From positions 7,907,251 through 7,971,250 of the forward strand of contig NC_034009.1 of the NCBI RefSeq assembly GCF_000346465.2: a stretch of 64,000 nt of DNA, read 5' to 3'. The notes beneath the pieces are model-generated. The model saw nothing but the letters and a program-made list of their open reading frames with translations, had not been told where the DNA came from and made no database searches. The position numbers and the translations under genes are program-made. This DNA comes from Prunus persica (lineage: Eukaryota > Streptophyta > Magnoliopsida > Rosales > Rosaceae). Below are positions 1-64,000 of this stretch, piece after piece (the first letter of the stretch is position 1; every line of letters begins with the position of its first letter).

Positions 1-2640
1 CCTTGATGACCTTTTGGGGAATGTCCGGAGTGAGCGTAAAACTGAAATTACATTATACTCTATGTGCTAACATACTTTCTCTTAAAAAAAAACTCAAATG
101 AATAATGTCATGCTATTGCACATACTAAGGTCAATAATTGACCACGTATAACTGTTTCGCAACCAAAAACATGCAATTGCATCAACTCAATACCCAAAAT
201 ACATTCAAGTCCTAAACCAGAAAATAGGGTTCTTTGAAATCTTACTTGATGTTTCCATACTTTCAAAGCCTCCTCCTTTCACTTCCTTTTGCCACCACCT
301 CAAATTTCGTCGTTAACAGCCAAGGATCTTCAAAATCTTTACAACCACATTATTATTACAAATCCATTCCCCTGCAAAATTTTAATTATATATCACACAA
401 TGCCAACAGCCCATACTAAATTACTTAAATCCCTCCAATTTGGTGACCATTTCATCATGGAGGTTGGACCCACCATCAATTTGGTATCTGCATTTCAGTT
501 TCGGGCAACTAGAGAGAAGAGTTGAGGACCTCAATTCTATTACCATTACCTTCTTGCAGATGCGTTTTGCCCAAGCACATACAGGAGTTGCTAAGGATTG
601 AATTTGGGCAAGCACAGAGAAGAGCTCCTGGAGGCGCTACGGATTGGATCGGCTTCATGTACAGTTTCCTCTGGTGCTGTGACTTCTGTAAGCCCCCCTT
701 CACTTCAGATGAAAGGGCTAAAGCCCGAGTCTCTACTGCTCCGAAAACTCAGTATTCACAGAGGTAGACAGAAATGGGGTCTCACAGAGTCCTCTAGTTC
801 CCTATGTTGTGTTCGATTTGGGAAACCAGAATGGAGCGGACTGGTCGCGTCTTCTTCTCCTCCAAACCTGCCTTTCTCTTTCCTCACATGCCACTCACAT
901 GCTGAATCACAATGGCTGAAGAGGTCATTAGGTCATTGAATCTCAGCCATCCTTTTTTAACATGGAACCTCAACCGTTGGATAGCTGGCTGTACCGGTAC
1001 AGCTGAGGCACCACAGAATTTCCCAATCATAAGATACTAAACCATTAGTTGGGTGCTAAAATCAATGAAGCAATCTAATCCAAGAGGAGGAATTTTCTTT
1101 TGGTTTTTGGCAATATTTTATACAAAGTGGAGGAGTTGACGAAAACTACAAAAAAAGGAAAATACATTGAAAAAGAAAATTGGGGTAATTTAAGTATAGA
1201 TGAACATTCAAGGAAAGTTCCACAGAAGTGGACGTGGAGACAAGACAACCATGCACAAAGTCCACAGTCTTGGACTTATCAAGGATCATGTTCTCTATCT
1301 CATCATCTGCCAGCAAATCCACATCCTATAAATAGCTCATCTTACTCTCCTCACAAACGGAGAAACACTCATGTAGAATGAAAATAGTACTGTTTTGTTA
1401 ATTTTAATCAGTCATATTATATCACGCGTTATAATTTTTTTACTTAACATTATACGACTGGTTTGAGATACTAAAATAATGCTATTCCTATTTCATATAA
1501 ATTTCTCCGTGAAAAACGACTTCACTCAACTTACCACAAACAATTTAAATTAATTAATTAAACTTTAGTTGTTACTTGGTGGGCCCCACCACCGCAGTGT
1601 GCTGAACTGGCAAAAGTTTGGTAGCGAGAGTGTGTGAGTCACATACAGAAGGTACAAATTCTTCTTGTAAAACATAAATCAAATTGAAGGAGCACCGCCC
1701 GCGATCCCAATAACATCTTTTAAAAATTAAAAATTAGAATAATTCGTTCCTTCTACTGGCCACGCGGCTTCTGCCCGTTTCTCCCGATTTATCCCTTTTT
1801 CTCAATTCCCCTTCAATTCTTTTATCTTCTTGCTCAGTCATGACCGCTTCTTCCGGTGACCGGTCTAAGACTAAGCTAAACAACTATTTACTCTCTCAAC
1901 TATTTTATTCTTGATTTTTATTTTTTTTTAAACGAACAATAAAATATTCGTTTTTGGGATTTGAGTAATATTCTATTGCACCCAGATTTTCACTATCACC
2001 AAACAGCCCAATGATGTGGCGCCCATGTTCTCCAAATTATCAAAACGCCCACTTGATTGATTGAGTCACCAATACCACTCTCTAGACTGCAGTACACAAA
2101 GCCTACTCTTCCCCTATCACAAGGGCCTCGTAGTTCAAGCGACCAAGAGTATGCATCGAGGTTTTAGTTTCGATTTTTTTTTTCTAATATCGCTTGTATT
2201 AAAAAAAATCTCCATTATCACTTTATAGTACTGTAAATCATATTTGTTAATTAAAATTAATTACAAATCATCAAGCAACATTGCTATGTTGTGTCGTATA
2301 ACCTTGCCCTAGATTCCCAAGTACCCAATAAAAATTAGAAGCATCTATAATTACTATTGCCAGCACTAATCCACTCCTTTAGTTTAATTATTCAATTAAG
2401 GAAACAAAAAGAATCTTCTAATTTAACATTATTTAATATTTGTTAGGTCGGTTGGCGATGACAGTATTTCTATCTTTCACAGTTGAGTGTTTAAAAATTG
2501 ATTCAACAATTTCAACTCCATTAGTATATTGATATTTTTATGTGACGAAAATACCCTTTTTGTTTTGTTTTTGTTTTTTTGTTTTTTGTTTCTCTCTTTT
2601 CTCTATCACTTTCTAACTGGCCGTCCCGGTCCATAAACGC
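1..2640. other. Intergenic spacer, no gene recognised
   Basis: AT-rich DNA. Several short open frames occur (for example 421-703 on minus and 522-939 on plus), but none resembles a protein family I know and none has a consistent exon structure. A good plant-type TATA sequence (TATAAATAG, 1327-1335) has no recognisable gene behind it. A 16-bp perfect palindrome centred on ACCGGT lies at 988-1003. A weak tRNA-derived look (GGCCTCGTAGTTCAAGCG, near 2125) could be a decayed SINE, but the B box is poor. Confidence 0.5.
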
Positions 2641-2683
2641 GTTCACGCGTTTGCCTTTGTCGAGTATCAATGTGGGTGACCAC

Positions 2684-2692
2684 TATATATAA
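2684..2692 (+). promoter_or_regulatory. TATA box of the UDP-glucuronate 4-epimerase gene
   Basis: TATATATAA lies 212 bases before the ATG at 2904. A pyrimidine-rich leader with CTTCTT and CTCTTTCTCT runs follows, as is usual for highly expressed plant genes. This implies transcription starting near 2715-2725 and a leader of about 180-190 nt. The start site is inferred from spacing only. Confidence 0.5.
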
Positions 2693-2903
2693 CCCTTCAT
2701 CATCTTCAATCTATTAGCAGGTGCAGAAAATTTAATCACCCAAAAATAAATTTTCTTTTTCTCTGCACTTGTATTCTTCTTCTTCTTCAATTTTCTTCTC
2801 TACCCCTCTTTCTCTGCAAATCTAAAAACCCAAGATTTTGTAAAGAAAAAAGAAGAGATTTCAATTTTGGTTAGAGAAAACAAAGAAAGAGAGAGACCAG
2901 AGA

Positions 2904-4202
2904 ATGCCGTCCGCATTGGAAGATGAGCTGTTTCCATCGACGCCAGGCAAGTTCAAGATCGAGCGTAGCCACGGCATGAACCGCCAGTTCCACCGGTGCT
3001 TCGCCTCCACCAGCACCATGTTCCTGTGGGCCCTGTTCCTGATCGCCTTGACGGCGTCGTATTTGAGTTTCCAGAGCTTCGTCGACTCCGGTAGCCGGTA
3101 CTTCTCCGCCTCCTGGGGCGGCATCCAGTGGGAGAAGCAGGTCCGCAACTCCGCCCAGATCCACCGATCCGGCGGCATGTCCGTACTGGTCACCGGCGCC
3201 GCCGGTTTCGTTGGGACCCACGTCTCGCTGGCGCTCAAGAAGCGCGGAGACGGCGTCGTCGGGATCGACAACTTCAACAGCTACTACGACCCGTCGTTGA
3301 AAAAGGCCCGCCGCTCGCTGCTCAAGAGCCACGGCGTCTTCATCGTGGAAGGCGACATAAACGACAATCGTCTCCTCGACAAGCTCTTCGACACCGTGGC
3401 ATTTACGCACGTGATGCATTTGGCGGCTCAAGCCGGCGTCAGGTACGCCATGGAGAACCCCCACTCGTACGTCCACAGCAACATCGCCGGCCTCGTCACG
3501 CTTCTCGAGGTCTGCAAAACGGCCAATCCCCAGCCGTCGATCGTCTGGGCCTCGTCCAGCTCCGTCTACGGCCTCAACGACAACGTTCCATTCTCCGAAT
3601 CTGACCGCACCGACCAGCCCGCTAGCCTCTACGCCGCCACAAAGAAAGCCGGCGAGGAAATTACCCACACTTACAACCATATTTACGGCCTGTCAGTTAC
3701 CGGGTTGAGATTTTTTACCGTTTACGGGCCGTGGGGCCGACCCGACATGGCGTATTTCTCTTTTACCCGCAACATCCTCCAAGGCAAGCCCATCACTATT
3801 TACAGGGGCAAGAACCGGGTCGACTTGGCCCGCGATTTCACGTACATTGACGATATTGTGAAGGGTTGTTTGGGGTCTTTGGATACGTCCGGGAAGAGCA
3901 CCGGGTCGGGCGGAAAGAAACGGGGCCCCGCACCATACCGAATCTTTAATCTGGGGAACACATCACCGGTGACCGTGCCGACACTTGTCAGCATCCTGGA
4001 GCGGCATTTGAAGATGAAGGCGAAGAAGAATTTCGTGGATATGCCTGGAAACGGCGACGTTCCGTTCACGCACGCGAATATAAGCTTGGCCCGGAGGGAA
4101 TTCGGGTACAAGCCCACAACCGATTTGCAGACCGGGTTGAAGAAGTTTGTTAGGTGGTATCTTTCTTATTACGGCTACAATCATGGCAAGCCTGTAAATT
4201 AA
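2904..4202 (+). CDS. GAE1: UDP-glucuronate 4-epimerase (GAE family, GAE1-like), 432 aa
   Basis: Interconverts UDP-glucuronate and UDP-galacturonate and so supplies the galacturonate donor for pectin. The family are type II Golgi membrane proteins. Seen here: a short basic cytosolic N-terminus, one membrane segment at about residues 39-56 (FLWALFLIALTASYLSF), a stem, then an extended SDR fold with the NAD-binding motif TGAAGFVG at 97-104 and catalytic Tyr243-x3-Lys247 in YAATK. The serine stretch ASSSSVYG precedes the Tyr. There is no intron, as is typical of plant GAE genes. The 432-aa length and the N-terminus (ELFPSTPGKFKIER) fit the GAE1-type member better than the longer GAE6, but paralogue assignment is from memory. 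The coding region is strikingly GC-rich compared with its AT-rich flanks, which explains the long open frames in its other phases. Confidence 0.95.
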   Translation: MPSALEDELFPSTPGKFKIERSHGMNRQFHRCFASTSTMFLWALFLIALTASYLSFQSFVDSGSRYFSASWGGIQWEKQVRNSAQIHRSGGMSVLVTGAAGFVGTHVSLALKKRGDGVVGIDNFNSYYDPSLKKARRSLLKSHGVFIVEGDINDNRLLDKLFDTVAFTHVMHLAAQAGVRYAMENPHSYVHSNIAGLVTLLEVCKTANPQPSIVWASSSSVYGLNDNVPFSESDRTDQPASLYAATKKAGEEITHTYNHIYGLSVTGLRFFTVYGPWGRPDMAYFSFTRNILQGKPITIYRGKNRVDLARDFTYIDDIVKGCLGSLDTSGKSTGSGGKKRGPAPYRIFNLGNTSPVTVPTLVSILERHLKMKAKKNFVDMPGNGDVPFTHANISLARREFGYKPTTDLQTGLKKFVRWYLSYYGYNHGKPVN

Positions 4203-7200
4203 TATTTCTTTTCCTTTATTTCCATTTTTTTTTTTAAATCTTACTTTAAATTTTCTAGGATTTTTTTCCCCAACCAAAAGGAAAAAAAAAACCTGTGGAA
4301 AAAGAATCCTATGGCAAAAAAAGAAAAAAAAAAAATCCGAGATACATTCTTTACTTGGGAGAGCTGTGAAGTTGTCATAATTTTTTTTTTTCTTTTTTGT
4401 AAAGGAAATATTTCAATATGCCTTTCTTGTGGGTATCCTAAGAATCGTTTGAAAAGAGGAGAGTCTGAGAGAAAGGTTCAATTTCCGGCATTCTATTTTC
4501 TCGGAAAGCGAAGCATAAAATAAAGTAGAGATTTTCTTGGCCTTTTTGAATTGTCCAAAATTTGAGTATTGAATGGATGGAGTTATTTTGGAATAATGAT
4601 AAAAGCTTAGAATTCTTTTTTCCAATTTTTGTGGGTATAATAATATCCCAGAAAAATTAAACTTAATTGGATAAAATAAAAAAAAAGCATGATTATTAAT
4701 AGGAAACAGCTTTTGCCCAAAAAAAAGATAAGAAGGAAGGAGACAGCTGGTACAACCGTGACATACGGCTGTGTCGGGTCCCACTTCGAGCTCGTACACG
4801 ATTCCACAATACACACACAATATCCAGCTGTAAAGTGTCTGTGTAAACTAAACTCTGCTCGTACTCGTACTGAAGAAAAACGCACAGCTTTGGCTTTGCT
4901 TGCCGACCTCGGACTCGAAGGGGTATTTTGGTAATTAACAACGATTAACTTCTTTTGGACACCAACAATTATTAAGCTCATCTTTTGGTTGTCGTTTAAT
5001 CATTTTATGTTGAAATGACTAACATGTCGATGTATCGCCGTAGACGAGAATTGGAAAAATCGAATGTAAAAGGCGATTAAAATGTCCACGTAAATAATAT
5101 TTGACATCTCCTTAAACAGGATATCGGACCTAAATAAATTAGATGATTCTTAATCTCAATTATTGATGAATGATATGTGATTTAGACTGTTGATCGTAAC
5201 ATTATATTAAACTATATGTCATTTGCTTTGGCACGTCAAAACAACATGTCGGGGACATATTTTCCACCGACAATGGTAGGTCTTTTTTTTTTTTCTTTTT
5301 TTTTTTTTCTGGGAGAGAATTAGTGCGTCCATGTTCTATGGATGAACATGTGCGTTGCTTTGGCTGTTGACTAAAGATGGTAAGATCAATATGCTTTTCA
5401 AGAAGCCATGTGTTGTGCTGTCTTTGGGTCTGAGGTAGAGTATACAAATAAAACAACTTGTAGGCCCGTTGAGTGCCGCTTTCCGCGTAAGGTTGACAAT
5501 TTTTATTCATTTATTTCTTTTTCTTATTTACAATTGTTTTGAGTGAACTTGGCTCTTGGACAAGTTTAGTAAAAAATATTAGGGTCGAAAATAATTTTGA
5601 TAAATTAAGTTATGTCGTCAATCTTTGCGGTTATCCTACACGTGTGGTGTGTGCACGGCACGTGAGCTACCTTGCATCCCTCCTAGTACTTACCAAACGC
5701 AAAGAGAAATTATAGTGATCTAGTATCACCATACTATTAAGGGTGGCAATTTCTAATATGACCCGTTACACGATTCGAATTCGCATAATCAATAATTGTA
5801 TAATTTTTAGGTCAATCCGTTATGACTCGTTTAATAATACGGAGCAGAAATCACGGAGGCAGAAAGCCAAAAATTACAGGTGTGGAGCTCGAGGAACGCC
5901 GGAAAAATCATAAACGAGTATCATAATGGACATCTATAAAAGGAAATAAGGAAAGAAAAAAATACAACTCAGAAAATGCAAATCTCGCCAATTTTCTTCC
6001 TTGCCATTTTTCTCAATCTAAACCTATCTCCCCAAACTCAGAAAAAAATGGCATCTCCTCAAACTCAGTAAAGTACCTTAAGGATAGAAGTCACCCAACA
6101 CAGTGATAAAAACCGAACGTGTTAAAATTTGTTAATCACTAGTTAAGCACTTAAATCAGTTTCTTTGTGTGTTTGGACCTTGGTGGACACCTATTAAAAT
6201 CAAAGAAAGATTACAACAACTTAAAAAACAAAAAGTTCCATTCCAAGCAGAAATCAAGAATCTAGAAGTGTTATTAAAATCACCATAAGTAATTAATTAT
6301 CCCAGAAGAAAAGTAGAAGTGTCTAACAACATAACAAGAAATCAGTACCATCTCCTATTCGACGTAAGAGCTGACATATATTAGTGTAATCCTGCTCATT
6401 TTGGGGCATTTACATAATTTTTTAGGTCTATCGTCGTTTTGATTTTGGGCTTTATCTATATTTCTTTTGGGCTCTAGCTCTCAAACTTTGGACCTTTATG
6501 AGTACTGTCTTATGGGGGAGCTTATTCAAGCAAATATTTCTTCAATACGTAAGAGTTAGGTTATTCTTGTAAACTCTTTGTGGATTGAACATCTAAGACT
6601 TTTTACCTATATTGACCTTAGGTCCCTTCATGCATTCATATCATACATGAAAAATTGTTTTATGTAAAAATATTGGATAAGTATGAAAACTGGTTTTTCG
6701 GAATAATCATTTTCTCAAGATAATTTTTGGCGGTTTTTATTCCTTACACATCAAATAAAAAAACTTGATTTTATGGGATTTTAGTATGAAGTATATATTG
6801 ACTTAATGAACCATTATTTTTTTGTCTAAATCGTAATTTGCACTAAACCCAATTTTTCATATTTTGATTTGGTGTGAATGTGATTTTCTAGTATGTTTAT
6901 TTGAATCCAAATGGGGGTACTTTCTTATTTACATTGTAAACTTAAGTAAATGAAGTAATATAAAAATAAATGAAAGTAAAAGGACATATATATTTACTTA
7001 AATGATGAAAATGGAAATAAGGTAATATGTACAACGTCGTCATTTTGGCATCAGGAAAGTCCTTTGGACTCTAGAGCATTTCATCAAGCAATTTGTGGAC
7101 AATTTGCAGGGGTCAACGTCTTCTCCTCCAATAGTGGATTCTAGGCTTGCAGGGGTCAATTGACCCCTCTTGTCCCTATCTGGATCAACTATGCCTACGC

Positions 7201-7303
7201 ACAGCCAAAAGGGCTGGCTGCTTATATTTCTTTTTCTTTATATAAAAAAATATATATATTTATAAAAGTTTGAGTGGACTGGGCTTTGATTTGTGGGTTG
7301 CTT
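4203..7303. other. Intergenic spacer with degenerate repeats
   Basis: The epimerase 3' region comes first, with long T and A runs near 4225-4395. AT-rich DNA follows with no recognisable gene. Poly-pyrimidine tracts occur at 5283-5310. Around 5750-5840, phrases such as GACCCGTTACACGATTCG and GACTCGTTTAATAA look like an old transposon remnant, but I found no termini. Short open frames on both strands are not credible genes. Confidence 0.5.
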
Positions 7304-7306
7304 TTA

Positions 7307-8027
7307 GGGCATGTTTACGTATCAGTAATGGAGAAAGTAAGGAATCAGATAATTTAGGAATCGGGGAACTACTGAATCGGTATGGGAAGAATCATTCCCA
7401 TTAAGCTATTTACTAAACATACGAAATTAGTAAAGGAATGGGGTTGATTCCCATTATTATTGTTTACTAATTTTCATGAATCAGAATCCAAATTAATTTG
7501 ATTACTAAAATGCCCTACACATTTTCACCACATCACATATATAAAATTCACCCAAAACCAAAAGCTATAGGAAAAGGGGTTTTGAATTAATCAGTAAGAG
7601 GGAATCCGTTATCAAAGAAAATTATCAGCAATTTATTCTGAACCAAAAGCTAGACAAGCTAACCTGGCTAAGAAATCTTTGATCAAGTGAGATAAAATTC
7701 ACAAAAGAAGTCACCTGTGTTGTAACGTTAAGGGTTTGAGTTGTTTGAACTCCTTCTGGCTTTTTTTTTAGGGTTTGAGTTATTTTGGAATTATAGTAAA
7801 GTGGTAAGGGTATTTTTGGAAGTTAATAAGAGAAAGCAGGAATGGGAATCGTATCGACTAGTCCCCCCTAGTCGATCTGATACCTAGTTTTGAGGGAATG
7901 TGATTACGGATTTTGAGGTGGGGCCCACTTATTTTTTCATTCCTGATTGCAAGTAAACGCAGGGGAAGTCAGGAATGGAAATCATTCCCTTTCCTCCCAT
8001 ACCCATTACTGATACGTAAACATGCCC
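7307..8027. mobile_element. MITE, PIF/Harbinger (Tourist)-type, 721 bp
   Basis: The first 25 bases, starting GGGCATGTTTACGTATCAG, are repeated as a perfect inverted copy at 8003-8027. The element is flanked by a 3-bp direct repeat TTA (7304-7306 and 8028-8030). A TWA target duplication with GGG/CCC termini is the signature of PIF/Harbinger elements. The interior holds no transposase, so this is a non-autonomous copy. The short frame at 7913-8098 runs across the end of the element and is not a gene. Confidence 0.8.
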
Positions 8028-8040
8028 TTAGTTTGTTTTT

Positions 8041-8815
8041 AGGCTTATTATCACTAAACGTCCCTAAGGTTTATGAAACTATCAGATTGCATCCTTAATG
8101 TTTTTTTTGTGTCACTTATGATCCTCAAGGTTAGTATGTGCAATCACAAATGGTCCATACCGTTAGGTTCTGTCAAAAACTCTGTTAGTTTGCTGACTGG
8201 CATACATATATATATATATATCACAAAACATCCCTGAGGTTTACACACTTCACAAATGGTCCCTATGAATTTTTTTTTTAAATTTAAAATTCATAAAATT
8301 TTGGTTTTCTTTTTAAAATTATTTGTAAATGAAAAAATCATTTATAGAAGGATTTTAATCTTGAGGACCATTTATGAACCCTAAACCTTTAGTTTTTTTC
8401 ATTTTTAAATTTTATGAATTTTAAATTATTTTTTAAAAACTTCATTAGTTTGTTGATGTGGCATATACATGGAACCAACATCTACAATAATATTGTGTCA
8501 CATGTATTTAAAATTTATTTTAAAATAATTATAACTCATAAAATTTTAAAAAGAAAAAAAAAATGTTATGAATTTTAATTTAAAAAATTAAAAAATTTCA
8601 TAAGGACCGTTTGTGATAGGTGTGTGAATCTCAAGGATGTTAAGTGATATACATATATGCCACGTTAGCAAACTAACAGAGTTTTTGACGGAACCTAACG
8701 GCATTGACCATTTGTGATCATGCATACTAATCTTGAGGACCACGAATGACAAAAAAAAAAATTAAGGATGCAATCTGATAGTTTCATAACCATGACGTTT
8801 TGTGATAATAAGCCT
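8041..8815. mobile_element. Long-inverted-repeat (foldback/Mutator-like) element, 775 bp
   Basis: Arms of about 150-165 bp at 8041-8205 and 8652-8815 are imperfect inverted copies; both contain the phrase for TATCAGATTGCATCC and for CTCTGTTAGTTTGC. The AT-rich middle is itself partly self-complementary around AAAATTTAAAAT-type sequence. The flanks are T-rich (TTTGTTTTT against nine T), so a 9-bp target duplication is possible but uninformative. No coding capacity. Only 13 bp separate it from the Harbinger-type MITE before it. Confidence 0.7.
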
Positions 8816-9995
8816 TTTTTTTTTTTATGTGTTTGGGTAGGCAAGGGCTTTGTATGTTTCACATCATCACATGGGCTAAGTAGGAATATGTATGATTACA
8901 TAGAGGGGTTTTTTTTGTTGAAAAAAAAAATGGAATAGGCGGCTGCCTACCTTGCCCTTGTAGGACCGCCCCTAAACAAAATAGTAGGATTTTTAGCTGA
9001 GCATGCTTAGTCCTCCAGAGTCTAAACCAACTAAGCAAGCCATAAAAAAAATACAAAGGAGCAACATTGACAGAACAACAATTGTTTAATCATGGTCATA
9101 TGAACCTCCTTCATCAGTCATTATAAAGATTGATTATGATACTACATCTAAGAGACTAGATGAAACATGCGGGTTCAAGATAATCAAGATACAAGAGCAA
9201 GTTTTTGATGAATTGTACAACAATATAGCAGATAAGTTAGAAACAGAAGATAATGACAACGTATATTGAAACAGCTTGGAAGAAGAAGAGATACACAACA
9301 TAGAAAACATGATGAAAGCATGAATCTCCCAACAAACACAAGCAGCCATAATGAAGCCATAACAGCAACATGAAGGCATGTGAAGATCTCATGATAAAAG
9401 AAGCAGCATCAACTTCCTTTGGACCCAAAAAAAAAGAAAAAGAAAATCTTTGTTTCTGGCGCTATATGGAAAGCATGAAACTTCTTTGGCACCATATGAA
9501 AAGCAGAAAAAGCCTCTTCAAGCAATCTAAAAAATAAATAAAGGCATTATTGTCCAACCACTACAAAATACATATGTATACGTCCTTCTTTATAAATACA
9601 GCCCTTCTCAGGCATATTGCTTGGGGAGGCCTTGATACTTTTCAAATAAAATTACAAATAAATATAAGGGTGGTGATTTTCCCACTCTCCTTTTATCCAT
9701 TTACACTTTATTTTGTTTTTTTAATACTTTTTAAGATAAAATGGAGTGTAAGTGAACAAAAGAGGAGTGAGAACATACAATTTTAATAAAATGGAGTGTA
9801 AGGACCAATTTGATATTACTGTGCTGTAAAAATAATCGTTGTCAAATTTGTTGTGGATAAAAAATGAGTGGAAAAATTAGTACAAAACTATAAATTGCTC
9901 ACCAACCTCACCTGTGCCTTTTCCTTCCCCTATAAATTGCATTAACAAACTCGCCAATTTTCTCCAGGCATGTCCAGAAAAATGGATTTTTTTTT
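8816..9995. other. Intergenic spacer, nothing recognised
   Basis: AT-rich sequence without a convincing gene. The open frames at 9134-9428 (-) and 9550-9786 (+) match no family I know. A short direct repeat, AAAATGGAGTGTAAG, occurs near 9738 and 9788. Confidence 0.45.
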
Positions 9996-10345
9996 GAGAT
10001 ATTTAGTGATATACCCATTTCTAGCACTAATATTATAAATAAACCCTACACAATTGAATTCCTATAAACAAACCCAAAAAAAACCCAAAAAATGATAGCT
10101 GGCCTTATTGAATTTAATATTAATTATTAAATTACTTTGATGCCCTATTGAGTGCTTTGGGTATTTTTATGAGATTTTGGGGTTGGGCTTGTTTTAAGAA
10201 ATTGATGGCAGTTTTGTAATTTATAAGAAGTTAAAAGCTTTTTTGTTATGTTGTAAATGGACTTTGGGTGTGTTTCTAAAGTCCATTTTATATAGGGTAT
10301 TTTTATAATTTTGGCCCCCATATTGGGTATAATAGTGAATCTCCC
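9996..10345. mobile_element. Probable MITE-like inverted-repeat remnant
   Basis: The left end (GAGATATTTAGTGATATACCCAT) and the reverse complement of the right end (GGGAGATTCACTATTATACCC) agree at roughly two thirds of positions, which suggests decayed terminal inverted repeats about 350 bp apart. No target duplication is clear. The minus-strand frame at 10145-10408 lies largely inside it and is not a gene. Confidence 0.4.
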
Positions 10346-10775
10346 TTTTTTTTTCTTGTTTGTTTTGAAAAAAATTAAAAAATCAATCTTATCATTTTGA
10401 CTCTCCAATTTTTGACCAATGTGGTAAATGAGCTTTTACTATAGTACCCCTGAATGTGGGTGTTCTGTCCGTCGTCACACAAAATTACATCATCCAAATC
10501 TTCCCCTTCATCTCATCATTTCAACTTCTCAATAAATCACTTGCGCGCGCTCTCTGTCTCTCTGTCTCTCTCTCGCTCTCTTCTCTGAATACGCAATTAA
10601 TAAAGCGGCCTCCGATTTTCTTTTATTTCGTAGTCATATACAACATTCTTTTTGGGTTTCTTTTCTCTGAATCTGACATTCTTTTCGCAGGAATTTTCAT
10701 TTTCATCTCTCTGCTATTTCATACTGTTTTCTTGTGTAGTCATATATATATATTCTTTTGTGCGCAGTAAACATA

Positions 10776-13007
10776 ATGGATGCAGGATCAATGAGTTCTT
10801 CGTCTAAGTTGAAGTCAGAGTCAAGCTGGCCTCTTCGACAACAACTTCTTCAGGAAAGGAATACTAGGGAAAATGTAAGTTTTTTTTTATATCTTACACG
10901 TGGATCTTTATTAGTGTCCAAACCATTATAGATTGAATTGGATTTTCTTTATTGATTGGACTTTTCCGTTTTGAATCTTTTTATCCTAGCGTTTGGGGTT
11001 CATCTAGTTTGGGATCTGATGTAAGTTTTTTTTCTTTTCAAAATACCAAATTGATCTTTATTAGGGTTCGATCTATATGACCACTGAAATCAGGTGTTCT
11101 GTTATTCTTTGAATTGGATTTTCGATCTATACCAAGTTCTTTATATGAAGTTTATCTTTATTAGGATTCAATCTGTTTGATTGCTGATTGATTTTAGGGG
11201 TTCTGTTTTACTTTGAATTGGATTTTCTCTGTTCATTGGACTTTTTATTTCTGAATCTTGTTCCCCTTACATGTGCATGTATTTATCTGGTTTTCTGTTA
11301 ATCTATTTTGGGATCTGATGTTAAATTGAATTTGAAAAACAGTTAGAAATATGATTGAAATGTGAGTTTTAATCTTTAATAGACTGATATTCTGATGTGC
11401 TTGCGTTATGTGACTATCAGCTGGACAGGTTCATCCCCAACAGATCAGCGATGGATTTTGATTTCGCACACTTCATGCTTACTGAAGGTAGGAAAGTTAA
11501 GAAAAACCCAGCTATGGTATCTTCCCCATCCAAAGAGGCCTATCGGAAGCAGTTGGCAGAGTCCATGAACATGAACCGGACTCGAATCCTAGCTTTCAAG
11601 AACAAGCCTCCGGCCCCTGTAGAGCTCTTCCCACGCGAGTTCTCTTCTTTACCACAGGAAAAACCGGCAAAGCCCCGAAGGCACATTCCTCAAGTGAGTG
11701 TATATTTGATTTTGATCTCATGACTGGATTATATTTGCTTGAATGTAATTGGTTATTTTGAAAGTAGTTGTTGTATAACTGACTACTTATGATTTGATCA
11801 TATATGCAGACTTCAGAGAGGACATTGGATGCTCCCGATCTTGTGGATGATTACTACCTAAATTTGTTGGATTGGGGAAGCTGCAATGTTATCACGATAG
11901 CTCTTGCAAACACAGTTTATTTGTGGGATGCTACCAATGGTTCTACTTCGGAGGTCACCACATTTGAGGATGAAGTCGGACCTGTTACCAGTGTGAGTTG
12001 GGCGCCTGATGGACGCCACATTGCAATTGGACTGGACAATTCTGAAGTACAGTTGTGGGATTCGACTGCTAATAAGCAGGTTGGTTTGTTTTTGTTGTCT
12101 TTTATCTTTGTTCCTTTCATATTCCTCCCTTTCTGTTTTACATTACCTGCTGCCTGATTTTGCTAACATTTTTTGGTTATTGTGATGTTTCTTTCTTTAG
12201 CTGAGAACTTTGAGAGGTTGCCACAGATCACGAGTAGGCTCCATTGCATGGAACAATCACATTCTTACAACTGGAGGAATGGATGGCTGTATCGTTAATA
12301 ATGATGTAAGAGTTAGATCACATATTGTTGAGACATACAGAGGACACGAACAAGAGGTTTGTGGGCTTAAATGGTCAGCCTCAGGCCAGCAATTAGCTAG
12401 TGGAGGAAATGATAACCTCCTCCATATATGGGACAGATCAGTGGCGTCTTCAAATTCACCGACTCAGTGGCTTCACAGGCTTGAAGACCATACAGCTGCT
12501 GTGAAAGCCCTTGCTTGGTGTCCTTTCCAGGGCAACTTATTAGCTTCTGGTGGAGGTGGGGGTGATCGGTGCATAAAGTTTTGGAACACCCACACAGGTG
12601 CATGTCTGAACTCGGTCAACACTGGCTCTCATGTTTGTGCTTTGCTGTGGAACAAGAATGAAAGAGAGCTGCTTAGTTCACATGGATTTACCCAAAATCA
12701 GCTTACTCTTTGGAAGTACCCCTCAATGGCTAAAATTACAGAACTCACTGGCCATACTTCTAGAGTTCTTTATATGGCTCAGGTAACAACCTTAACCTTA
12801 TAAATATCATAAATCATGTTTCCTCTTAGACAAAATACTAAATTCTCTTATGTTGCAAATCTTCAGAGCCCGGATGGTTGCACAGTGGCATCAGCAGCTG
12901 GTGATGAAACACTCAGATTCTGGAATGTTTTTGGGGTTCCTGAGGTGGCTAAACCAGCTCCCAAATCTAACCCTGAGCCTTTTGCTCATTTCAATCGTAT
13001 CCGCTGA
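10776..13007 (+). CDS. CDC20: Cell division cycle protein CDC20 (APC/C activator), 454 aa, 5 exons
   Basis: Substrate-recruiting activator of the anaphase-promoting complex, acting in mitosis. Coding exons: 10776-10874, 11421-11693, 11810-12079, 12201-12782, 12867-13007; all junctions are GT-AG, all in phase 0, and they sum to 455 codons including TGA. The start is the first ATG of a leader that continues openly into the conserved N-terminus. Motifs: C-box DRFIPNR at residues 35-41, an FKNKPPAP segment, then a seven-bladed WD40 propeller (repeats such as LYLWDA, VQLWDS, LLHIWDR, IKFWNT, LRFWNV), ending with the C-terminal Ile-Arg tail (FNRIR) that docks on the APC/C. Length matches plant CDC20 proteins of about 455 aa. 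It is CDC20 rather than CCS52/FZR because of the [12 protein letters not shown] segment and the N-terminal layout, as I recall the families. Confidence 0.95.
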
Positions 13008-14334
13008 TCAAGAACATGAGAAAGTGTTCTTCTTTTCATTTCATATGGAGCCTTTTTGCGGCAGTATTCTCCCTTTGAAAGGCAAGTTAAATTGAAAAGT
13101 ACATATTTGTTGTGATTATTCTCAGTACAAAATTATTTTTTTAACTTCCCTGTTTTTGGTCGTACGCAGTGGGTGCTCAAGATGATGGATTGGAAACTCT
13201 TCCAAAACTGATCATTGAAGCTTTAGAGCTCCTTCACATTTGAGAGCACCCGCAAATTAAGCGAAGCAAATATCAACATTCAATATGATCGACCAAACAA
13301 CCTGTTCGAATAAAGTGCCATTCACTTACACCAGCAAGTAACAATAGCAGCCAAGTACAGCCTGCTAGAAGAGAGGAAAAAAGAAAAGAAAAAGAAACTA
13401 TTTGTCAAACCTCGTAATTCAAGTAGCCCTCCCCCAACCCAAAATCACAGTTCTCATCCTCAGATTTCTTAACTCTAATCACGATTACTATTATAACTAT
13501 TTTTCGTGGACGTAAAGATGACATGTTTCATTATATCAAAAATCCTAAGCACTGAAAAATAGTTTTAAAATTTTAGTTTCAAAACAAATAAGAATCTACC
13601 ATACATTTCCAATATATATCATTTAATGAGACACACAAACTTTCTAAATTAGTATATTGGTCTATCAATCACTTTTTATTTTATACCAGCGATATTAGGG
13701 AAGGGGAAGTGCATGTAGGGATGACAAGAATCTCCTGCCCTAATGATGGTGATATTTTGGGGAAAAACCTGGAGTGAGTTCGGGAATCCCCAAATTTTAT
13801 AAATCCTTGGTTGGATACGGGTCAAAATGGTACTGTTATTCCCATCTCCGAATTCGACTTGATAAGTGATATATTTAATTCTAAGTAATATGCAAATAAT
13901 ATAAACTATGTATGGTTATAATATAAAATTGTAATATTTACTTAGTTTTGTTAAATTAAATTGGGATGATTATGAGTAATTGTATTTAATTTTATAGGTC
14001 AATTAAATGTGATTGAGATTCGGAACGGATTTGCCCGAAATTTTTTATCTAGTATGGAAGCGGGAAGAAATGATATTACGATACCTGACTACGAACCGAT
14101 CCGTTACCATTTGTTAGTGCATGGATAACTACTCTTTATCCACTTAAGAAAACTACACTCCTTAAATTGAATGTTTCCACATGTACTCCTTTATTTTCCT
14201 GACGTGTACGGCCGAGATCATTCCCACACTCTAATCACCATCACCAGGATATACCGAATCTCTAGGATCGCCAAAAGGACCGAACAAAAATTGATCACAA
14301 AATTCCGGAAAACATAAAAAATATAATAAAATCG
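13008..14334. other. CDC20 3' region and spacer with a decayed transposon
   Basis: CDC20 3' untranslated sequence probably runs to about 13350. A possible 3'-UTR intron (donor near 13083, acceptor CGCAG near 13169) cannot be proved. Between about 13715 and 14110, phrases such as AGGGATGACAAGAATC, ACGGGTCAAAATGG and GAACCGATCCGTTACC look like a degenerate hAT-type non-autonomous element; I could not define its termini. No gene is seen. Confidence 0.4.
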
Positions 14335-14358
14335 AAAAAAAAAAAAAAAAAAACCACA

Positions 14359-17039
14359 ATGAGCCGGCTGTTCTGTAAATCGCTCCTCCTAACTCCCTCT
14401 CTCGTTTCCGCTCCGATAAGATTCTCATTCAAGTCCATTTCGTCACCGTCTTCCACTTCCAGGGTTCATCGTATGGCCACCGAGGCTTCGTCGTCACCGT
14501 CATCCAATGCAGACCGCGAAGCAACCTCTTCTTCTTCGTCTGCCCCCGCTTCCTCTGCCATTGATTTTCTCTCACTCTGTCACCGCCTTAAGGTAATCAA
14601 ATTTGTGTATAGCTATTTTTGTGTGTTTGGTTGTGGGAATGGGTTTTGGATTGTTTGGTTTTGAATGTGTATTTGTTCTTATTGGGAATTAGACTACGAA
14701 ACGAGCTGGATGGGTGAAGAGAGATGTAAAGGATCCAGAGTCTATAGCTGACCATATGTACCGAATGGGATTAATGGCTCTGATTGCTTCTGATATCCCC
14801 GGTGTCGATCGAGACAAGTTGAGTTTTGCGATTACTTCAATTTCTATTTTTATGGGTCTCGGGGTGTTTTTTAAGATTTGTTTTTACTTAATTTCAGGTG
14901 CATAAAAATCGCCCTTGTTCATGATATTGCTGAAGGTGAACGAAAATTAAACTCTGTACATTTTTCTTTGATAGTTGGATAATGGAAATGAAAATGTAGA
15001 AATATTGTAAGCAAAAAATGGTATGTAGAAATGAAGTATCTCTTACACAGAGTAAGCATGTTATGCTAACAGAATGGTATCAGAAATACACATAGACAAG
15101 AGCCCATGTGGATTATTTTAAAAAAAAATCCACAGTATGCTAGAGGGACTATCTGGATTGTAATAAAAAAAAAAACCCAGAAACTTGATTTTTCAAACAA
15201 CAATTGTTTTTTGAAATCTGATTTATCATTGCTATTAAGGTCGTAATTTTTTGCTTCATTATAATTTCTTGGATAGCCATTGTTGGGGACATAACGCCCT
15301 CCGATGGGGTTCCGAAGGCTGAGAAGAGTCGAAGAGAGCAAGAGGCATTAGACCACATGTGCAAATTACTTGGTGGAGGGAAAATAGGTTTTAAACTAGT
15401 TCATCCCAGGATTGTGCATTTGTTATTCTTATACCTGAAATCGGTAATTATTTCTCACATTTTGGTTGCTTTATTTGCTTTTCGTATTTCAGCAGAAGAG
15501 ATAGGTGAATTGTGGATGGAGTATGAGGGGAATTCCTCGCCAGAAGCTAAAATTGTTAAGGACCTTGACAAGGTATGTAATTTTTTTCACTCTTGTTAAA
15601 TGAATGAACTTTGATTCTACTTTTAATTAGTGTCTAGTCATATTATGGTAAAATTAAGTGTAGTTGGCCAGCCAATGATCTTTGTTGATGTGGTCTGGAA
15701 GAGATGTATGCAGCACTATCTGTATTGGGATTAAGGATTATGAATGATAATATGTTGAAAATTACCAACGTCTTAAATTTTCAGTCTTTGAATAGTAAAA
15801 TTAAGAATATGTTTTCGAAGTTCATTTAGAGAAAAGAGTACATAATTTACCCCCTTGAAATATTGGGGTCAGTTCATTTTGTTACTTGACTATCAAAACA
15901 TTGCAATGTAGACCCTAATGTTTGCAGTTCTTGCAACTGTTAGTTATCCGTTAACCGTTCTTTCAACATGTGGGCTCAATTATTTGCTCACACGGGCAAC
16001 TAGGTTTATATGTGGACAAAGAAAAAATGAAAAATAAAAAAACTTTAGAACATGAAATAAAAAATAAATATATAAAAGAAAACTTTGATCCCCATTTTCC
16101 CCTCAATTTTTTCCAATCCTCATAGCGTCGCCCTACTTGTGTTGTGCAATTTTCTTCTTAGTGCATGATGTATTCATTGGATTGTTTGTTGTAATTTTTC
16201 ATTCTATGCAGGTTGAGATGATACTTCAAGCCTTGGAATATGAAAAGGGTGAGGATTTTCTCTATTCATTTTAGGCTATTGATTTTAACATTCCATGTTT
16301 AGCCTCATGCACTACATATGTGGTGTGGCTGCAGAAAAAAATTGTAAAATATTCAATTTGGAGTGTAGATGGGTAAAAGAGGAGTGTCAAAATCGCTACC
16401 CTAATTTTATCATTTCTGAATTACTGTATCAATTATATTGCTAATTGTTTAATCACGCTTCACTACAGAGTCAAGACACTATGTTGTTTAACTATAAATA
16501 CACAGATGACAAGGGTGTAGTCATTTTATCTGTAACAACCGAAGAAAAAGTCATGTCATCTATCTTGTACACTAATGACAGAATTCTATGTCTGGCTAAG
16601 ATATTCTTCGTATTCTGACAATTTACTTTGGACTGAGCTTACCTTTGGATTTATGCAGATCAAGGAAAGGATTTAGAAGAGTTTTTTCAGTCAACTGCTG
16701 GTATATACATCTGGCTCTTGTAGCTAAGTTGCATCGGGATGCAAATTCTTTTCCCCTGCTTTCATTTTCCTCAAATTTCTTGAGCAGATTTCTGTGTTCA
16801 TTACATGAGATGAAGTGCCATGTGCATTTTTGTGTTAATTAAAAATTCATCCTCCAAAGGAGAATGAATTCCTTGGAGTACGAGATTCTTATCATCTCAC
16901 ACTAAAGCATGTGTATTTTCTTGTGCGATGGACTTAAGGTGAGCCTCATTTTCTTTTCTTTTCTGCAGGGAAGTTTCAGACTGATTTGGGCAAATCATGG
17001 GCTTCAGAGGTAGCATCAAGAAGGAAAAAGCAAGGCTAA
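14359..17039 (+). CDS. HDDC2: HD-domain phosphohydrolase, HDDC2/YfbR-like 5'-deoxynucleotidase, 245 aa, 8 exons
   Basis: Related to human HDDC2 and bacterial YfbR, which hydrolyse deoxynucleoside 5'-monophosphates. Exons: 14359-14592, 14693-14817, 14898-14935, 15277-15387, 15493-15572, 16212-16248, 16659-16700, 16969-17039; all GT-AG, and phases sum to 246 codons. Metal-binding HD residues are visible: His in [10 protein letters not shown], the His-Asp pair in ALVHDIAEA, and a later Asp in [10 protein letters not shown]. The first about 38 residues are rich in Ser, Arg and hydrophobics with few acidic residues ([16 protein letters not shown]), which looks like an organellar targeting peptide. 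Met39 ([11 protein letters not shown]) could give an untargeted form. A run of 19 A residues (14335-14353) sits just before the ATG. Exon 4 reads [14 protein letters not shown], which differs from the LGGGPRAEEI I recall from relatives; one junction there could be slightly misplaced. Confidence 0.9.
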
Positions 17040-17639
17040 TTTATACTAAATTTTCTGCAGTTGCGCAAGAAGAAAGCTTTAATTACTTTTCAATCCGCTC
17101 TTGATGTGTACATCGTCAATTCATTTTGTTTAATAAGAAGACGAAACATTTTAATGTAGCTTCTAGGATTACCTTAATTCTTAAGATTCACTTGAAGTTC
17201 TTAAATTCAGTTAACTCGTAATATTTTTTTAGAAATTATGATGCTCATGACAAAATTACAATTTTGGTCCTTGTAGTTTTGATCATTGTCTAACTCAGTT
17301 CCTGTATTTCGATTTGTCATTTGTATCTTTGTACATAGTTAAGGTAAAATTAATTCATGGAAGAGTAATCTTGGTCTTGTATGCGTAACCAGTTGCCTCA
17401 GTTGTATATCGAAAAAGTATTAACAGTTTGTTGGCAAATTTGGTCCCAAAATCAAGCCCTTGTTTAAAGATAAACAACCAAATGTTAAATCTGCTGTTAG
17501 TAAAGCAACTCCTTTATGATTATTTGCATCAAAATAATTTGTTTACCCGTTTTAAGAATAAAAGAAGGAAAAAGTTGCTTGAATCTCGATTTTTCAAAAT
17601 CATTTGTTTACCCGTCAATACAGTAAAGCAACTCCTTTT
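17040..17639. other. HDDC2 3' region and spacer
   Basis: No gene. After the stop, AT-rich sequence includes a phrase of the TTTTGGTCCTTGTAGTTTTGATC type (17262-17290), common at the ends of plant MITEs, but no partner arm was found. A 17-base direct repeat around TCAAAATAATTTGTTTACCCG / TCAAAATCATTTGTTTACCCG occurs at about 17529 and 17595. Confidence 0.4.
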
Positions 17640-18270
17640 GGGATTTTTGTAAAAATGTCACATGAACTTATACTTCAATGTCAATTTGTCATCTTAAAGA
17701 AAAATTTAAGAGAAATGTCACCTTAATTTTTCAAAATCCATGATTTGTCATCTGACTAACACCATTCATTTTTAAGGGTATTTTAGTCTTTTCATTTTTA
17801 AAGAAAAAAAGAAAAGAAAAAAGAGACCTCTCTCTCCCCCTTTCTCCCCCACCCCAACCCCACTCACCCTCAAAACACATCGCACAAGACCCCTCCCCTC
17901 CCCCCTCTTCTCTCTATCTCTATCTCGCTTTCTCTAAACATGTATTTTTTTTTTTTATGCATTCATTGATTATGTCTAAAATTTTCAAATATATGATTTA
18001 AAACTACTTACGCTTCCCACTCAAAATCCAACCCCTTTCTTGTTTAAAAGATATACAACTTTTTTATAATGATTTTTCCATTTTTAAAATACCCTTAAAA
18101 ATGAAAAAACTAAAATACCCTTAAAAATGGATGGAAAATTGGATGATGTTAAAGTCAGATGATAAATCATGGATTTTAAAAAATTAAGGTGACATTTCTC
18201 TTAAATTTTTCTTTAAGGTGACAAATTGAAATTGAGGTATAAGTTCAAGTGACATTTCTACAAAAATCCC
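17640..18270. mobile_element. Long-TIR MITE-like element, 631 bp
   Basis: Arms of about 120 bp at 17640-17760 and 18150-18270 are inverted copies: GGGATTTTTGTAAAAATGTC at the left, its near-complement at the right, and both arms carry AAATCCATGATTTGTCATC-type sequence. The middle has a C/T-rich tract (17823-17935). No clear target duplication and no coding capacity. Long inverted repeats favour a Mutator-like origin. Confidence 0.65.
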
Positions 18271-19396
18271 TAATTAAAAATTTCAAAATTATGAACCAAA
18301 ATAAGAAAGGATACTACTTGTCTCCTTCTTGTAAATCACAATTGAACACGTGTACAAAAAAAAATTCATCAAAAAAAAAAAAAAAACTTCTACATACATG
18401 TCATACTATCATTGGTAAGAATGTAGGAGTTCCTACTTATAGGGGAAAAGATGGAAGTATTTTTGAATGAAAGGATACTGCTCAAATTAAGGTGACAAAA
18501 ATGTAAAGTTACAACAAAGAAAAAAAATCCTAGCCACTCTCTCCGTTTGTGAGTGCCAAAGAAAAACTCCATAGAGGGGAAGCATGAAGAAGCGTCATTG
18601 CCCCTCCTCCCCTCCTTTCTCCTCGCATTTTTCTTTTGGGTTAGTGAATAAGTACATTGAGGCGTTTTGAATAAGAAACCCCCTTTGTGGTGATTTTTTC
18701 TGAGTCATTCTTAGATTGAAGTTCCCCATTACCTATTTTATGCATTCTCAAACAAATCCTTCTCCCAAAACCTGTTCTCTAACATTGCCCATGTTCTCTA
18801 AACTTGGGTCTACATTGTCTTCGACGAAGGTTGCTGCAAATCACTCAATTGTTCTTTGTTAAAGTTGTCGTTTTTGTTTATTTATTCGTATTTATGCGCA
18901 TGTAGATCGTTAGAAACTATGTTTTCCCCAGATTTGTTACGGATGCGATAACGGATGCTTTCAAACGTTAATTACTTAATTATCTTTGTTGGAGTTGTTG
19001 TCCATGTGTTGTTGTCTTATAGGTGCGTACCATCACCTGGCAAGTGCCAAGTGGTAGTGCCGTACTATTGTATAATTTTTCTATGTGGTGTTGGTCGTTT
19101 AGGCTCATGGGTTGTTTTAGGGTTTCAGTTATGTTGGGTATATGAGCTTTGTTTGGACTTATGATTATTTATGGTGATGTGAACTAGTAGTTTTAGTGCG
19201 GCTTTTGTCCGTTATAGTTTTGATTTTAGCATGTTGAAGTTTATCTAATGAAAGTTTATATTTGATGAAATAAAAACGTGACAAAAATGTGATCCAACAG
19301 AAGAAAAGAACTTTTTTATTCTGAAAAAGGAAATCCCTTTCAGCCTGTGCTAAACAATTTGAGCTGGATATATGAAAAAAATAACAATAATAATAA
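18271..19396. other. Spacer before the LTR retrotransposon
   Basis: AT-rich sequence without a convincing gene. The frame at 18955-19164 (+) encodes 69 hydrophobic residues with no family likeness. The last bases before the retrotransposon are AATAA (19392-19396), the left copy of its target duplication. Confidence 0.45.
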
Positions 19397-19577
19397 TGTT
19401 ATAAATCTAAAGGAAATTGTAGAGAGGGAATTGAGATATAGAGAAAGGAATGTTTTCTCTCTATTCATTTCTGTCAATCTTAGTATTCTCAATCTAAACA
19501 TTACAAGGAGGGGTGAACCCTTTTGTAGGTAAAGCTCCTTCCAACAAGTGGTGGGCTCCACCTTATTATTTACAACA
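19397..19577 (-). repeat. 3' LTR (minus orientation), 181 bp
   Basis: Begins TG and ends CA on either strand. It is the partner of 26131-26311 and appears identical to it. AATAA precedes it on the plus strand. The frames at 19340-19666 (-) and 19347-19532 (+) run through it and are not genes. Confidence 0.9.
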
Positions 19578-19593
19578 CTCCCCCTTGGATACC
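19578..19593 (-). other. Polypurine tract of the LTR element
   Basis: Read on the minus strand the sequence is GGTATCCAAGGGGGAG, directly abutting the TGTTGTAAAT start of the LTR. AAGGGGGAG immediately upstream of a TGTTG terminus is the usual plus-strand primer of plant Copia-type elements, and it fixes the element's orientation. Confidence 0.75.
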
Positions 19594-19607
19594 ACAAATG
19601 ATACGGA

Positions 19608-20052
19608 ATATGCCTCGTTAAAAATCTTGCCAGTAAAAACCCAGTGGGACAAAAAAAACTGGTCAAAGGGAAAAAAAGTACATAATCATGTGTAACATAA
19701 AATTCTGTGTATATTGACGCGCGTGCGACACTGCCTCGTTAAAACCTTGCCAGGAAAAAACCCAGTGGGATAAAAACCTGGACGAAGGAAAAAGAGTACA
19801 GTGTTTGAAGATCTTTATTGATAGTACGCTCCCCCTGATGCTTGACAAAATATCTTTAAGCCATACTGTTGATCATCTTTCTGAATATCATAGTTGACAC
19901 TGCTTCTGTGAGTCAATCTTGAGCGACACTGCCTCGTTAAAACCTTACCAGGAAAAACCCAGTGGGATAAAAACCTGGATGAAGGAAAAAGAGTACAGTG
20001 TATGAAGGTCTTTATTAATACCACGCTCCCCCTGATGAATATCTCCCCCTGA
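19608..20052. repeat. Triplicated block next to the 3' LTR
   Basis: Three imperfect copies start at about 19608, 19731 and 19928, each with TGCCTCGTTAAAA, a CTTGCCAG-type phrase, AACCCAGTGGGA and a GTACA end. Copies two and three continue for about 110 bp and both include TCTTTATT and GCTCCCCCTGATG. That last phrase, on the minus strand, resembles the polypurine tract. The second-to-third spacing is about 197 bp. This block is familiar from the region between pol and the 3' LTR of plant Copia elements. Confidence 0.7.
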
Positions 20053-20410
20053 AAACTTCATGACTAGCTTTTCCAGTATGCGACCATAGAAATTTCCAGA
20101 GTCCGCATATCTAATAACACTTGGGCTATTTGTAAGTTCACTCAAAAATATGCCCGTATATGGTGTTATGCTGAGATTGCATCAAATATGCCTCACATCA
20201 TCCCAAAATGATGGTGATGAAGTTGAGCTTTATCTGGAAAATACGATGTACGGTCCAATATACTTCCGGAAAATCCTTAAAGTGTCCAACGGATAATCCT
20301 CATAAAAATGCTTCAATACTTTCTTAGTATAAGCAAAAAAAAAATCTCATTTGGCACAACGCTCGATCGTTAGGTCGAGACAAATATTTCTTGAACTCTT
20401 CAGAAGTTTT

Positions 20411-23400
20411 AATGTGTTGCAAACACATTATAATCCATGTGCTCACTGAGGCAATTTATGCACATTAGTATTGAGTACAGATTTTGTGCTTCAGGCACAT
20501 GTCCTTCAGGGACTTGCTTCATGCAATTTCAATCCTTTCAAGGATTTTGTTTAAAGGGATTAAACTTTATGATACATTATATAGCTTTAACCCTGCTATT
20601 TATACATCTTTTAGGGAATCACTTCTGGTGATATACTCCGTGTATTGAATAACCCTTAAAGATAACATGTTGGTCTCCGTAAATGTGCAATAAAGGGGGG
20701 CACAATTGAATCTGTAAATATGGAGAAAACCCAACATTCCTTGTTTCTGCCAGAAACATTGTGTCATACGAAGTAGGTATATTCCCTTTTATTCCGAACA
20801 CCCAAGTATAACTTTCAGTATTAACAAATTTTGGGGTTCGTACAGTGGGTTTGTTCTTTCACGTTCATTCTCATCTATAATGGAATTACCTCATTCCATT
20901 TTGGCCAATGATATTGTCGACATTTAATAATTGAATGTGGTTCCAATTAATACAGCCCATTGATGATTTGAGTAGCTACTCCAAAACCAAAAATTGTCAT
21001 TCATCAATTCATGATCCCATCATTCTCATTTGCACGTGCATGCATCAATTATAAGCATTTCTTTGCTTTTGGGTACCCAAGCCACTTCATGGGGCTTTTA
21101 TTATGTGAGAATGTGGATTATAACCTCCAATGGAGCGTTATTTTATAGTAGGGCGTGGATAATCTCTATTTAGGGAGTTGGAACATTTAGAACCCATATA
21201 TCTGTCATGCTGCAGGCATGCCACAGATTAATACATACATGTCAATTAATTTCTGGGACTTTAACCCATACAATTTGCTACGCATTAGGCGTGCACAATA
21301 TCAATATTGACATGTCAAAGGATTGTCCTTTTGGGACTTCAATCCATATCATTTGCTACGCAACAGGCGTGCATCATATTGATCACTGCTATGCCCATAT
21401 TCTATTCTTATGGGACTTTAATATGTGCAGTGTATTATCAATGTATCCAATTTGTAATCTGTAAAATTTGCATTAATAATTCATGGATACATACAAGCCA
21501 TTCTTTTGGAACGGACTTATCTCCCCATTTGGTTACCTTTCAAGATAAAATATCAAATAAGTATATAAGCATAAAACAACACAAGTATTGCTTACATCCT
21601 TAGGTGGGAGAAACTTTTCTCAAGTATCATTCAAGCTCATATCGGCCCAGTAAATATAATGTAGCGCTTGATGATCTAGTTATATCCTGCAAGAGCAAAA
21701 ATCATAACTCTTTTGCCTCTGTCAAAACAAATAACCCTCATAATTAGGATCACTTCATGGATTCATTCTTCAGATGTTCATTCTAAAGAAATAAAATCTC
21801 TTATGAACAGAGAGTTATAAAAAGAGAAAAAATACAAAAATAATGTGATATTGATTGAAAGAGAAGGTAAGCAATCAAGGAAGGAAGCTGGTGGGAGCAG
21901 ACAATAAGCTCTCATATCTCCTAGTCTAGAAGGACTTCCGGAGATTAGAGCATAAGATCGCCTTCACAGTTTCCTGATGTAGCGGAAACGTGATCAGGGA
22001 TAGTCTCGCTTCCTGAATGGATGATCAGAGATAGTCTTGCTTCTCGGGCATATTAAGTGCTCACTGATAAGAAAAACAAGTAGATATCGCATCACTAGGT
22101 ATGGAGAAAACTGGATGTCTTCTGCAAAGAAAATTTCATTAGTAACACATTTATACACAAATAAGAGGAATAGGTAGAACCGGTGAATTTCAAATTAACC
22201 ATAGAAAAATTGCGAGATTCTCGGGATACTTTTGAAAAAGTAGCTCCGTGAAATCCGTAAAGCAAGATCGGCTTTGACGAAAATAATACTTGAAAACGCC
22301 GAAAGTGCCGACAAACATTAATGGAGGCCGCGTGAAGTTTTGGAATCTGGAAAAGAAAAAGAGAATATGGGGATCTGAGATAATATTGGGATCCTGGAAA
22401 CTGTAGCCATATTTCCTCCTATAGATATTGCCTTTGCAAAACTTGATTGGAGCAACTGCGTTTCAACTCAACTTCCTTCATTTTCTGAAACTTTAGTTTT
22501 TCTAAGACTTTCTTCTAAACCTTCTTAAAATGGCTTCCTCTTCTTCCTGCCCAAATTATTTCAATTTAAATGATGCTCCCACAACTACCAATGATGCCAA
22601 AGTTTGGCGTCCATCCTTTGTATCCCAAAATCGTCATCTCACAGTTAATGATTCTGTGATGATGAATGATGCTACTGCTGTCATAGTAGCTAGGAATTTC
22701 ATTATTCCAATGGATGAAATGTTGTTGACAGGGAGATCTGAGGAAGAGGCTATTGATGACTCAATGGCTTTTAGCATTCAGAGTGCTGCTTCTGTTTCTA
22801 ACATGGCTGATCGTTTGCGTGCCAGAGCAAACGAGGTTGAGAGGTTAACAACTGAAAATTCGTCCCTCCAAAGAATGCTTCATGAGTCTCAACAGGAGGT
22901 TGAGAAACTTAAAGGAGAGAATAATGCCTTGTTGAAACTGGTGAGTTCATACTCTGTTGATACACTGAGAAGGCTAGACATGCTGCAGGTCTTCAATAAA
23001 AGAATTTTGGGAGACCACGAGAGGCTCATGGCTAAGCTTAAGAGGCGTCGTCCTCTTCCTTCAGAGGCTTCCAGAACATAATGTATTTTTATAGATTTTA
23101 CAGGGCCTGCACCTTCATTGCAGGTGGAAAAAATCTATATGTTGTATGCTTCTTGTCTGTTATAATAATTGCGCACATTCTTAAACTTGCACCTGTGGTT
23201 TTTACATTATTTCAAAATGACGGTTTGAAACCTTGTGCCTTATAGGTTCAAATAACCACATCGACTCTCCCAAATTTCATATTTCAACGTATAGGAGCCC
23301 GGAACTTTTGGCCTGGGCTAAACACAAACTCAGAATTTATTCGCCCTTTTTCAAATGGACATGAAATATGAATTGAGTAAAAGCTACGATAATATCGCAA

Positions 23401-24268
23401 TATAGTAGTGAAGAGCATTAACTACTATATACCCACAACCTCAAATTTGGGATTTCTCATATATTTGAATCCATGTGCTTCCGGCCCAGATATATCAAAA
23501 TATGTGGGGAGCCTCAATTCATCATTTGAGGTTTATATTGATATTATCTATTTCACGGTGTATTCTTAACAACCAGAATTCACAAAATATATTTCTTCCT
23601 TGAGGTGTCGAGTATAACATAATCGAACTTTATTAAATCCATCATTTTCTTATGCCAAAGAAATAGTGGTGTACCACAATTTGCAATAATACCTCAAGGA
23701 TTGTCCATTTAACTGTTGGAACTTTAGGTTCTCAACACTGTTAGGTTTTGAACTTCAGGCCAAAATCACATATTCTCATGGTATGAACATTTTTACAATT
23801 TTCTGTACATATTTCTATACTTCAAGCTCTTACATAATTGTCCATATCTTGAGGAACTTTTGGCATCTCATTTAATTGCTCATCCATGAGTTTAAGGAAC
23901 TGCAGGTTCCCTTTTGGATACAGTGACGGTTTACCCAAAATGGTTAATATTTATGTATACGTCACTATTCATATATCCGGTACTATTCATCAAGTCATGA
24001 ATACGTATCTATTCATGTGGACAGTACATTTGCCAGTACAGTTATCATCCATGTGTACGGCACTATGAACCAATACGGTACTGTTACATCATTAAAGAAC
24101 CCCAGGTCCTTATTCACATGTCAAGGATCAAGGACCCTTAAGTCCAATCACATGTTTACAAATATAGTACCGGAGAGACTGCCAGCTCTCATATTAATAT
24201 CATCATCAAGGATCTTCAAGTCCTGATGTAATTGTATGATGAGGATCAAGGAACTTCTGGTCCTGATC
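20411..24268. repeat. Series of short hairpins, many with five-base loops ending in G
   Basis: Short perfect inverted repeats recur through the element's interior. Coordinates, arms and loops: 20411-20429 (AATGTGTT, GCA), 20485-20499 (TGTGC, TTCAG), 20501-20513 (GTCC, TTCAG), 20531-20546 (AATCCT, TTCA), 20549-20565 (GTTTAA, AGGGA), 20618-20632 (ATCAC, TTCTG), 20743-20757 (GTTTCT, GCC), 20881-20898 (TGGAAT, TACCTC), 21206-21220 (CATGC, TGCAG), 21280-21292 (ACGC, ATTAG), 21325-21337 (GTCC, TTTTG), 21358-21370 (ACGC, AACAG), 23715-23736 (GTTG-GAAC, TTTAG), 23896-23910 (GGAAC, TGCAG), plus two longer bulged ones at 24205-24227 and 24244-24268. The arms differ from copy to copy while complementarity is kept. 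No function is known to me. Confidence 0.6.
22530..23081 (+). CDS. Retrotransposon-associated ORF, 183 aa, unknown function, antisense to the element
   Basis: Uninterrupted frame from ATG to TAA. The N-terminal part (MASSSSCPNYFNLNDAP, then NDAKVWRPSFVSQNR) has the character of a family I recall scattered through plant genomes and annotated as uncharacterised or retrotransposon-related; I cannot name a domain. Residues about 92-140 (NMADRLRARANEVERL onward) form a heptad-like, Leu/Glu-rich coiled coil, and the C-terminus is basic (KLKRRRPLP). Coiled-coil plus basic tail could suit a Gag-like or nucleic-acid-binding role, but this is inference. It lies on the plus strand while primer and polypurine signals make the host element minus-strand, so expression would need an internal promoter. 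A short hairpin (CCTGCA...TGCAGG, 23105-23123) follows the stop. Confidence 0.6.
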   Translation: MASSSSCPNYFNLNDAPTTTNDAKVWRPSFVSQNRHLTVNDSVMMNDATAVIVARNFIIPMDEMLLTGRSEEEAIDDSMAFSIQSAASVSNMADRLRARANEVERLTTENSSLQRMLHESQQEVEKLKGENNALLKLVSSYSVDTLRRLDMLQVFNKRILGDHERLMAKLKRRRPLPSEASRT

Positions 24269-24381
24269 TGCATACTATAAAAACTCATCATACAGCACAA
24301 TTAATCCATAAACTAAATTGCTGGTAAATAAATTACTGGTATGGACGATAAACCCGCACCATACTTTAAATAAAATTAAAT

Positions 24382-24645
24382 GTGCAGTAAATTAAATTCA
24401 TAAAGTATGAGGGTTAATTCCACATAATACTTTAAGTAAAAGTAAATTTGCGATAAATTAAAGGTGCTTGTATGGGCACTAATTTTGCTCTATACATTTA
24501 AATAAAATTCAATGTGCGGTAAATTAAATTCATAAAGTATGAGGGTTAATTCCACATCATACTTTAAGTAAAAGTAAATTTGCGATAAATTAAAGGTGCT
24601 TGTATGGGCACTAATTTTGCTCCATACATTTAAATAAAAGTAAAG
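24382..24645. repeat. Tandem duplication, two 132-bp units
   Basis: Units 24382-24513 and 24514-24645 are nearly identical. Both carry AAAGTATGAGGGTTAATTCC and GTGCTTGTATGGGCACTAAT, with a few substitutions (for example ACATAATAC against ACATCATAC). Shorter related phrases (GATAAACCCGCACCA) flank the pair at about 24349 and 24654. Confidence 0.85.
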
Positions 24646-24891
24646 GCGTGGACGATAAACCCGCACCACCCTTTTAAATAAATACTGTTGTATGGGTAAT
24701 AAACTTACACCATACAGTAAATAAAATAAATGTGGGAATAAAAACCACCACTGAATAAGATAAGAAAAGTGTTAGTATTACTAATGGTCTCCCACTGATA
24801 ATATATTTAGTATTACCAAGGGTCCATTTTGTTAAAGGTTAGTAATAGAATGGCAGATAAATATAGTATATTATATTACCATCAACTTTTC

Positions 24892-24914
24892 ATATATATA
24901 TATATATATATATA
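24892..24914. repeat. (TA)n microsatellite
   Basis: About eleven TA units inside the LTR retrotransposon. Confidence 0.9.
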
Positions 24915-25122
24915 TTATAGAAGCATGGTCATCTGCAACTTAGTGCTAATTTGCTGTAAGGTATCACGCTTGTCACTGTGTTTTCATTTGACCTGCCATT
25001 AGCACATGCATTAATATTAATATTAAATAATATAGAATAATAATAATTGAAAAGATGGTGGGAAGCTCATCATTTCGGTGGGTGCTTTTCTTTATCGGTG
25101 GGTGCTGCTCATCATTTCGGTC

Positions 25123-25683
25123 GTTAGCTTTGTTTCCTTGGTGGACACGAGCAACAAAAGCTGGAATGTAATGTCCAGCATATGATTCTCCAGTTATGTA
25201 AAAGTCATTCTTTGCCAACTCAGGATGCTCAGCAAAGAAGGCAGAAGGTTAGATGCCTTATCCCAACCATACTCGTTCCACACCAGGGATAAGTTATTTG
25301 CGATATTGAAAGGACCATTTTCTTAAAATACAGCCAATTCACTGCTGCACCCTGGGCCTCCAGTCAACCATATAACAACAGGGTCCTTATTGTTTGTGCG
25401 AGACTCGAAGAAAAGGTAGAATATCCTTGCGGCATGAGAATGTTCGATCTTAAAGTAGCCGGCATGGTGGCCGAGGTCCTCGACGGAGACTCCTGAGCCG
25501 ACGAGGTTGGGGAGATTGAAGCGCTTCTCGACGAGCCTCGGCGAATCGTGGAAGATCGAGGAATCAGGGCCGTCGATGATGTTGATATCTTCCTTGGGGA
25601 AGAGATTGAAGGCTCTGATGAGCTCCTGCGCGTGTACGGACGGGAAGCTGGACCTGGCGAGGCTCAGAGGGTTCGTGAGCTTT
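25123..25683 (-). pseudogene. Captured serine carboxypeptidase-like (SCPL) gene fragment
   Basis: Read on the minus strand from 25683, the sequence gives a plant serine carboxypeptidase without its N- and C-terminal parts. It has a propeptide-like stretch ([15 protein letters not shown]), then [20 protein letters not shown], the oxyanion-hole region [27 protein letters not shown], and the nucleophile motif [12 protein letters not shown]. It is broken in three ways: an in-frame TAA directly after SELAVF (normally Tyr there), a deletion plus frameshift between DKASNL and [15 protein letters not shown] that removes the usual VDQPTGTGFSY segment, and loss of all sequence after QGNKAN, including the catalytic Asp and His regions. 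No intron is visible, which would fit capture of a spliced transcript. It lies near the primer-site end of the LTR element, in the element's sense direction. Confidence 0.82.
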
Positions 25684-26110
25684 GATGACTAACATAGGCC
25701 TTGGCAAGCTCAAGAGGTCTCAGCTGGGCTCGTCGGAATTGCTACCAGTTCCGATCGGTGAAACCAGTTTTTCCGGCTGCTGCCTGAGGTTCCGGCTTTC
25801 TAGCTTCTGAATTTTTCTGGTCAAACTTAGCTGGATTGGATTATCAAGATCCCCTCCTCCACAACCTCAACTACTCTCACACCCCGAAGACGCAGTCCTC
25901 CATACATTGGACGGCTCATGGGTTGAGACTGGCGAGAGTTTTAACAGACAAATACCAACTAATGTGTTTTGTGTTTTTGTTTGGCTCTGTCCTGGGGTTT
26001 TCTAGAGAGAGGTTAGAAGGCCTCTCTGACTCTTCAAAAGATGGGATTTTGAGAGAGAGACAGAGGGGATTTTGGTGTGGGAAGTTGAAACTCCTTGGAC
26101 TTGTATGGTT

Positions 26111-26130
26111 AGAGCTTCGTGCTGATAACG
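26111..26130 (-). other. Primer-binding-site-like sequence of the LTR element
   Basis: On the minus strand CGTTATCAGCACGAAGCTCT directly follows the ACA end of the LTR. This ATCAGCACGA phrase is one I associate with the primer site of many plant Copia-type elements; I cannot name the tRNA with confidence. Confidence 0.55.
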
Positions 26131-26311
26131 TGTTATAAATCTAAAGGAAATTGTAGAGAGGGAATTGAGATATAGAGAAAGGAATGTTTTCTCTCTATTC
26201 ATTTCTGTCAATCTTAGTATTCTCAATCTAAACATTACAAGGAGGGGTGAACCCTTTTGTAGGTAAAGCTCCTTCCAACAAGTGGTGGGCTCCACCTTAT
26301 TATTTACAACA
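26131..26311 (-). repeat. 5' LTR (minus orientation), 181 bp
   Basis: Appears identical to 19397-19577 and is followed by the AATAA target duplication at 26312-26316. Its outer end lies 219 bp before the ATG of the 5'-nucleotidase gene. Confidence 0.9.
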
Positions 26312-26530
26312 AATAATAATAATTTGAGCTGGATTTGCTGAAGGTCTAATGTTAAAATGGCGGCCACCAGGTACTGGCGGTCCTTGATTTTCGCATAGCT
26401 AGAAAGAAATCATCATTTCTTTGCAATCTCCTTCCTACTTGGGCTTTCATTTCAATTCCATTTTCTACAACAGAGAATGAAAAAATAAAATCCCTAACTT
26501 CGAATGCAGAGCTAAAATCCCTCTCTTCCC

Positions 26531-26577
26531 ATGGCCTGCTTTCGTAGGCTGCTTCCTCTCTGCTCTTCCATCAACGT

Positions 26578-26614
<37 letters not shown>

Positions 26615-29600
26615 GCAGATATATGCATGTATATGTGTGCTCTTCCTCTCTAATCATGTTTGTTTCTGATTTGTTGCAGAGGACGACCTTTTCATCTTCT
26701 GGTTCTGGAGTTGTACAAGGTTCTCTGCTTCTCTCTGTCTGTCTGTCTGTGTCTGTCTGTCTGTCTCTTGGTGTGTTGAATGTAGGGCTACAAATATGTG
26801 CAACAATGTGTATTGAATATATATATTTTATATTTGGAAATGGTAAATACGTAATTAGTGGTGTACAGAATGAGAATTGTATTGGAGTGCATCTAATATG
26901 TTGTAAGTGTGTGTATTGATCATTATGGACGATTACAGTTGTTCTATTTACTTAAATTTAGGTTTTCGAAGCTACGGTGGAATTGCTTCGCCGGAGCAAA
27001 CTCTGTTGAAATTGGAAGATGCAGAGACTCGAGCTGGAGCTGATACTTTAGTTCTTGATGATGAGATAGCACAAATTGGACGTGAATTTCATGCCGCGAA
27101 GCAGAGTTTCCTCAGGGTTCCAGAGGCACTTAAAGCAATGCCTAAAATGAATCCGGAAGGTTTGCCAGTGTATTCTTGGTTCTCAGTTAAGCTTCATTAG
27201 TCATGATAATTGTGATATTGATTAGTTTCTTATATTGAAATTAGGGATATATGTAAATAAAAACCTGAGATTGGACAGTATTCAAGTTTATGGATTTGAC
27301 TATGACTACACACTGGCTCATTACTCATCCAATTTACAGAGCTTGATATATGATCTTGCAAAGGAGCATATGGTAAATGAGGTTAGTTTACACCCATTTA
27401 AGCGATGCTGATATAATTTCATGGGGCTATCCTTTACATGTAAGCCTTGTGTAATTTGATATATTCGTTTGTGGTTGTTTCAGTTTCATTATCCTGAAAT
27501 TTGCATGGAATTTAAGTATGATCCGACTTTTCCAATCAGAGGATTGTACTATGATAAGCTAAAAGGGTGTCTCTTGAAGCTGGATTTTTTTGGATCAATT
27601 GAGTCAGACGGATGCTACTATGGTCGTCGTAAGGTACTTTACACCTGATCATTTTTGGCTTATATGTTTTGATTATGGCCAAATGCTTTCTGGAACTGAA
27701 AGGTTTTATGGAGGTATTTTCTTTATACTTGTGCCTAGGCCCTAGGTTATAGACAGCTTAAAATGTAGGTCTGTTGGTTCCAGATAAAAAGAAAACGAGC
27801 TGAGATGTGAGAATTTTGAGGAAGGTAAGAAATAACAAGTCTTTCACGGTAAATCTGAAAATCATGCAATGTCTAAGCATCCACATCATATAAAACGGAG
27901 AAAAATCATGGCTTTTGAAGCTTTGGGCTATGAGGGAGACAATTTAGAAAGATTGGCGTTTTGAACTGGGTCACAAGAAAGTTAGATGGTATGATTATTA
28001 TTTTTTGTATTTAAAAGATACTTGTATATTCATGTATTTTGTGTTAGATTCTAGTAATAAGCAATTTATTCATTTATTTAATTTTTGCCCCACAAGCAGT
28101 AAAAGGCAATATTTAGGAAAGTGACTACAGTTGTCATGCAGAATCCTATGGGGCATGTTGCTGGGATAATGAAGTAATATGGAAGATGAGCTTTGACCTT
28201 TTACCTTCTGTGAGAGATCACATGTTTTAACCGTTTTAGGTCTGAGTCTAAGCCGATTGTCATGGTGCTTCAAGGGATCTAGAGTTTCATATTAGCTCAG
28301 CAGGAAAGCATGGATGCCATGAATAGACAAGGCCAGGAGATTCATAATTCCTAGAAAAATTTAGGTAATTGGAAGGAAAAAAAAGCCCAAATCCTCTTGT
28401 TTGGGTACTCAGAGGAGGACTAAATATTTAAAGGGATGAATTGCAGGTAAAAAGGTCATGGATTGTATAGTCAATATAGACTGTTTGAGTAAAACTTCTA
28501 AGCAGTCATAGACTGTTTGAGTAAAACTTTTAAGCAGTCAGGAAGGAAATTCAGTAGAGACTGTAAATGGAAAGCTTGTCCAGACTCTAATTTTCATGAG
28601 ACCATTCTTCATCCAAACTGGTCTTTTCTCCTTTTAAGATTCCCTAACTTCAAATATTCCCTCATGTATATTTTAATTTCAAATTTATTGACTATATTTT
28701 GCTTTTGAATTTTTGTTTGAGCTCCCCCTCCCCAAGATATGATGCACAGCCTCCTACCTCCTCTGTAGCAGTTAATTTTCTTTAATTAAAAGATAATGAT
28801 ACCTTTCTTCTTCCGAAACATGGAAACTACTTAGTCGACATGTTATATGAGTCATGAATGATGGGACTTTGGTTATTCTTATTTATAACATGCAAGTAAC
28901 AGTGCAGGCTTTGCCCAATTTGACAAAAAAATTTCTTGCAGTGCTCTGTGAACTAAAAAGACTTCAATAGATTTTGGCAAACTTTTCTTTCTTACTTATA
29001 GATTTGTTATTCTCTCTTTTGAATGAAATGCAGCTTAGCAGGAAGGAAATAGAAGAGATATATGGCACACGGCATATTGGTCGTGATCAAGCCCGGAGAC
29101 TTGTTGGATTGATGGATTTCTTTTGCTTTAGCGAGGTTAGTTATTTAACTGTCACATTTCCCCAAACTTGTGATAGAAGAAGAAATTGATGCATGTATGG
29201 GCTGATCTCAACATTCGTGCATTGGAACATTTATATAAGAGACATGTTAGCATGGGCATGTTTTGAAAAATATAAAATAAATTTTGTAAATTGGGCAAGT
29301 TGTGTGGGTGAACTGTATAAATATTAGTGTTTTTTTGGTCGTTATTGGATACGGACATCGTTATGGGCTTATGAAAGTAGTTGGGACAAGGCACTTACTG
29401 TTTTTTCCCCATTTTGGTGAGAAAGATGGATATTAGAAGTAGAAACTTAAAGGGCAAGCTATCCCCTGTGGCACATATTCAATCCACCAAACCGCATCTA
29501 GGACAACAAAACCTGCCCATAAAACTGAAATACATTACATAGAAGTTGAGTCAATTGCGAATGAAAATTTAGATACCACCACATTCTATTTGCATGATAG

Positions 29601-32600
29601 AGAGAATGGCTTAACCATAAATACCGATGAAATTGAACCCCACAATGATGTCCTAAAATTGTACTCTGTCCTACAAACCCTGCACTTCCTCACTCCCCAT
29701 AATTTTCGAAAATCCTTTTGTTTCTTTCCACCCAGGCAGTGGCCATCAAACAACAGTTCTACAACAGTTTTGCTCTTTCCCCCCTCCAAAAATGCTAAAT
29801 ACTTTTTTCCACAAGAAAGAAATGCACAACTTTGGAATTACCTTCAACACATTAGCTTCCTGAGAAGTTTGTGCCAAAGTTTTAAGGTAACAGGCCAGTG
29901 AAGAAACTAGCCGTCTATACTTTCAGCTTTCGTTTTACACATAATTTAGTTCTGAACAATTCTTTTGTCAGAAGTTGTAGGAATATGTTTGTCCCTTCTA
30001 ACCCATCAATGTTTTGTTTCAATTGTTACTATGTAGGCATGCCTCATTGCAGATATCGTGCAATATTTTGTTGATGCTAAGTTGGAATTTGATGCTTGTT
30101 ACATCTATCAAGATGTAAATCGTGCAATTCAGCATGTTCACCGTAGTGGTGTGGCTCATAGAGGAATTCTTTCTGACCCCCATAAATATCTTGTAAAAAA
30201 TGTAAGTCCTGCCACATTTTTTGAGTATATTCTATAACTTATACTGATATTTCTGGCTGTACATCTAGTCCAATTGTCTAGTTTGATCTCATTATTATTC
30301 TTGAGGTGATGGCTCATCCTTATGTGGGTTAATATTTATTAGGGTCAGCTGTTGCACTTTCTCAAGATGCTCAGGGAGAAGGGAAAGAAACTATTCCTGT
30401 TGACTAACTCTCCATATTACTTTGTGGATGGAGGAATGAGGTTTATGTTGGAGGTAAGCCAACTAACTGTGAATTCTACCATCACCACTTTTAACAGCTT
30501 TGGTCTCACAACTGAAGCCCCTTTCAGACCAATTGGAATGGTTTCATTATTTGTGAAAAAGTGGATGCTAAATTAAGAGATGTTTTCTGTCCGTGAATGT
30601 TTTGGCTAACTTGCTGTTGTTGTCATCTAGACTTAAGTTTATGGTTTGGGTTTTAAGTTTCCTGAGTTGATTGTGACATTTTCTTAGGATTCCACGGATT
30701 TCAGAGACTCCTGGAGGGAACTTTTTGATGTTGTGATTGCTAAAGCTAATAAGCCAGATTTCTACACATCTGAGCATCCCTTCCGGTTTGTATCTTCAAC
30801 TTGCAAAATTATTCTTCTTTTCCTTAATTTTTCACATGTGTGATAACAATAGACACGATGCTCTGTGTTGTTTCCTTGTCTTCAAATTGTTTTCAATGGT
30901 GTCTTTATTTTTTGCCTAAATAAGTTTCATTCTCTTAATCACCCAAGAAAAAAGATAGGCTAATATCTTGTATGGTATCTTGGCCTGCACCTTGATTTCT
31001 GGAACTTCCATGCAGTTGCTATGACGCAGAGAAGGACACTTTAGCTTTCACGAAGGTGGATGCATTTCTTCCTAATAAAATATATTACCATGGATGCCTT
31101 AAATCCTTCCTTCAAATTACCAAATGGAAGGGACCAGAGGTGCTTTAATTTCATATGATTTGTTTTCAAATTTATTTCATATAGCTCATACACTTTTGCA
31201 TGTCATTGATCACCTACTCCCCTTTGGTAGGTGATATACTTTGGAGATCACCTATTTAGCGACCTTAGGGGGCCTGCAAAAGCTGGTTGGCGCACTGCTG
31301 CTATAATCCACGAACTAGAAGTATGTCTTTGTTATACTTTTGAGTCTTGCATTATACTTCCAGAGTATTTCTTTTTGGTTACTTCAAAGGCCCTTTGTGT
31401 TTTGCAGGATGAAATACTTATACAAAATGAGGATGCTTACCGCTTGGAACAGGTATTATTATGCAAAGTTATCATATATATATATATATAATTTTTTTTT
31501 TCTGTTGGTTGGTTTTGTTATAATTCATTTTCTTCTTGATGTTGGCATGCATAAACTACTTAATGACTGTATACATTATCTTATCATCTTTAGAGTACTT
31601 TTGCCTAGAGTTCTTAATTATGTTATTTTTTACATAAGAACTTTCTTGGAAGTCTTTCTGTCTCTCTCACACATCAATTCAAAGGAGAATTCTCCTGTGA
31701 GGATAGTGGATTTTAACCATGGATTACACTGTGGATTCAGGTGATGGGTTCAACCTACGTAGCACAATGGTTAAAATTCTCCATGCGCATAACTGAATTC
31801 CTACTATTCAAATTTGTGATGTCTTTTTCATGATTCTGAAACTTCTTTCTGGGCACAGGCGAAATTTCATATAGTACAAGAATTGCTTGGTAGAGTGCAT
31901 GCTACTGTAGCTAATAGCCAGAAAAGTGAAGCCTACACATCACTGTTGGAGGAGTTAAATGACTGGAGGCACAAGTCAAGCCATAAGATGAAGAGAATGT
32001 TTAATAAGTCTTTTGGAGCCACCTTCCTTACTGATAGAGGTCAAGAATCTGCTTTCGCGTATCATATTCATCAATATGCAGATGTCTATACCAGTAAGCC
32101 AGAGAATTTTTTGCTCTATCCTTCTGAAGCATGGCTTCATGTACCCTTTGATATTAAGATTATGCCACATCATGTGAAGGTATGTCTCACTCTGCTTATT
32201 TAAATAATATGTGGATAATAAACTACAGCATTTGTTATAAAATCATGCTCTTTGGTGTGAGATGCCTGTAGTAAGAATTGAGTAGATCTGATTCTTGAAA
32301 ATTTCCTATGTCATTGCTCTTGTACCTTAGTCACGTAACAAATGTTTTTATTTATTTTTTCTCATATTGATTTAATATCAAAGGAAAGGAAAGAAAGAAA
32401 AATCGCCCAGGGACCCACTGATTCCATACTATATTGGATTGATAAAATTTAAAGTCACTGTACAAGCATTTGTGTTTGTTTTCCTTTTAGTTATATTCAT
32501 TTAAAACAACCGAAGCCAATTCAGTCTGTGCTAATCATAGAACTTGTATATCGTTATGATGCCCCTTTGTTGGCACATGAGATTTTTGACATTTGTTTGT

Positions 32601-33747
32601 GGTAGGACCCACAGCAATTGGAAATTTTGAATATTGTGGTTTCAAGACTGATGGGAATTATAGGGAATCTGTCTTCGTTTCTTGTTGAACCTTTCCTTAT
32701 ATTGATAAAGTGCCAGAGATAGCAATCTCTTTGCATGACACATGCTTGCTGAACTTTCAAAGGCATGCCTCTTTCAAATTTTATTACCCCCCGTCCTGTT
32801 TCACATTGCCTATGTTTGCAATGTCTATTCTGTTTTTTTCCCCTTTTTCGATTTCCAATTGTAGGAAATAATGTGCTGCTCTGGCTATGCTTTTTGAAGC
32901 TCCCGCTGTTGGAGCTCTTGAGAATCTCAATTTCCTTGTGATGTAGTCACGGATACTGTGATAGAACATTTCAGTTTCCTTATCCTAAGTATGTTCTCAC
33001 ATAAGACACCTAAACTTAAGATATCTGGTAATACTTCCAGTTATATAAAGTGGGCTGGTCTGAGATTAAAGTGGGATGGTCACTACATTTTAAACTGGTA
33101 TGTGATCTTCGGAAGATGGACAAACAAGTTTGTATGAAGGCTTAGGGTTCTGATCCTGCAATGAAGTAGGCGAAATTTGTAGGAAGGGTGATTTGGGTTT
33201 GATTTCTTCAAAGGATTTGCATTCGATTTCTGGTTCTGGAAACGAGTGTTTGATTTTGGTGGGTTTGGTTGGAGTGACTTAGGTGAGTTTGAGTGTTTGA
33301 TTTCTGAAGGCTGTTTGGGTTTCATTACTGGTAGTGGGTTGTTGGTATTTATGTGTTTCTTTGTACACTGACGGTCTGGATGAAGAAAGGGTGTAGGTTT
33401 TATTTGAGTTTGGGTACTTGTTTGTCCACCTTTTGAAGATCATGCACCAATTCGAAGTTTGTCCATACATTTTTTTTCTGGAGACGAAGCAGAAGAAGAC
33501 GAAGAGCGTGGGTTGAGTTTTTCGATTTTGCTTTCTTAACCAGTCTGGTCAATGGAGTAGTGAATTTCAAGGTTTTGTTATGTACTTGACAATGAAATGT
33601 GATATGATTCCATCATTGTTTCTAAAGCCACCATTGTGCTAAGCTATTAGATTAAAACCTTGTGATATATCTGCCCACTGTATCCTGTGTGTTCTGACAG
33701 CACCCTCCTTTTTTCAGGTTTCTTCGAGCTTGTTCAAAAATGAATAA
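26531..33747 (+). CDS. 5'-nucleotidase domain-containing protein (NT5DC/HAD family), 551 aa, 14 exons
   Basis: Member of the cytosolic-purine-5'-nucleotidase-like HAD family (NT5DC2/3 relatives); the substrate of the plant members is not known to me. Exons: 26531-26575, 26680-26719, 26962-27159, 27245-27381, 27484-27633, 29034-29135, 30037-30201, 30343-30453, 30688-30785, 31016-31139, 31231-31320, 31408-31452, 31859-32179, 33718-33747. All are GT-AG and phases sum to 552 codons. HAD motif I is GFDYDYTLAHY (Asp113 and Asp115); motif II is LFLLTNSPYYFV; motif IV is VIYFGDHLFSDL. The N-terminus (MACFRRLLPLCSSIN) is basic and hydroxylated, like a mitochondrial presequence. The last exon encodes only VSSSLFKNE after a 1.5-kb intron, so the 3' end is the least certain part. 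Intron 1 carries a (TC)n microsatellite, and a recent LTR insertion lies just upstream. Confidence 0.92.
26580..26612. repeat. (TC)n microsatellite in intron 1 of the 5'-nucleotidase gene
   Basis: About sixteen TC units starting five bases after exon 1. A second, GTCT-based run lies at about 26737-26766 in intron 2. Confidence 0.9.
28477..28540. repeat. Tandem duplication, two 32-bp units, in intron 5
   Basis: TAGACTGTTTGAGTAAAACT-type units at 28477-28508 and 28509-28540 differ at one base. Confidence 0.85.
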
Positions 33748-36700
33748 ATATTATCTCTCAACATCGTCATGGATGGGTCATCACTTATTGTGCAGTTTCT
33801 GCTGTGTTCATCTCCCAACATGGCCAGTGCAGGTTTCATGTTCATCAGAAGTCAACATAGTATGCTCTGGTACTATAATTCAGACAGTTTTTAGGAACAT
33901 TCTTTGAAACTTGTAAGCATATCAAGCTGCAAGTTCTTTCATTCTTTTAACTGCATACTGAAACCAAAAAATTAGTCACTAGTAAAAGATAAAAGAAATT
34001 TAATAAAAATAACTACAGAGAAGAAAAAAAAAAATTATTCTGATGATGTGAAGTTGAGGGGTGATCATGGCGATTGCGGACCAGCGGAGGGGTTTGAGGG
34101 GCCGGTGGAGCCCTCTTTCCCAAAAAAGTTAGCGTCTTTGTGGTATTGGGTTCGGTTGGTCATGTGCTTGGTTTTCTTGGCTGCGATTTTGTCAAATGGG
34201 CTGTGTAAGGTTTATAATGGAGTGCATGAATTTTGTTCTATATACAATTAACCTACCTCTGGTGATTCTGCTACTGGAATGGTTTTTGACTAATTGTTTG
34301 CATTGCTTTTATAAAATTTTACATGGAACGCGTTTCCTTTGTGTGCATTGCTCTCATACTGTTGCTCTCAGATTCTAAGCTTTTAGACTACGAAATGAGC
34401 TTTTACACAGCTTCTGATGGTGGGTTGGGACAAAAGGACAATAAAGCTCCTGTCAAACTGACGGAAATGAAGGTTTGGACTTGATTTGTTAACGACTGCA
34501 AGTACAGTAACGAAATCGGGAAAATTAAAGTCACGGTGACTAAAATTGATTTCGAGCCAAATTCCAGTGACCAAAATTGTAATTAACCCTTTTAATTTCA
34601 TGGAATTATAGTATGATTCAAATTCTGAAATTATAGTATGCTTCTTTCAGGTTTCCTTAATTTACCACATATTAAGGCTGGTAATATGTTGGTAATGTGT
34701 TGTTAGGGCGAGAATTAAAATCCAGCTTTATTAATAACATGAACAAATAGCAGCACAAACGACCTTTTCTTTACTGGTTGATTGTCGGTGACCAAAACTT
34801 ACAAGACGAAATGCTTGTTCTGTTTAAGTAAAACCATTATTGTCCATTTTTGGGTTTCTTAATCAATCAGATTTCTAGATATTGCCTAGTGAGGAAAGTT
34901 TCCACACATGTTTGCTTGGCTTGAAATTGATGGCTCCTTGAAGGCTTTGCTTGACGAGAAAGACTTTCATGAAACGGGAATAGCACTATTGTGCTATACT
35001 CGGCCAATAACGATATAATATGCGTGTTAACACTTTCACGTGATATGAAATTGCTGATTGAGGATAGCACTATTTTTCTCAAACTTAACATTCCTTTCAC
35101 CAATTTATTTCTTATTGTTGTTAATATTATTATTATTTTTCTTCTACATGGTTCTAGATAACTTGAACGACTACACAACTGTCTTTCCAAAATGTTGAGT
35201 TGCGTGCCCTATTTTATAACACAACCAGTCTTTTGGTACGTGTTCCCTTTGAAAACATAGAATAGAACCAGTCCTGTTGTTGCAAGCAGCTAATTTTGTT
35301 GATGTGAGAATTCATGACAGTTTGAAAGGTCATTCATCAAAAATACTAATTGGTCAATACCTCAAATGTAAATGTCAATACGGCTGCTTCAGGATAATAG
35401 CTGGATCCTTCCAGTAAGAGTCATTTCTCCTTTTTGACAATTTAAGTTTTTTAACGTGTCAAACTGTAATTTACACATAAGTAAGAATGACTTTTTCGAC
35501 AATTATGTTATGTTTGATGATTGAGATTGAATTAAATTATTAAGTAATTGGATTGGAAAAAATAACACTAATTTTTGAATGCATTTTTTTTTCTTTTTAT
35601 ATGTGATTAAAGGGCTGGTTTAACTAAAATATGCCGTTACATGTCTTAGCAGGATTATAAATAATCCAATCACGTTGTTTTTAGGCCACTAAACATTTAA
35701 TTATGATTATGAATCTTGTCCACCTTTGTCACTCTTTCGTGGAAATTCTTCTTAAGAATTATATTTCATTTGTCTTTCTTTCTCCTCTTTTTTTAAGAGT
35801 ATTTTTCCTTGGTTACCCTAGCTAATTGCTACTGACTGGCAGCTGCTAAATCTCCTGTTCAATAATAAAAACGGCAACTTTGCCATTCAATTCAACCTAC
35901 GAATCCCACAATGCCTGCCTAAGCCTTGTGCTCATATATGACGTGCCCTGCCTTGGTTGGTTGGTGATAAAACGGAAGCAAGCTAAAAAACTCCAACTAA
36001 TTTGTGCATGCCACGTGGTCCACTTACATTGGATAGTTTTGGGGATCCAACACATCCCTTAATTTATCGGATTACGGCACAAGCAAGCATATGTAGCGTT
36101 AGGAATTGGAGTTGTACAACAACTAAACACACGCATGCGAGAGATTTTGGGTACTTGTGAAACCTACCCGTCTTCCTTATTACGGAAACGGTGCGAATTA
36201 CTGTTTTTTTTCCCGTTATGTTTTGGCATCCTGGTGCTTGAGGCCTATAACGGTGGTCCCTACCTTTATAAATTTGGCAAAAGCAATTATAGAGTTACGA
36301 ATAGTTGTATTATTGGCTCATTCGTCCGTCTAATTACCTTACGTACAAATTTATTATAAAGAAGGGTTATGTGTATCTGAGTGATGCGCGAAGGGGGAGG
36401 CATGAACAGGGAAATTCGGGTGAGCTGGGTATGTTATTTTGGGTTGAATAAAAAAAATCACTTGAGTTATAGTCCATGGTAGGAATACTAAGTCCGTCCC
36501 TAATTATAGATGTCAAAATGATACTATATAGGTGATTTTTCATCTCTCCTTATAGCTAGAAATTTAGGATTCCTATAAATTATATATTGTCCATATGGTA
36601 GGGCTCATGTTAATTCATGCGTATCAGTGGAAAATTGGCCGGCCTTCCAAATGCTATGTTAAAGGGGAACAATTGACTTGAAAAGGTTAGATAAATAGTT

Positions 36701-37220
36701 GGACTATGGTGTAACAATTTGTAATTTTATGATTGTTTTTAACAATTTTTAAAAGAGAGTAATCACGCTTCATACACTCCAACTATTGTGATTGACTGTT
36801 TTTTTTTTTAATTACATTAGAATTGATGAAACCCTTAACCTATCATAAATCAACCCATCTTTCTACCATCTTTCACCACCTAGACTAACCCAAAAAAGGG
36901 TTTCTATACAAATTACTCTTCTCTAATCAATGTAGGAGGGAACAATTAAACTTTGGATCTCTTCTAATATTGAGAAGAAAGAGCTTGTTCGTAAACAAAA
37001 CACATCATTAATCATACTAACTAACCGCATGGGTAACATATGATGTGTACTTATTATATCAATTCATATGGTACAAAGTCAATCAATATTACGGTAAGTT
37101 GTTAATTAATACAATGAATTAGACGATGAGTTTTATTTTTTGGGTCAAAATTATGCAATGAATTAGATTATATTAAAGTAAATTATCGTTTGTATAAATT
37201 TTTTTGGGTATGTATGACAT
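33748..37220. other. Intergenic spacer, no gene recognised
   Basis: About 3.4 kb of AT-rich DNA. Short frames (34048-34251 on plus, 34867-35190 on minus, 36135-36359 on plus) show no family likeness. The frame at 34048, after a weak ATG context, contains a Trp/Leu-rich stretch (YWVRLVMCLVFLAAILSNG) that could be a membrane segment, but nothing supports a gene. Confidence 0.45.
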
Positions 37221-37229
37221 TATTAGTAA

Positions 37230-37694
37230 GGGTAAATTACTCAAATGGTTCTCAAATTTGTATCCGATTTACATTTTGGTCCATAAACTAAATTATTCGT
37301 TCAAATGGTCCACCAACTCTTTATTAATCGGCGCTTTGGTCCTACCATTACATTTTCTGTTAAATTTAGTCACGTGAGTACATGCTATATTTGTGGGGGT
37401 AAATAAGACTTTTGACCTATGTATCACCTTTTTATCACCACGATATCACCCCTTTATCACAACTGTATCACCTATGTATCATAATTATATCACCTATGTA
37501 TCACCTATTTGGGGAACATAAGACGGTTATGGACGGTTTTATCCTTACATTTGATGGCAACATTAACATAATGTCATAGTAGGATCAATGGAACAATTAA
37601 TATAGAGTTGATGGACCACTTGAACGAATAATTTAATTAAAGGATCAAAATGTAAATTATGTATAAATTTGAGGACTATTTGAGTAATTTACCC
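37230..37694. mobile_element. Mutator-like MITE, 465 bp, with 9-bp target duplication
   Basis: Long terminal inverted repeats begin GGGTAAATTACTCAAATGGT at the left, with the complementary GTAATTTACCC end at 37694. Arms extend about 150 bp with mismatches. Flanks are TATTAGTAA (37221-37229) and TATTATTAA (37695-37703), a 9-bp duplication with one change, which is the Mutator signature. The middle (about 37418-37506) repeats TATCACC many times. No coding capacity. It ends about 285 bp before the SNL6 start. Confidence 0.78.
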
Positions 37695-37978
37695 TATTAT
37701 TAAAGTTGAGTATTATAATTGGTATTTGAATTCACTCGAATTGAATTGGTATGAGGCAGCATAGGAAGAAAAATATAAAAATAAGGAGCATGCGGTAAAG
37801 CTAAAGGGGTCTTGACAACATAAGATGGTGAGTAGATGGGAACGTGTAACAAATAGTTCACCAACCTCTTCCTCCATTGATGCCTATCTCACCTTGAATC
37901 CCTCTCACAACTTATATAAGAGCAGAGATGGTAGGGAAGCCACAACTTGAAACGAAAACAAAAACCGAAAGAGCGCGA

Positions 37979-39683
37979 ATGGACAACAAAAAACCCATCG
38001 TTTGTGTTCTTGATGCTTCAACCTACGTGGGCTTCTGGATTCTGAAAGGATTGCTTGGTAGAGGTTTCACAGTCCACGCAGCCATCCAGAATAATGGTAA
38101 GCTTTTTCTTTCTTGAGGTTTAGGTTATATGAGAATCTGAGTTATTTGATATAGGGTTTGATGCAGGGGAAACAGAAATTCAGAAGAGAATTAGGGAGAT
38201 GGAGAAAGTAGAAGAGAGATTGGAAGTGTTTGTTGTGGATGTTTTGGACTACCATAGCATTCTTTTGGCTTTGAAGGGTTGCTCTGCTATGTTCTGCTGT
38301 TTAGATAGTTCAGATGGATATGATGTGAGTTGTAATTTTGGTGAAACTCATATTTATAAGTATTTTTTAAATTTACTTTGATTATACTAACTCCATTTTT
38401 ATGGACTGGTTAGGAAAAAATGGTGGATTTGGAGGTGAGAGGAGCAATTAATGTTGTGGAAGCATGTGCTCAGACAGAGACTCTGGAGAAGATTGTGTTC
38501 ACTTCTTCTTTGACTGCAGCAATTTGGAGAGAGGACATTTGTTCTGAGAAGGATGTGGATGAGAAATCATGGAGTGATCAGGATTTTTGCAGGAAATTGA
38601 AGGTTTGGGCCTCTATCTTCATATTTATTTCTTTGTCTGGCTAGACATCACTTTGGTTTTGATTGTTTATTTATTTATATTAATGGTGGAGAGGAATTCG
38701 AATATAGATTTCTTTCAGTATTGAGAAGAGAAATATCATTGGATAATAGCCAGTTCGGTTACCTTTTAGTTTTTGTAAGGAAAATGGCTGGGTGGCTATA
38801 ATCATATATACAATAGGTTAGGATTTTTGGTATTTTGGAAATATTTGAAGGATTGTTATGACCAATATGTTATTATTATTATTTTTAAATGAGTGCTAAA
38901 AGTATGTAGATTGGGTGAACAACATTTCTCCCTCTAACGAAAAAACAATTAATTACCAAATTATACAAGTTTTCTCAGAATTATATTTTACTGACATTGT
39001 GTATTTTCTTTTTGTTTGTAGTTGTGGTACGCCCTGGCAAAGACACTCTCAGAACAGGCTGCTTGGGCTTTATCCATGGACCGGATGCTCAAGATGGTTT
39101 CCATAAACTCTGGACTTGTCCTTGGGCCCAGTGTCGCCCAACAGAACCCTCGGACAACTATGTCTTATCTTAACGGTAATTAATTAATAATTAACATCAC
39201 TTAACACAACCGTTGTATTCGTAAGTTCGTAACACAATAATACTAGAGGCAGTGCACCAACGCTTATCTCAACCTCTTAATTCTCTTGAACCATGATTTC
39301 ATGTTATAGGAGCGGCTCAAATGTACGAAAACGGGGTGCTTGCATTCGTCGACGTGAACTTTCTAGCCGATATTCATATTCGAGCGCTGGAGGATCAGTC
39401 CACATGCGGGAGGTACTTCTGCTTTAATAGAATTGTGAATACTGAGGATGAAGCTGTTAAGCTTGCCGAGAGCTTAAGCCCTTTGATATCATTGCCACCA
39501 AGGTATGAATAAGCATGTAGGAGTAGGAACATAAGTAATTTTGATGGAGGCAAAATGACAACGTTTTGAGGTTGATTGGTGTCCTTTGTTGCATGCAGGT
39601 ATGAATACCATGGGAGTGAGGTGCATACCGAGCGATTGAGGGCCAAAAAGTTGAGCAAGTTGGCTGAGGGCGCTGCCTATTAG
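37979..39683 (+). CDS. SNL6: Cinnamoyl-CoA reductase-like SNL6-type protein, 298 aa, 6 exons
   Basis: Extended short-chain dehydrogenase/reductase of the CCR/DFR superfamily. SNL6 of rice has been linked to lignin and NH1-mediated resistance; the substrate of this protein cannot be read from sequence. Exons: 37979-38096, 38167-38324, 38414-38602, 39022-39175, 39310-39502, 39599-39683; GT-AG throughout, phases sum to 299 codons. An in-frame ATG at 37928 would add 17 residues (MVGKPQLETKTKTERAR); I chose 37979 because relatives begin close to KPxVCVLDAS. Tyr158-x3-Lys162 in WYALAKTLSEQAAW is the catalytic pair, after FTSSLTAAIW. The nucleotide-binding loop reads VLDASTYVGFWIL instead of the usual TGAxGxxG, and the CCR signature NWYCY is absent, so this is not a classical lignin CCR. 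Confidence 0.88.
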
Positions 39684-41850
39684 TACAAGATGACAGATTC
39701 TTTCTTAAGTTTGTAATTTTCTTTTTAAGATCAACAATTGTGCCAGAATGTTATGATGTGTACAGTATTTGGAAATAAATTAAGGGTCTAAAATTACGTG
39801 TTTTTTTTCAATTAGACCCAACATAAGTTTGTTTTATCACGTGACATAACCTGACGGCAAAATAGCAACTAATTCTTTTTCTTTTTTTTTTATTTTTTTT
39901 ATTTTTTTAAAGACATTTCTTATTAAGAGAGATGATAATACACTAAATTCACACACACAACATAGATGCTAGGACTTGATGTTGGAAGTATGCCTTGAAA
40001 GCCAATCATTAGATGAAATCTTTCATAGAAAACTCCGTTTAAACCAACCATTTAGGTTAACACTTAAGGGCAAGTATGTCGACTCAGGTAACGGCTCAAA
40101 CGTGACTGTTAACCTATTTGACAAGTCCATGGATTCATGAGATAAGGAAAGTGGTCTAAATAGTTTAGATGCGAAGAGACCTTTCCCTATAACTCATACC
40201 CAAAATGTTATTGGTCATATGATCGTTCAACTGGGCATTGATGAATCGCAAAGACCAGTACGCACTATATCTGCTCGACTAGGAAGATGACTAGTCTCGA
40301 GTCATTTGTGTATGGACACTGAGATAAGTGCATAGGTGCTCGTTTGAGTTCACTAAACGCCATCAAACTAGAAATCTTGTATGGAAGTTTTACTTACATG
40401 CCAAGCAAAATTTCTTCAGTTGCAATAACGTAAGGTTAATCCTTATACTTGAGGCATCATGGGTTCCTTATGGATGTGTAGTCGGTCTCTGATTGTATCA
40501 TAAGGTTGAGCTCATCCCTGGGCTCAGCTCAAGGTAACATTGGAATCTTTGACAAGTCCATATAGGCAAGTAAGTATACGACAATGGATCTCAACTTCCA
40601 GTAAGGGGGAGAGAATGTTCTCAAATATGATTTGGAAATTTCCGGTCGAAGTCAGAGCTCAATTAAGAAATAGTCTTCTAATTATTCTCATATTGAATCA
40701 TTAGCCAAGAACGATCACGTTAAGGATTAGACATGAATTTTATGTCCTATTAACGATATACAGGACATTGGGAAATAGAGAAGGATCGAATTGCGTTGTA
40801 ATTCCAACTAAATGGATTCTCCTAATATATTCTATATTAGCTTGGGTAGCTGTGACATGTTATTAGACATCACTTACGGTTTGTGGAAGCCTTAAGGACA
40901 TTTCGTAACTGAGTCCTCATTAAAGCGATAATTAAAAGGAAATTTTAATTCACAATCGATAAGAAAGAATTCAAGATCGCCCACGGCCTCACTAATTAGA
41001 ACTCAATAGATCGCACACCCATAAGTTCATAATTTGGATAATAATGGAAGATGATGAAATCAATGATTAAGTCAATTAGTTAGATTAATTGGTTAAAAAA
41101 AAAGTTAATTAAAAAGTTAATTAATCACGTTGAAAGAGAATGAGCCTTGAAATGGTTTAATTACCCAAAGTTAGAAAGTGTTAGAAAATGCTTACAAACT
41201 TAGTAGTGTATAGAGATTACTGAGCAGAAGCAATCGACTTTATGATTAGTAATGCTTATAATCGGGGTTCGGCTATATGTCCCCCATTTTGATTTTGATT
41301 AAAGTATTCCAATGCAAAGGTTTAAGCCCAATGCAAAACCGAATTAAAAATAAGAGTTTACTAAATGAAGAAGCCCAAATATATTCAAAAACAACTCTTG
41401 CCCAAATATTTTCCTTATATAACACAATTTGTACAAGTGGCATAAAACGATTGGACAAGAAACACGAGAGCGAAGGCTCCCGCTTTTCGTCCGTTATCAC
41501 AGTTACTTCGTGCTCTCTCTCTATCTGAAAAGCGTGACCGGGGGCTACCGGAGATCGGAGACTCGCCGGAGAATCGGGTAGGATGAACAAAGAAGAAGAA
41601 GGTTTTTGTCAAGACTTTGAAGGGCACTAACTTGGAGAAAGAAGTGAAACCCGAAGAGACGGTACAAAACATACATATACATATCCGTGAGTTTTCTTGA
41701 TCATCAGAGGTTCAAAATTGAATTGTTTTAAAGCTGATTTGGTAATGAATCGCTTCAATTTTGATTAATTAGGGTTTTTGTGAGATTGAATGCGAATTAG
41801 GGCTTTTTCTTGGTTTGGGTAATCGTAGTATTACGTAAGTGTTTGAGAAT
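39684..41850. other. Spacer, partly LTR-retrotransposon-like
   Basis: From about 39980 (TGTTGGAAGTATGCC) to roughly 41200 the sequence has the look of a Copia-type LTR I recall from many plants, with phrases such as AAAGCCAATCATTAGATG and GACTAGTCTCGAGTCATTTG. I could not find a convincing right end or target duplication, so it may be a truncated solo LTR. No coding sequence is seen. The CDC123 leader probably starts near 41450. Confidence 0.4.
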
Positions 41851-41879
41851 TTATGATGCATTATACGCTGAGCAACAAA

Positions 41880-42896
41880 ATGAAGGAAGAAGAAGTGAAT
41901 CGATGCCAGATACAGGAATGGTATCCTAAATTCAAATCTCTGTCCATCAAAACTCGGATTCATGAACTTCCAGAATCCTTTGTCCAATACCTGCTAGATG
42001 ATTCGGGGCCCTTCCTCCTCCCTGTTTCAATCTCAAATGAAGATGCTTTTCCCAATAGAATTCATAATCCTGAGGAGGCAGATGACTATCAAGTATCAGA
42101 AGGGTCTGATGATGACGAGTCAGAGCAGCCTCCATTGCCACCTTCTTTCCCTGAGCTTGAGTTGCAGGTCAAGGAATCAATTGAATCACTTGGAGGGTCT
42201 GTGTTCCCTAAGCTCAACTGGAGTGCACCAAAAGACTCTGCTTGGATCAGCACAACTGGGACACTCAAATGCTCTTCGTTCAGTGAGATTGCCCTCTTGC
42301 TACGCTCATCTGATTCATTGATCCATGACTTGTGTCATGCCTATCATTCGTGCTGTGACAAAACCTCATCAAGACCTAAGAGTTTCTTCCTTGCACTTCG
42401 TAAATGGTACCAGTCCCTTAAGCCAGAGATGGAGTTGCGTTGCTTCGTACGAAATCAGAATTTGGTTGGAATTTCCCAACGTGAGGTCACTACTTTTTAC
42501 CCTGCTCTGCTTGAAAAGAAAGACAGTCTTCCTGTGTTGATCGAAGATTTTTTCGTGGAAAATTTGATGTCGAGATTTGAATTGGAAAACTACACCTTTG
42601 ATGTCTATGTGACAGAGGATAATCGGATTAAGGTTTTGGATTTTAACCCGTGGGGTGCATTTACCCTGCCTCTCATGTTTTCATGGGAGGAATTGGATCA
42701 GAATTGCAGTGAACCAGGAGATAATGGTGTGGACTTAAGAATTGTGGAGGGTCATTGTGCTGTTAGGCCAGGTCTGAAGACTGCAGTGCCATATGATTAT
42801 TTGGACACTAGTCCCGGGAGTGGCTGGGACCAGTTTATGAGAAATGCCGATGAAGAGCTACAGCAGCAAACTAGAAATGCTCAAGCAGGTGCTTAA
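41880..42896 (+). CDS. CDC123: Cell division cycle protein 123 homologue (D123 family), 338 aa
   Basis: CDC123 is an ATP-grasp-fold chaperone that promotes assembly of the eIF2 complex through the gamma subunit, and so translation initiation. The coding region is one exon. The start at 41880 gives MKEEEVNRCQIQEWYPKFKS, the conserved beginning of plant D123 proteins; an in-frame ATG at 41853 would add nine residues and cannot be excluded. Visible family features: IHELPESFVQYLLDDSGPFLLP, an acidic linker (EGSDDDESEQPP), FPKLNWSAPKDSAWI, the lysine/arginine region ELRCFVRNQNLVGISQRE, and the ATP/Mg site DVYVTEDNRIKVLDFNPWG. Full length with an intact C-terminus. Confidence 0.93.
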   Translation: MKEEEVNRCQIQEWYPKFKSLSIKTRIHELPESFVQYLLDDSGPFLLPVSISNEDAFPNRIHNPEEADDYQVSEGSDDDESEQPPLPPSFPELELQVKESIESLGGSVFPKLNWSAPKDSAWISTTGTLKCSSFSEIALLLRSSDSLIHDLCHAYHSCCDKTSSRPKSFFLALRKWYQSLKPEMELRCFVRNQNLVGISQREVTTFYPALLEKKDSLPVLIEDFFVENLMSRFELENYTFDVYVTEDNRIKVLDFNPWGAFTLPLMFSWEELDQNCSEPGDNGVDLRIVEGHCAVRPGLKTAVPYDYLDTSPGSGWDQFMRNADEELQQQTRNAQAGA

Positions 42897-44979
42897 GGTC
42901 ATCATTGTTTCAAAATCTTTGAGGTGAAATTTGAAAGTAACTGTTTCACCTATCACTTGTACTTGTTAGGTTGAATATGGAGCATGGATATTCCATCTTA
43001 GGCCATGTCTAGGAAGAAACAAAGTTTTGCATTTCAATATCTGATTATGATTTGTTAAAAAGAAAAGCCGACTGCTAGAATTGAATTTCACGCTGGATTC
43101 TGTCAATTTCTTTTGAATTTCGATTGTATTTTGATGGCTCCTTACTTCCTCTGCCTTCTCCTGATCTGCAACGCCTGCTCATGTTAGCCCAGATTCTTAT
43201 TAGTTTCAAATACCTTTGATCCTTTATCTGGCCTCACTTTCTTTAATCTAGCCAAATCTTACTGTTTGAAATGCTGAGCTGAGCAGTTAGGAAAGAACAT
43301 GCTCCTAAATGATTGTGGCAGCAATGCAGATGTTGAGATGGATATTAGACCAGCCATACTAGATGAGCTTGGACAAAATTTTCAGCAGTTGGATTGGAAA
43401 TGTTCATAAAATAAGGAATGGTAGGATTTGCATATGTTCATGCTTCCCAACAGTAATTTGCATATGTTCATGCTTCCCTTCCCATCCGTTGTGACTCATC
43501 ACAGTCAACAATTCCTCTCTAATCTCTATCTTCCCTTTTGTAAAATTAAAATGTGAAAGCAATGGTTTTTTTAATCATTAGCAGATTATGATCCTCTGAG
43601 TCCTTTGCCTTCCGCTAACTATGACGTTTTTAATCCTTGTTTTAACAGTAATTTAAACACAAGGATTGGTATTGCGCACCGACACAACAATCATTAACAC
43701 CAAATAAGGGCACTGCATGTTGATGGAACATATCCAAAGATTCTTCAAACTGTTCATCTAACTACCCCTTTTTATATATTTATCATAATTAACAAGTCTT
43801 GATCAACTTGTTAATGCAAATATCTAAGTTTGTCTGCTTTGACAAATTGTTAATGAAGATATCTAAATTTGTTTGCTTTCGGCTAGGTTCCTTCAAGCCA
43901 CTTGGTTATGGCTGGCTATGGCCGGAGGAGGCCCTACAGAATATAAGAAGATTCGGTGTGTATGCTTAGAATACAAGGGTTAAAAGCACTTTCTAACAAC
44001 TAAAAGCGCTTCTAATTGTGTTTGGCAGAAAAGCTTATAAGTGCTTTTGGGTCATATAAGCATTTTCTAGAGAAGCAGGAAGCACCTTCAACGTATTTAT
44101 AATAAAAGCACTTATGAGCAAAAGTGCTTCCTAGAGAAGCAGTCCTAAATGAGCCCTAAATGTTAACCATCAAAGCTGATCGAATACTTACATTGTTCAT
44201 ACCATCATCAATGATCAATCCGCATGTGTTATGGTCGTTTATTCTTGTTAAACTTTGAATCTAAATTATAAATTAGGCGAATCACTTTTGTGAAACTGTT
44301 GTAAACTTAAACCATTGATTAAGCTGATTATTGCATGAACGTGCGATTGATATTAATTGGCTAGTTTCAACATATCCAAAGCGGATATTGAAAAGAGAGA
44401 AATTTCACAGTAAATCAATATGAGAGTTCAATTTTTCTTCTTCTTTTTTTGTGGGAATGTTTGTGTTTGGTCTAACTCGTTCTCTCGAGTGAAACTTGTT
44501 GGAGGAACAACAATCAATATTATTTGAATAATTTAATTAAACAACAAATAGAATAATGAAATTAAATATGGCAGTAAATTAAAAACTGACTGCTCTTGCA
44601 GATAAAGGCTTGCAGAATTGCATTGTCCTTGAAACATAATTTCACCCATACTCATTGCTTGTAGTTATGCAGGTGTTTGCTCCCCCAAGATACAACTATC
44701 TAAATCAAAGTCCTAGCACTAGGGCTTTGATTTATAGCAAAATTTGTGTGTTTATCTCTAAGGATACATGAATGATGATATGAATGTTCTTTGCAAATTT
44801 TGTATAATATGAATGATGACATGTGTATAATACGTGAATTTGTGTGTATTATTGAAAATTTTATAAAAAAAATGTATACTAAACATGAAAAATATATACA
44901 TACGTGTACAATAGGAGTATTGTACATTTTCTTTTTAAAAAATATGTATTTTACTGAGTCTTAAAAAAAAAAAACTGAG
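42897..44979. other. Intergenic spacer with MITE fragments
   Basis: CDC123 3' region, then AT-rich DNA. A 27-base unit, GATTTGCATATGTTCATGC or close to it, occurs twice around 43427-43478. Between about 43985 and 44160 the phrases AAAAGCACTTTCTAACAAC, AAGTGCTTTTGG, AAAAGCACTTATGAGC and GTGCTTCC resemble a small MITE family frequent in eudicots, but no duplication was defined. The minus-strand frame 44700-44927 is not a recognisable protein. Confidence 0.4.
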
Positions 44980-45984
44980 TATAACCACGTGGCTATATTA
45001 TTTTGAAAAAAAATATTTAAAAAACCCGCTAAAAAAAACCAGAGCGCCTATGCGGGCAGGTGTTAACACAAGTATAGCCGCACGGCTATACGTTTTTAAT
45101 TAAAAAAATCCCAGATATGGCCGTGCGGCTATACTATTTATTCACAAAAGGGACCGCCAAGCGCTAGGTGCCCGCGTGTGAAAATCCGTATAGCCGGTCG
45201 GCTATACTATTTTTTCTATAAAAAATCCCGCGTATACGATTTATTAGGGGTGGGCATCGGGACCGGAAAACCGGAACACCGAACCGAACCGGTGAAAAAA
45301 AACCGGAAAAAAAACCGGTTGACCAAAAAAGTCAACAAACCGGACCGGAACCGGACGGAACCGGTTCCAACCGGTTCCGGTTCTGGTTTTACATCTCTCC
45401 GCACCGGACCGGACCGAACCGGACCGGTCATATATTTTATATTTATATTTTTACAAAATTTTAAAATCTAATGCCATTTTTTAACTTTTATAATCACTAA
45501 TTTTCCAAGTTCAACTTCAAAAAATTTCTAAATGTATGAATTGGATTATTTGTTCATTTTTAAGCTAAAAAAATAAGTTATTTATTATAATTTTTTTTAT
45601 TAAAAAAATTTAAAAAATAAAAAATTAATAATCCGGTTCAAAACCGGAACCGGTCAGAACCGGACTGGAACCGGTTAGAACCGAACCGGCTGGTTTTCGA
45701 AATTTTTTTTACCTAAACCGGACCGAACCGGACCGGTTAATAATACCGGTTTCGGTTCCGGTTTGAGGTGAGAACCGGACCGCGCCCACCCCTACGATTT
45801 ATAGAAAAAAGAGACCGCTAATCGCCTAGGAGTCCACGTGTCGAGATAAGTATAGCCGCTCGGCTATACGAGAAGTAACGCCGCTATGTCTCAAGATAAG
45901 TATAGCCGAGCGGCTATACCATTTTTTCAAACAAATTACCGTGGTAAAGCTGTGCAAAAACCCGAATAAAGCCGCACGGCTATA
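44980..45984. repeat. Array of seven 18-bp palindromes, consensus TATAGCCGNNCGGCTATA
   Basis: Copies at 44980-44997 (TATAACCA-CG-TGGCTATA), 45073-45090 (centre CA), 45116-45133 (TATGGCCG, centre TG), 45189-45206 (centre GT), 45851-45868 (centre CT), 45901-45918 (centre AG), 45967-45984 (TAAAGCCG, centre CA). The 8-bp arms are conserved while the central two bases vary. The first copy has G-to-A and C-to-T changes on opposite arms that preserve pairing. Several copies share flanks (AAGTATAGCC before, ATACTATTTT after). Without the hAT insertion the spacing would be 43-104 bp. The array ends about 170 bp upstream of the TTC1 start codon. Confidence 0.85.
45245..45794. mobile_element. hAT-type non-autonomous element, 550 bp, inside the palindrome array
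   Basis: Termini are TAGGGGTGGGC and GCCCACCCCTA, with a perfect 8-bp target duplication CGATTTAT (45237-45244 and 45795-45802). Both subterminal regions are packed with CCGG, GAACCGG and GGACCGG motifs in inverted arrangement, the pattern expected for transposase-binding repeats. The centre is AT-rich with no transposase frame. Excising it in thought restores an unbroken ATACGATTTATAG in the host repeat. Confidence 0.88.
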
Positions 45985-46156
45985 CTATTTTGTATAAAAA
46001 TTACCAGGAGCTTTCTGGAAGCACGGAGTGTAAAGTCATCTGAGTCATTTTCGTATATAAAATCTCCATAAGAAAAGCTATCGTCGCAGCCAAAATCCGT
46101 CACCTTTTCCCGTTTCTGTTGCTCTTCGTGGAAGAAATCAATTTCCTGACAAAGCG

Positions 46157-49100
46157 ATGCGGATCGAAGAAAAAGAGACAGAAAAGCATAGCGATTTGAA
46201 TTCCCCGAAACCCTCGTCTTCCAACAACAGAAATGCCTCCGATGGCTTCGAAACTGCCAGTGACGGAGAACTCGGATCCAACGGTAGCGACAACGACGAC
46301 GAAACCCAACAACAAGAGGAACAGCAAAGTCTCTCTCAGGCTGACGACGTCGTATTGAAACAGGTACTTTCTTCGGAATACTATCTTTCTGCTAATTCGT
46401 AATCGAATGTGAATCAATTATTTATTGTTACTTGGAGCTGATCAGTGAGTTCAATTTTGTACAAATTTTGAAAAATGAATTTTTTTGGGTAAATTGTTAT
46501 GTTGTGGAATCTGAAATCTTACTGTGAATTGCTTACACTAAAACCCAATTAGGTTTTTTCTCTCTTTGTATATGCAGTGTTTCCTATGTGATCGGTAATC
46601 TGGTTTTATAGCTACGATTCTCATTTTCCTGTTAAAATAAATTTGATTGAGTTTTTCTGGTTGCATCTGAAGCAGAAGGCGTTTGAACAAGCAAATGATG
46701 TGAAAATGGGAGGCAATAGACTGTTTGGCAGTGGGCAATATGAAGAGGCATTATCACAGTATGAGCTTGCTTTACACCTTGCGCCTGACATGCCATCATC
46801 TGTGGAATTACGCTCAATATGTCACGCAAACAGTGCAATATGTTGTTCGAAAATGGTATGTGATGTGGTTAAAATCGGTGGAAATATCCTGAAAATTTTC
46901 ATTGTTTTTCGTAATACTTTCATATTTTGTTTACACAAGTTCAAGTTTTTCTATTTTTTAGAAAATTCTTGATGGTTCCACTTCATGTTAGACAGAGTTG
47001 CACGCACTGATGCATGCTTCATGTACTTTTAGAGTTTGTTTAATTGGCCTACAATTTTTCTGGCCTCTAATGCCCTTTTGATGTCCACATATTGGACAAG
47101 CTATGACACCAAATATGTAGGAAAATTTATTTTGATATACTTGACATGATGGTGCTTTTACTATTTCAAAGTGGATGCTATTTGCCTTCCCAACCTTATT
47201 TTCTTGGTAGTCTTTGTTGGAGCATGCAAGTTGTTCCGGTAAAAGTATGTGACTTCAAGTGATTCATAGATTGGTCTAATGAGCAAGGATGTGATCAATT
47301 TCCTTCATCATTTGACTTGACATTTTTATTAATCTTTGAATTTGAAATGATGATAGATATGTTTCAGCGAAAGTAGCTATTTTTTGCTCTAAATAAAATG
47401 AAATTGGATTTATTAGGGGACTTTCGAAGGATGATTAGTTTTTAGGATTAAGATTTATTGTGAAAGGCAACAAATTCTAATATTGAATGTTTTAAATGAT
47501 GACAATGGTTACCAAATCTGATGATCACATGTCTCCCTATGTCCAGACTGAGTAGAACTGCTGATATTTATTGTAAGAAGCTGTTCACTTTTAGTTTTTC
47601 CCCTGTTTACTTGTCTTGTTATGTGGTTTTAAAAGGCTTCTTATTCTTTTCATTATAACTCCAGTACACCAGTAAGCTCTTGATTATGCATTCTTAATAC
47701 TGAATTATTATCAATCTTGGAATCCTAATATCACAGGGAAAATATGAGGATGCAATCAAGGAATGCACAAAAGCGCTAGAACTAAATCCTTCATATATGA
47801 AAGCTCTGCTTAGAAGAGCAGAAGCACATGAAAAACTAGAGCATTTCGAAGAGGCTATTGCTGGTAAGTTTGGATTTAATGCCACTTTTTAATTTTAACC
47901 ATTGTACTGCAGTCTAAGGTGATATCTTTCATCAGTTCATCGTTCAATTTCCTGGACAGTACTCCACTATTCTTGACACTTTTTCAGCTCACTAGAACCA
48001 ACTTCTGTCCTCTCATGTATGTGGGTTTGTAGTTCTATACTCATATGTATTGCTAAATTTTTGTTTTTACTTTGCAGATATGAAAAAAATCTTGGAACTC
48101 GATCCCTCAAATGACCAAGCCAAGAAGACCATTCGTCGCCTGGGGCCGCTGGCTGAAGAAAAGAGAGAAAAGATGAAAGAGGAGATGATTGGTAAGTTTC
48201 TTTTTCTTTTTCTTTTGGTAAATTAGATGATTGGTAAGTTGGATAAATTATTTTGTTGTGCATTTATATTGTTTATAGTTTCATGGTTTATGGTTTTATT
48301 TTCTTTTTCTTGTGGCCACTTGATCAAATTGTTCCCAAGAGCTGTATGTACCCTGAGCAATGCCCAAAAAAATAAAATAAAAACCTAATCCATGTCTTAG
48401 ATAGACCACTCTTCTAGCCTTCACATGACTTCTTTCCTCTAGTTATAAACGAAGAACAAAGGACAGGGCAATTAGACTGTATTGTTGGGGCAAATAGGCA
48501 ATGCGTTTATGCGAAGTCAATTAATTACTTTCCCAAAGACCAGTGTAACTACTTTTTTCTGACTTTGTGACATAAGGCAAGACTAACATATGAAATAAAG
48601 AAAACAAATCCTGAAATCAGCCTGCTGATGATCTTTGCTTATGGAACACTAACCTTTTGCTGGAACTTGTTCATAATTTCTGAAAGACGTTGCTGTTGAA
48701 GGAGCGTTCGAGCAATTATTTTATACTCGTGGATGATGTCAACTTAATAATAATAGGACCGTGTAGATCATAATTCTTCAATCTCATGTCTGCGACAGTT
48801 CTTCACATATTCTGTGTTTTCTGGTGATAGTTGATATGATGTTTCTAAATTGTTATGCCAGAGACTGGTATATGTTGCATGTTGTGGCATACTTCACTGT
48901 TAAGTTTTAGACTTGGCAGTTAGCTAGCATATTGTCCTCTCTGATGTATAATTGTGTACTTTCCTCAGTTTCACTGCAATTTCATGTTTCTCAAAAGGAA
49001 AACAAATCTGTTGTAGACTAAGCATTTGAAATTTTTGTATGTGAGCAGGGAAGCTGAAAGATATGGGTAACTCTTTGTTGGGCCGTTTTGGAATGAGCGT

Positions 49101-49164
49101 GGACAACTTCAAATCTGTTAAAGATCCAAACACTGGCTCTTATTCTATTTCATTCCAACGTTAG
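46157..49164 (+). CDS. TTC1: Tetratricopeptide repeat protein 1 (TTC1) homologue, 247 aa, 5 exons
   Basis: TPR protein related to animal TTC1, which binds Hsp70/Hsp90 and Ras-type partners; the plant role is not established to my knowledge. Exons: 46157-46363, 46676-46855, 47737-47863, 48078-48191, 49049-49164; GT-AG, phases sum to 248 codons. The N-terminal about 68 residues are acidic and low-complexity (Ser/Asn/Glu/Gln rich). Three TPR motifs follow, with helix pairs around KMGGNRLFGSGQYEEALSQY, ANSAICCSKMGKYEDAIKEC and ALLRRAEAHEKLEHFEEAIA, then a Lys/Glu-rich helix and the conserved C-terminal block GRFGMSVDNFKSVKDPNTGS. The start is the first ATG after a leader of about 100-150 nt. The palindrome array lies directly upstream. 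Confidence 0.9.
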
Positions 49165-52100
49165 TGTGGTTGTGGTCATATTCTACAACAATGTGGGAAG
49201 AATCAGGGTGGTGATCTGAAGGAGTATGGGCTTTGTCATGTATGCAGGATTGGTAATTACAAGTAAATGCAGAGTTGATAAAATCATTTGTGGATAGTAT
49301 GTATTGATATGATGAATTTTAAGATATTAGGGTTTCTACATATGAATGGAATTATTACTTGATGAATGTTCATTTCATTTGAGCTCTCTTGTGTTTGTTT
49401 TGTGGGGTCTTCTGCAAAATTGTTAGGCCTAGTTTGGTAACACATTGCTTTTAAAATAAACAGATTCTATCCGAAAATTTTAAATTTTATGTGTTTGGTA
49501 AAACATGGGTATGCTACTTTTTCCCTCAAAATAATGGTCAGAAGCAGTGGTTTTTAAGAAGCATCAGCTGCTTTTAAAAACTGCTGGTTTAAGAAGCAGA
49601 CGATACCATTTAGTTAACTTTTTGGATTAACCATAATGTCCTTATCTATTACATGATTTATTCTCTTTTTTCACAATCGGAATAAAAACCTCAGATCTCC
49701 CCTTTCCATCTCTACACTCTACCCAAATTGTCCTTATTTATTACATGGGCATCGGAAGCTTCCTGACTTCTAGAGGAAGAGAAAAGTTGTCTCATCCTCC
49801 AAATCACTTGCTTGGGCTCTCTAAAGCTGCTCTCTACTCTCTCAGTTACAGGTATCTTCCCCTGTCTCTTTGGTTGAAACTGCTCCATACTCTCAAACTC
49901 AAATGTCATGTTTTTCCACATACTTTTTTCTTTCTTTTTTAAAGTTAGGGCTTCTGTGTAATACTTTTCCCTCTTTACATTTTGAACTCTTGCATCATTT
50001 AGGTGTTTGGGTTAGGATGATTCTTTGCAATCTTATCTTTGTAATCTAGTGCTTTAGTTTAGGAATTCTTTGTAAATATGCAGACCTGACAAATTTGACC
50101 CATAAGAAATAAAAAGGAATCAGAAATTGAGAAACATGTTAAAAGAAATTAGGTACTAGTTGTTAAAAACAAATTGTTGAAAGAAATTGAGAAACATGTG
50201 TTGAAGTTAGTTTTAAAAGATCTACATGTACAAGTTGGAAGCCTTATTTAATTGTGGGATGGTTTTTCTTTTTCAGATATCTTGGTTGTCAAACTTCTAA
50301 TTAGGCTTTATTTTATTAGTTGTAGATTTGCAAAACCTGGTTGTATGACATTCTGTTTAAGTATGCTCTTCATCATTTCATGGGTCTTTCTTGATTTTTA
50401 GATTTCTGCTTATTTGTCTTTTGGTTTTGATGTGTTCTGCTTATTTGACTTTGAGAATTCCCGGCTTGTGTGCTGGTTTCGATGATAGAGCATAATATAG
50501 GTTGCTGGGAATTGGGAATATTGATAGTTAATTTCAACATGCTGCATTATCACTTTGCTCATTTTTTCTGAGTATCATACTCTCGCAACATATGTTGCAA
50601 CTTCCAGTTAGCCCAGCAAAACTTTAGTGTAAGTGATAAGCATTAGATAAGATCATTACCTTATCATCAGCATTTATTCTTTTGAAAATATGTGCTATAA
50701 GATCAGTATTGAGCAAAATTTATAAGAAGACAGTAGGAGCATGTCCTTTTTGCATATGGATGTTTATATGTTTATTATTTGGACTGTTTGGATTGTTTGC
50801 TATTTTCCATTTCTCATATCTAAGCCTTATTTCTTTAGTAAGGATGGGAAAAGAATGTGGGAAGTTCATCAAAAGCGAGATGGAGAGGGAGGTTGATGTA
50901 AGAAAACATCACCGTAGTCTTCATTATCATGAGGCACAAGAGAGATGGAAGCATTGAGAAACACCACAAGATTAATGAATGCATCTAATTATACATTTTT
51001 TCTGTGTGGTAGAGATCTATTTAAACATTTTGATATTGAACACTTTTTGTATATTTGTTAAAAGATAGGAGAAGGCAAAGGTACATTTTCAGGGTAGGTA
51101 CCGTAAGCATCTATCAAGAATGTTGTACTATTGAACCATATCATGACATTTTTACGATTGAAATAACAATATTTTGAAGTATTTTGTCACAGTAATCATT
51201 TTGAATTTGTGGTATAAATGTACTTACTCTTTTCACTTTCTCGATTGCAGTTTGTTTATGGGTTCTTTAGATTACAATATATATGGAATTTTTGTATGTT
51301 AAGTATGTTCTTATTATAAGAAAAGTGCACGAAACTCTGGCTATAAAATGGCACAAACCTTCAGTTTTTCAGTAATTACAAATATGTAACAAGAAGCACT
51401 TCCTTACACGCATATATCTCAAATCCATTAAAAATACCAAACAGTTACCCAAGATATATTAATGAAATATAGCACTAGATTTTGATTCCATACCCCGAAA
51501 GCACTTCCTTTTGTCCTGACCTTGAATTGCGTAGGTGTGGCACTACTGGGTATGAGACCAGCCCAATAGATCTGGTATATGTAGTGTATGATATTGACTT
51601 ATTGGATTTGTGCTTATTCTGGACTTCTGCTCAAGCCATTGTGCTCCAAGGGGGTACTGGCCTGGATAAGTTACTTTCTATGCCTCAATCAAGGGAACTT
51701 CAATATTCTTTCATTTGTGCGTTGTTAGTTTGATAGATATGAACAATACCTGATCAAACAAGAGGGAAACTAGAGTTTGGTTAATGTTACCCTATTTGGG
51801 TTCAGAAACCTATCTTAAATCCAAATTGACCCTAGATTGGGTCAAGGTTTTAATCAATTCGGGCTCAATGATATAGTTCGGGCCTGAACTAGCCCCTATT
51901 CTCGGACAAGCAGAGCCCTATTTGGGCCTAGACCTCTGTTTTGGGTCCGAATAATGGACTTGAATGATATAAAGGCGGGAAAGTAAACTATTTTATGGAA
52001 ATAAATGTGAGAACAGTTACATTAGTAGATATTTGATAAAATAACTAAGACAAATTTCAAGATCTCTTTATCCAATTTTAGCTTGATAGCAAAGAAAGAC

Positions 52101-53517
52101 AAGAGTCATAGAATTCTCCATTTAACTAATTCAAAACACCGATTACAATACAAGAAAGATTGGAGATTTCTCTATCTAGTTTGAGTAATACATAAATGCA
52201 AATTGATCATTTAAAAGATATCATACCATGAAGATGGCAGAGCAACAAAAGATAAATGCATGAGTTGTCAACTGGTTATCTGAATATCAAGTAAGCCTGT
52301 TTGAAAGGATCTTGAGTTTTTTCAAGTATTTTCTAGACGTTGCGTCGGGTTTTTGGAGAGAGAGTCGTTTTTTGTTGATTATTTCTCCTTCAATTTATAG
52401 AGAATGAGGTCGGTTGAGTGTTGGGACCAACATCCAATTTGAAGTACCCACTTGCCATTGATTTTGGTGAGTGGGTTGCTAAAAATACAAGCAAACCCAA
52501 AAAAGTTGCTAAGAGACTTTGATGAGAAATGACAAAAGTTGTCACTATTAGACTTAAAGAAATCCAAAGTATTAGTCCACTTGCCTTTGATTGGTGAGTG
52601 ACAGCCAAAGTAGCTAACTAAAAGAAAAAAGAAATGAAGAAATAATGATCACCATCTCTACTTCTTTCTTTATTCATTCTTTAAGTCTACTTGCATTATT
52701 TATTCTTTTTCTTTCAACCTTTTAACTTGTATGTTGAGCTTTAGCTTTATTTTAATATTCTTCATCACAAAGAATATTAAAAGGTTTCCATCCACCTCAT
52801 CATTATTTTATTCTTCTTTGAATCAACTCACTTGTGATGAAGTCCCTTCATTGATGAAGTAACTTGATTAGCAGCTACTAAATTTCTTCTCATGACATGC
52901 CTTGATGCATAATAAACTGGGAATGCTAGGTTCATCCAATTCCTGCCAATTTCGGATATGTTGTTCTCCACATAAGTAGGAACAACATTTATGAAGAACT
53001 TAATTCCATTTGAGCAATATAAAATCTGATTTAGCATGGTTGCAACTGACTGGTCGTCACAGACTGCTGTCACAGTCAGAAATCATTATTAATGCCCCGA
53101 AAATTCAATACTTGTGCAAATGACTCCAAATTTCGATATGTCGTAGTAGACATCCAAATGAACAACTTTCATGAAGAACGGATGTTAATTTGAGGACTGG
53201 AAGCTGGCCCGAATTGGGCCATAATTAGGCCCGAATTGCCACTGTTTTTAGCTTTCGCTGTTGCTTGCTGGTATGCTTCTGATGTTTGATGTCCCGAGGA
53301 TTCCAAATTTATCCGAATAAACCCAAATTTGGATATGTTGGATGAACAACTTTCATGAAGGATGAAACTTGATTTGAGAGCTGGAAGTTGAAGTTTGGGC
53401 CCACTCCAGCTGACTGCAGCAATGCATGTCTAGCCATATTTTGGCCATTTTGATGTTCATGGAACATTATCTTCCATTTTAGGCAAAAATACGATTTTTG
53501 GTACAAACACTACCTGA
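49165..53517. other. Intergenic spacer with transposon remnants
   Basis: Between 49427 and about 49640 the phrases GGCCTAGTTTGGTAACAC, AGAAGCAGTGG, AAGCATCAGCTGC and AAGAAGCAGAC suggest a degraded Harbinger-type MITE. Around 51780-51960, repeated TTCGGGCC, TTTGGGTCC and GGGCCTAGACC phrases suggest another remnant. From about 52950 to 53400 a phrase ending in ACAACTTTCATGAAG or similar, preceded by a CCAAATTTCGATATG-type phrase, occurs three times at roughly 180-bp intervals; it directly precedes the resistance-gene relic. Frames at 50682-50957 and 51482-51733 are unassigned and probably not genes. Confidence 0.4.
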
Positions 53518-55652
53518 AGTGTTAGTGTTGCATCAATTGGGCAAACACTTCCTAGGCATGATTTGAGAAAACTATCAAATGAAGAATGTTGGCTCATATT
53601 AAAGGATAAAGCATTTCCAGATGGGAGTGCTCCTTTAACTAACGATGAAGGGAGGATTGCAAGGGGGATTGCTAAAAAATGTGTAGGTGTACCATTAGTG
53701 GCAAAGGTATGTTTATCAATTTGTCACTCATTAATTAATAAAGCTCTTATTTCCTCTTCTTTTTTTATTATTTTACTTTCATTTTGTAACATACTGTCAT
53801 TTGATAAAGATTGAAACTCATGTTTGAACAAGTTTTGGGCAATATGATGCGTTTTAAAAAGAGAGATGGATGGTGCTCAATTCAAGAATGTAACATATGG
53901 GATTTACCAGAAGGAGGAGAAAGAAAGAATATTATTGGTTTTGAAGTTGAGTTTTGATCAATTAAAATCATCATCTTTGAAACAATGTTTTGCATATTGC
54001 TCAATGTTTAGCAAAGCTTTCGAAATTCAAAAGGGTGACTTGATCCAACTTTGGATGGCTCAGGGGTTGCTGCACCCTTTTACCAGCGAAGATAATCTAG
54101 AGATGGAGGACATAGGTGATAAGTATTTTAGAATTCTATCCAAGAACTCATTTTTTCAAGATGTTACCAAGGATGATCATGATATTATCACCGAATGCAA
54201 GATGCACCATCTTTTCCATGATCTTGCAAAGCATATATCACAATCAATGAGTAAAGACTTCAACCTGACTCCACATATGGCAGAAATTCCAACTTCAGTG
54301 CTACTTGCAAAAAAATATGGTCATGAATTACACTCGGTTTTTGTGAAAGATGAAGTTCTTGTTAATGCCTTACTGAGCTTTAAAGGTTTACGAGTCTTAA
54401 AATTATATGAGGGGGCTTGCTTCTCTGCCAGAAGTGATGTTAAAAAACAACCAGAACCTTGCAAATTTGGAGATAAGAGATTGTGGGAAGTTATATGTCA
54501 ATTAGAAAAACGAAAAAAGTATTACAAAGTATTATACAGGCCCTGTATAGAATTTCTTGGATCTTCAAAAAAAAATTCTAAGTTTCAGTACAAGTAATGA
54601 TATATATTGTTAATTATTCAAATTAAATTTTAAATGGGGATTCCTTGCTCAAAGATGTTCGTTGTATTGCTCCCCATTTATTTGGTTGTTGCGCATCTCT
54701 TGAGTCTCTGTGTGTTTCTAAGTGTCATTATTTTAGGAGTTTGCCTGATGGGCACACTCTCTTCTTAAGGAGTTGATTGTCGACAACTGCCCTAGACTGG
54801 AGTTCATTCCAGTCACACATGCTCTTACGTCTCTCCTGAAGTTGCCTGTTAAAGTATTGCAGGAGTTTAAAGTCAGTTCCAACTTTACATGGCTTTGCAT
54901 CCCTTCGTCAACTGGAAATCGAGGGCTTTCATGGGACAAGTCCACTGATTGGCCTAGAGTCCTGTACCTCGCTCCATTCACTGCGTATCTATGGTTGTGA
55001 ACACTTGACACATTTACCAGATGGGCTAAAAATTCTTCTCTCTTGAGGAATTGACAATAAGCAGGTGTCCTAGTCTACAAACTATTCCGAGCTTAGACAA
55101 CCTTGCCCACCTCCGTGAGTTGAAGATATCATTTTGTGCTGGATTGAAAAGTCTACCCCGTGGATTAGCATCCCCACACTGCCTCACCAGCTTGAAGGAG
55201 TTGGAAATTGGTCGGTTTTCGATGGTGCTCCATTCATTTCCTACTTTTCAGGTATCACAACTTGAAAGATTGAGTTTGTGGGGTTGGCCTAAGCTCGAGT
55301 CTCCGCCTGAACAAGTTCAAAACTTACTTCTCTAACATGTTTGGAAATACCATCCTTTGACTGAATGGAGGCTCTTCCAGAGTGGCTGAGAAACCTTGCA
55401 TCTCTTGAGTATCTACGTATAATTTGGTGCGCGAATCTGATTAATCTACCTACAGTTGAAGCTGTACAGTATCTCACCAAGTTAAAAGAGATATGCATTA
55501 GTGGTTGTCCCTTTTTAAAAGAGAGATGCAACAAGGAGAGCGGTGCAGAATGGCCCAAGATTTCACATATTCCAAAGATCACAGGTACGATTTTTTCTTT
55601 GGGTCTTAAATCAACTACTCCTGATGTATCTCGTACTATTCATTTAACTTAA
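53518..55652 (+). pseudogene. CC-NB-LRR (RGA-type) disease-resistance gene relic
   Basis: The region begins in the middle of an NB-ARC domain: VSVASIGQTLPRHDLRKLS, then EECWLILKDKAFPDGSAP and the GLPL-like KKCVGVPLVAK. The coiled coil, P-loop and kinase-2 motifs are missing. After about 130 bp of non-matching sequence it resumes at about 53831 with VLGNMMRFKKRDGWCSIQEC, shifts frame near 53915, and continues in frame to 54597 with LKQCFAYCSMFSKAFEIQKG, LIQLWMAQGLLHPF and an MHD equivalent MHHLFHDLAKHIS. Leucine-rich-repeat sequence follows in several frames with stops between: LIVDNCPRLEFIPV (54770s), ELTISRCPSLQTIPSLDNL (about 55040), then LPEWLRNLASLEYLRIIWC (from 55371), ending near 55652. 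Truncation, frameshifts and stops mark it as non-functional. Confidence 0.88.
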
Positions 55653-57805
55653 GTACCTGTTGTGATGCAGTATTTCTTTCTTATTTCCTATGCCATAGTT
55701 AATGTTCATAATAGGAATTCGATTCCAACCACAAAATAGTGTTTTTGTGTGTGAATATTTTGCACATTGCAATAATAAGATATCTGATTATTTAAACCAC
55801 ATGATAACCTGCTAAGATTTGTTTCCATCAGAAGCATCAGATTGAGTACCTTTTAGAATCGAGAATCATGTAAATATTTATTAAGAATGCTTTGGCTGTT
55901 TGTTTTCATTTCTCAGTAGATTTGTTCTCTTCCTTGCTCATTTTAGTTAATCAGTCAACCAGTTGAAATAAAGCTACGAGTTATAATATTATTTGGGTTA
56001 AAACAAATAAATTCTGAGTTTTGAAGTATTCTTTATATTCTAACATATTTATGTTTAAATATGTAGTTCAAGATTGAGGATGCTCATTAACAGAGACCCG
56101 ACTTGTCAACCTGGATGGAATCAAATTCAGTAAGCTTACAAAGTATCCCCAAATGCTAAATGTTTCGAAGTAGTGTGCAGTGGTGGTGTGAAGTTTATAC
56201 AACTCAAGTCAGTCATTCATCTCGAGGTACCAGTTTTGTTTCTAAAACACATCTCCAAAAAAACTAAAACTTGTCGCCTCCGGCATTGACCAAAGTTGTT
56301 TTTTATTAGTTCCATGAGACATATGCTGGTGGAGGCAGTTGAAGCTATGTGCCTGCAGTTGTATGTCTGGTTGTGGAAAATTGATTTCGTTGCATTGGAT
56401 GCATGGTGAGCTTTTCAAACCACGATCTCCTCCTCTCTTCTGGCGTCTCTCTAGATTTAACCAGAATTTCAATGAATTACAGTTTACATTCAAGGTTGCT
56501 TCTGCAGGGGCATGTAATGAAATGTTGAAATAATTTTGCAGGTGGGTTTATAGGTTGTTTTTACTCAACTTGAGGAGCTCTTAGGCAATGGGTACAAACA
56601 GAGTCGAGGTACTTCAGTTCCCTTTTCCCTACATGATTATTTACTTAAGGAGTTGTTATCGGCACTCCAAAAGTATTATTCTGCACTTCTCCAAGTGAAA
56701 TTTTCCCCTTATGTTGTTATACTAGAGGAGTACATGATCACTTTTTTGGAGTGCCAATACCAGTTACCTTTACTAGTTTCCTAATTTGTGGATAATATGC
56801 AGATATTAGGAAACAGTAATTCATGAGATTATGGTTGTCATACTGATAGTGTACCTCCTAGAGTTGGCTTGGTGGGAGATTGGAAGCATTTATGGTTTTG
56901 AAACAGACTCAGGTTTCTTGGCAGCTTTAAATTTTATGGAGGAATTGGTCAAATGCATTTTACACATTCTCATATCTTCAGATAAGGCAATCAAGTTGAT
57001 GAGTGTGTCTCAAATCATGAAGTTCTGCAGTTCTGCTTTTTGGAAAGGTTCCCTTTTTTTTACCTTGTCCATTTTCATCATTCTGTGTTGTATGGTTAAA
57101 CTTCTTCCAAAGGAACATTTGTGTTATGTGATTTTCATCTCAAGCAGGTTTATGGACACCATGAGTTCCTGCAACTCCCTCTCAAGCAAACTTCAACGAG
57201 CCAGGATTTTATGTTGTATTTTTGTGAGCCTTAATTATTTCTGTATTTTATTCATGTGTTTTGTATCCCTGATGGTAGGTCTTTTTAGAGTGAGATGGTC
57301 TAAAATTAGAAAGATGGTTTGTGAGTTTTTGGAGTTCATTGTTGACAATTTGGGTGAGAAAAATGAAACTTACAAGGTATGGTTGTATTTTTTATTTTAA
57401 TGTTTTTGAAGTTTAACAAGTTCCTCTTTTCTTAGGACCAAAAGAAAGAAGAAGACGAAAGAAGAAAAAGAAAAGGGGTTTAGGGGGAAAGGGTCTTGGG
57501 TTGCATTTCATTAGCCAGGTGATTGATTTCTAGCCAATCTCACCCATAATAAACTTCATGAGAGGCATCAGATGAGAGACCAATTTGGTCTCAACTAATT
57601 ATATTTCAACAAACTCATGCAAACCATTTTCTCATTAGAAGAAGATAGTTATGTACTGATCAACTGTCCAGTAAACTCAATGGAGAACTGGTTTTCTAAC
57701 ATCAAAATCGTTCATGACACTGAGTGCTGCTTCTTCCACTGCAAATGTCTCAAACCTTTGGGGTAGAAATGTTTAATTACCACAACAATTTCCTGTGATC
57801 CTCCA
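55653..57805. other. Spacer with one long unassigned ORF
   Basis: AT-rich DNA between the resistance-gene relic and the convergent clathrin assembly gene. Apart from the 189-codon frame listed separately, no coding sequence is supported. A purine-rich run with GAAGAAGAC and GAAAAAGAAAAGG lies at 57443-57490. Confidence 0.4.
56831..57400 (+). CDS. Unassigned open frame, 189 codons, hydrophobic
   Basis: An uninterrupted ATG frame in AT-rich DNA. The product is rich in Leu, Ile, Phe and Cys with several hydrophobic stretches (MVVILIVYLLELAWW, LFFTLSIFIILCCMV, CCIFVSLNYFCILFMCF) and a short charged tail (WSKIRKMVCEFLEF). I recognise no family. Codons are T-rich throughout, which raises the chance of both open frames and false membrane segments, so this may be fortuitous. 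It lies downstream of the resistance-gene relic and is convergent with the clathrin assembly gene. Confidence 0.15.
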   Translation: MVVILIVYLLELAWWEIGSIYGFETDSGFLAALNFMEELVKCILHILISSDKAIKLMSVSQIMKFCSSAFWKGSLFFTLSIFIILCCMVKLLPKEHLCYVIFISSRFMDTMSSCNSLSSKLQRARILCCIFVSLNYFCILFMCFVSLMVGLFRVRWSKIRKMVCEFLEFIVDNLGEKNETYKVWLYFLF

Positions 57806-60800
57806 CTAAATGAAGCCATTGAAAGAGTTTGGTGGCGGTTGCGAATAACTCTGCTCAATAGCAAAGGGATTGCCAGAAGAATTTGATGGAATATCACTGA
57901 TGTTGGCTAACTGTTGCTGCTGCATCATGAAAGCTTGTTGTTGGGTCATGAAAGGCATTTGTGAGTTAGTTGAGGCTGTTGGAATTGCATTGCTATAGAG
58001 ACCATAAAACGGGACTTGGTCTTGTACATGTTGTTGGGGCATGATAGCCATTTGCGTGTTGTTTTGGGGAAGTGGGACTAATTGGTAAGGACTAATTGGG
58101 GCATCATCAAAAGGATTAGAGGGTGCCTGTCTGTGGTAGAAGCCATTCTGATTTGGTGTACTTGCCATTGCACCATCATATAGACTATCCAGTGTCAATC
58201 TGTCCAGTCCAACAGCCTGCATATATTTGAGAACAGAATTAAAATTGACCAAATACATGTTACCCTAATCTTCTGAGTAATTCTTCCTCACAACATGTTA
58301 TAACTTGGAGTGATTGGATTGGCCTAATCCAAATCCGAATCGATTTATAATCGAAGTGGGATTGTATTTGGACCGAATTGGCCTAATTCAAATGTAAATA
58401 AGCAAAGGGGCATCCCTTAGGTAGAAGTGTCAGGACATGACAACGGAAGACTTACCACCTTAGTCTCTTCAGCTGAAGCTACATTAGAACTTGGTGCTGA
58501 AACTGCATCTGCATTAGAACTTGGAGCTGTAAAAAGTGCAAGCTCCCAACTAGACTCCGAGCTTGTTGAATTGAGACCATCTGGTTTGGAATCTGATGGG
58601 TTTTATGTGATAAGATGTAGAAGGAAATGAACAATATACCACTAAGACACTTCATGTTACTATATATCAATTTAAACGAAAGGAAATCGAGTTACCAGAT
58701 TGAACAATTGCAAGTGCGAGAGAATTTTGCTCATCTGACTCTGATGTTACTGGGGGTAATTCATCGAAGCTCTAATGGAATGACAAGATCATATGAGTAG
58801 AAGGAAATAAAAATTTGTCTGTTTTGTGCCAAACAAAGTAGCTCATATAAGCATTTACCAGAAGATCAATCACTTGTGATGTGCCAGCAGCCTCACTCTG
58901 ATCAGGGGCTGTCCCATTGGCATTTGATTTTTCTTCTACATTATCATCTTGTTTATGGTCAATTAACAAATCACCTTCTACCAGATGAATTACCTGGGGA
59001 GCCGCATCTTCCTTCTCATTGATCTGATAAACAAGTTATGGTTGTTAATTTGCTTCAGGATTAATGAAGGAAATCAAGATCCCAATTGCCTAAAATATAT
59101 CCATTGTTTTCATAATCGATTTTGAATGATAATCGATGCAGCATAGTTCAATAATTGAGAATTTTTAAAAGAAAGAAAGTTTGGTGATGAAAATGCAATG
59201 CAGTTAGAAGTTATGGAAGTACTTGTGCATGCATGCCTCTGTATGTGTGTGAGACAAATTTCAACAGAACTATTTTATAAACTTATAGTGGTATATGCTT
59301 GCCAAGAGAAGAAGCATGCAAAACAATTTGATTTTCTTCACAAGGAAATTAGCTTCCTTTGCATCAAATAAGTTTGCCAAATTATGGGGGTGTGCATTAC
59401 AAGATAGCCCCAAAGCAAAGAGTTGAAGCATCATACTTGTGTATGTTGAAGCGTTGAACTGCTGGGAGCGTCGTTCACATAATCTTCCATGGTAGTCAAG
59501 AATGATGCAGGGGGCTGCAGTTATAAATGTTACCCATACTGACAACCCAATTGAAGGGCACTAACAAGTACAGAACTACATGGACACATTAAAAGCTCCA
59601 ACCTGTTGAATTTTGATGAATTTCAGTGCCTGTCCAAAGTTAAAGCTCCTGCAGATCTCAAAGAACTCACATAACCTCTCTTCCTGCAGTAACATAAAGT
59701 TTCCAATGTTGAATATAAATTTGATACAAGATCTTTCAAGGAACCAATATTATGACAACATAAGCAATGTATCATAGATGACATATACCTGGCTTCTCGA
59801 CTTCTTATAAATTTCGAGTGCTCTGACTGCATCATTGTGCTGCATCTCAAAGAACTGCCAGAAAATAAAGTGAGTGATACATTGATGTTTCTTGGAAGCT
59901 AGGAACCGCCCATCATGTTGCACAGACAAAAACCACAACCCACCTTGTCTAATAAATTGACATTGCCATCAGTAATTGCAGCATACAACTTAGCACTTTC
60001 ACCTGCAACCTGATGGAGGAACACCGTAAGGAGGTTAGTTTGAAATGGTATTAGATTAAGCTAGTTTATTTTTTCTTTTGTCTTTTTTATTGTAATTCTT
60101 ATAGGTTTTGATAATTCTTACCATTGACAGGGCAAACTGAATCAAGCAATTACATACAGTTCCCTCCTTTGGCTGCAAAATAGGACACATTCAGTTTTTC
60201 AGTAATTATAAGGCATTCTTAGATCTTTATATGTATACATGATTCCACAGAAGAAACATATACTTTTGTTATATATAAGGGTGAGATGCATAACATTGCT
60301 GGAAAAGATTCCCATCAATTTTCAACAGAACAAAACCAAAACGATACAACTACAACCAATAAGATTACAAGAAATACAACTTCAATCAATCAATATAGCC
60401 TGAAAAGAAAAAAAATAAATAAAGGTTGAAACACAGAGGAAAAGAAGACGACGATGGCACATAAATTTCAAAGAGGATAAAGCACGATTACTGGAAAAAC
60501 ATGGGTTCGCACCTGACAATCAAGAAGGCGAGATAGAAGCTGTTGCAAGGCAGGTAATTGCCTTAGTAAGTCTGGGGTATCAAGTTCCTTAGTTCTCTGG
60601 GGAAAATGTATCAAAGATATCAGACCCTTTATTTCAAACAGCATAACAAAACTGACCATAATATGAAAAGAGAATAGAAACAACATGAAACCAATATAAC
60701 ATGGTCAGGGTTTATGAGTACAAAGAAGGGCTACATTCCTTTTCTTTTTGAGTTGTTCATAAGTTAATATGTTAAAACCAATGCATAAAGCTCATACTAA

Positions 60801-62190
60801 ACAATAGTTGGTTTACCCTAAAAATGACATTGCTTACACATAAAGTTCCAATTCAAACTTCATACCGAGTGATCTTTCTGGGCATCATACTTCAATACGC
60901 GGAAACACTCCAGACGCTCTTCAAGGTATGATGCATATGTCCGCACCCAAGCAGAAAAATCCAATGCTTCATGCCAAATATACCTCCATAGTCAGTTACC
61001 GCTACTAAAAACCCTCGTTTGAAAGAAAAGATTACTGAAGGAATCATACCACTTGAACTTGATCCATCCCAAACATGAGATAAATTCAGCATATGACCTC
61101 TACTCCAGCTATATTTGACTACAGCGTCACAAAATGTGTCATCAACTTCCCTCAAAGCACGGTGTACAATAATCACGGTTTTCAGTGCTACCTAGGCATA
61201 CACTGGAAGCTGAGATTGTTTGTATATATTCATATACTAACAAATAAGGGGATGTCCTTTTCAGAGGGAGATCATCATAAACAAGAACCATATGGAGTTT
61301 GAAGCAGGAATACAAGTAATAAAACAATCTTATCAGCAATAGAGAACGAGGAGTTAAAAAGTTGGTATTGAATAAAGAAAATTGCATGGCCTTTTTTTTC
61401 TTCTTTCTTTTTTTCCATTTCTTGCTTTAGTATTTGTATAATATCCTTGCTCTAGTAAAAATAAAATTGAACCAAGGTCATCAGGGACATACCTTCCAAT
61501 TGTGAGTCTTACTAAGACGCCTTGCAAGACCATGGATGCAGTAAGCAGCTTCAGCACGAGGTCTAAACGCCGAAACTGCATTTAGTATAGCTGGCAACAG
61601 AAGAACACAATGATTAACTCAAAGTAATAGCCCATAAATAAAATATTTTTGGAACTGAATTTTGTTCATAAATCAACTCAACAAAGCAAATGTGTATATC
61701 ATTCAAAATTATACATAATAAACTTGTCATTTTTTGTATCGACATATATTAGATACTTGAAATCACTCATTGCTGCAATATTTCCCTGCATTTTATCCGT
61801 GCAATTAAGAAAGAAAAAAAGTACTGAAAAATTGAACGGTCAATTTCGCTATCAACATGAGTTTGCAGATCATGGATCAAACTGTATACGACCGAACGAC
61901 AACCATATATAAACTCCACAGAAAATGCATGTTGGCCAGGAAGAAAGAAGTTTCACATACTTAAAACATGTTTCTCCTTGGGCAATGCTTCATCATGACT
62001 TGTGGCCTTGGCAATGGCAACATCCAGTGCCTGCAGTAGTACATATATGAAATATCCCTTTCAAAACTTGTCAATCATAAACCATGATGTTGCATGATGT
62101 AAAATTAATTACCTTGAAATCGCCATTGGCTTTTGCCAATCCAACAGTTTTCAAAGCTTTTCTTAAGCTTTGCTGACTGCCTGCTGCCAT
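57806..62190 (-). CDS. Putative clathrin assembly protein (ANTH/CALM family), 567 aa, 15 exons
   Basis: Plant AP180/CALM relative that binds phosphoinositides and clathrin in endocytosis; closest by memory to the Arabidopsis At2g01600/At1g14910 pair. Minus-strand exons in order: 62113-62190, 61961-62030, 61493-61590, 61050-61191, 60866-60966, 60513-60596, 60122-60172, 59944-60009, 59789-59854, 59603-59683, 59437-59514, 58859-59023, 58696-58771, 58456-58592, 57806-58216. GT-AG throughout; phases sum to 568 codons. The ANTH domain covers about residues 25-290: [92 protein letters not shown]. The tail is disordered with a SSWELALF motif, LDSLYDG, and two NPF endocytic motifs ([15 protein letters not shown]). 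Exon 4 uses the acceptor before GTAGCACTG and exon 5 the one before CATTGG, chosen to keep frame. Confidence 0.93.
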
Positions 62191-62830
62191 TCCCTTTCAG
62201 GAGAATATATATATATAATCTCTAAACCCAAAGCAACAATTCCGAACAAACTGAAGAAAACACCAACAAAACAATTTCACCCCCAAGTATTGATCTTTAT
62301 CAAACAACAAAATTGAACAAAAATTCATTTCAAAATCACACAAAAATATACACAATAATCCTAATTAGGCTATGGTATTTAATATTTGAAAGGAACAATT
62401 TCATTCAAAAGAAATGAAACAAAAGAATGGACAAAAAGAAAAGGGCCATACAAAGTTATACATAGGTATTATTGTACATTGTATTATTAATTGCTCCCAT
62501 TGGCAATGAATATTAACATGTACATGTACATACAAAGAAGATGATGGGGGCACACACACACACATATATACACGAATTAAATGGTTGGAAAAGGAAAAAA
62601 CCAAAACCATGCGATTACCAGAGGGTTTGGTTGCCTGCCAGAGAATGCCTAAACCAGAAGAGGAATTAAAGCAATGAGAATAAATAATTATTTTCCAAAA
62701 CCTATATGAACAAAAACAGAAGCACATAACTCAGGATGATGAACATCATCAGCAGTTATTGCTCCGCCCACCATGAGCTCTGGTGGCATGGCATTGGGGT
62801 GGGGTGAGAAGATGGTAGATCTAGATTTGG
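62191..62830 (-). promoter_or_regulatory. Probable 5' leader of the clathrin assembly gene, with a possible uORF
   Basis: Upstream of the start codon on the minus strand lies AT-rich sequence that may be a leader intron. A 40-codon frame (62789 down to 62667) begins MPPELMVGGAITADDVHHPE. Without a transcript it is unclear whether this is an upstream ORF, an alternative exon or chance. A CA/TA microsatellite lies at about 62554-62573. Confidence 0.25.
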
Positions 62831-64000
62831 GTTTCCCCTAAAATGCTTTGGGTTTTAGGGTGGCATTACTCAGAATAAAAATCATTATCCAAAAATGACT
62901 AATTTTTTCTTAATTTAGGAAACTAACCCATTTTGCATGTTAGAATTATTATGGCTTTGGGTAATGAGTTGTTGGGTCAATACGTCCTTGTTGTATTTCC
63001 AAATCCAATAGGCTATCGATTGGTGTCTATTGCTGTTTCCAGGATTCTATATTGCTATTTGCTATATTTGGTGTGGGACTCTTATCTTTATAATTATTTG
63101 CAGATGCCATATGGTCGTTTTTTTAAAAAAAATCTTAGAAGAGCATGACGAGAATTGTTTGGCTCTTTAAAACTGAGGAGGAGCTCCACACCAAAAATCT
63201 TCGAATTTTCTATAATCACAAAATTGAATTGACGCCTGAGTTTGATAGCATCATTTTTGACACATTTCCCTCTCTTGCTGTTCATATCTATGTTAGACGT
63301 TTGGTTGGAGCACACCCATTATATTGTTCACTTGACCCAAAAAAAAAAAAAAATCAATTGGAGAAGCTCTAAAGTAAAAACATCTTTAAGCTTTGGAGGT
63401 TAGATCCTCTCGAAGAGATCTATATTTTGCCCTATTTCCCTTTCCGGTACCAAATTCATCCAATTGATAGGGAACTTGATCCTATCAATATTGCATGGGT
63501 AGAAGGTCCAAAGAGTGAATAATATTTAGTTTAGCAAGATAATAGTGTTTTCGTGTTTTGGACTAGAAGTCTGCTCGAGAAAACCAGAAAATAAAGATTA
63601 AAAAGACTTCCTTATGTGATGTGGATGCTGATATTGCTTGGAACTTGGAAATATAATAAGAACAACACAAAACAAGGGAAATATAATAAAGACAACGGGA
63701 CATAAACAAAAATAAGAACGTGTACTACAAAGAAAATATGTCATCCTCAACTTTCTACTTTTCTCGATGTCTTTATATCTTGAGGTTGGACCGGTTTAGA
63801 CATTGCTTGTATTTTAGGGATTTTTTTATCATTTGCCCTTATAAAACAACTAAAATGATTGAAAGCCTTAGTTTAATATAGTATGACTCATCCAGGTAAT
63901 TCTCACAACCAAGTTCAATAGCTCAGAAACATATCCTCTGCTTCAATGACAGGGTCTGCATGTTGCATGAAAATAATCAAGCCTCAAAATTTCAGAGCCT
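62831..64000. other. Intergenic sequence to the window edge
   Basis: No recognisable gene. Two plus-strand frames (62933-63148 and 63145-63372) encode no family I know. A run of 13 A lies near 63339-63351. Confidence 0.4.

Follow-up and report, generated by a model that had tools for sequence, protein, structure and literature searches.

Within the 64,000-nucleotide stretch of Prunus persica DNA analysed here (the window, to which all positions refer), a retroelement carries short hairpins whose arms differ from one to the next around similar five-base loops. Does selection preserve the fold of these hairpins? The series reported by the first-pass annotation was confirmed. The arms covary around loops that resemble one another. 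This suggests a folded shape, probably of RNA, that selection preserves, and we consider it likely that selection acts on the hairpin structure. The reading we favour, held at roughly even odds (about 0.5, jointly with the class of the host element given below), is that these are dispersed, partly duplicated cis-acting RNA hairpins kept for their fold, perhaps as packaging signals.

The host is a putative non-autonomous LTR retrotransposon

In the favoured reading, the hairpins sit in a minus-strand, non-autonomous LTR retrotransposon of 6.9 kb, probably of the Ty1/copia type, with a Bianca-type primer binding site (PBS). Its landmarks are:

19397..19577, minus strand: 3' LTR (in sense orientation), TGTT..AACA, identical to the other LTR over 181 bp
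26131..26311, minus strand: 5' LTR (in sense orientation), pair identity 181/181
19392..19396 (left) and 26312-26316 (right), no strand: target site duplication AATAA flanking the LTRs
19578..19588, minus strand: polypurine tract (PPT), reading CCAAGGGGGAG on the minus strand
26107..26130, minus strand: PBS, with complement GGTTAGAGCTTCGTGCTGATAACG

The features of a LARD-type element were thus found, namely near-identical LTRs with TG..CA ends, a target site duplication, and a PBS and PPT adjoining the LTRs. No gag-pol frame was detected among the 37 stop-to-stop frames of at least 60 aa overlapping the element, the longest of which is antisense (191 aa), and no retroelement Pfam family matched the antisense ORF or 10 other frames of at least 60 aa. 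The interior also holds a captured gene fragment.

The PBS complement agrees with GGTTAGAGCGTCGTGCTAATAACG at 22 of 24 bases. This sequence, found at 18 or more genomic places, is presumably the 5' half of tRNA-Ile(AAU), and one of the two mismatches is an A to G change at the tRNA base that is edited to inosine. The PBS of the Ty1/copia element Bianca is described as pairing with the 5' half of tRNA-Ile, with inosine as the first anticodon base (PMC6317226); the half tRNA-Ile and the inosine position both recur here, the lineage being judged from the PBS in an element that has no pol. In the hunt for an autonomous partner, none of the 21 RVT_2 matches listed (C1 below 23.9 Mb) had a listed exact copy of the PBS 15-mer within 6 kb upstream on the same strand; one of those listed had it 3.4 kb downstream.

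Mini-hairpins exceed chance in region A

All nine hairpins named in the annotation (loops TTCAG and TGCAG twice each, TTCTG, ATTAG, TTTTG, AACAG and TTTAG) were found. The catalogue, given without strand, is as follows:

20485..20499: mini-hairpin TGTGC-TTCAG-GCACA, copies aligned
20501..20513: mini-hairpin GTCC-TTCAG-GGAC
20514..20526: mini-hairpin TTGC-TTCAT-GCAA
20618..20632: mini-hairpin ATCAC-TTCTG-GTGAT
20633..20645: mini-hairpin ATAC-TCCGT-GTAT
21206..21220: mini-hairpin CATGC-TGCAG-GCATG
21280..21292: mini-hairpin ACGC-ATTAG-GCGT, in the first copy of a 51-nt duplicated block
21325..21337: mini-hairpin GTCC-TTTTG-GGAC
21358..21370: mini-hairpin ACGC-AACAG-GCGT, in the second copy of the 51-nt block
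21498..21514: single hairpin CCATTC-TTTTG-GAACGG with one non-Watson-Crick pair, where 21 relatives have a four-hairpin array
23719..23731: mini-hairpin GAAC-TTTAG-GTTC
23746..23765: imperfect hairpin TTTTGAAC-TTCAG-GCCAAAA, two pairs being G-U on the minus strand only
23896..23910: mini-hairpin GGAAC-TGCAG-GTTCC
24095..24111: imperfect hairpin AAGAAC-CCCAG-GTCCTT
24132..24145: mini-hairpin GGAC-CCTTAA-GTCC, inside a 22-nt repeat present three times
24244..24268: bulged hairpin GATCAAGGAAC-TTCTG-GTCCTGATC

We counted perfect hairpins with a five-base loop and a stem of at least 4 bp, omitting loops whose own ends could pair. There were 15 across the two stretches, with 12 in region A (20411-21370) and 3 in region B (23715-24268; two overlap). 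None of 200 dinucleotide shuffles of region A was as high for all hairpins (12 against 3.8 expected), for G-ending loops (7 against 0.6) or for AG-ending loops (5 against 0.10). Nor were these counts equalled outside the element, where overlapping windows of 960 bases at 230 positions, read on both strands (460 in all), reached at most 11, 4 and 2. These figures, and those for region B, are flattering because the region limits and the loop class had been picked post hoc in the annotation. Region B was weak against its shuffles, with 3 hairpins in all against 2.1 expected (66/200 as high) and 3 G-ending loops against 0.4 (2/200). In mid-element, at 21371-23714, the count was at chance (12 against 9.1 expected, 42/200 as high). 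An Rfam search gave two matches, both under the family cut-offs, and RNA folding z-scores were modest, with no clear strand preference.

Arms match their own partners

A G at the loop end, noted in the annotation for nine of the hairpins, is not conserved: at position 20494, 38 of the 66 copies aligned have A. We therefore dropped it as the defining mark of the series. A better rule came from a related family: the loop reads TTCNN on the plus strand (NNGAA in the sense direction) and is closed by a C-G pair. In an arm-swap test of 33 C[TTCNN]G sites, 22 in the element and 11 in L074 (two families 60-65% identical), own arms formed 1.88 of 4 pairs against 1.12 for swapped arms, with 0 of 5000 permutations as extreme. 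For the nine element sites within regions A and B, the values were 2.33 and 1.00 (0/5000). The 13 element sites beyond these regions gave no signal (1.08 against 1.05, 2646/5000), nor was there any outside the element, at 104 sites of the window (0.98 against 1.03, 746/1000), and a G[N5]C control was negative. Genome-wide, the pattern CNTTCAGG was not commoner than its reversed control.

C[TTCNN]G was also biased to the plus strand, with 22 against 5 occurrences in the element and 11 against 0 in L074, as compared with 52 against 52 in the rest of the window. This bias bears on a mutational origin, in which reverse transcription itself, by template switching or quasi-palindrome correction, would turn one arm into a copy of the other and selection would play no part. 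Such copying would fit the covarying arms inside single units and the tandem duplications common in the element, but it predicts neither a loop motif shared on one strand nor hairpins confined to blocks, and we regard it as improbable.

Arm changes among copies and relatives

The annotation had also claimed that arms change while pairing is kept. The arm-swap permutations, tandem units in relatives and hairpin units in the tail beside the PPT support this, and a few stem pairs are compensated between copies of the element. In the close family uncompensated changes occur as well, as expected of dead copies. Among 65 copies, the pair 20621/20629 (hairpin 20618..20632) is G-C in 50 and A-T in 10, and the pair 20635/20643 (hairpin 20633..20645) is G-C in 56, A-T in 2, A.C in 4 and G.T in 2. 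Across 66 aligned copies, variability did not differ significantly between stem and other columns (0.0415 against 0.0522), and common variants fell in 13 of 106 stem columns against 106 of 791 others (p=0.88) and in 13 of 60 loop columns (p=0.12). A blind scan for linked double substitutions in 67 aligned sequences found no Watson-Crick excess nearby (at r2 of at least 0.7, 12/66 within 30 nt against 8/44 at 31-60 nt), lineage effects dominating.

One of 20 long copies (L016) lacks region A, and no region A match was found in L030, a 2-kb piece. A diverged short family of 3 kb was read in a single copy, L074. Its PPT and PBS core are as in the element, but it contains hairpin blocks of its own, lacks any ORF longer than 106 aa, and at hairpin 21206..21220 keeps the same arms around the loop TTCAG.

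The tail units, again without strand, are:

19629..19664: tail unit 1, GCCAGT / ACTGGTC around CCC-AGT-GGG
19749..19783: tail unit 2, GCCAGG / CCTGGAC
19947..19980: tail unit 3, ACCAGG / CCTGGAT

They occur in three main arm versions, and 49 of 65 parsed units pair fully; none of 5000 permutations over the 18 distinct versions did as well. In the array of four tandem hairpins found in 21 relatives, A-T and G-C pairs alternate between units. Percent paired, both-sides-changed cells (36 against 14.9) and the covariation score exceeded all 500 shuffles, and two of the five measures lay within the shuffle range (220/500 and 61/500 as high); one slid register equalled the true register in covariation score.

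Templated duplication had been offered beside selection as a source of such a series, and part of it is indeed duplication, of an ordinary kind: the 51-nt repeat (two copies) and 22-nt repeat (three copies) in the window, and the four-unit array in relatives. Ordinary tandem repeats that have degenerated from a single ancestral hairpin, their pairing surviving only because too little time has elapsed, would account for these and for stems not clearly better conserved than their flanks. Drift, however, would break pairs and not exchange them, as the array alternation and the tail arm versions do, and the excess of own over swapped pairing extends across both families; this origin is therefore rather unlikely.

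The array units contain TTCnnGAA, which we take to resemble a heat-shock element, and inverted repeats with five-base spacers might be DNA sites of dyad symmetry to which a transcription factor binds. A protein site, however, would fix the arms and free the spacer, whereas here the arms vary and the loop letters recur, and the other hairpins, judged by eye, mostly lack TTCnnGAA. We consider such sites very improbable.

The folding strand and the antisense ORF

The wobble evidence on which strand folds, and hence on RNA or DNA, is mixed. In 28 hairpins picked by hand, plus-type and minus-type wobble cells were even (227 and 219), and distinct states shared by at least three copies leaned to minus (31 against 17, p=0.06). 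The plus strand is of interest for one further feature:

22530..23081, plus strand: antisense ORF, 183 aa, coiled-coil-like, with no Pfam family above cut-off

Relatives of this ORF occur in Prunus, with one in Actinidia. Rough dN/dS was 0.16-0.68 in all 19 copies with at least 500 bp aligned, two of which contain a stop, and the ORF looks to be under purifying selection. The hairpins might accordingly act in its plus-strand transcript, for example in long untranslated parts, and not in genomic RNA. Folding z-scores are lower on the plus strand in four of five region A windows, and array units 1-3 gain an extra G-U pair on that strand only, both consistent with such a role. Against it, the wobble cells are even and the shared states lean to minus, as given above; several hairpins of L074 and the window gain G-U pairs on the minus strand only; and L074 bears hairpins yet, in the copy read, lacks the ORF. 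We judge the antisense role unlikely, if less so than the alternatives above.

A possible role for the hairpins

The favoured reading, of cis-acting RNA hairpins, starts from what was observed: hairpins in excess of chance, arms that depend on their own partners, compensated arm changes in tandem and tail units, and hairpin blocks in the one copy read of an ORF-less 3-kb relative. Beyond the ORF and the gene fragment, the element interior is probably mostly cis-acting sequence. Its stem-loops would have 4-7 bp, a C-G closing pair and a loop that in sense orientation reads NNGAA or something close to it, and would most likely be repeated protein-binding sites on the element RNA. The favoured binder would be the Gag/nucleocapsid of an autonomous element supplying the machinery, with many weak sites jointly securing packaging. 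Packaging specifically is a possible but doubtful role, and it is more doubtful still that a retrotransposon parasite captures its partner's particle through duplicated, compensated hairpins resembling packaging signals.

To our knowledge, how non-autonomous LTR elements recruit partner proteins is poorly understood. The hairpins are candidates for a signal that serves packaging, export or dimerisation, and a high-copy family with arm covariation and a recurring loop in its non-coding interior offers concrete RNA sites for probing.

Comparison with known systems

Among the papers listed by literature searches, none was seen to describe a series of covarying mini-hairpins in LTR elements. With LARD and TRIM elements, which are non-autonomous, the element shares LTRs, a target site duplication, a PBS and a PPT, with no gag-pol found, and with Bianca a half tRNA-Ile PBS (PMC6317226). 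The Rosaceae TGTT and AACA families and AACA TRIMs are described as Copia type, Ale lineage, with LTRs of 152-266 bp (PMC5659011), and they include TRIMs without coding sequence that are comparable to the element. We rejected these families as its home: their ends are TG..TT or AA..CA, whereas those of the element are TGTT..AACA (TG..CA), and its PBS is of the half tRNA-Ile type. The main text of PMC5659011 nowhere uses the word "hairpin".

Grande, RIRE2, Retand and PvRetro13 are plant LTR retrotransposons with additional antisense ORFs, lying, as here, toward the 3' LTR (PMC7264820). The present element differs in having no detected gag-pol and an ORF that not all copies carry.

In hairpin arrangement the element resembles RNA viruses described as having multiple dispersed packaging signals, among them MS2 (PMC6281560) and STNV. 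Dispersed stem-loops with a common motif are likewise predicted from the sequence of the element, and in both cases many small stem-loops present a common recognition feature in varying surroundings. These viruses are a different kind of element, and the likeness to our predicted hairpins is an analogy; if it holds, an LTR retrotransposon would carry a virus-like, multi-site packaging code.

Structure and copy number of the element

The hairpin series lies within an LTR element whose two LTRs, 181 bp each, are identical to each other and have the ends TGTT..AACA; AATAA flanks the element on either side. A polypurine tract (PPT) just inside the left LTR and a primer binding site (PBS) just inside the right LTR are both on the minus strand, and the sense strand of the element is therefore the minus strand. 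The features were as follows.

19397-26311, sense on the minus strand: LTR element containing the hairpins
26107-26130: PBS, matching the 5' half of tRNA-Ile but carrying G at the position of A34 in the tRNA gene
24976-25688, minus strand (element sense): serine carboxypeptidase gene fragment (PF00450), in two frames
22530-23081, plus strand: antisense ORF of 183 aa, related to proteins of Prunus and Actinidia

Compared with a 24-mer found at 18 listed genomic places, which we take to be the 5' half of tRNA-Ile(AAU), the PBS complement has 2 of 24 positions changed, one of them from A to G in the first base of the anticodon. A34 of the tRNA gene is inosine in the mature tRNA, and the G in the PBS looks like a copy of this edited base. 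Half-tRNA-Ile binding sites with A edited to inosine are reported for the Bianca lineage of Ty1/copia in a published survey (PMC6317226).

Gag-pol was not found: the longest of the 37 stop-to-stop frames of at least 60 aa overlapping the element is antisense (191 aa), and Pfam detected no retroelement family in this ORF or in 10 other frames. Two sense frames matched serine carboxypeptidase (E 8e-15 and 4e-16); this stretch is a captured gene fragment. The element is high-copy: scoring the best of 608 candidates gave 40 near full-length matches that are 95-100% identical, plus a single piece of 170 bases with 85% identity, and its 3' repeat, which frequently occurs two or three times per copy, has 416 + 451 genomic matches with up to 2 mismatches allowed. 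Degenerate tandem repeats of 47 and 132 nt occupy 24330-24740, after the second hairpin block (23715-24268) and on the way to the PBS side, and the folding z-score in 24520-24759 is about -4.7 on both strands. In L030, a copy represented by a 2-kb piece, a stretch that seems by eye to be a fragment of a sulfate-transporter gene comes after the tail, and beyond it lies element sequence in inverted orientation.

Hairpins are in local excess

All nine hairpins with five-base loops ending in G that the first-pass annotation had named are present. When hairpins with a five-base loop and a stem of at least 4 bp were counted against 200 shuffles, the excess was clear in 20411-21370 (region A; 12 vs 3.8, 0/200) and weak in 23715-24268 (region B; 3 vs 2.1, 66/200). 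None of 460 windows outside the element reached the counts of region A, and the middle of the element was at chance level (12 vs 9.1, 42/200). The excess is thus local within the element. Weighing against a kept structure, region A is missing from one of 20 long copies (L016), and no match to it was found in L030.

Arms vary together with their partners

A diverged, shorter family was sampled as one copy, L074, read from LTR to LTR except that its left LTR is truncated at the end of the retrieved sequence. Its PPT and PBS core are the same as those of the element, its interior between the LTRs is ~2.7 kb, and it holds no ORF longer than 106 aa. Identity was 65% to 20742-21251 of the window (572 columns) and 60% to a majority row (901 columns). 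L074 has its own series of GAAC-TTCNN-GTTC hairpins, and CATGC-TTCAG-GCATG where the window has CATGC-TGCAG-GCATG. The variant-tail pattern of this family gave 49 + 64 matches, a few of which belong, by their letters, to the first family.

We scored the four pairs adjoining the closing pair at every plus-strand C[TTCNN]G, with own or swapped partners; the motif was picked after L074 was seen, though not on the basis of arms. Own partners paired better across the 22 element and 11 L074 sites together (33 in all; 1.88 vs 1.12, 0/5000 permutations) and at the nine sites in regions A and B (2.33 vs 1.00, 0/5000). The remaining 13 element sites (1.08 vs 1.05, 2646/5000) and the 104 that lie elsewhere in the window (0.98 vs 1.03, 746/1000) gave no such difference, and the control motif G[N5]C was negative. 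Broader motifs gave similar but weaker results; with four-base arms, C[NNNNG]G and C[N5]G also showed a slight excess in sequence outside the element (15 and 26/1000), but not with three-base arms (109 and 196/1000).

Where the window has one imperfect hairpin (21498-21514), 21 copies belonging to a related subfamily have four in tandem, their loops being TTCTG or near variants of it. The array is present in all 21 because 20 were fetched by similarity to that of the related copy L041 (20 of 39 other matches); pairing was not so selected. One pair is mostly A-T in units 1 and 3 and mostly G-C in units 2 and 4. Own arms formed 4.94 of 6 pairs, vs 4.22 with arms from other units of the same copy. 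Across 84 units (65 distinct) and 500 shuffles, pairing cells (87.7% vs 83.8%), cells changed on both sides (36 vs 14.9) and the covariation score (0.257 vs 0.178) were never equalled; pairs with double-sided change (3 vs 2.4, 220/500) and pair types (10 vs 8.5, 61/500) were not exceptional. Slid registers paired less (57.2% at most), though register +3 had a comparable covariation score (0.273). Most hairpins of the array in L041:336-443 (minus strand) and relatives contain TTCTGGAA, which resembles a heat-shock element.

Three pairs vary between copies: 20621/20629 (G-C 50/65, A-T 10/65), 20635/20643 (G-C 56/65, A-T 2/65) and 21167/21174 (C-G 39/66, T-A 13/66, T-G 12/66). Each of these compensations may be one or two events.

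Repeats adjoining the PPT form a further hairpin (tip CCC-AGT-GGG, three units in the window). We parsed 65 of 67 candidate matches; of the other two, one was spurious and one a true unit missed by the parser. The main arm versions, ACCAGG/CCTGGAT (19), GCCAGT/ACTGGTC (16) and GCCAGG/CCTGGAC (14), pair along their whole length apart from a single bulged base on the 3' side; L074 has GCTTGG/CCAAAGC and GCTAGA/CCTAGTC, with one mismatch each in this register. When the 18 distinct versions had their 3' arms permuted, the observed value was reached in 0/5000 trials, a figure that is no strict probability since the versions are related.

Results against kept structure, and the strand

When linked double substitutions were scanned blind, their Watson-Crick share was equal near and far. 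In 66 aligned copies, variability of stem columns (0.0415) was not significantly lower than that of flanking (0.0522) or loop columns (0.0724, p=0.12). The idea of changing arms with kept pairing is supported by the swap test, the array and the tail hairpin, and not by the blind scan or stem conservation.

RNA folding z-scores over the hairpin regions are modest. Five 240-base windows over 20200-21399 gave -2.38, -2.71, -1.30, -0.86 and -2.48 (plus) and -0.96, -1.11, -0.15, -1.67 and -0.72 (minus); three over 23560-24279 gave -1.75, -1.79 and -1.58 (plus) and -0.60, -2.94 and -0.53 (minus). Background means in 72 windows were -0.29 (plus) and -0.12 (minus), with minima of -4.32 and -3.13. Wobble cells in 28 hairpins chosen by hand were 227 plus-type and 219 minus-type; distinct wobble states in at least 3 copies (17 plus-type, 31 minus-type) lean weakly to the sense strand. 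The motif C[TTCNN]G is biased to the plus strand in the element (22 vs 5) and L074 (11 vs 0), and not outside (52 vs 52).

The 183-aa antisense ORF has 49 protein-database relatives; those with a species name are all from Prunus except one from Actinidia rufa, and the others are metagenomic or unnamed. With a Prunus relative as genome query, 12 of the 150 candidates scored (of 633) held a stop. Rough dN/dS against the window was 0.16-0.68 in all 19 copies with at least 500 bp aligned, including two interrupted by a stop; the ORF is largely deleted in some copies (e.g. L010, L018, L019 and L028). Judging from these relatives and dN/dS values, plus-strand transcripts probably exist, which leaves room for the hairpins possibly working in antisense transcripts.

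Hairpins as putative RNA-binding sites

Selection on hairpin structure is supported, and we infer a binding partner, acting strand and function. Repeated RNA-binding sites fit the series best because the arms vary with kept pairing, the loop recurs, the interior is non-coding and the element depends on foreign proteins. A literature search of partial coverage gave no account of such a hairpin series in any plant LTR element. The dispersed packaging signals of RNA viruses provide the closest working analogy to this series (PMC6281560).
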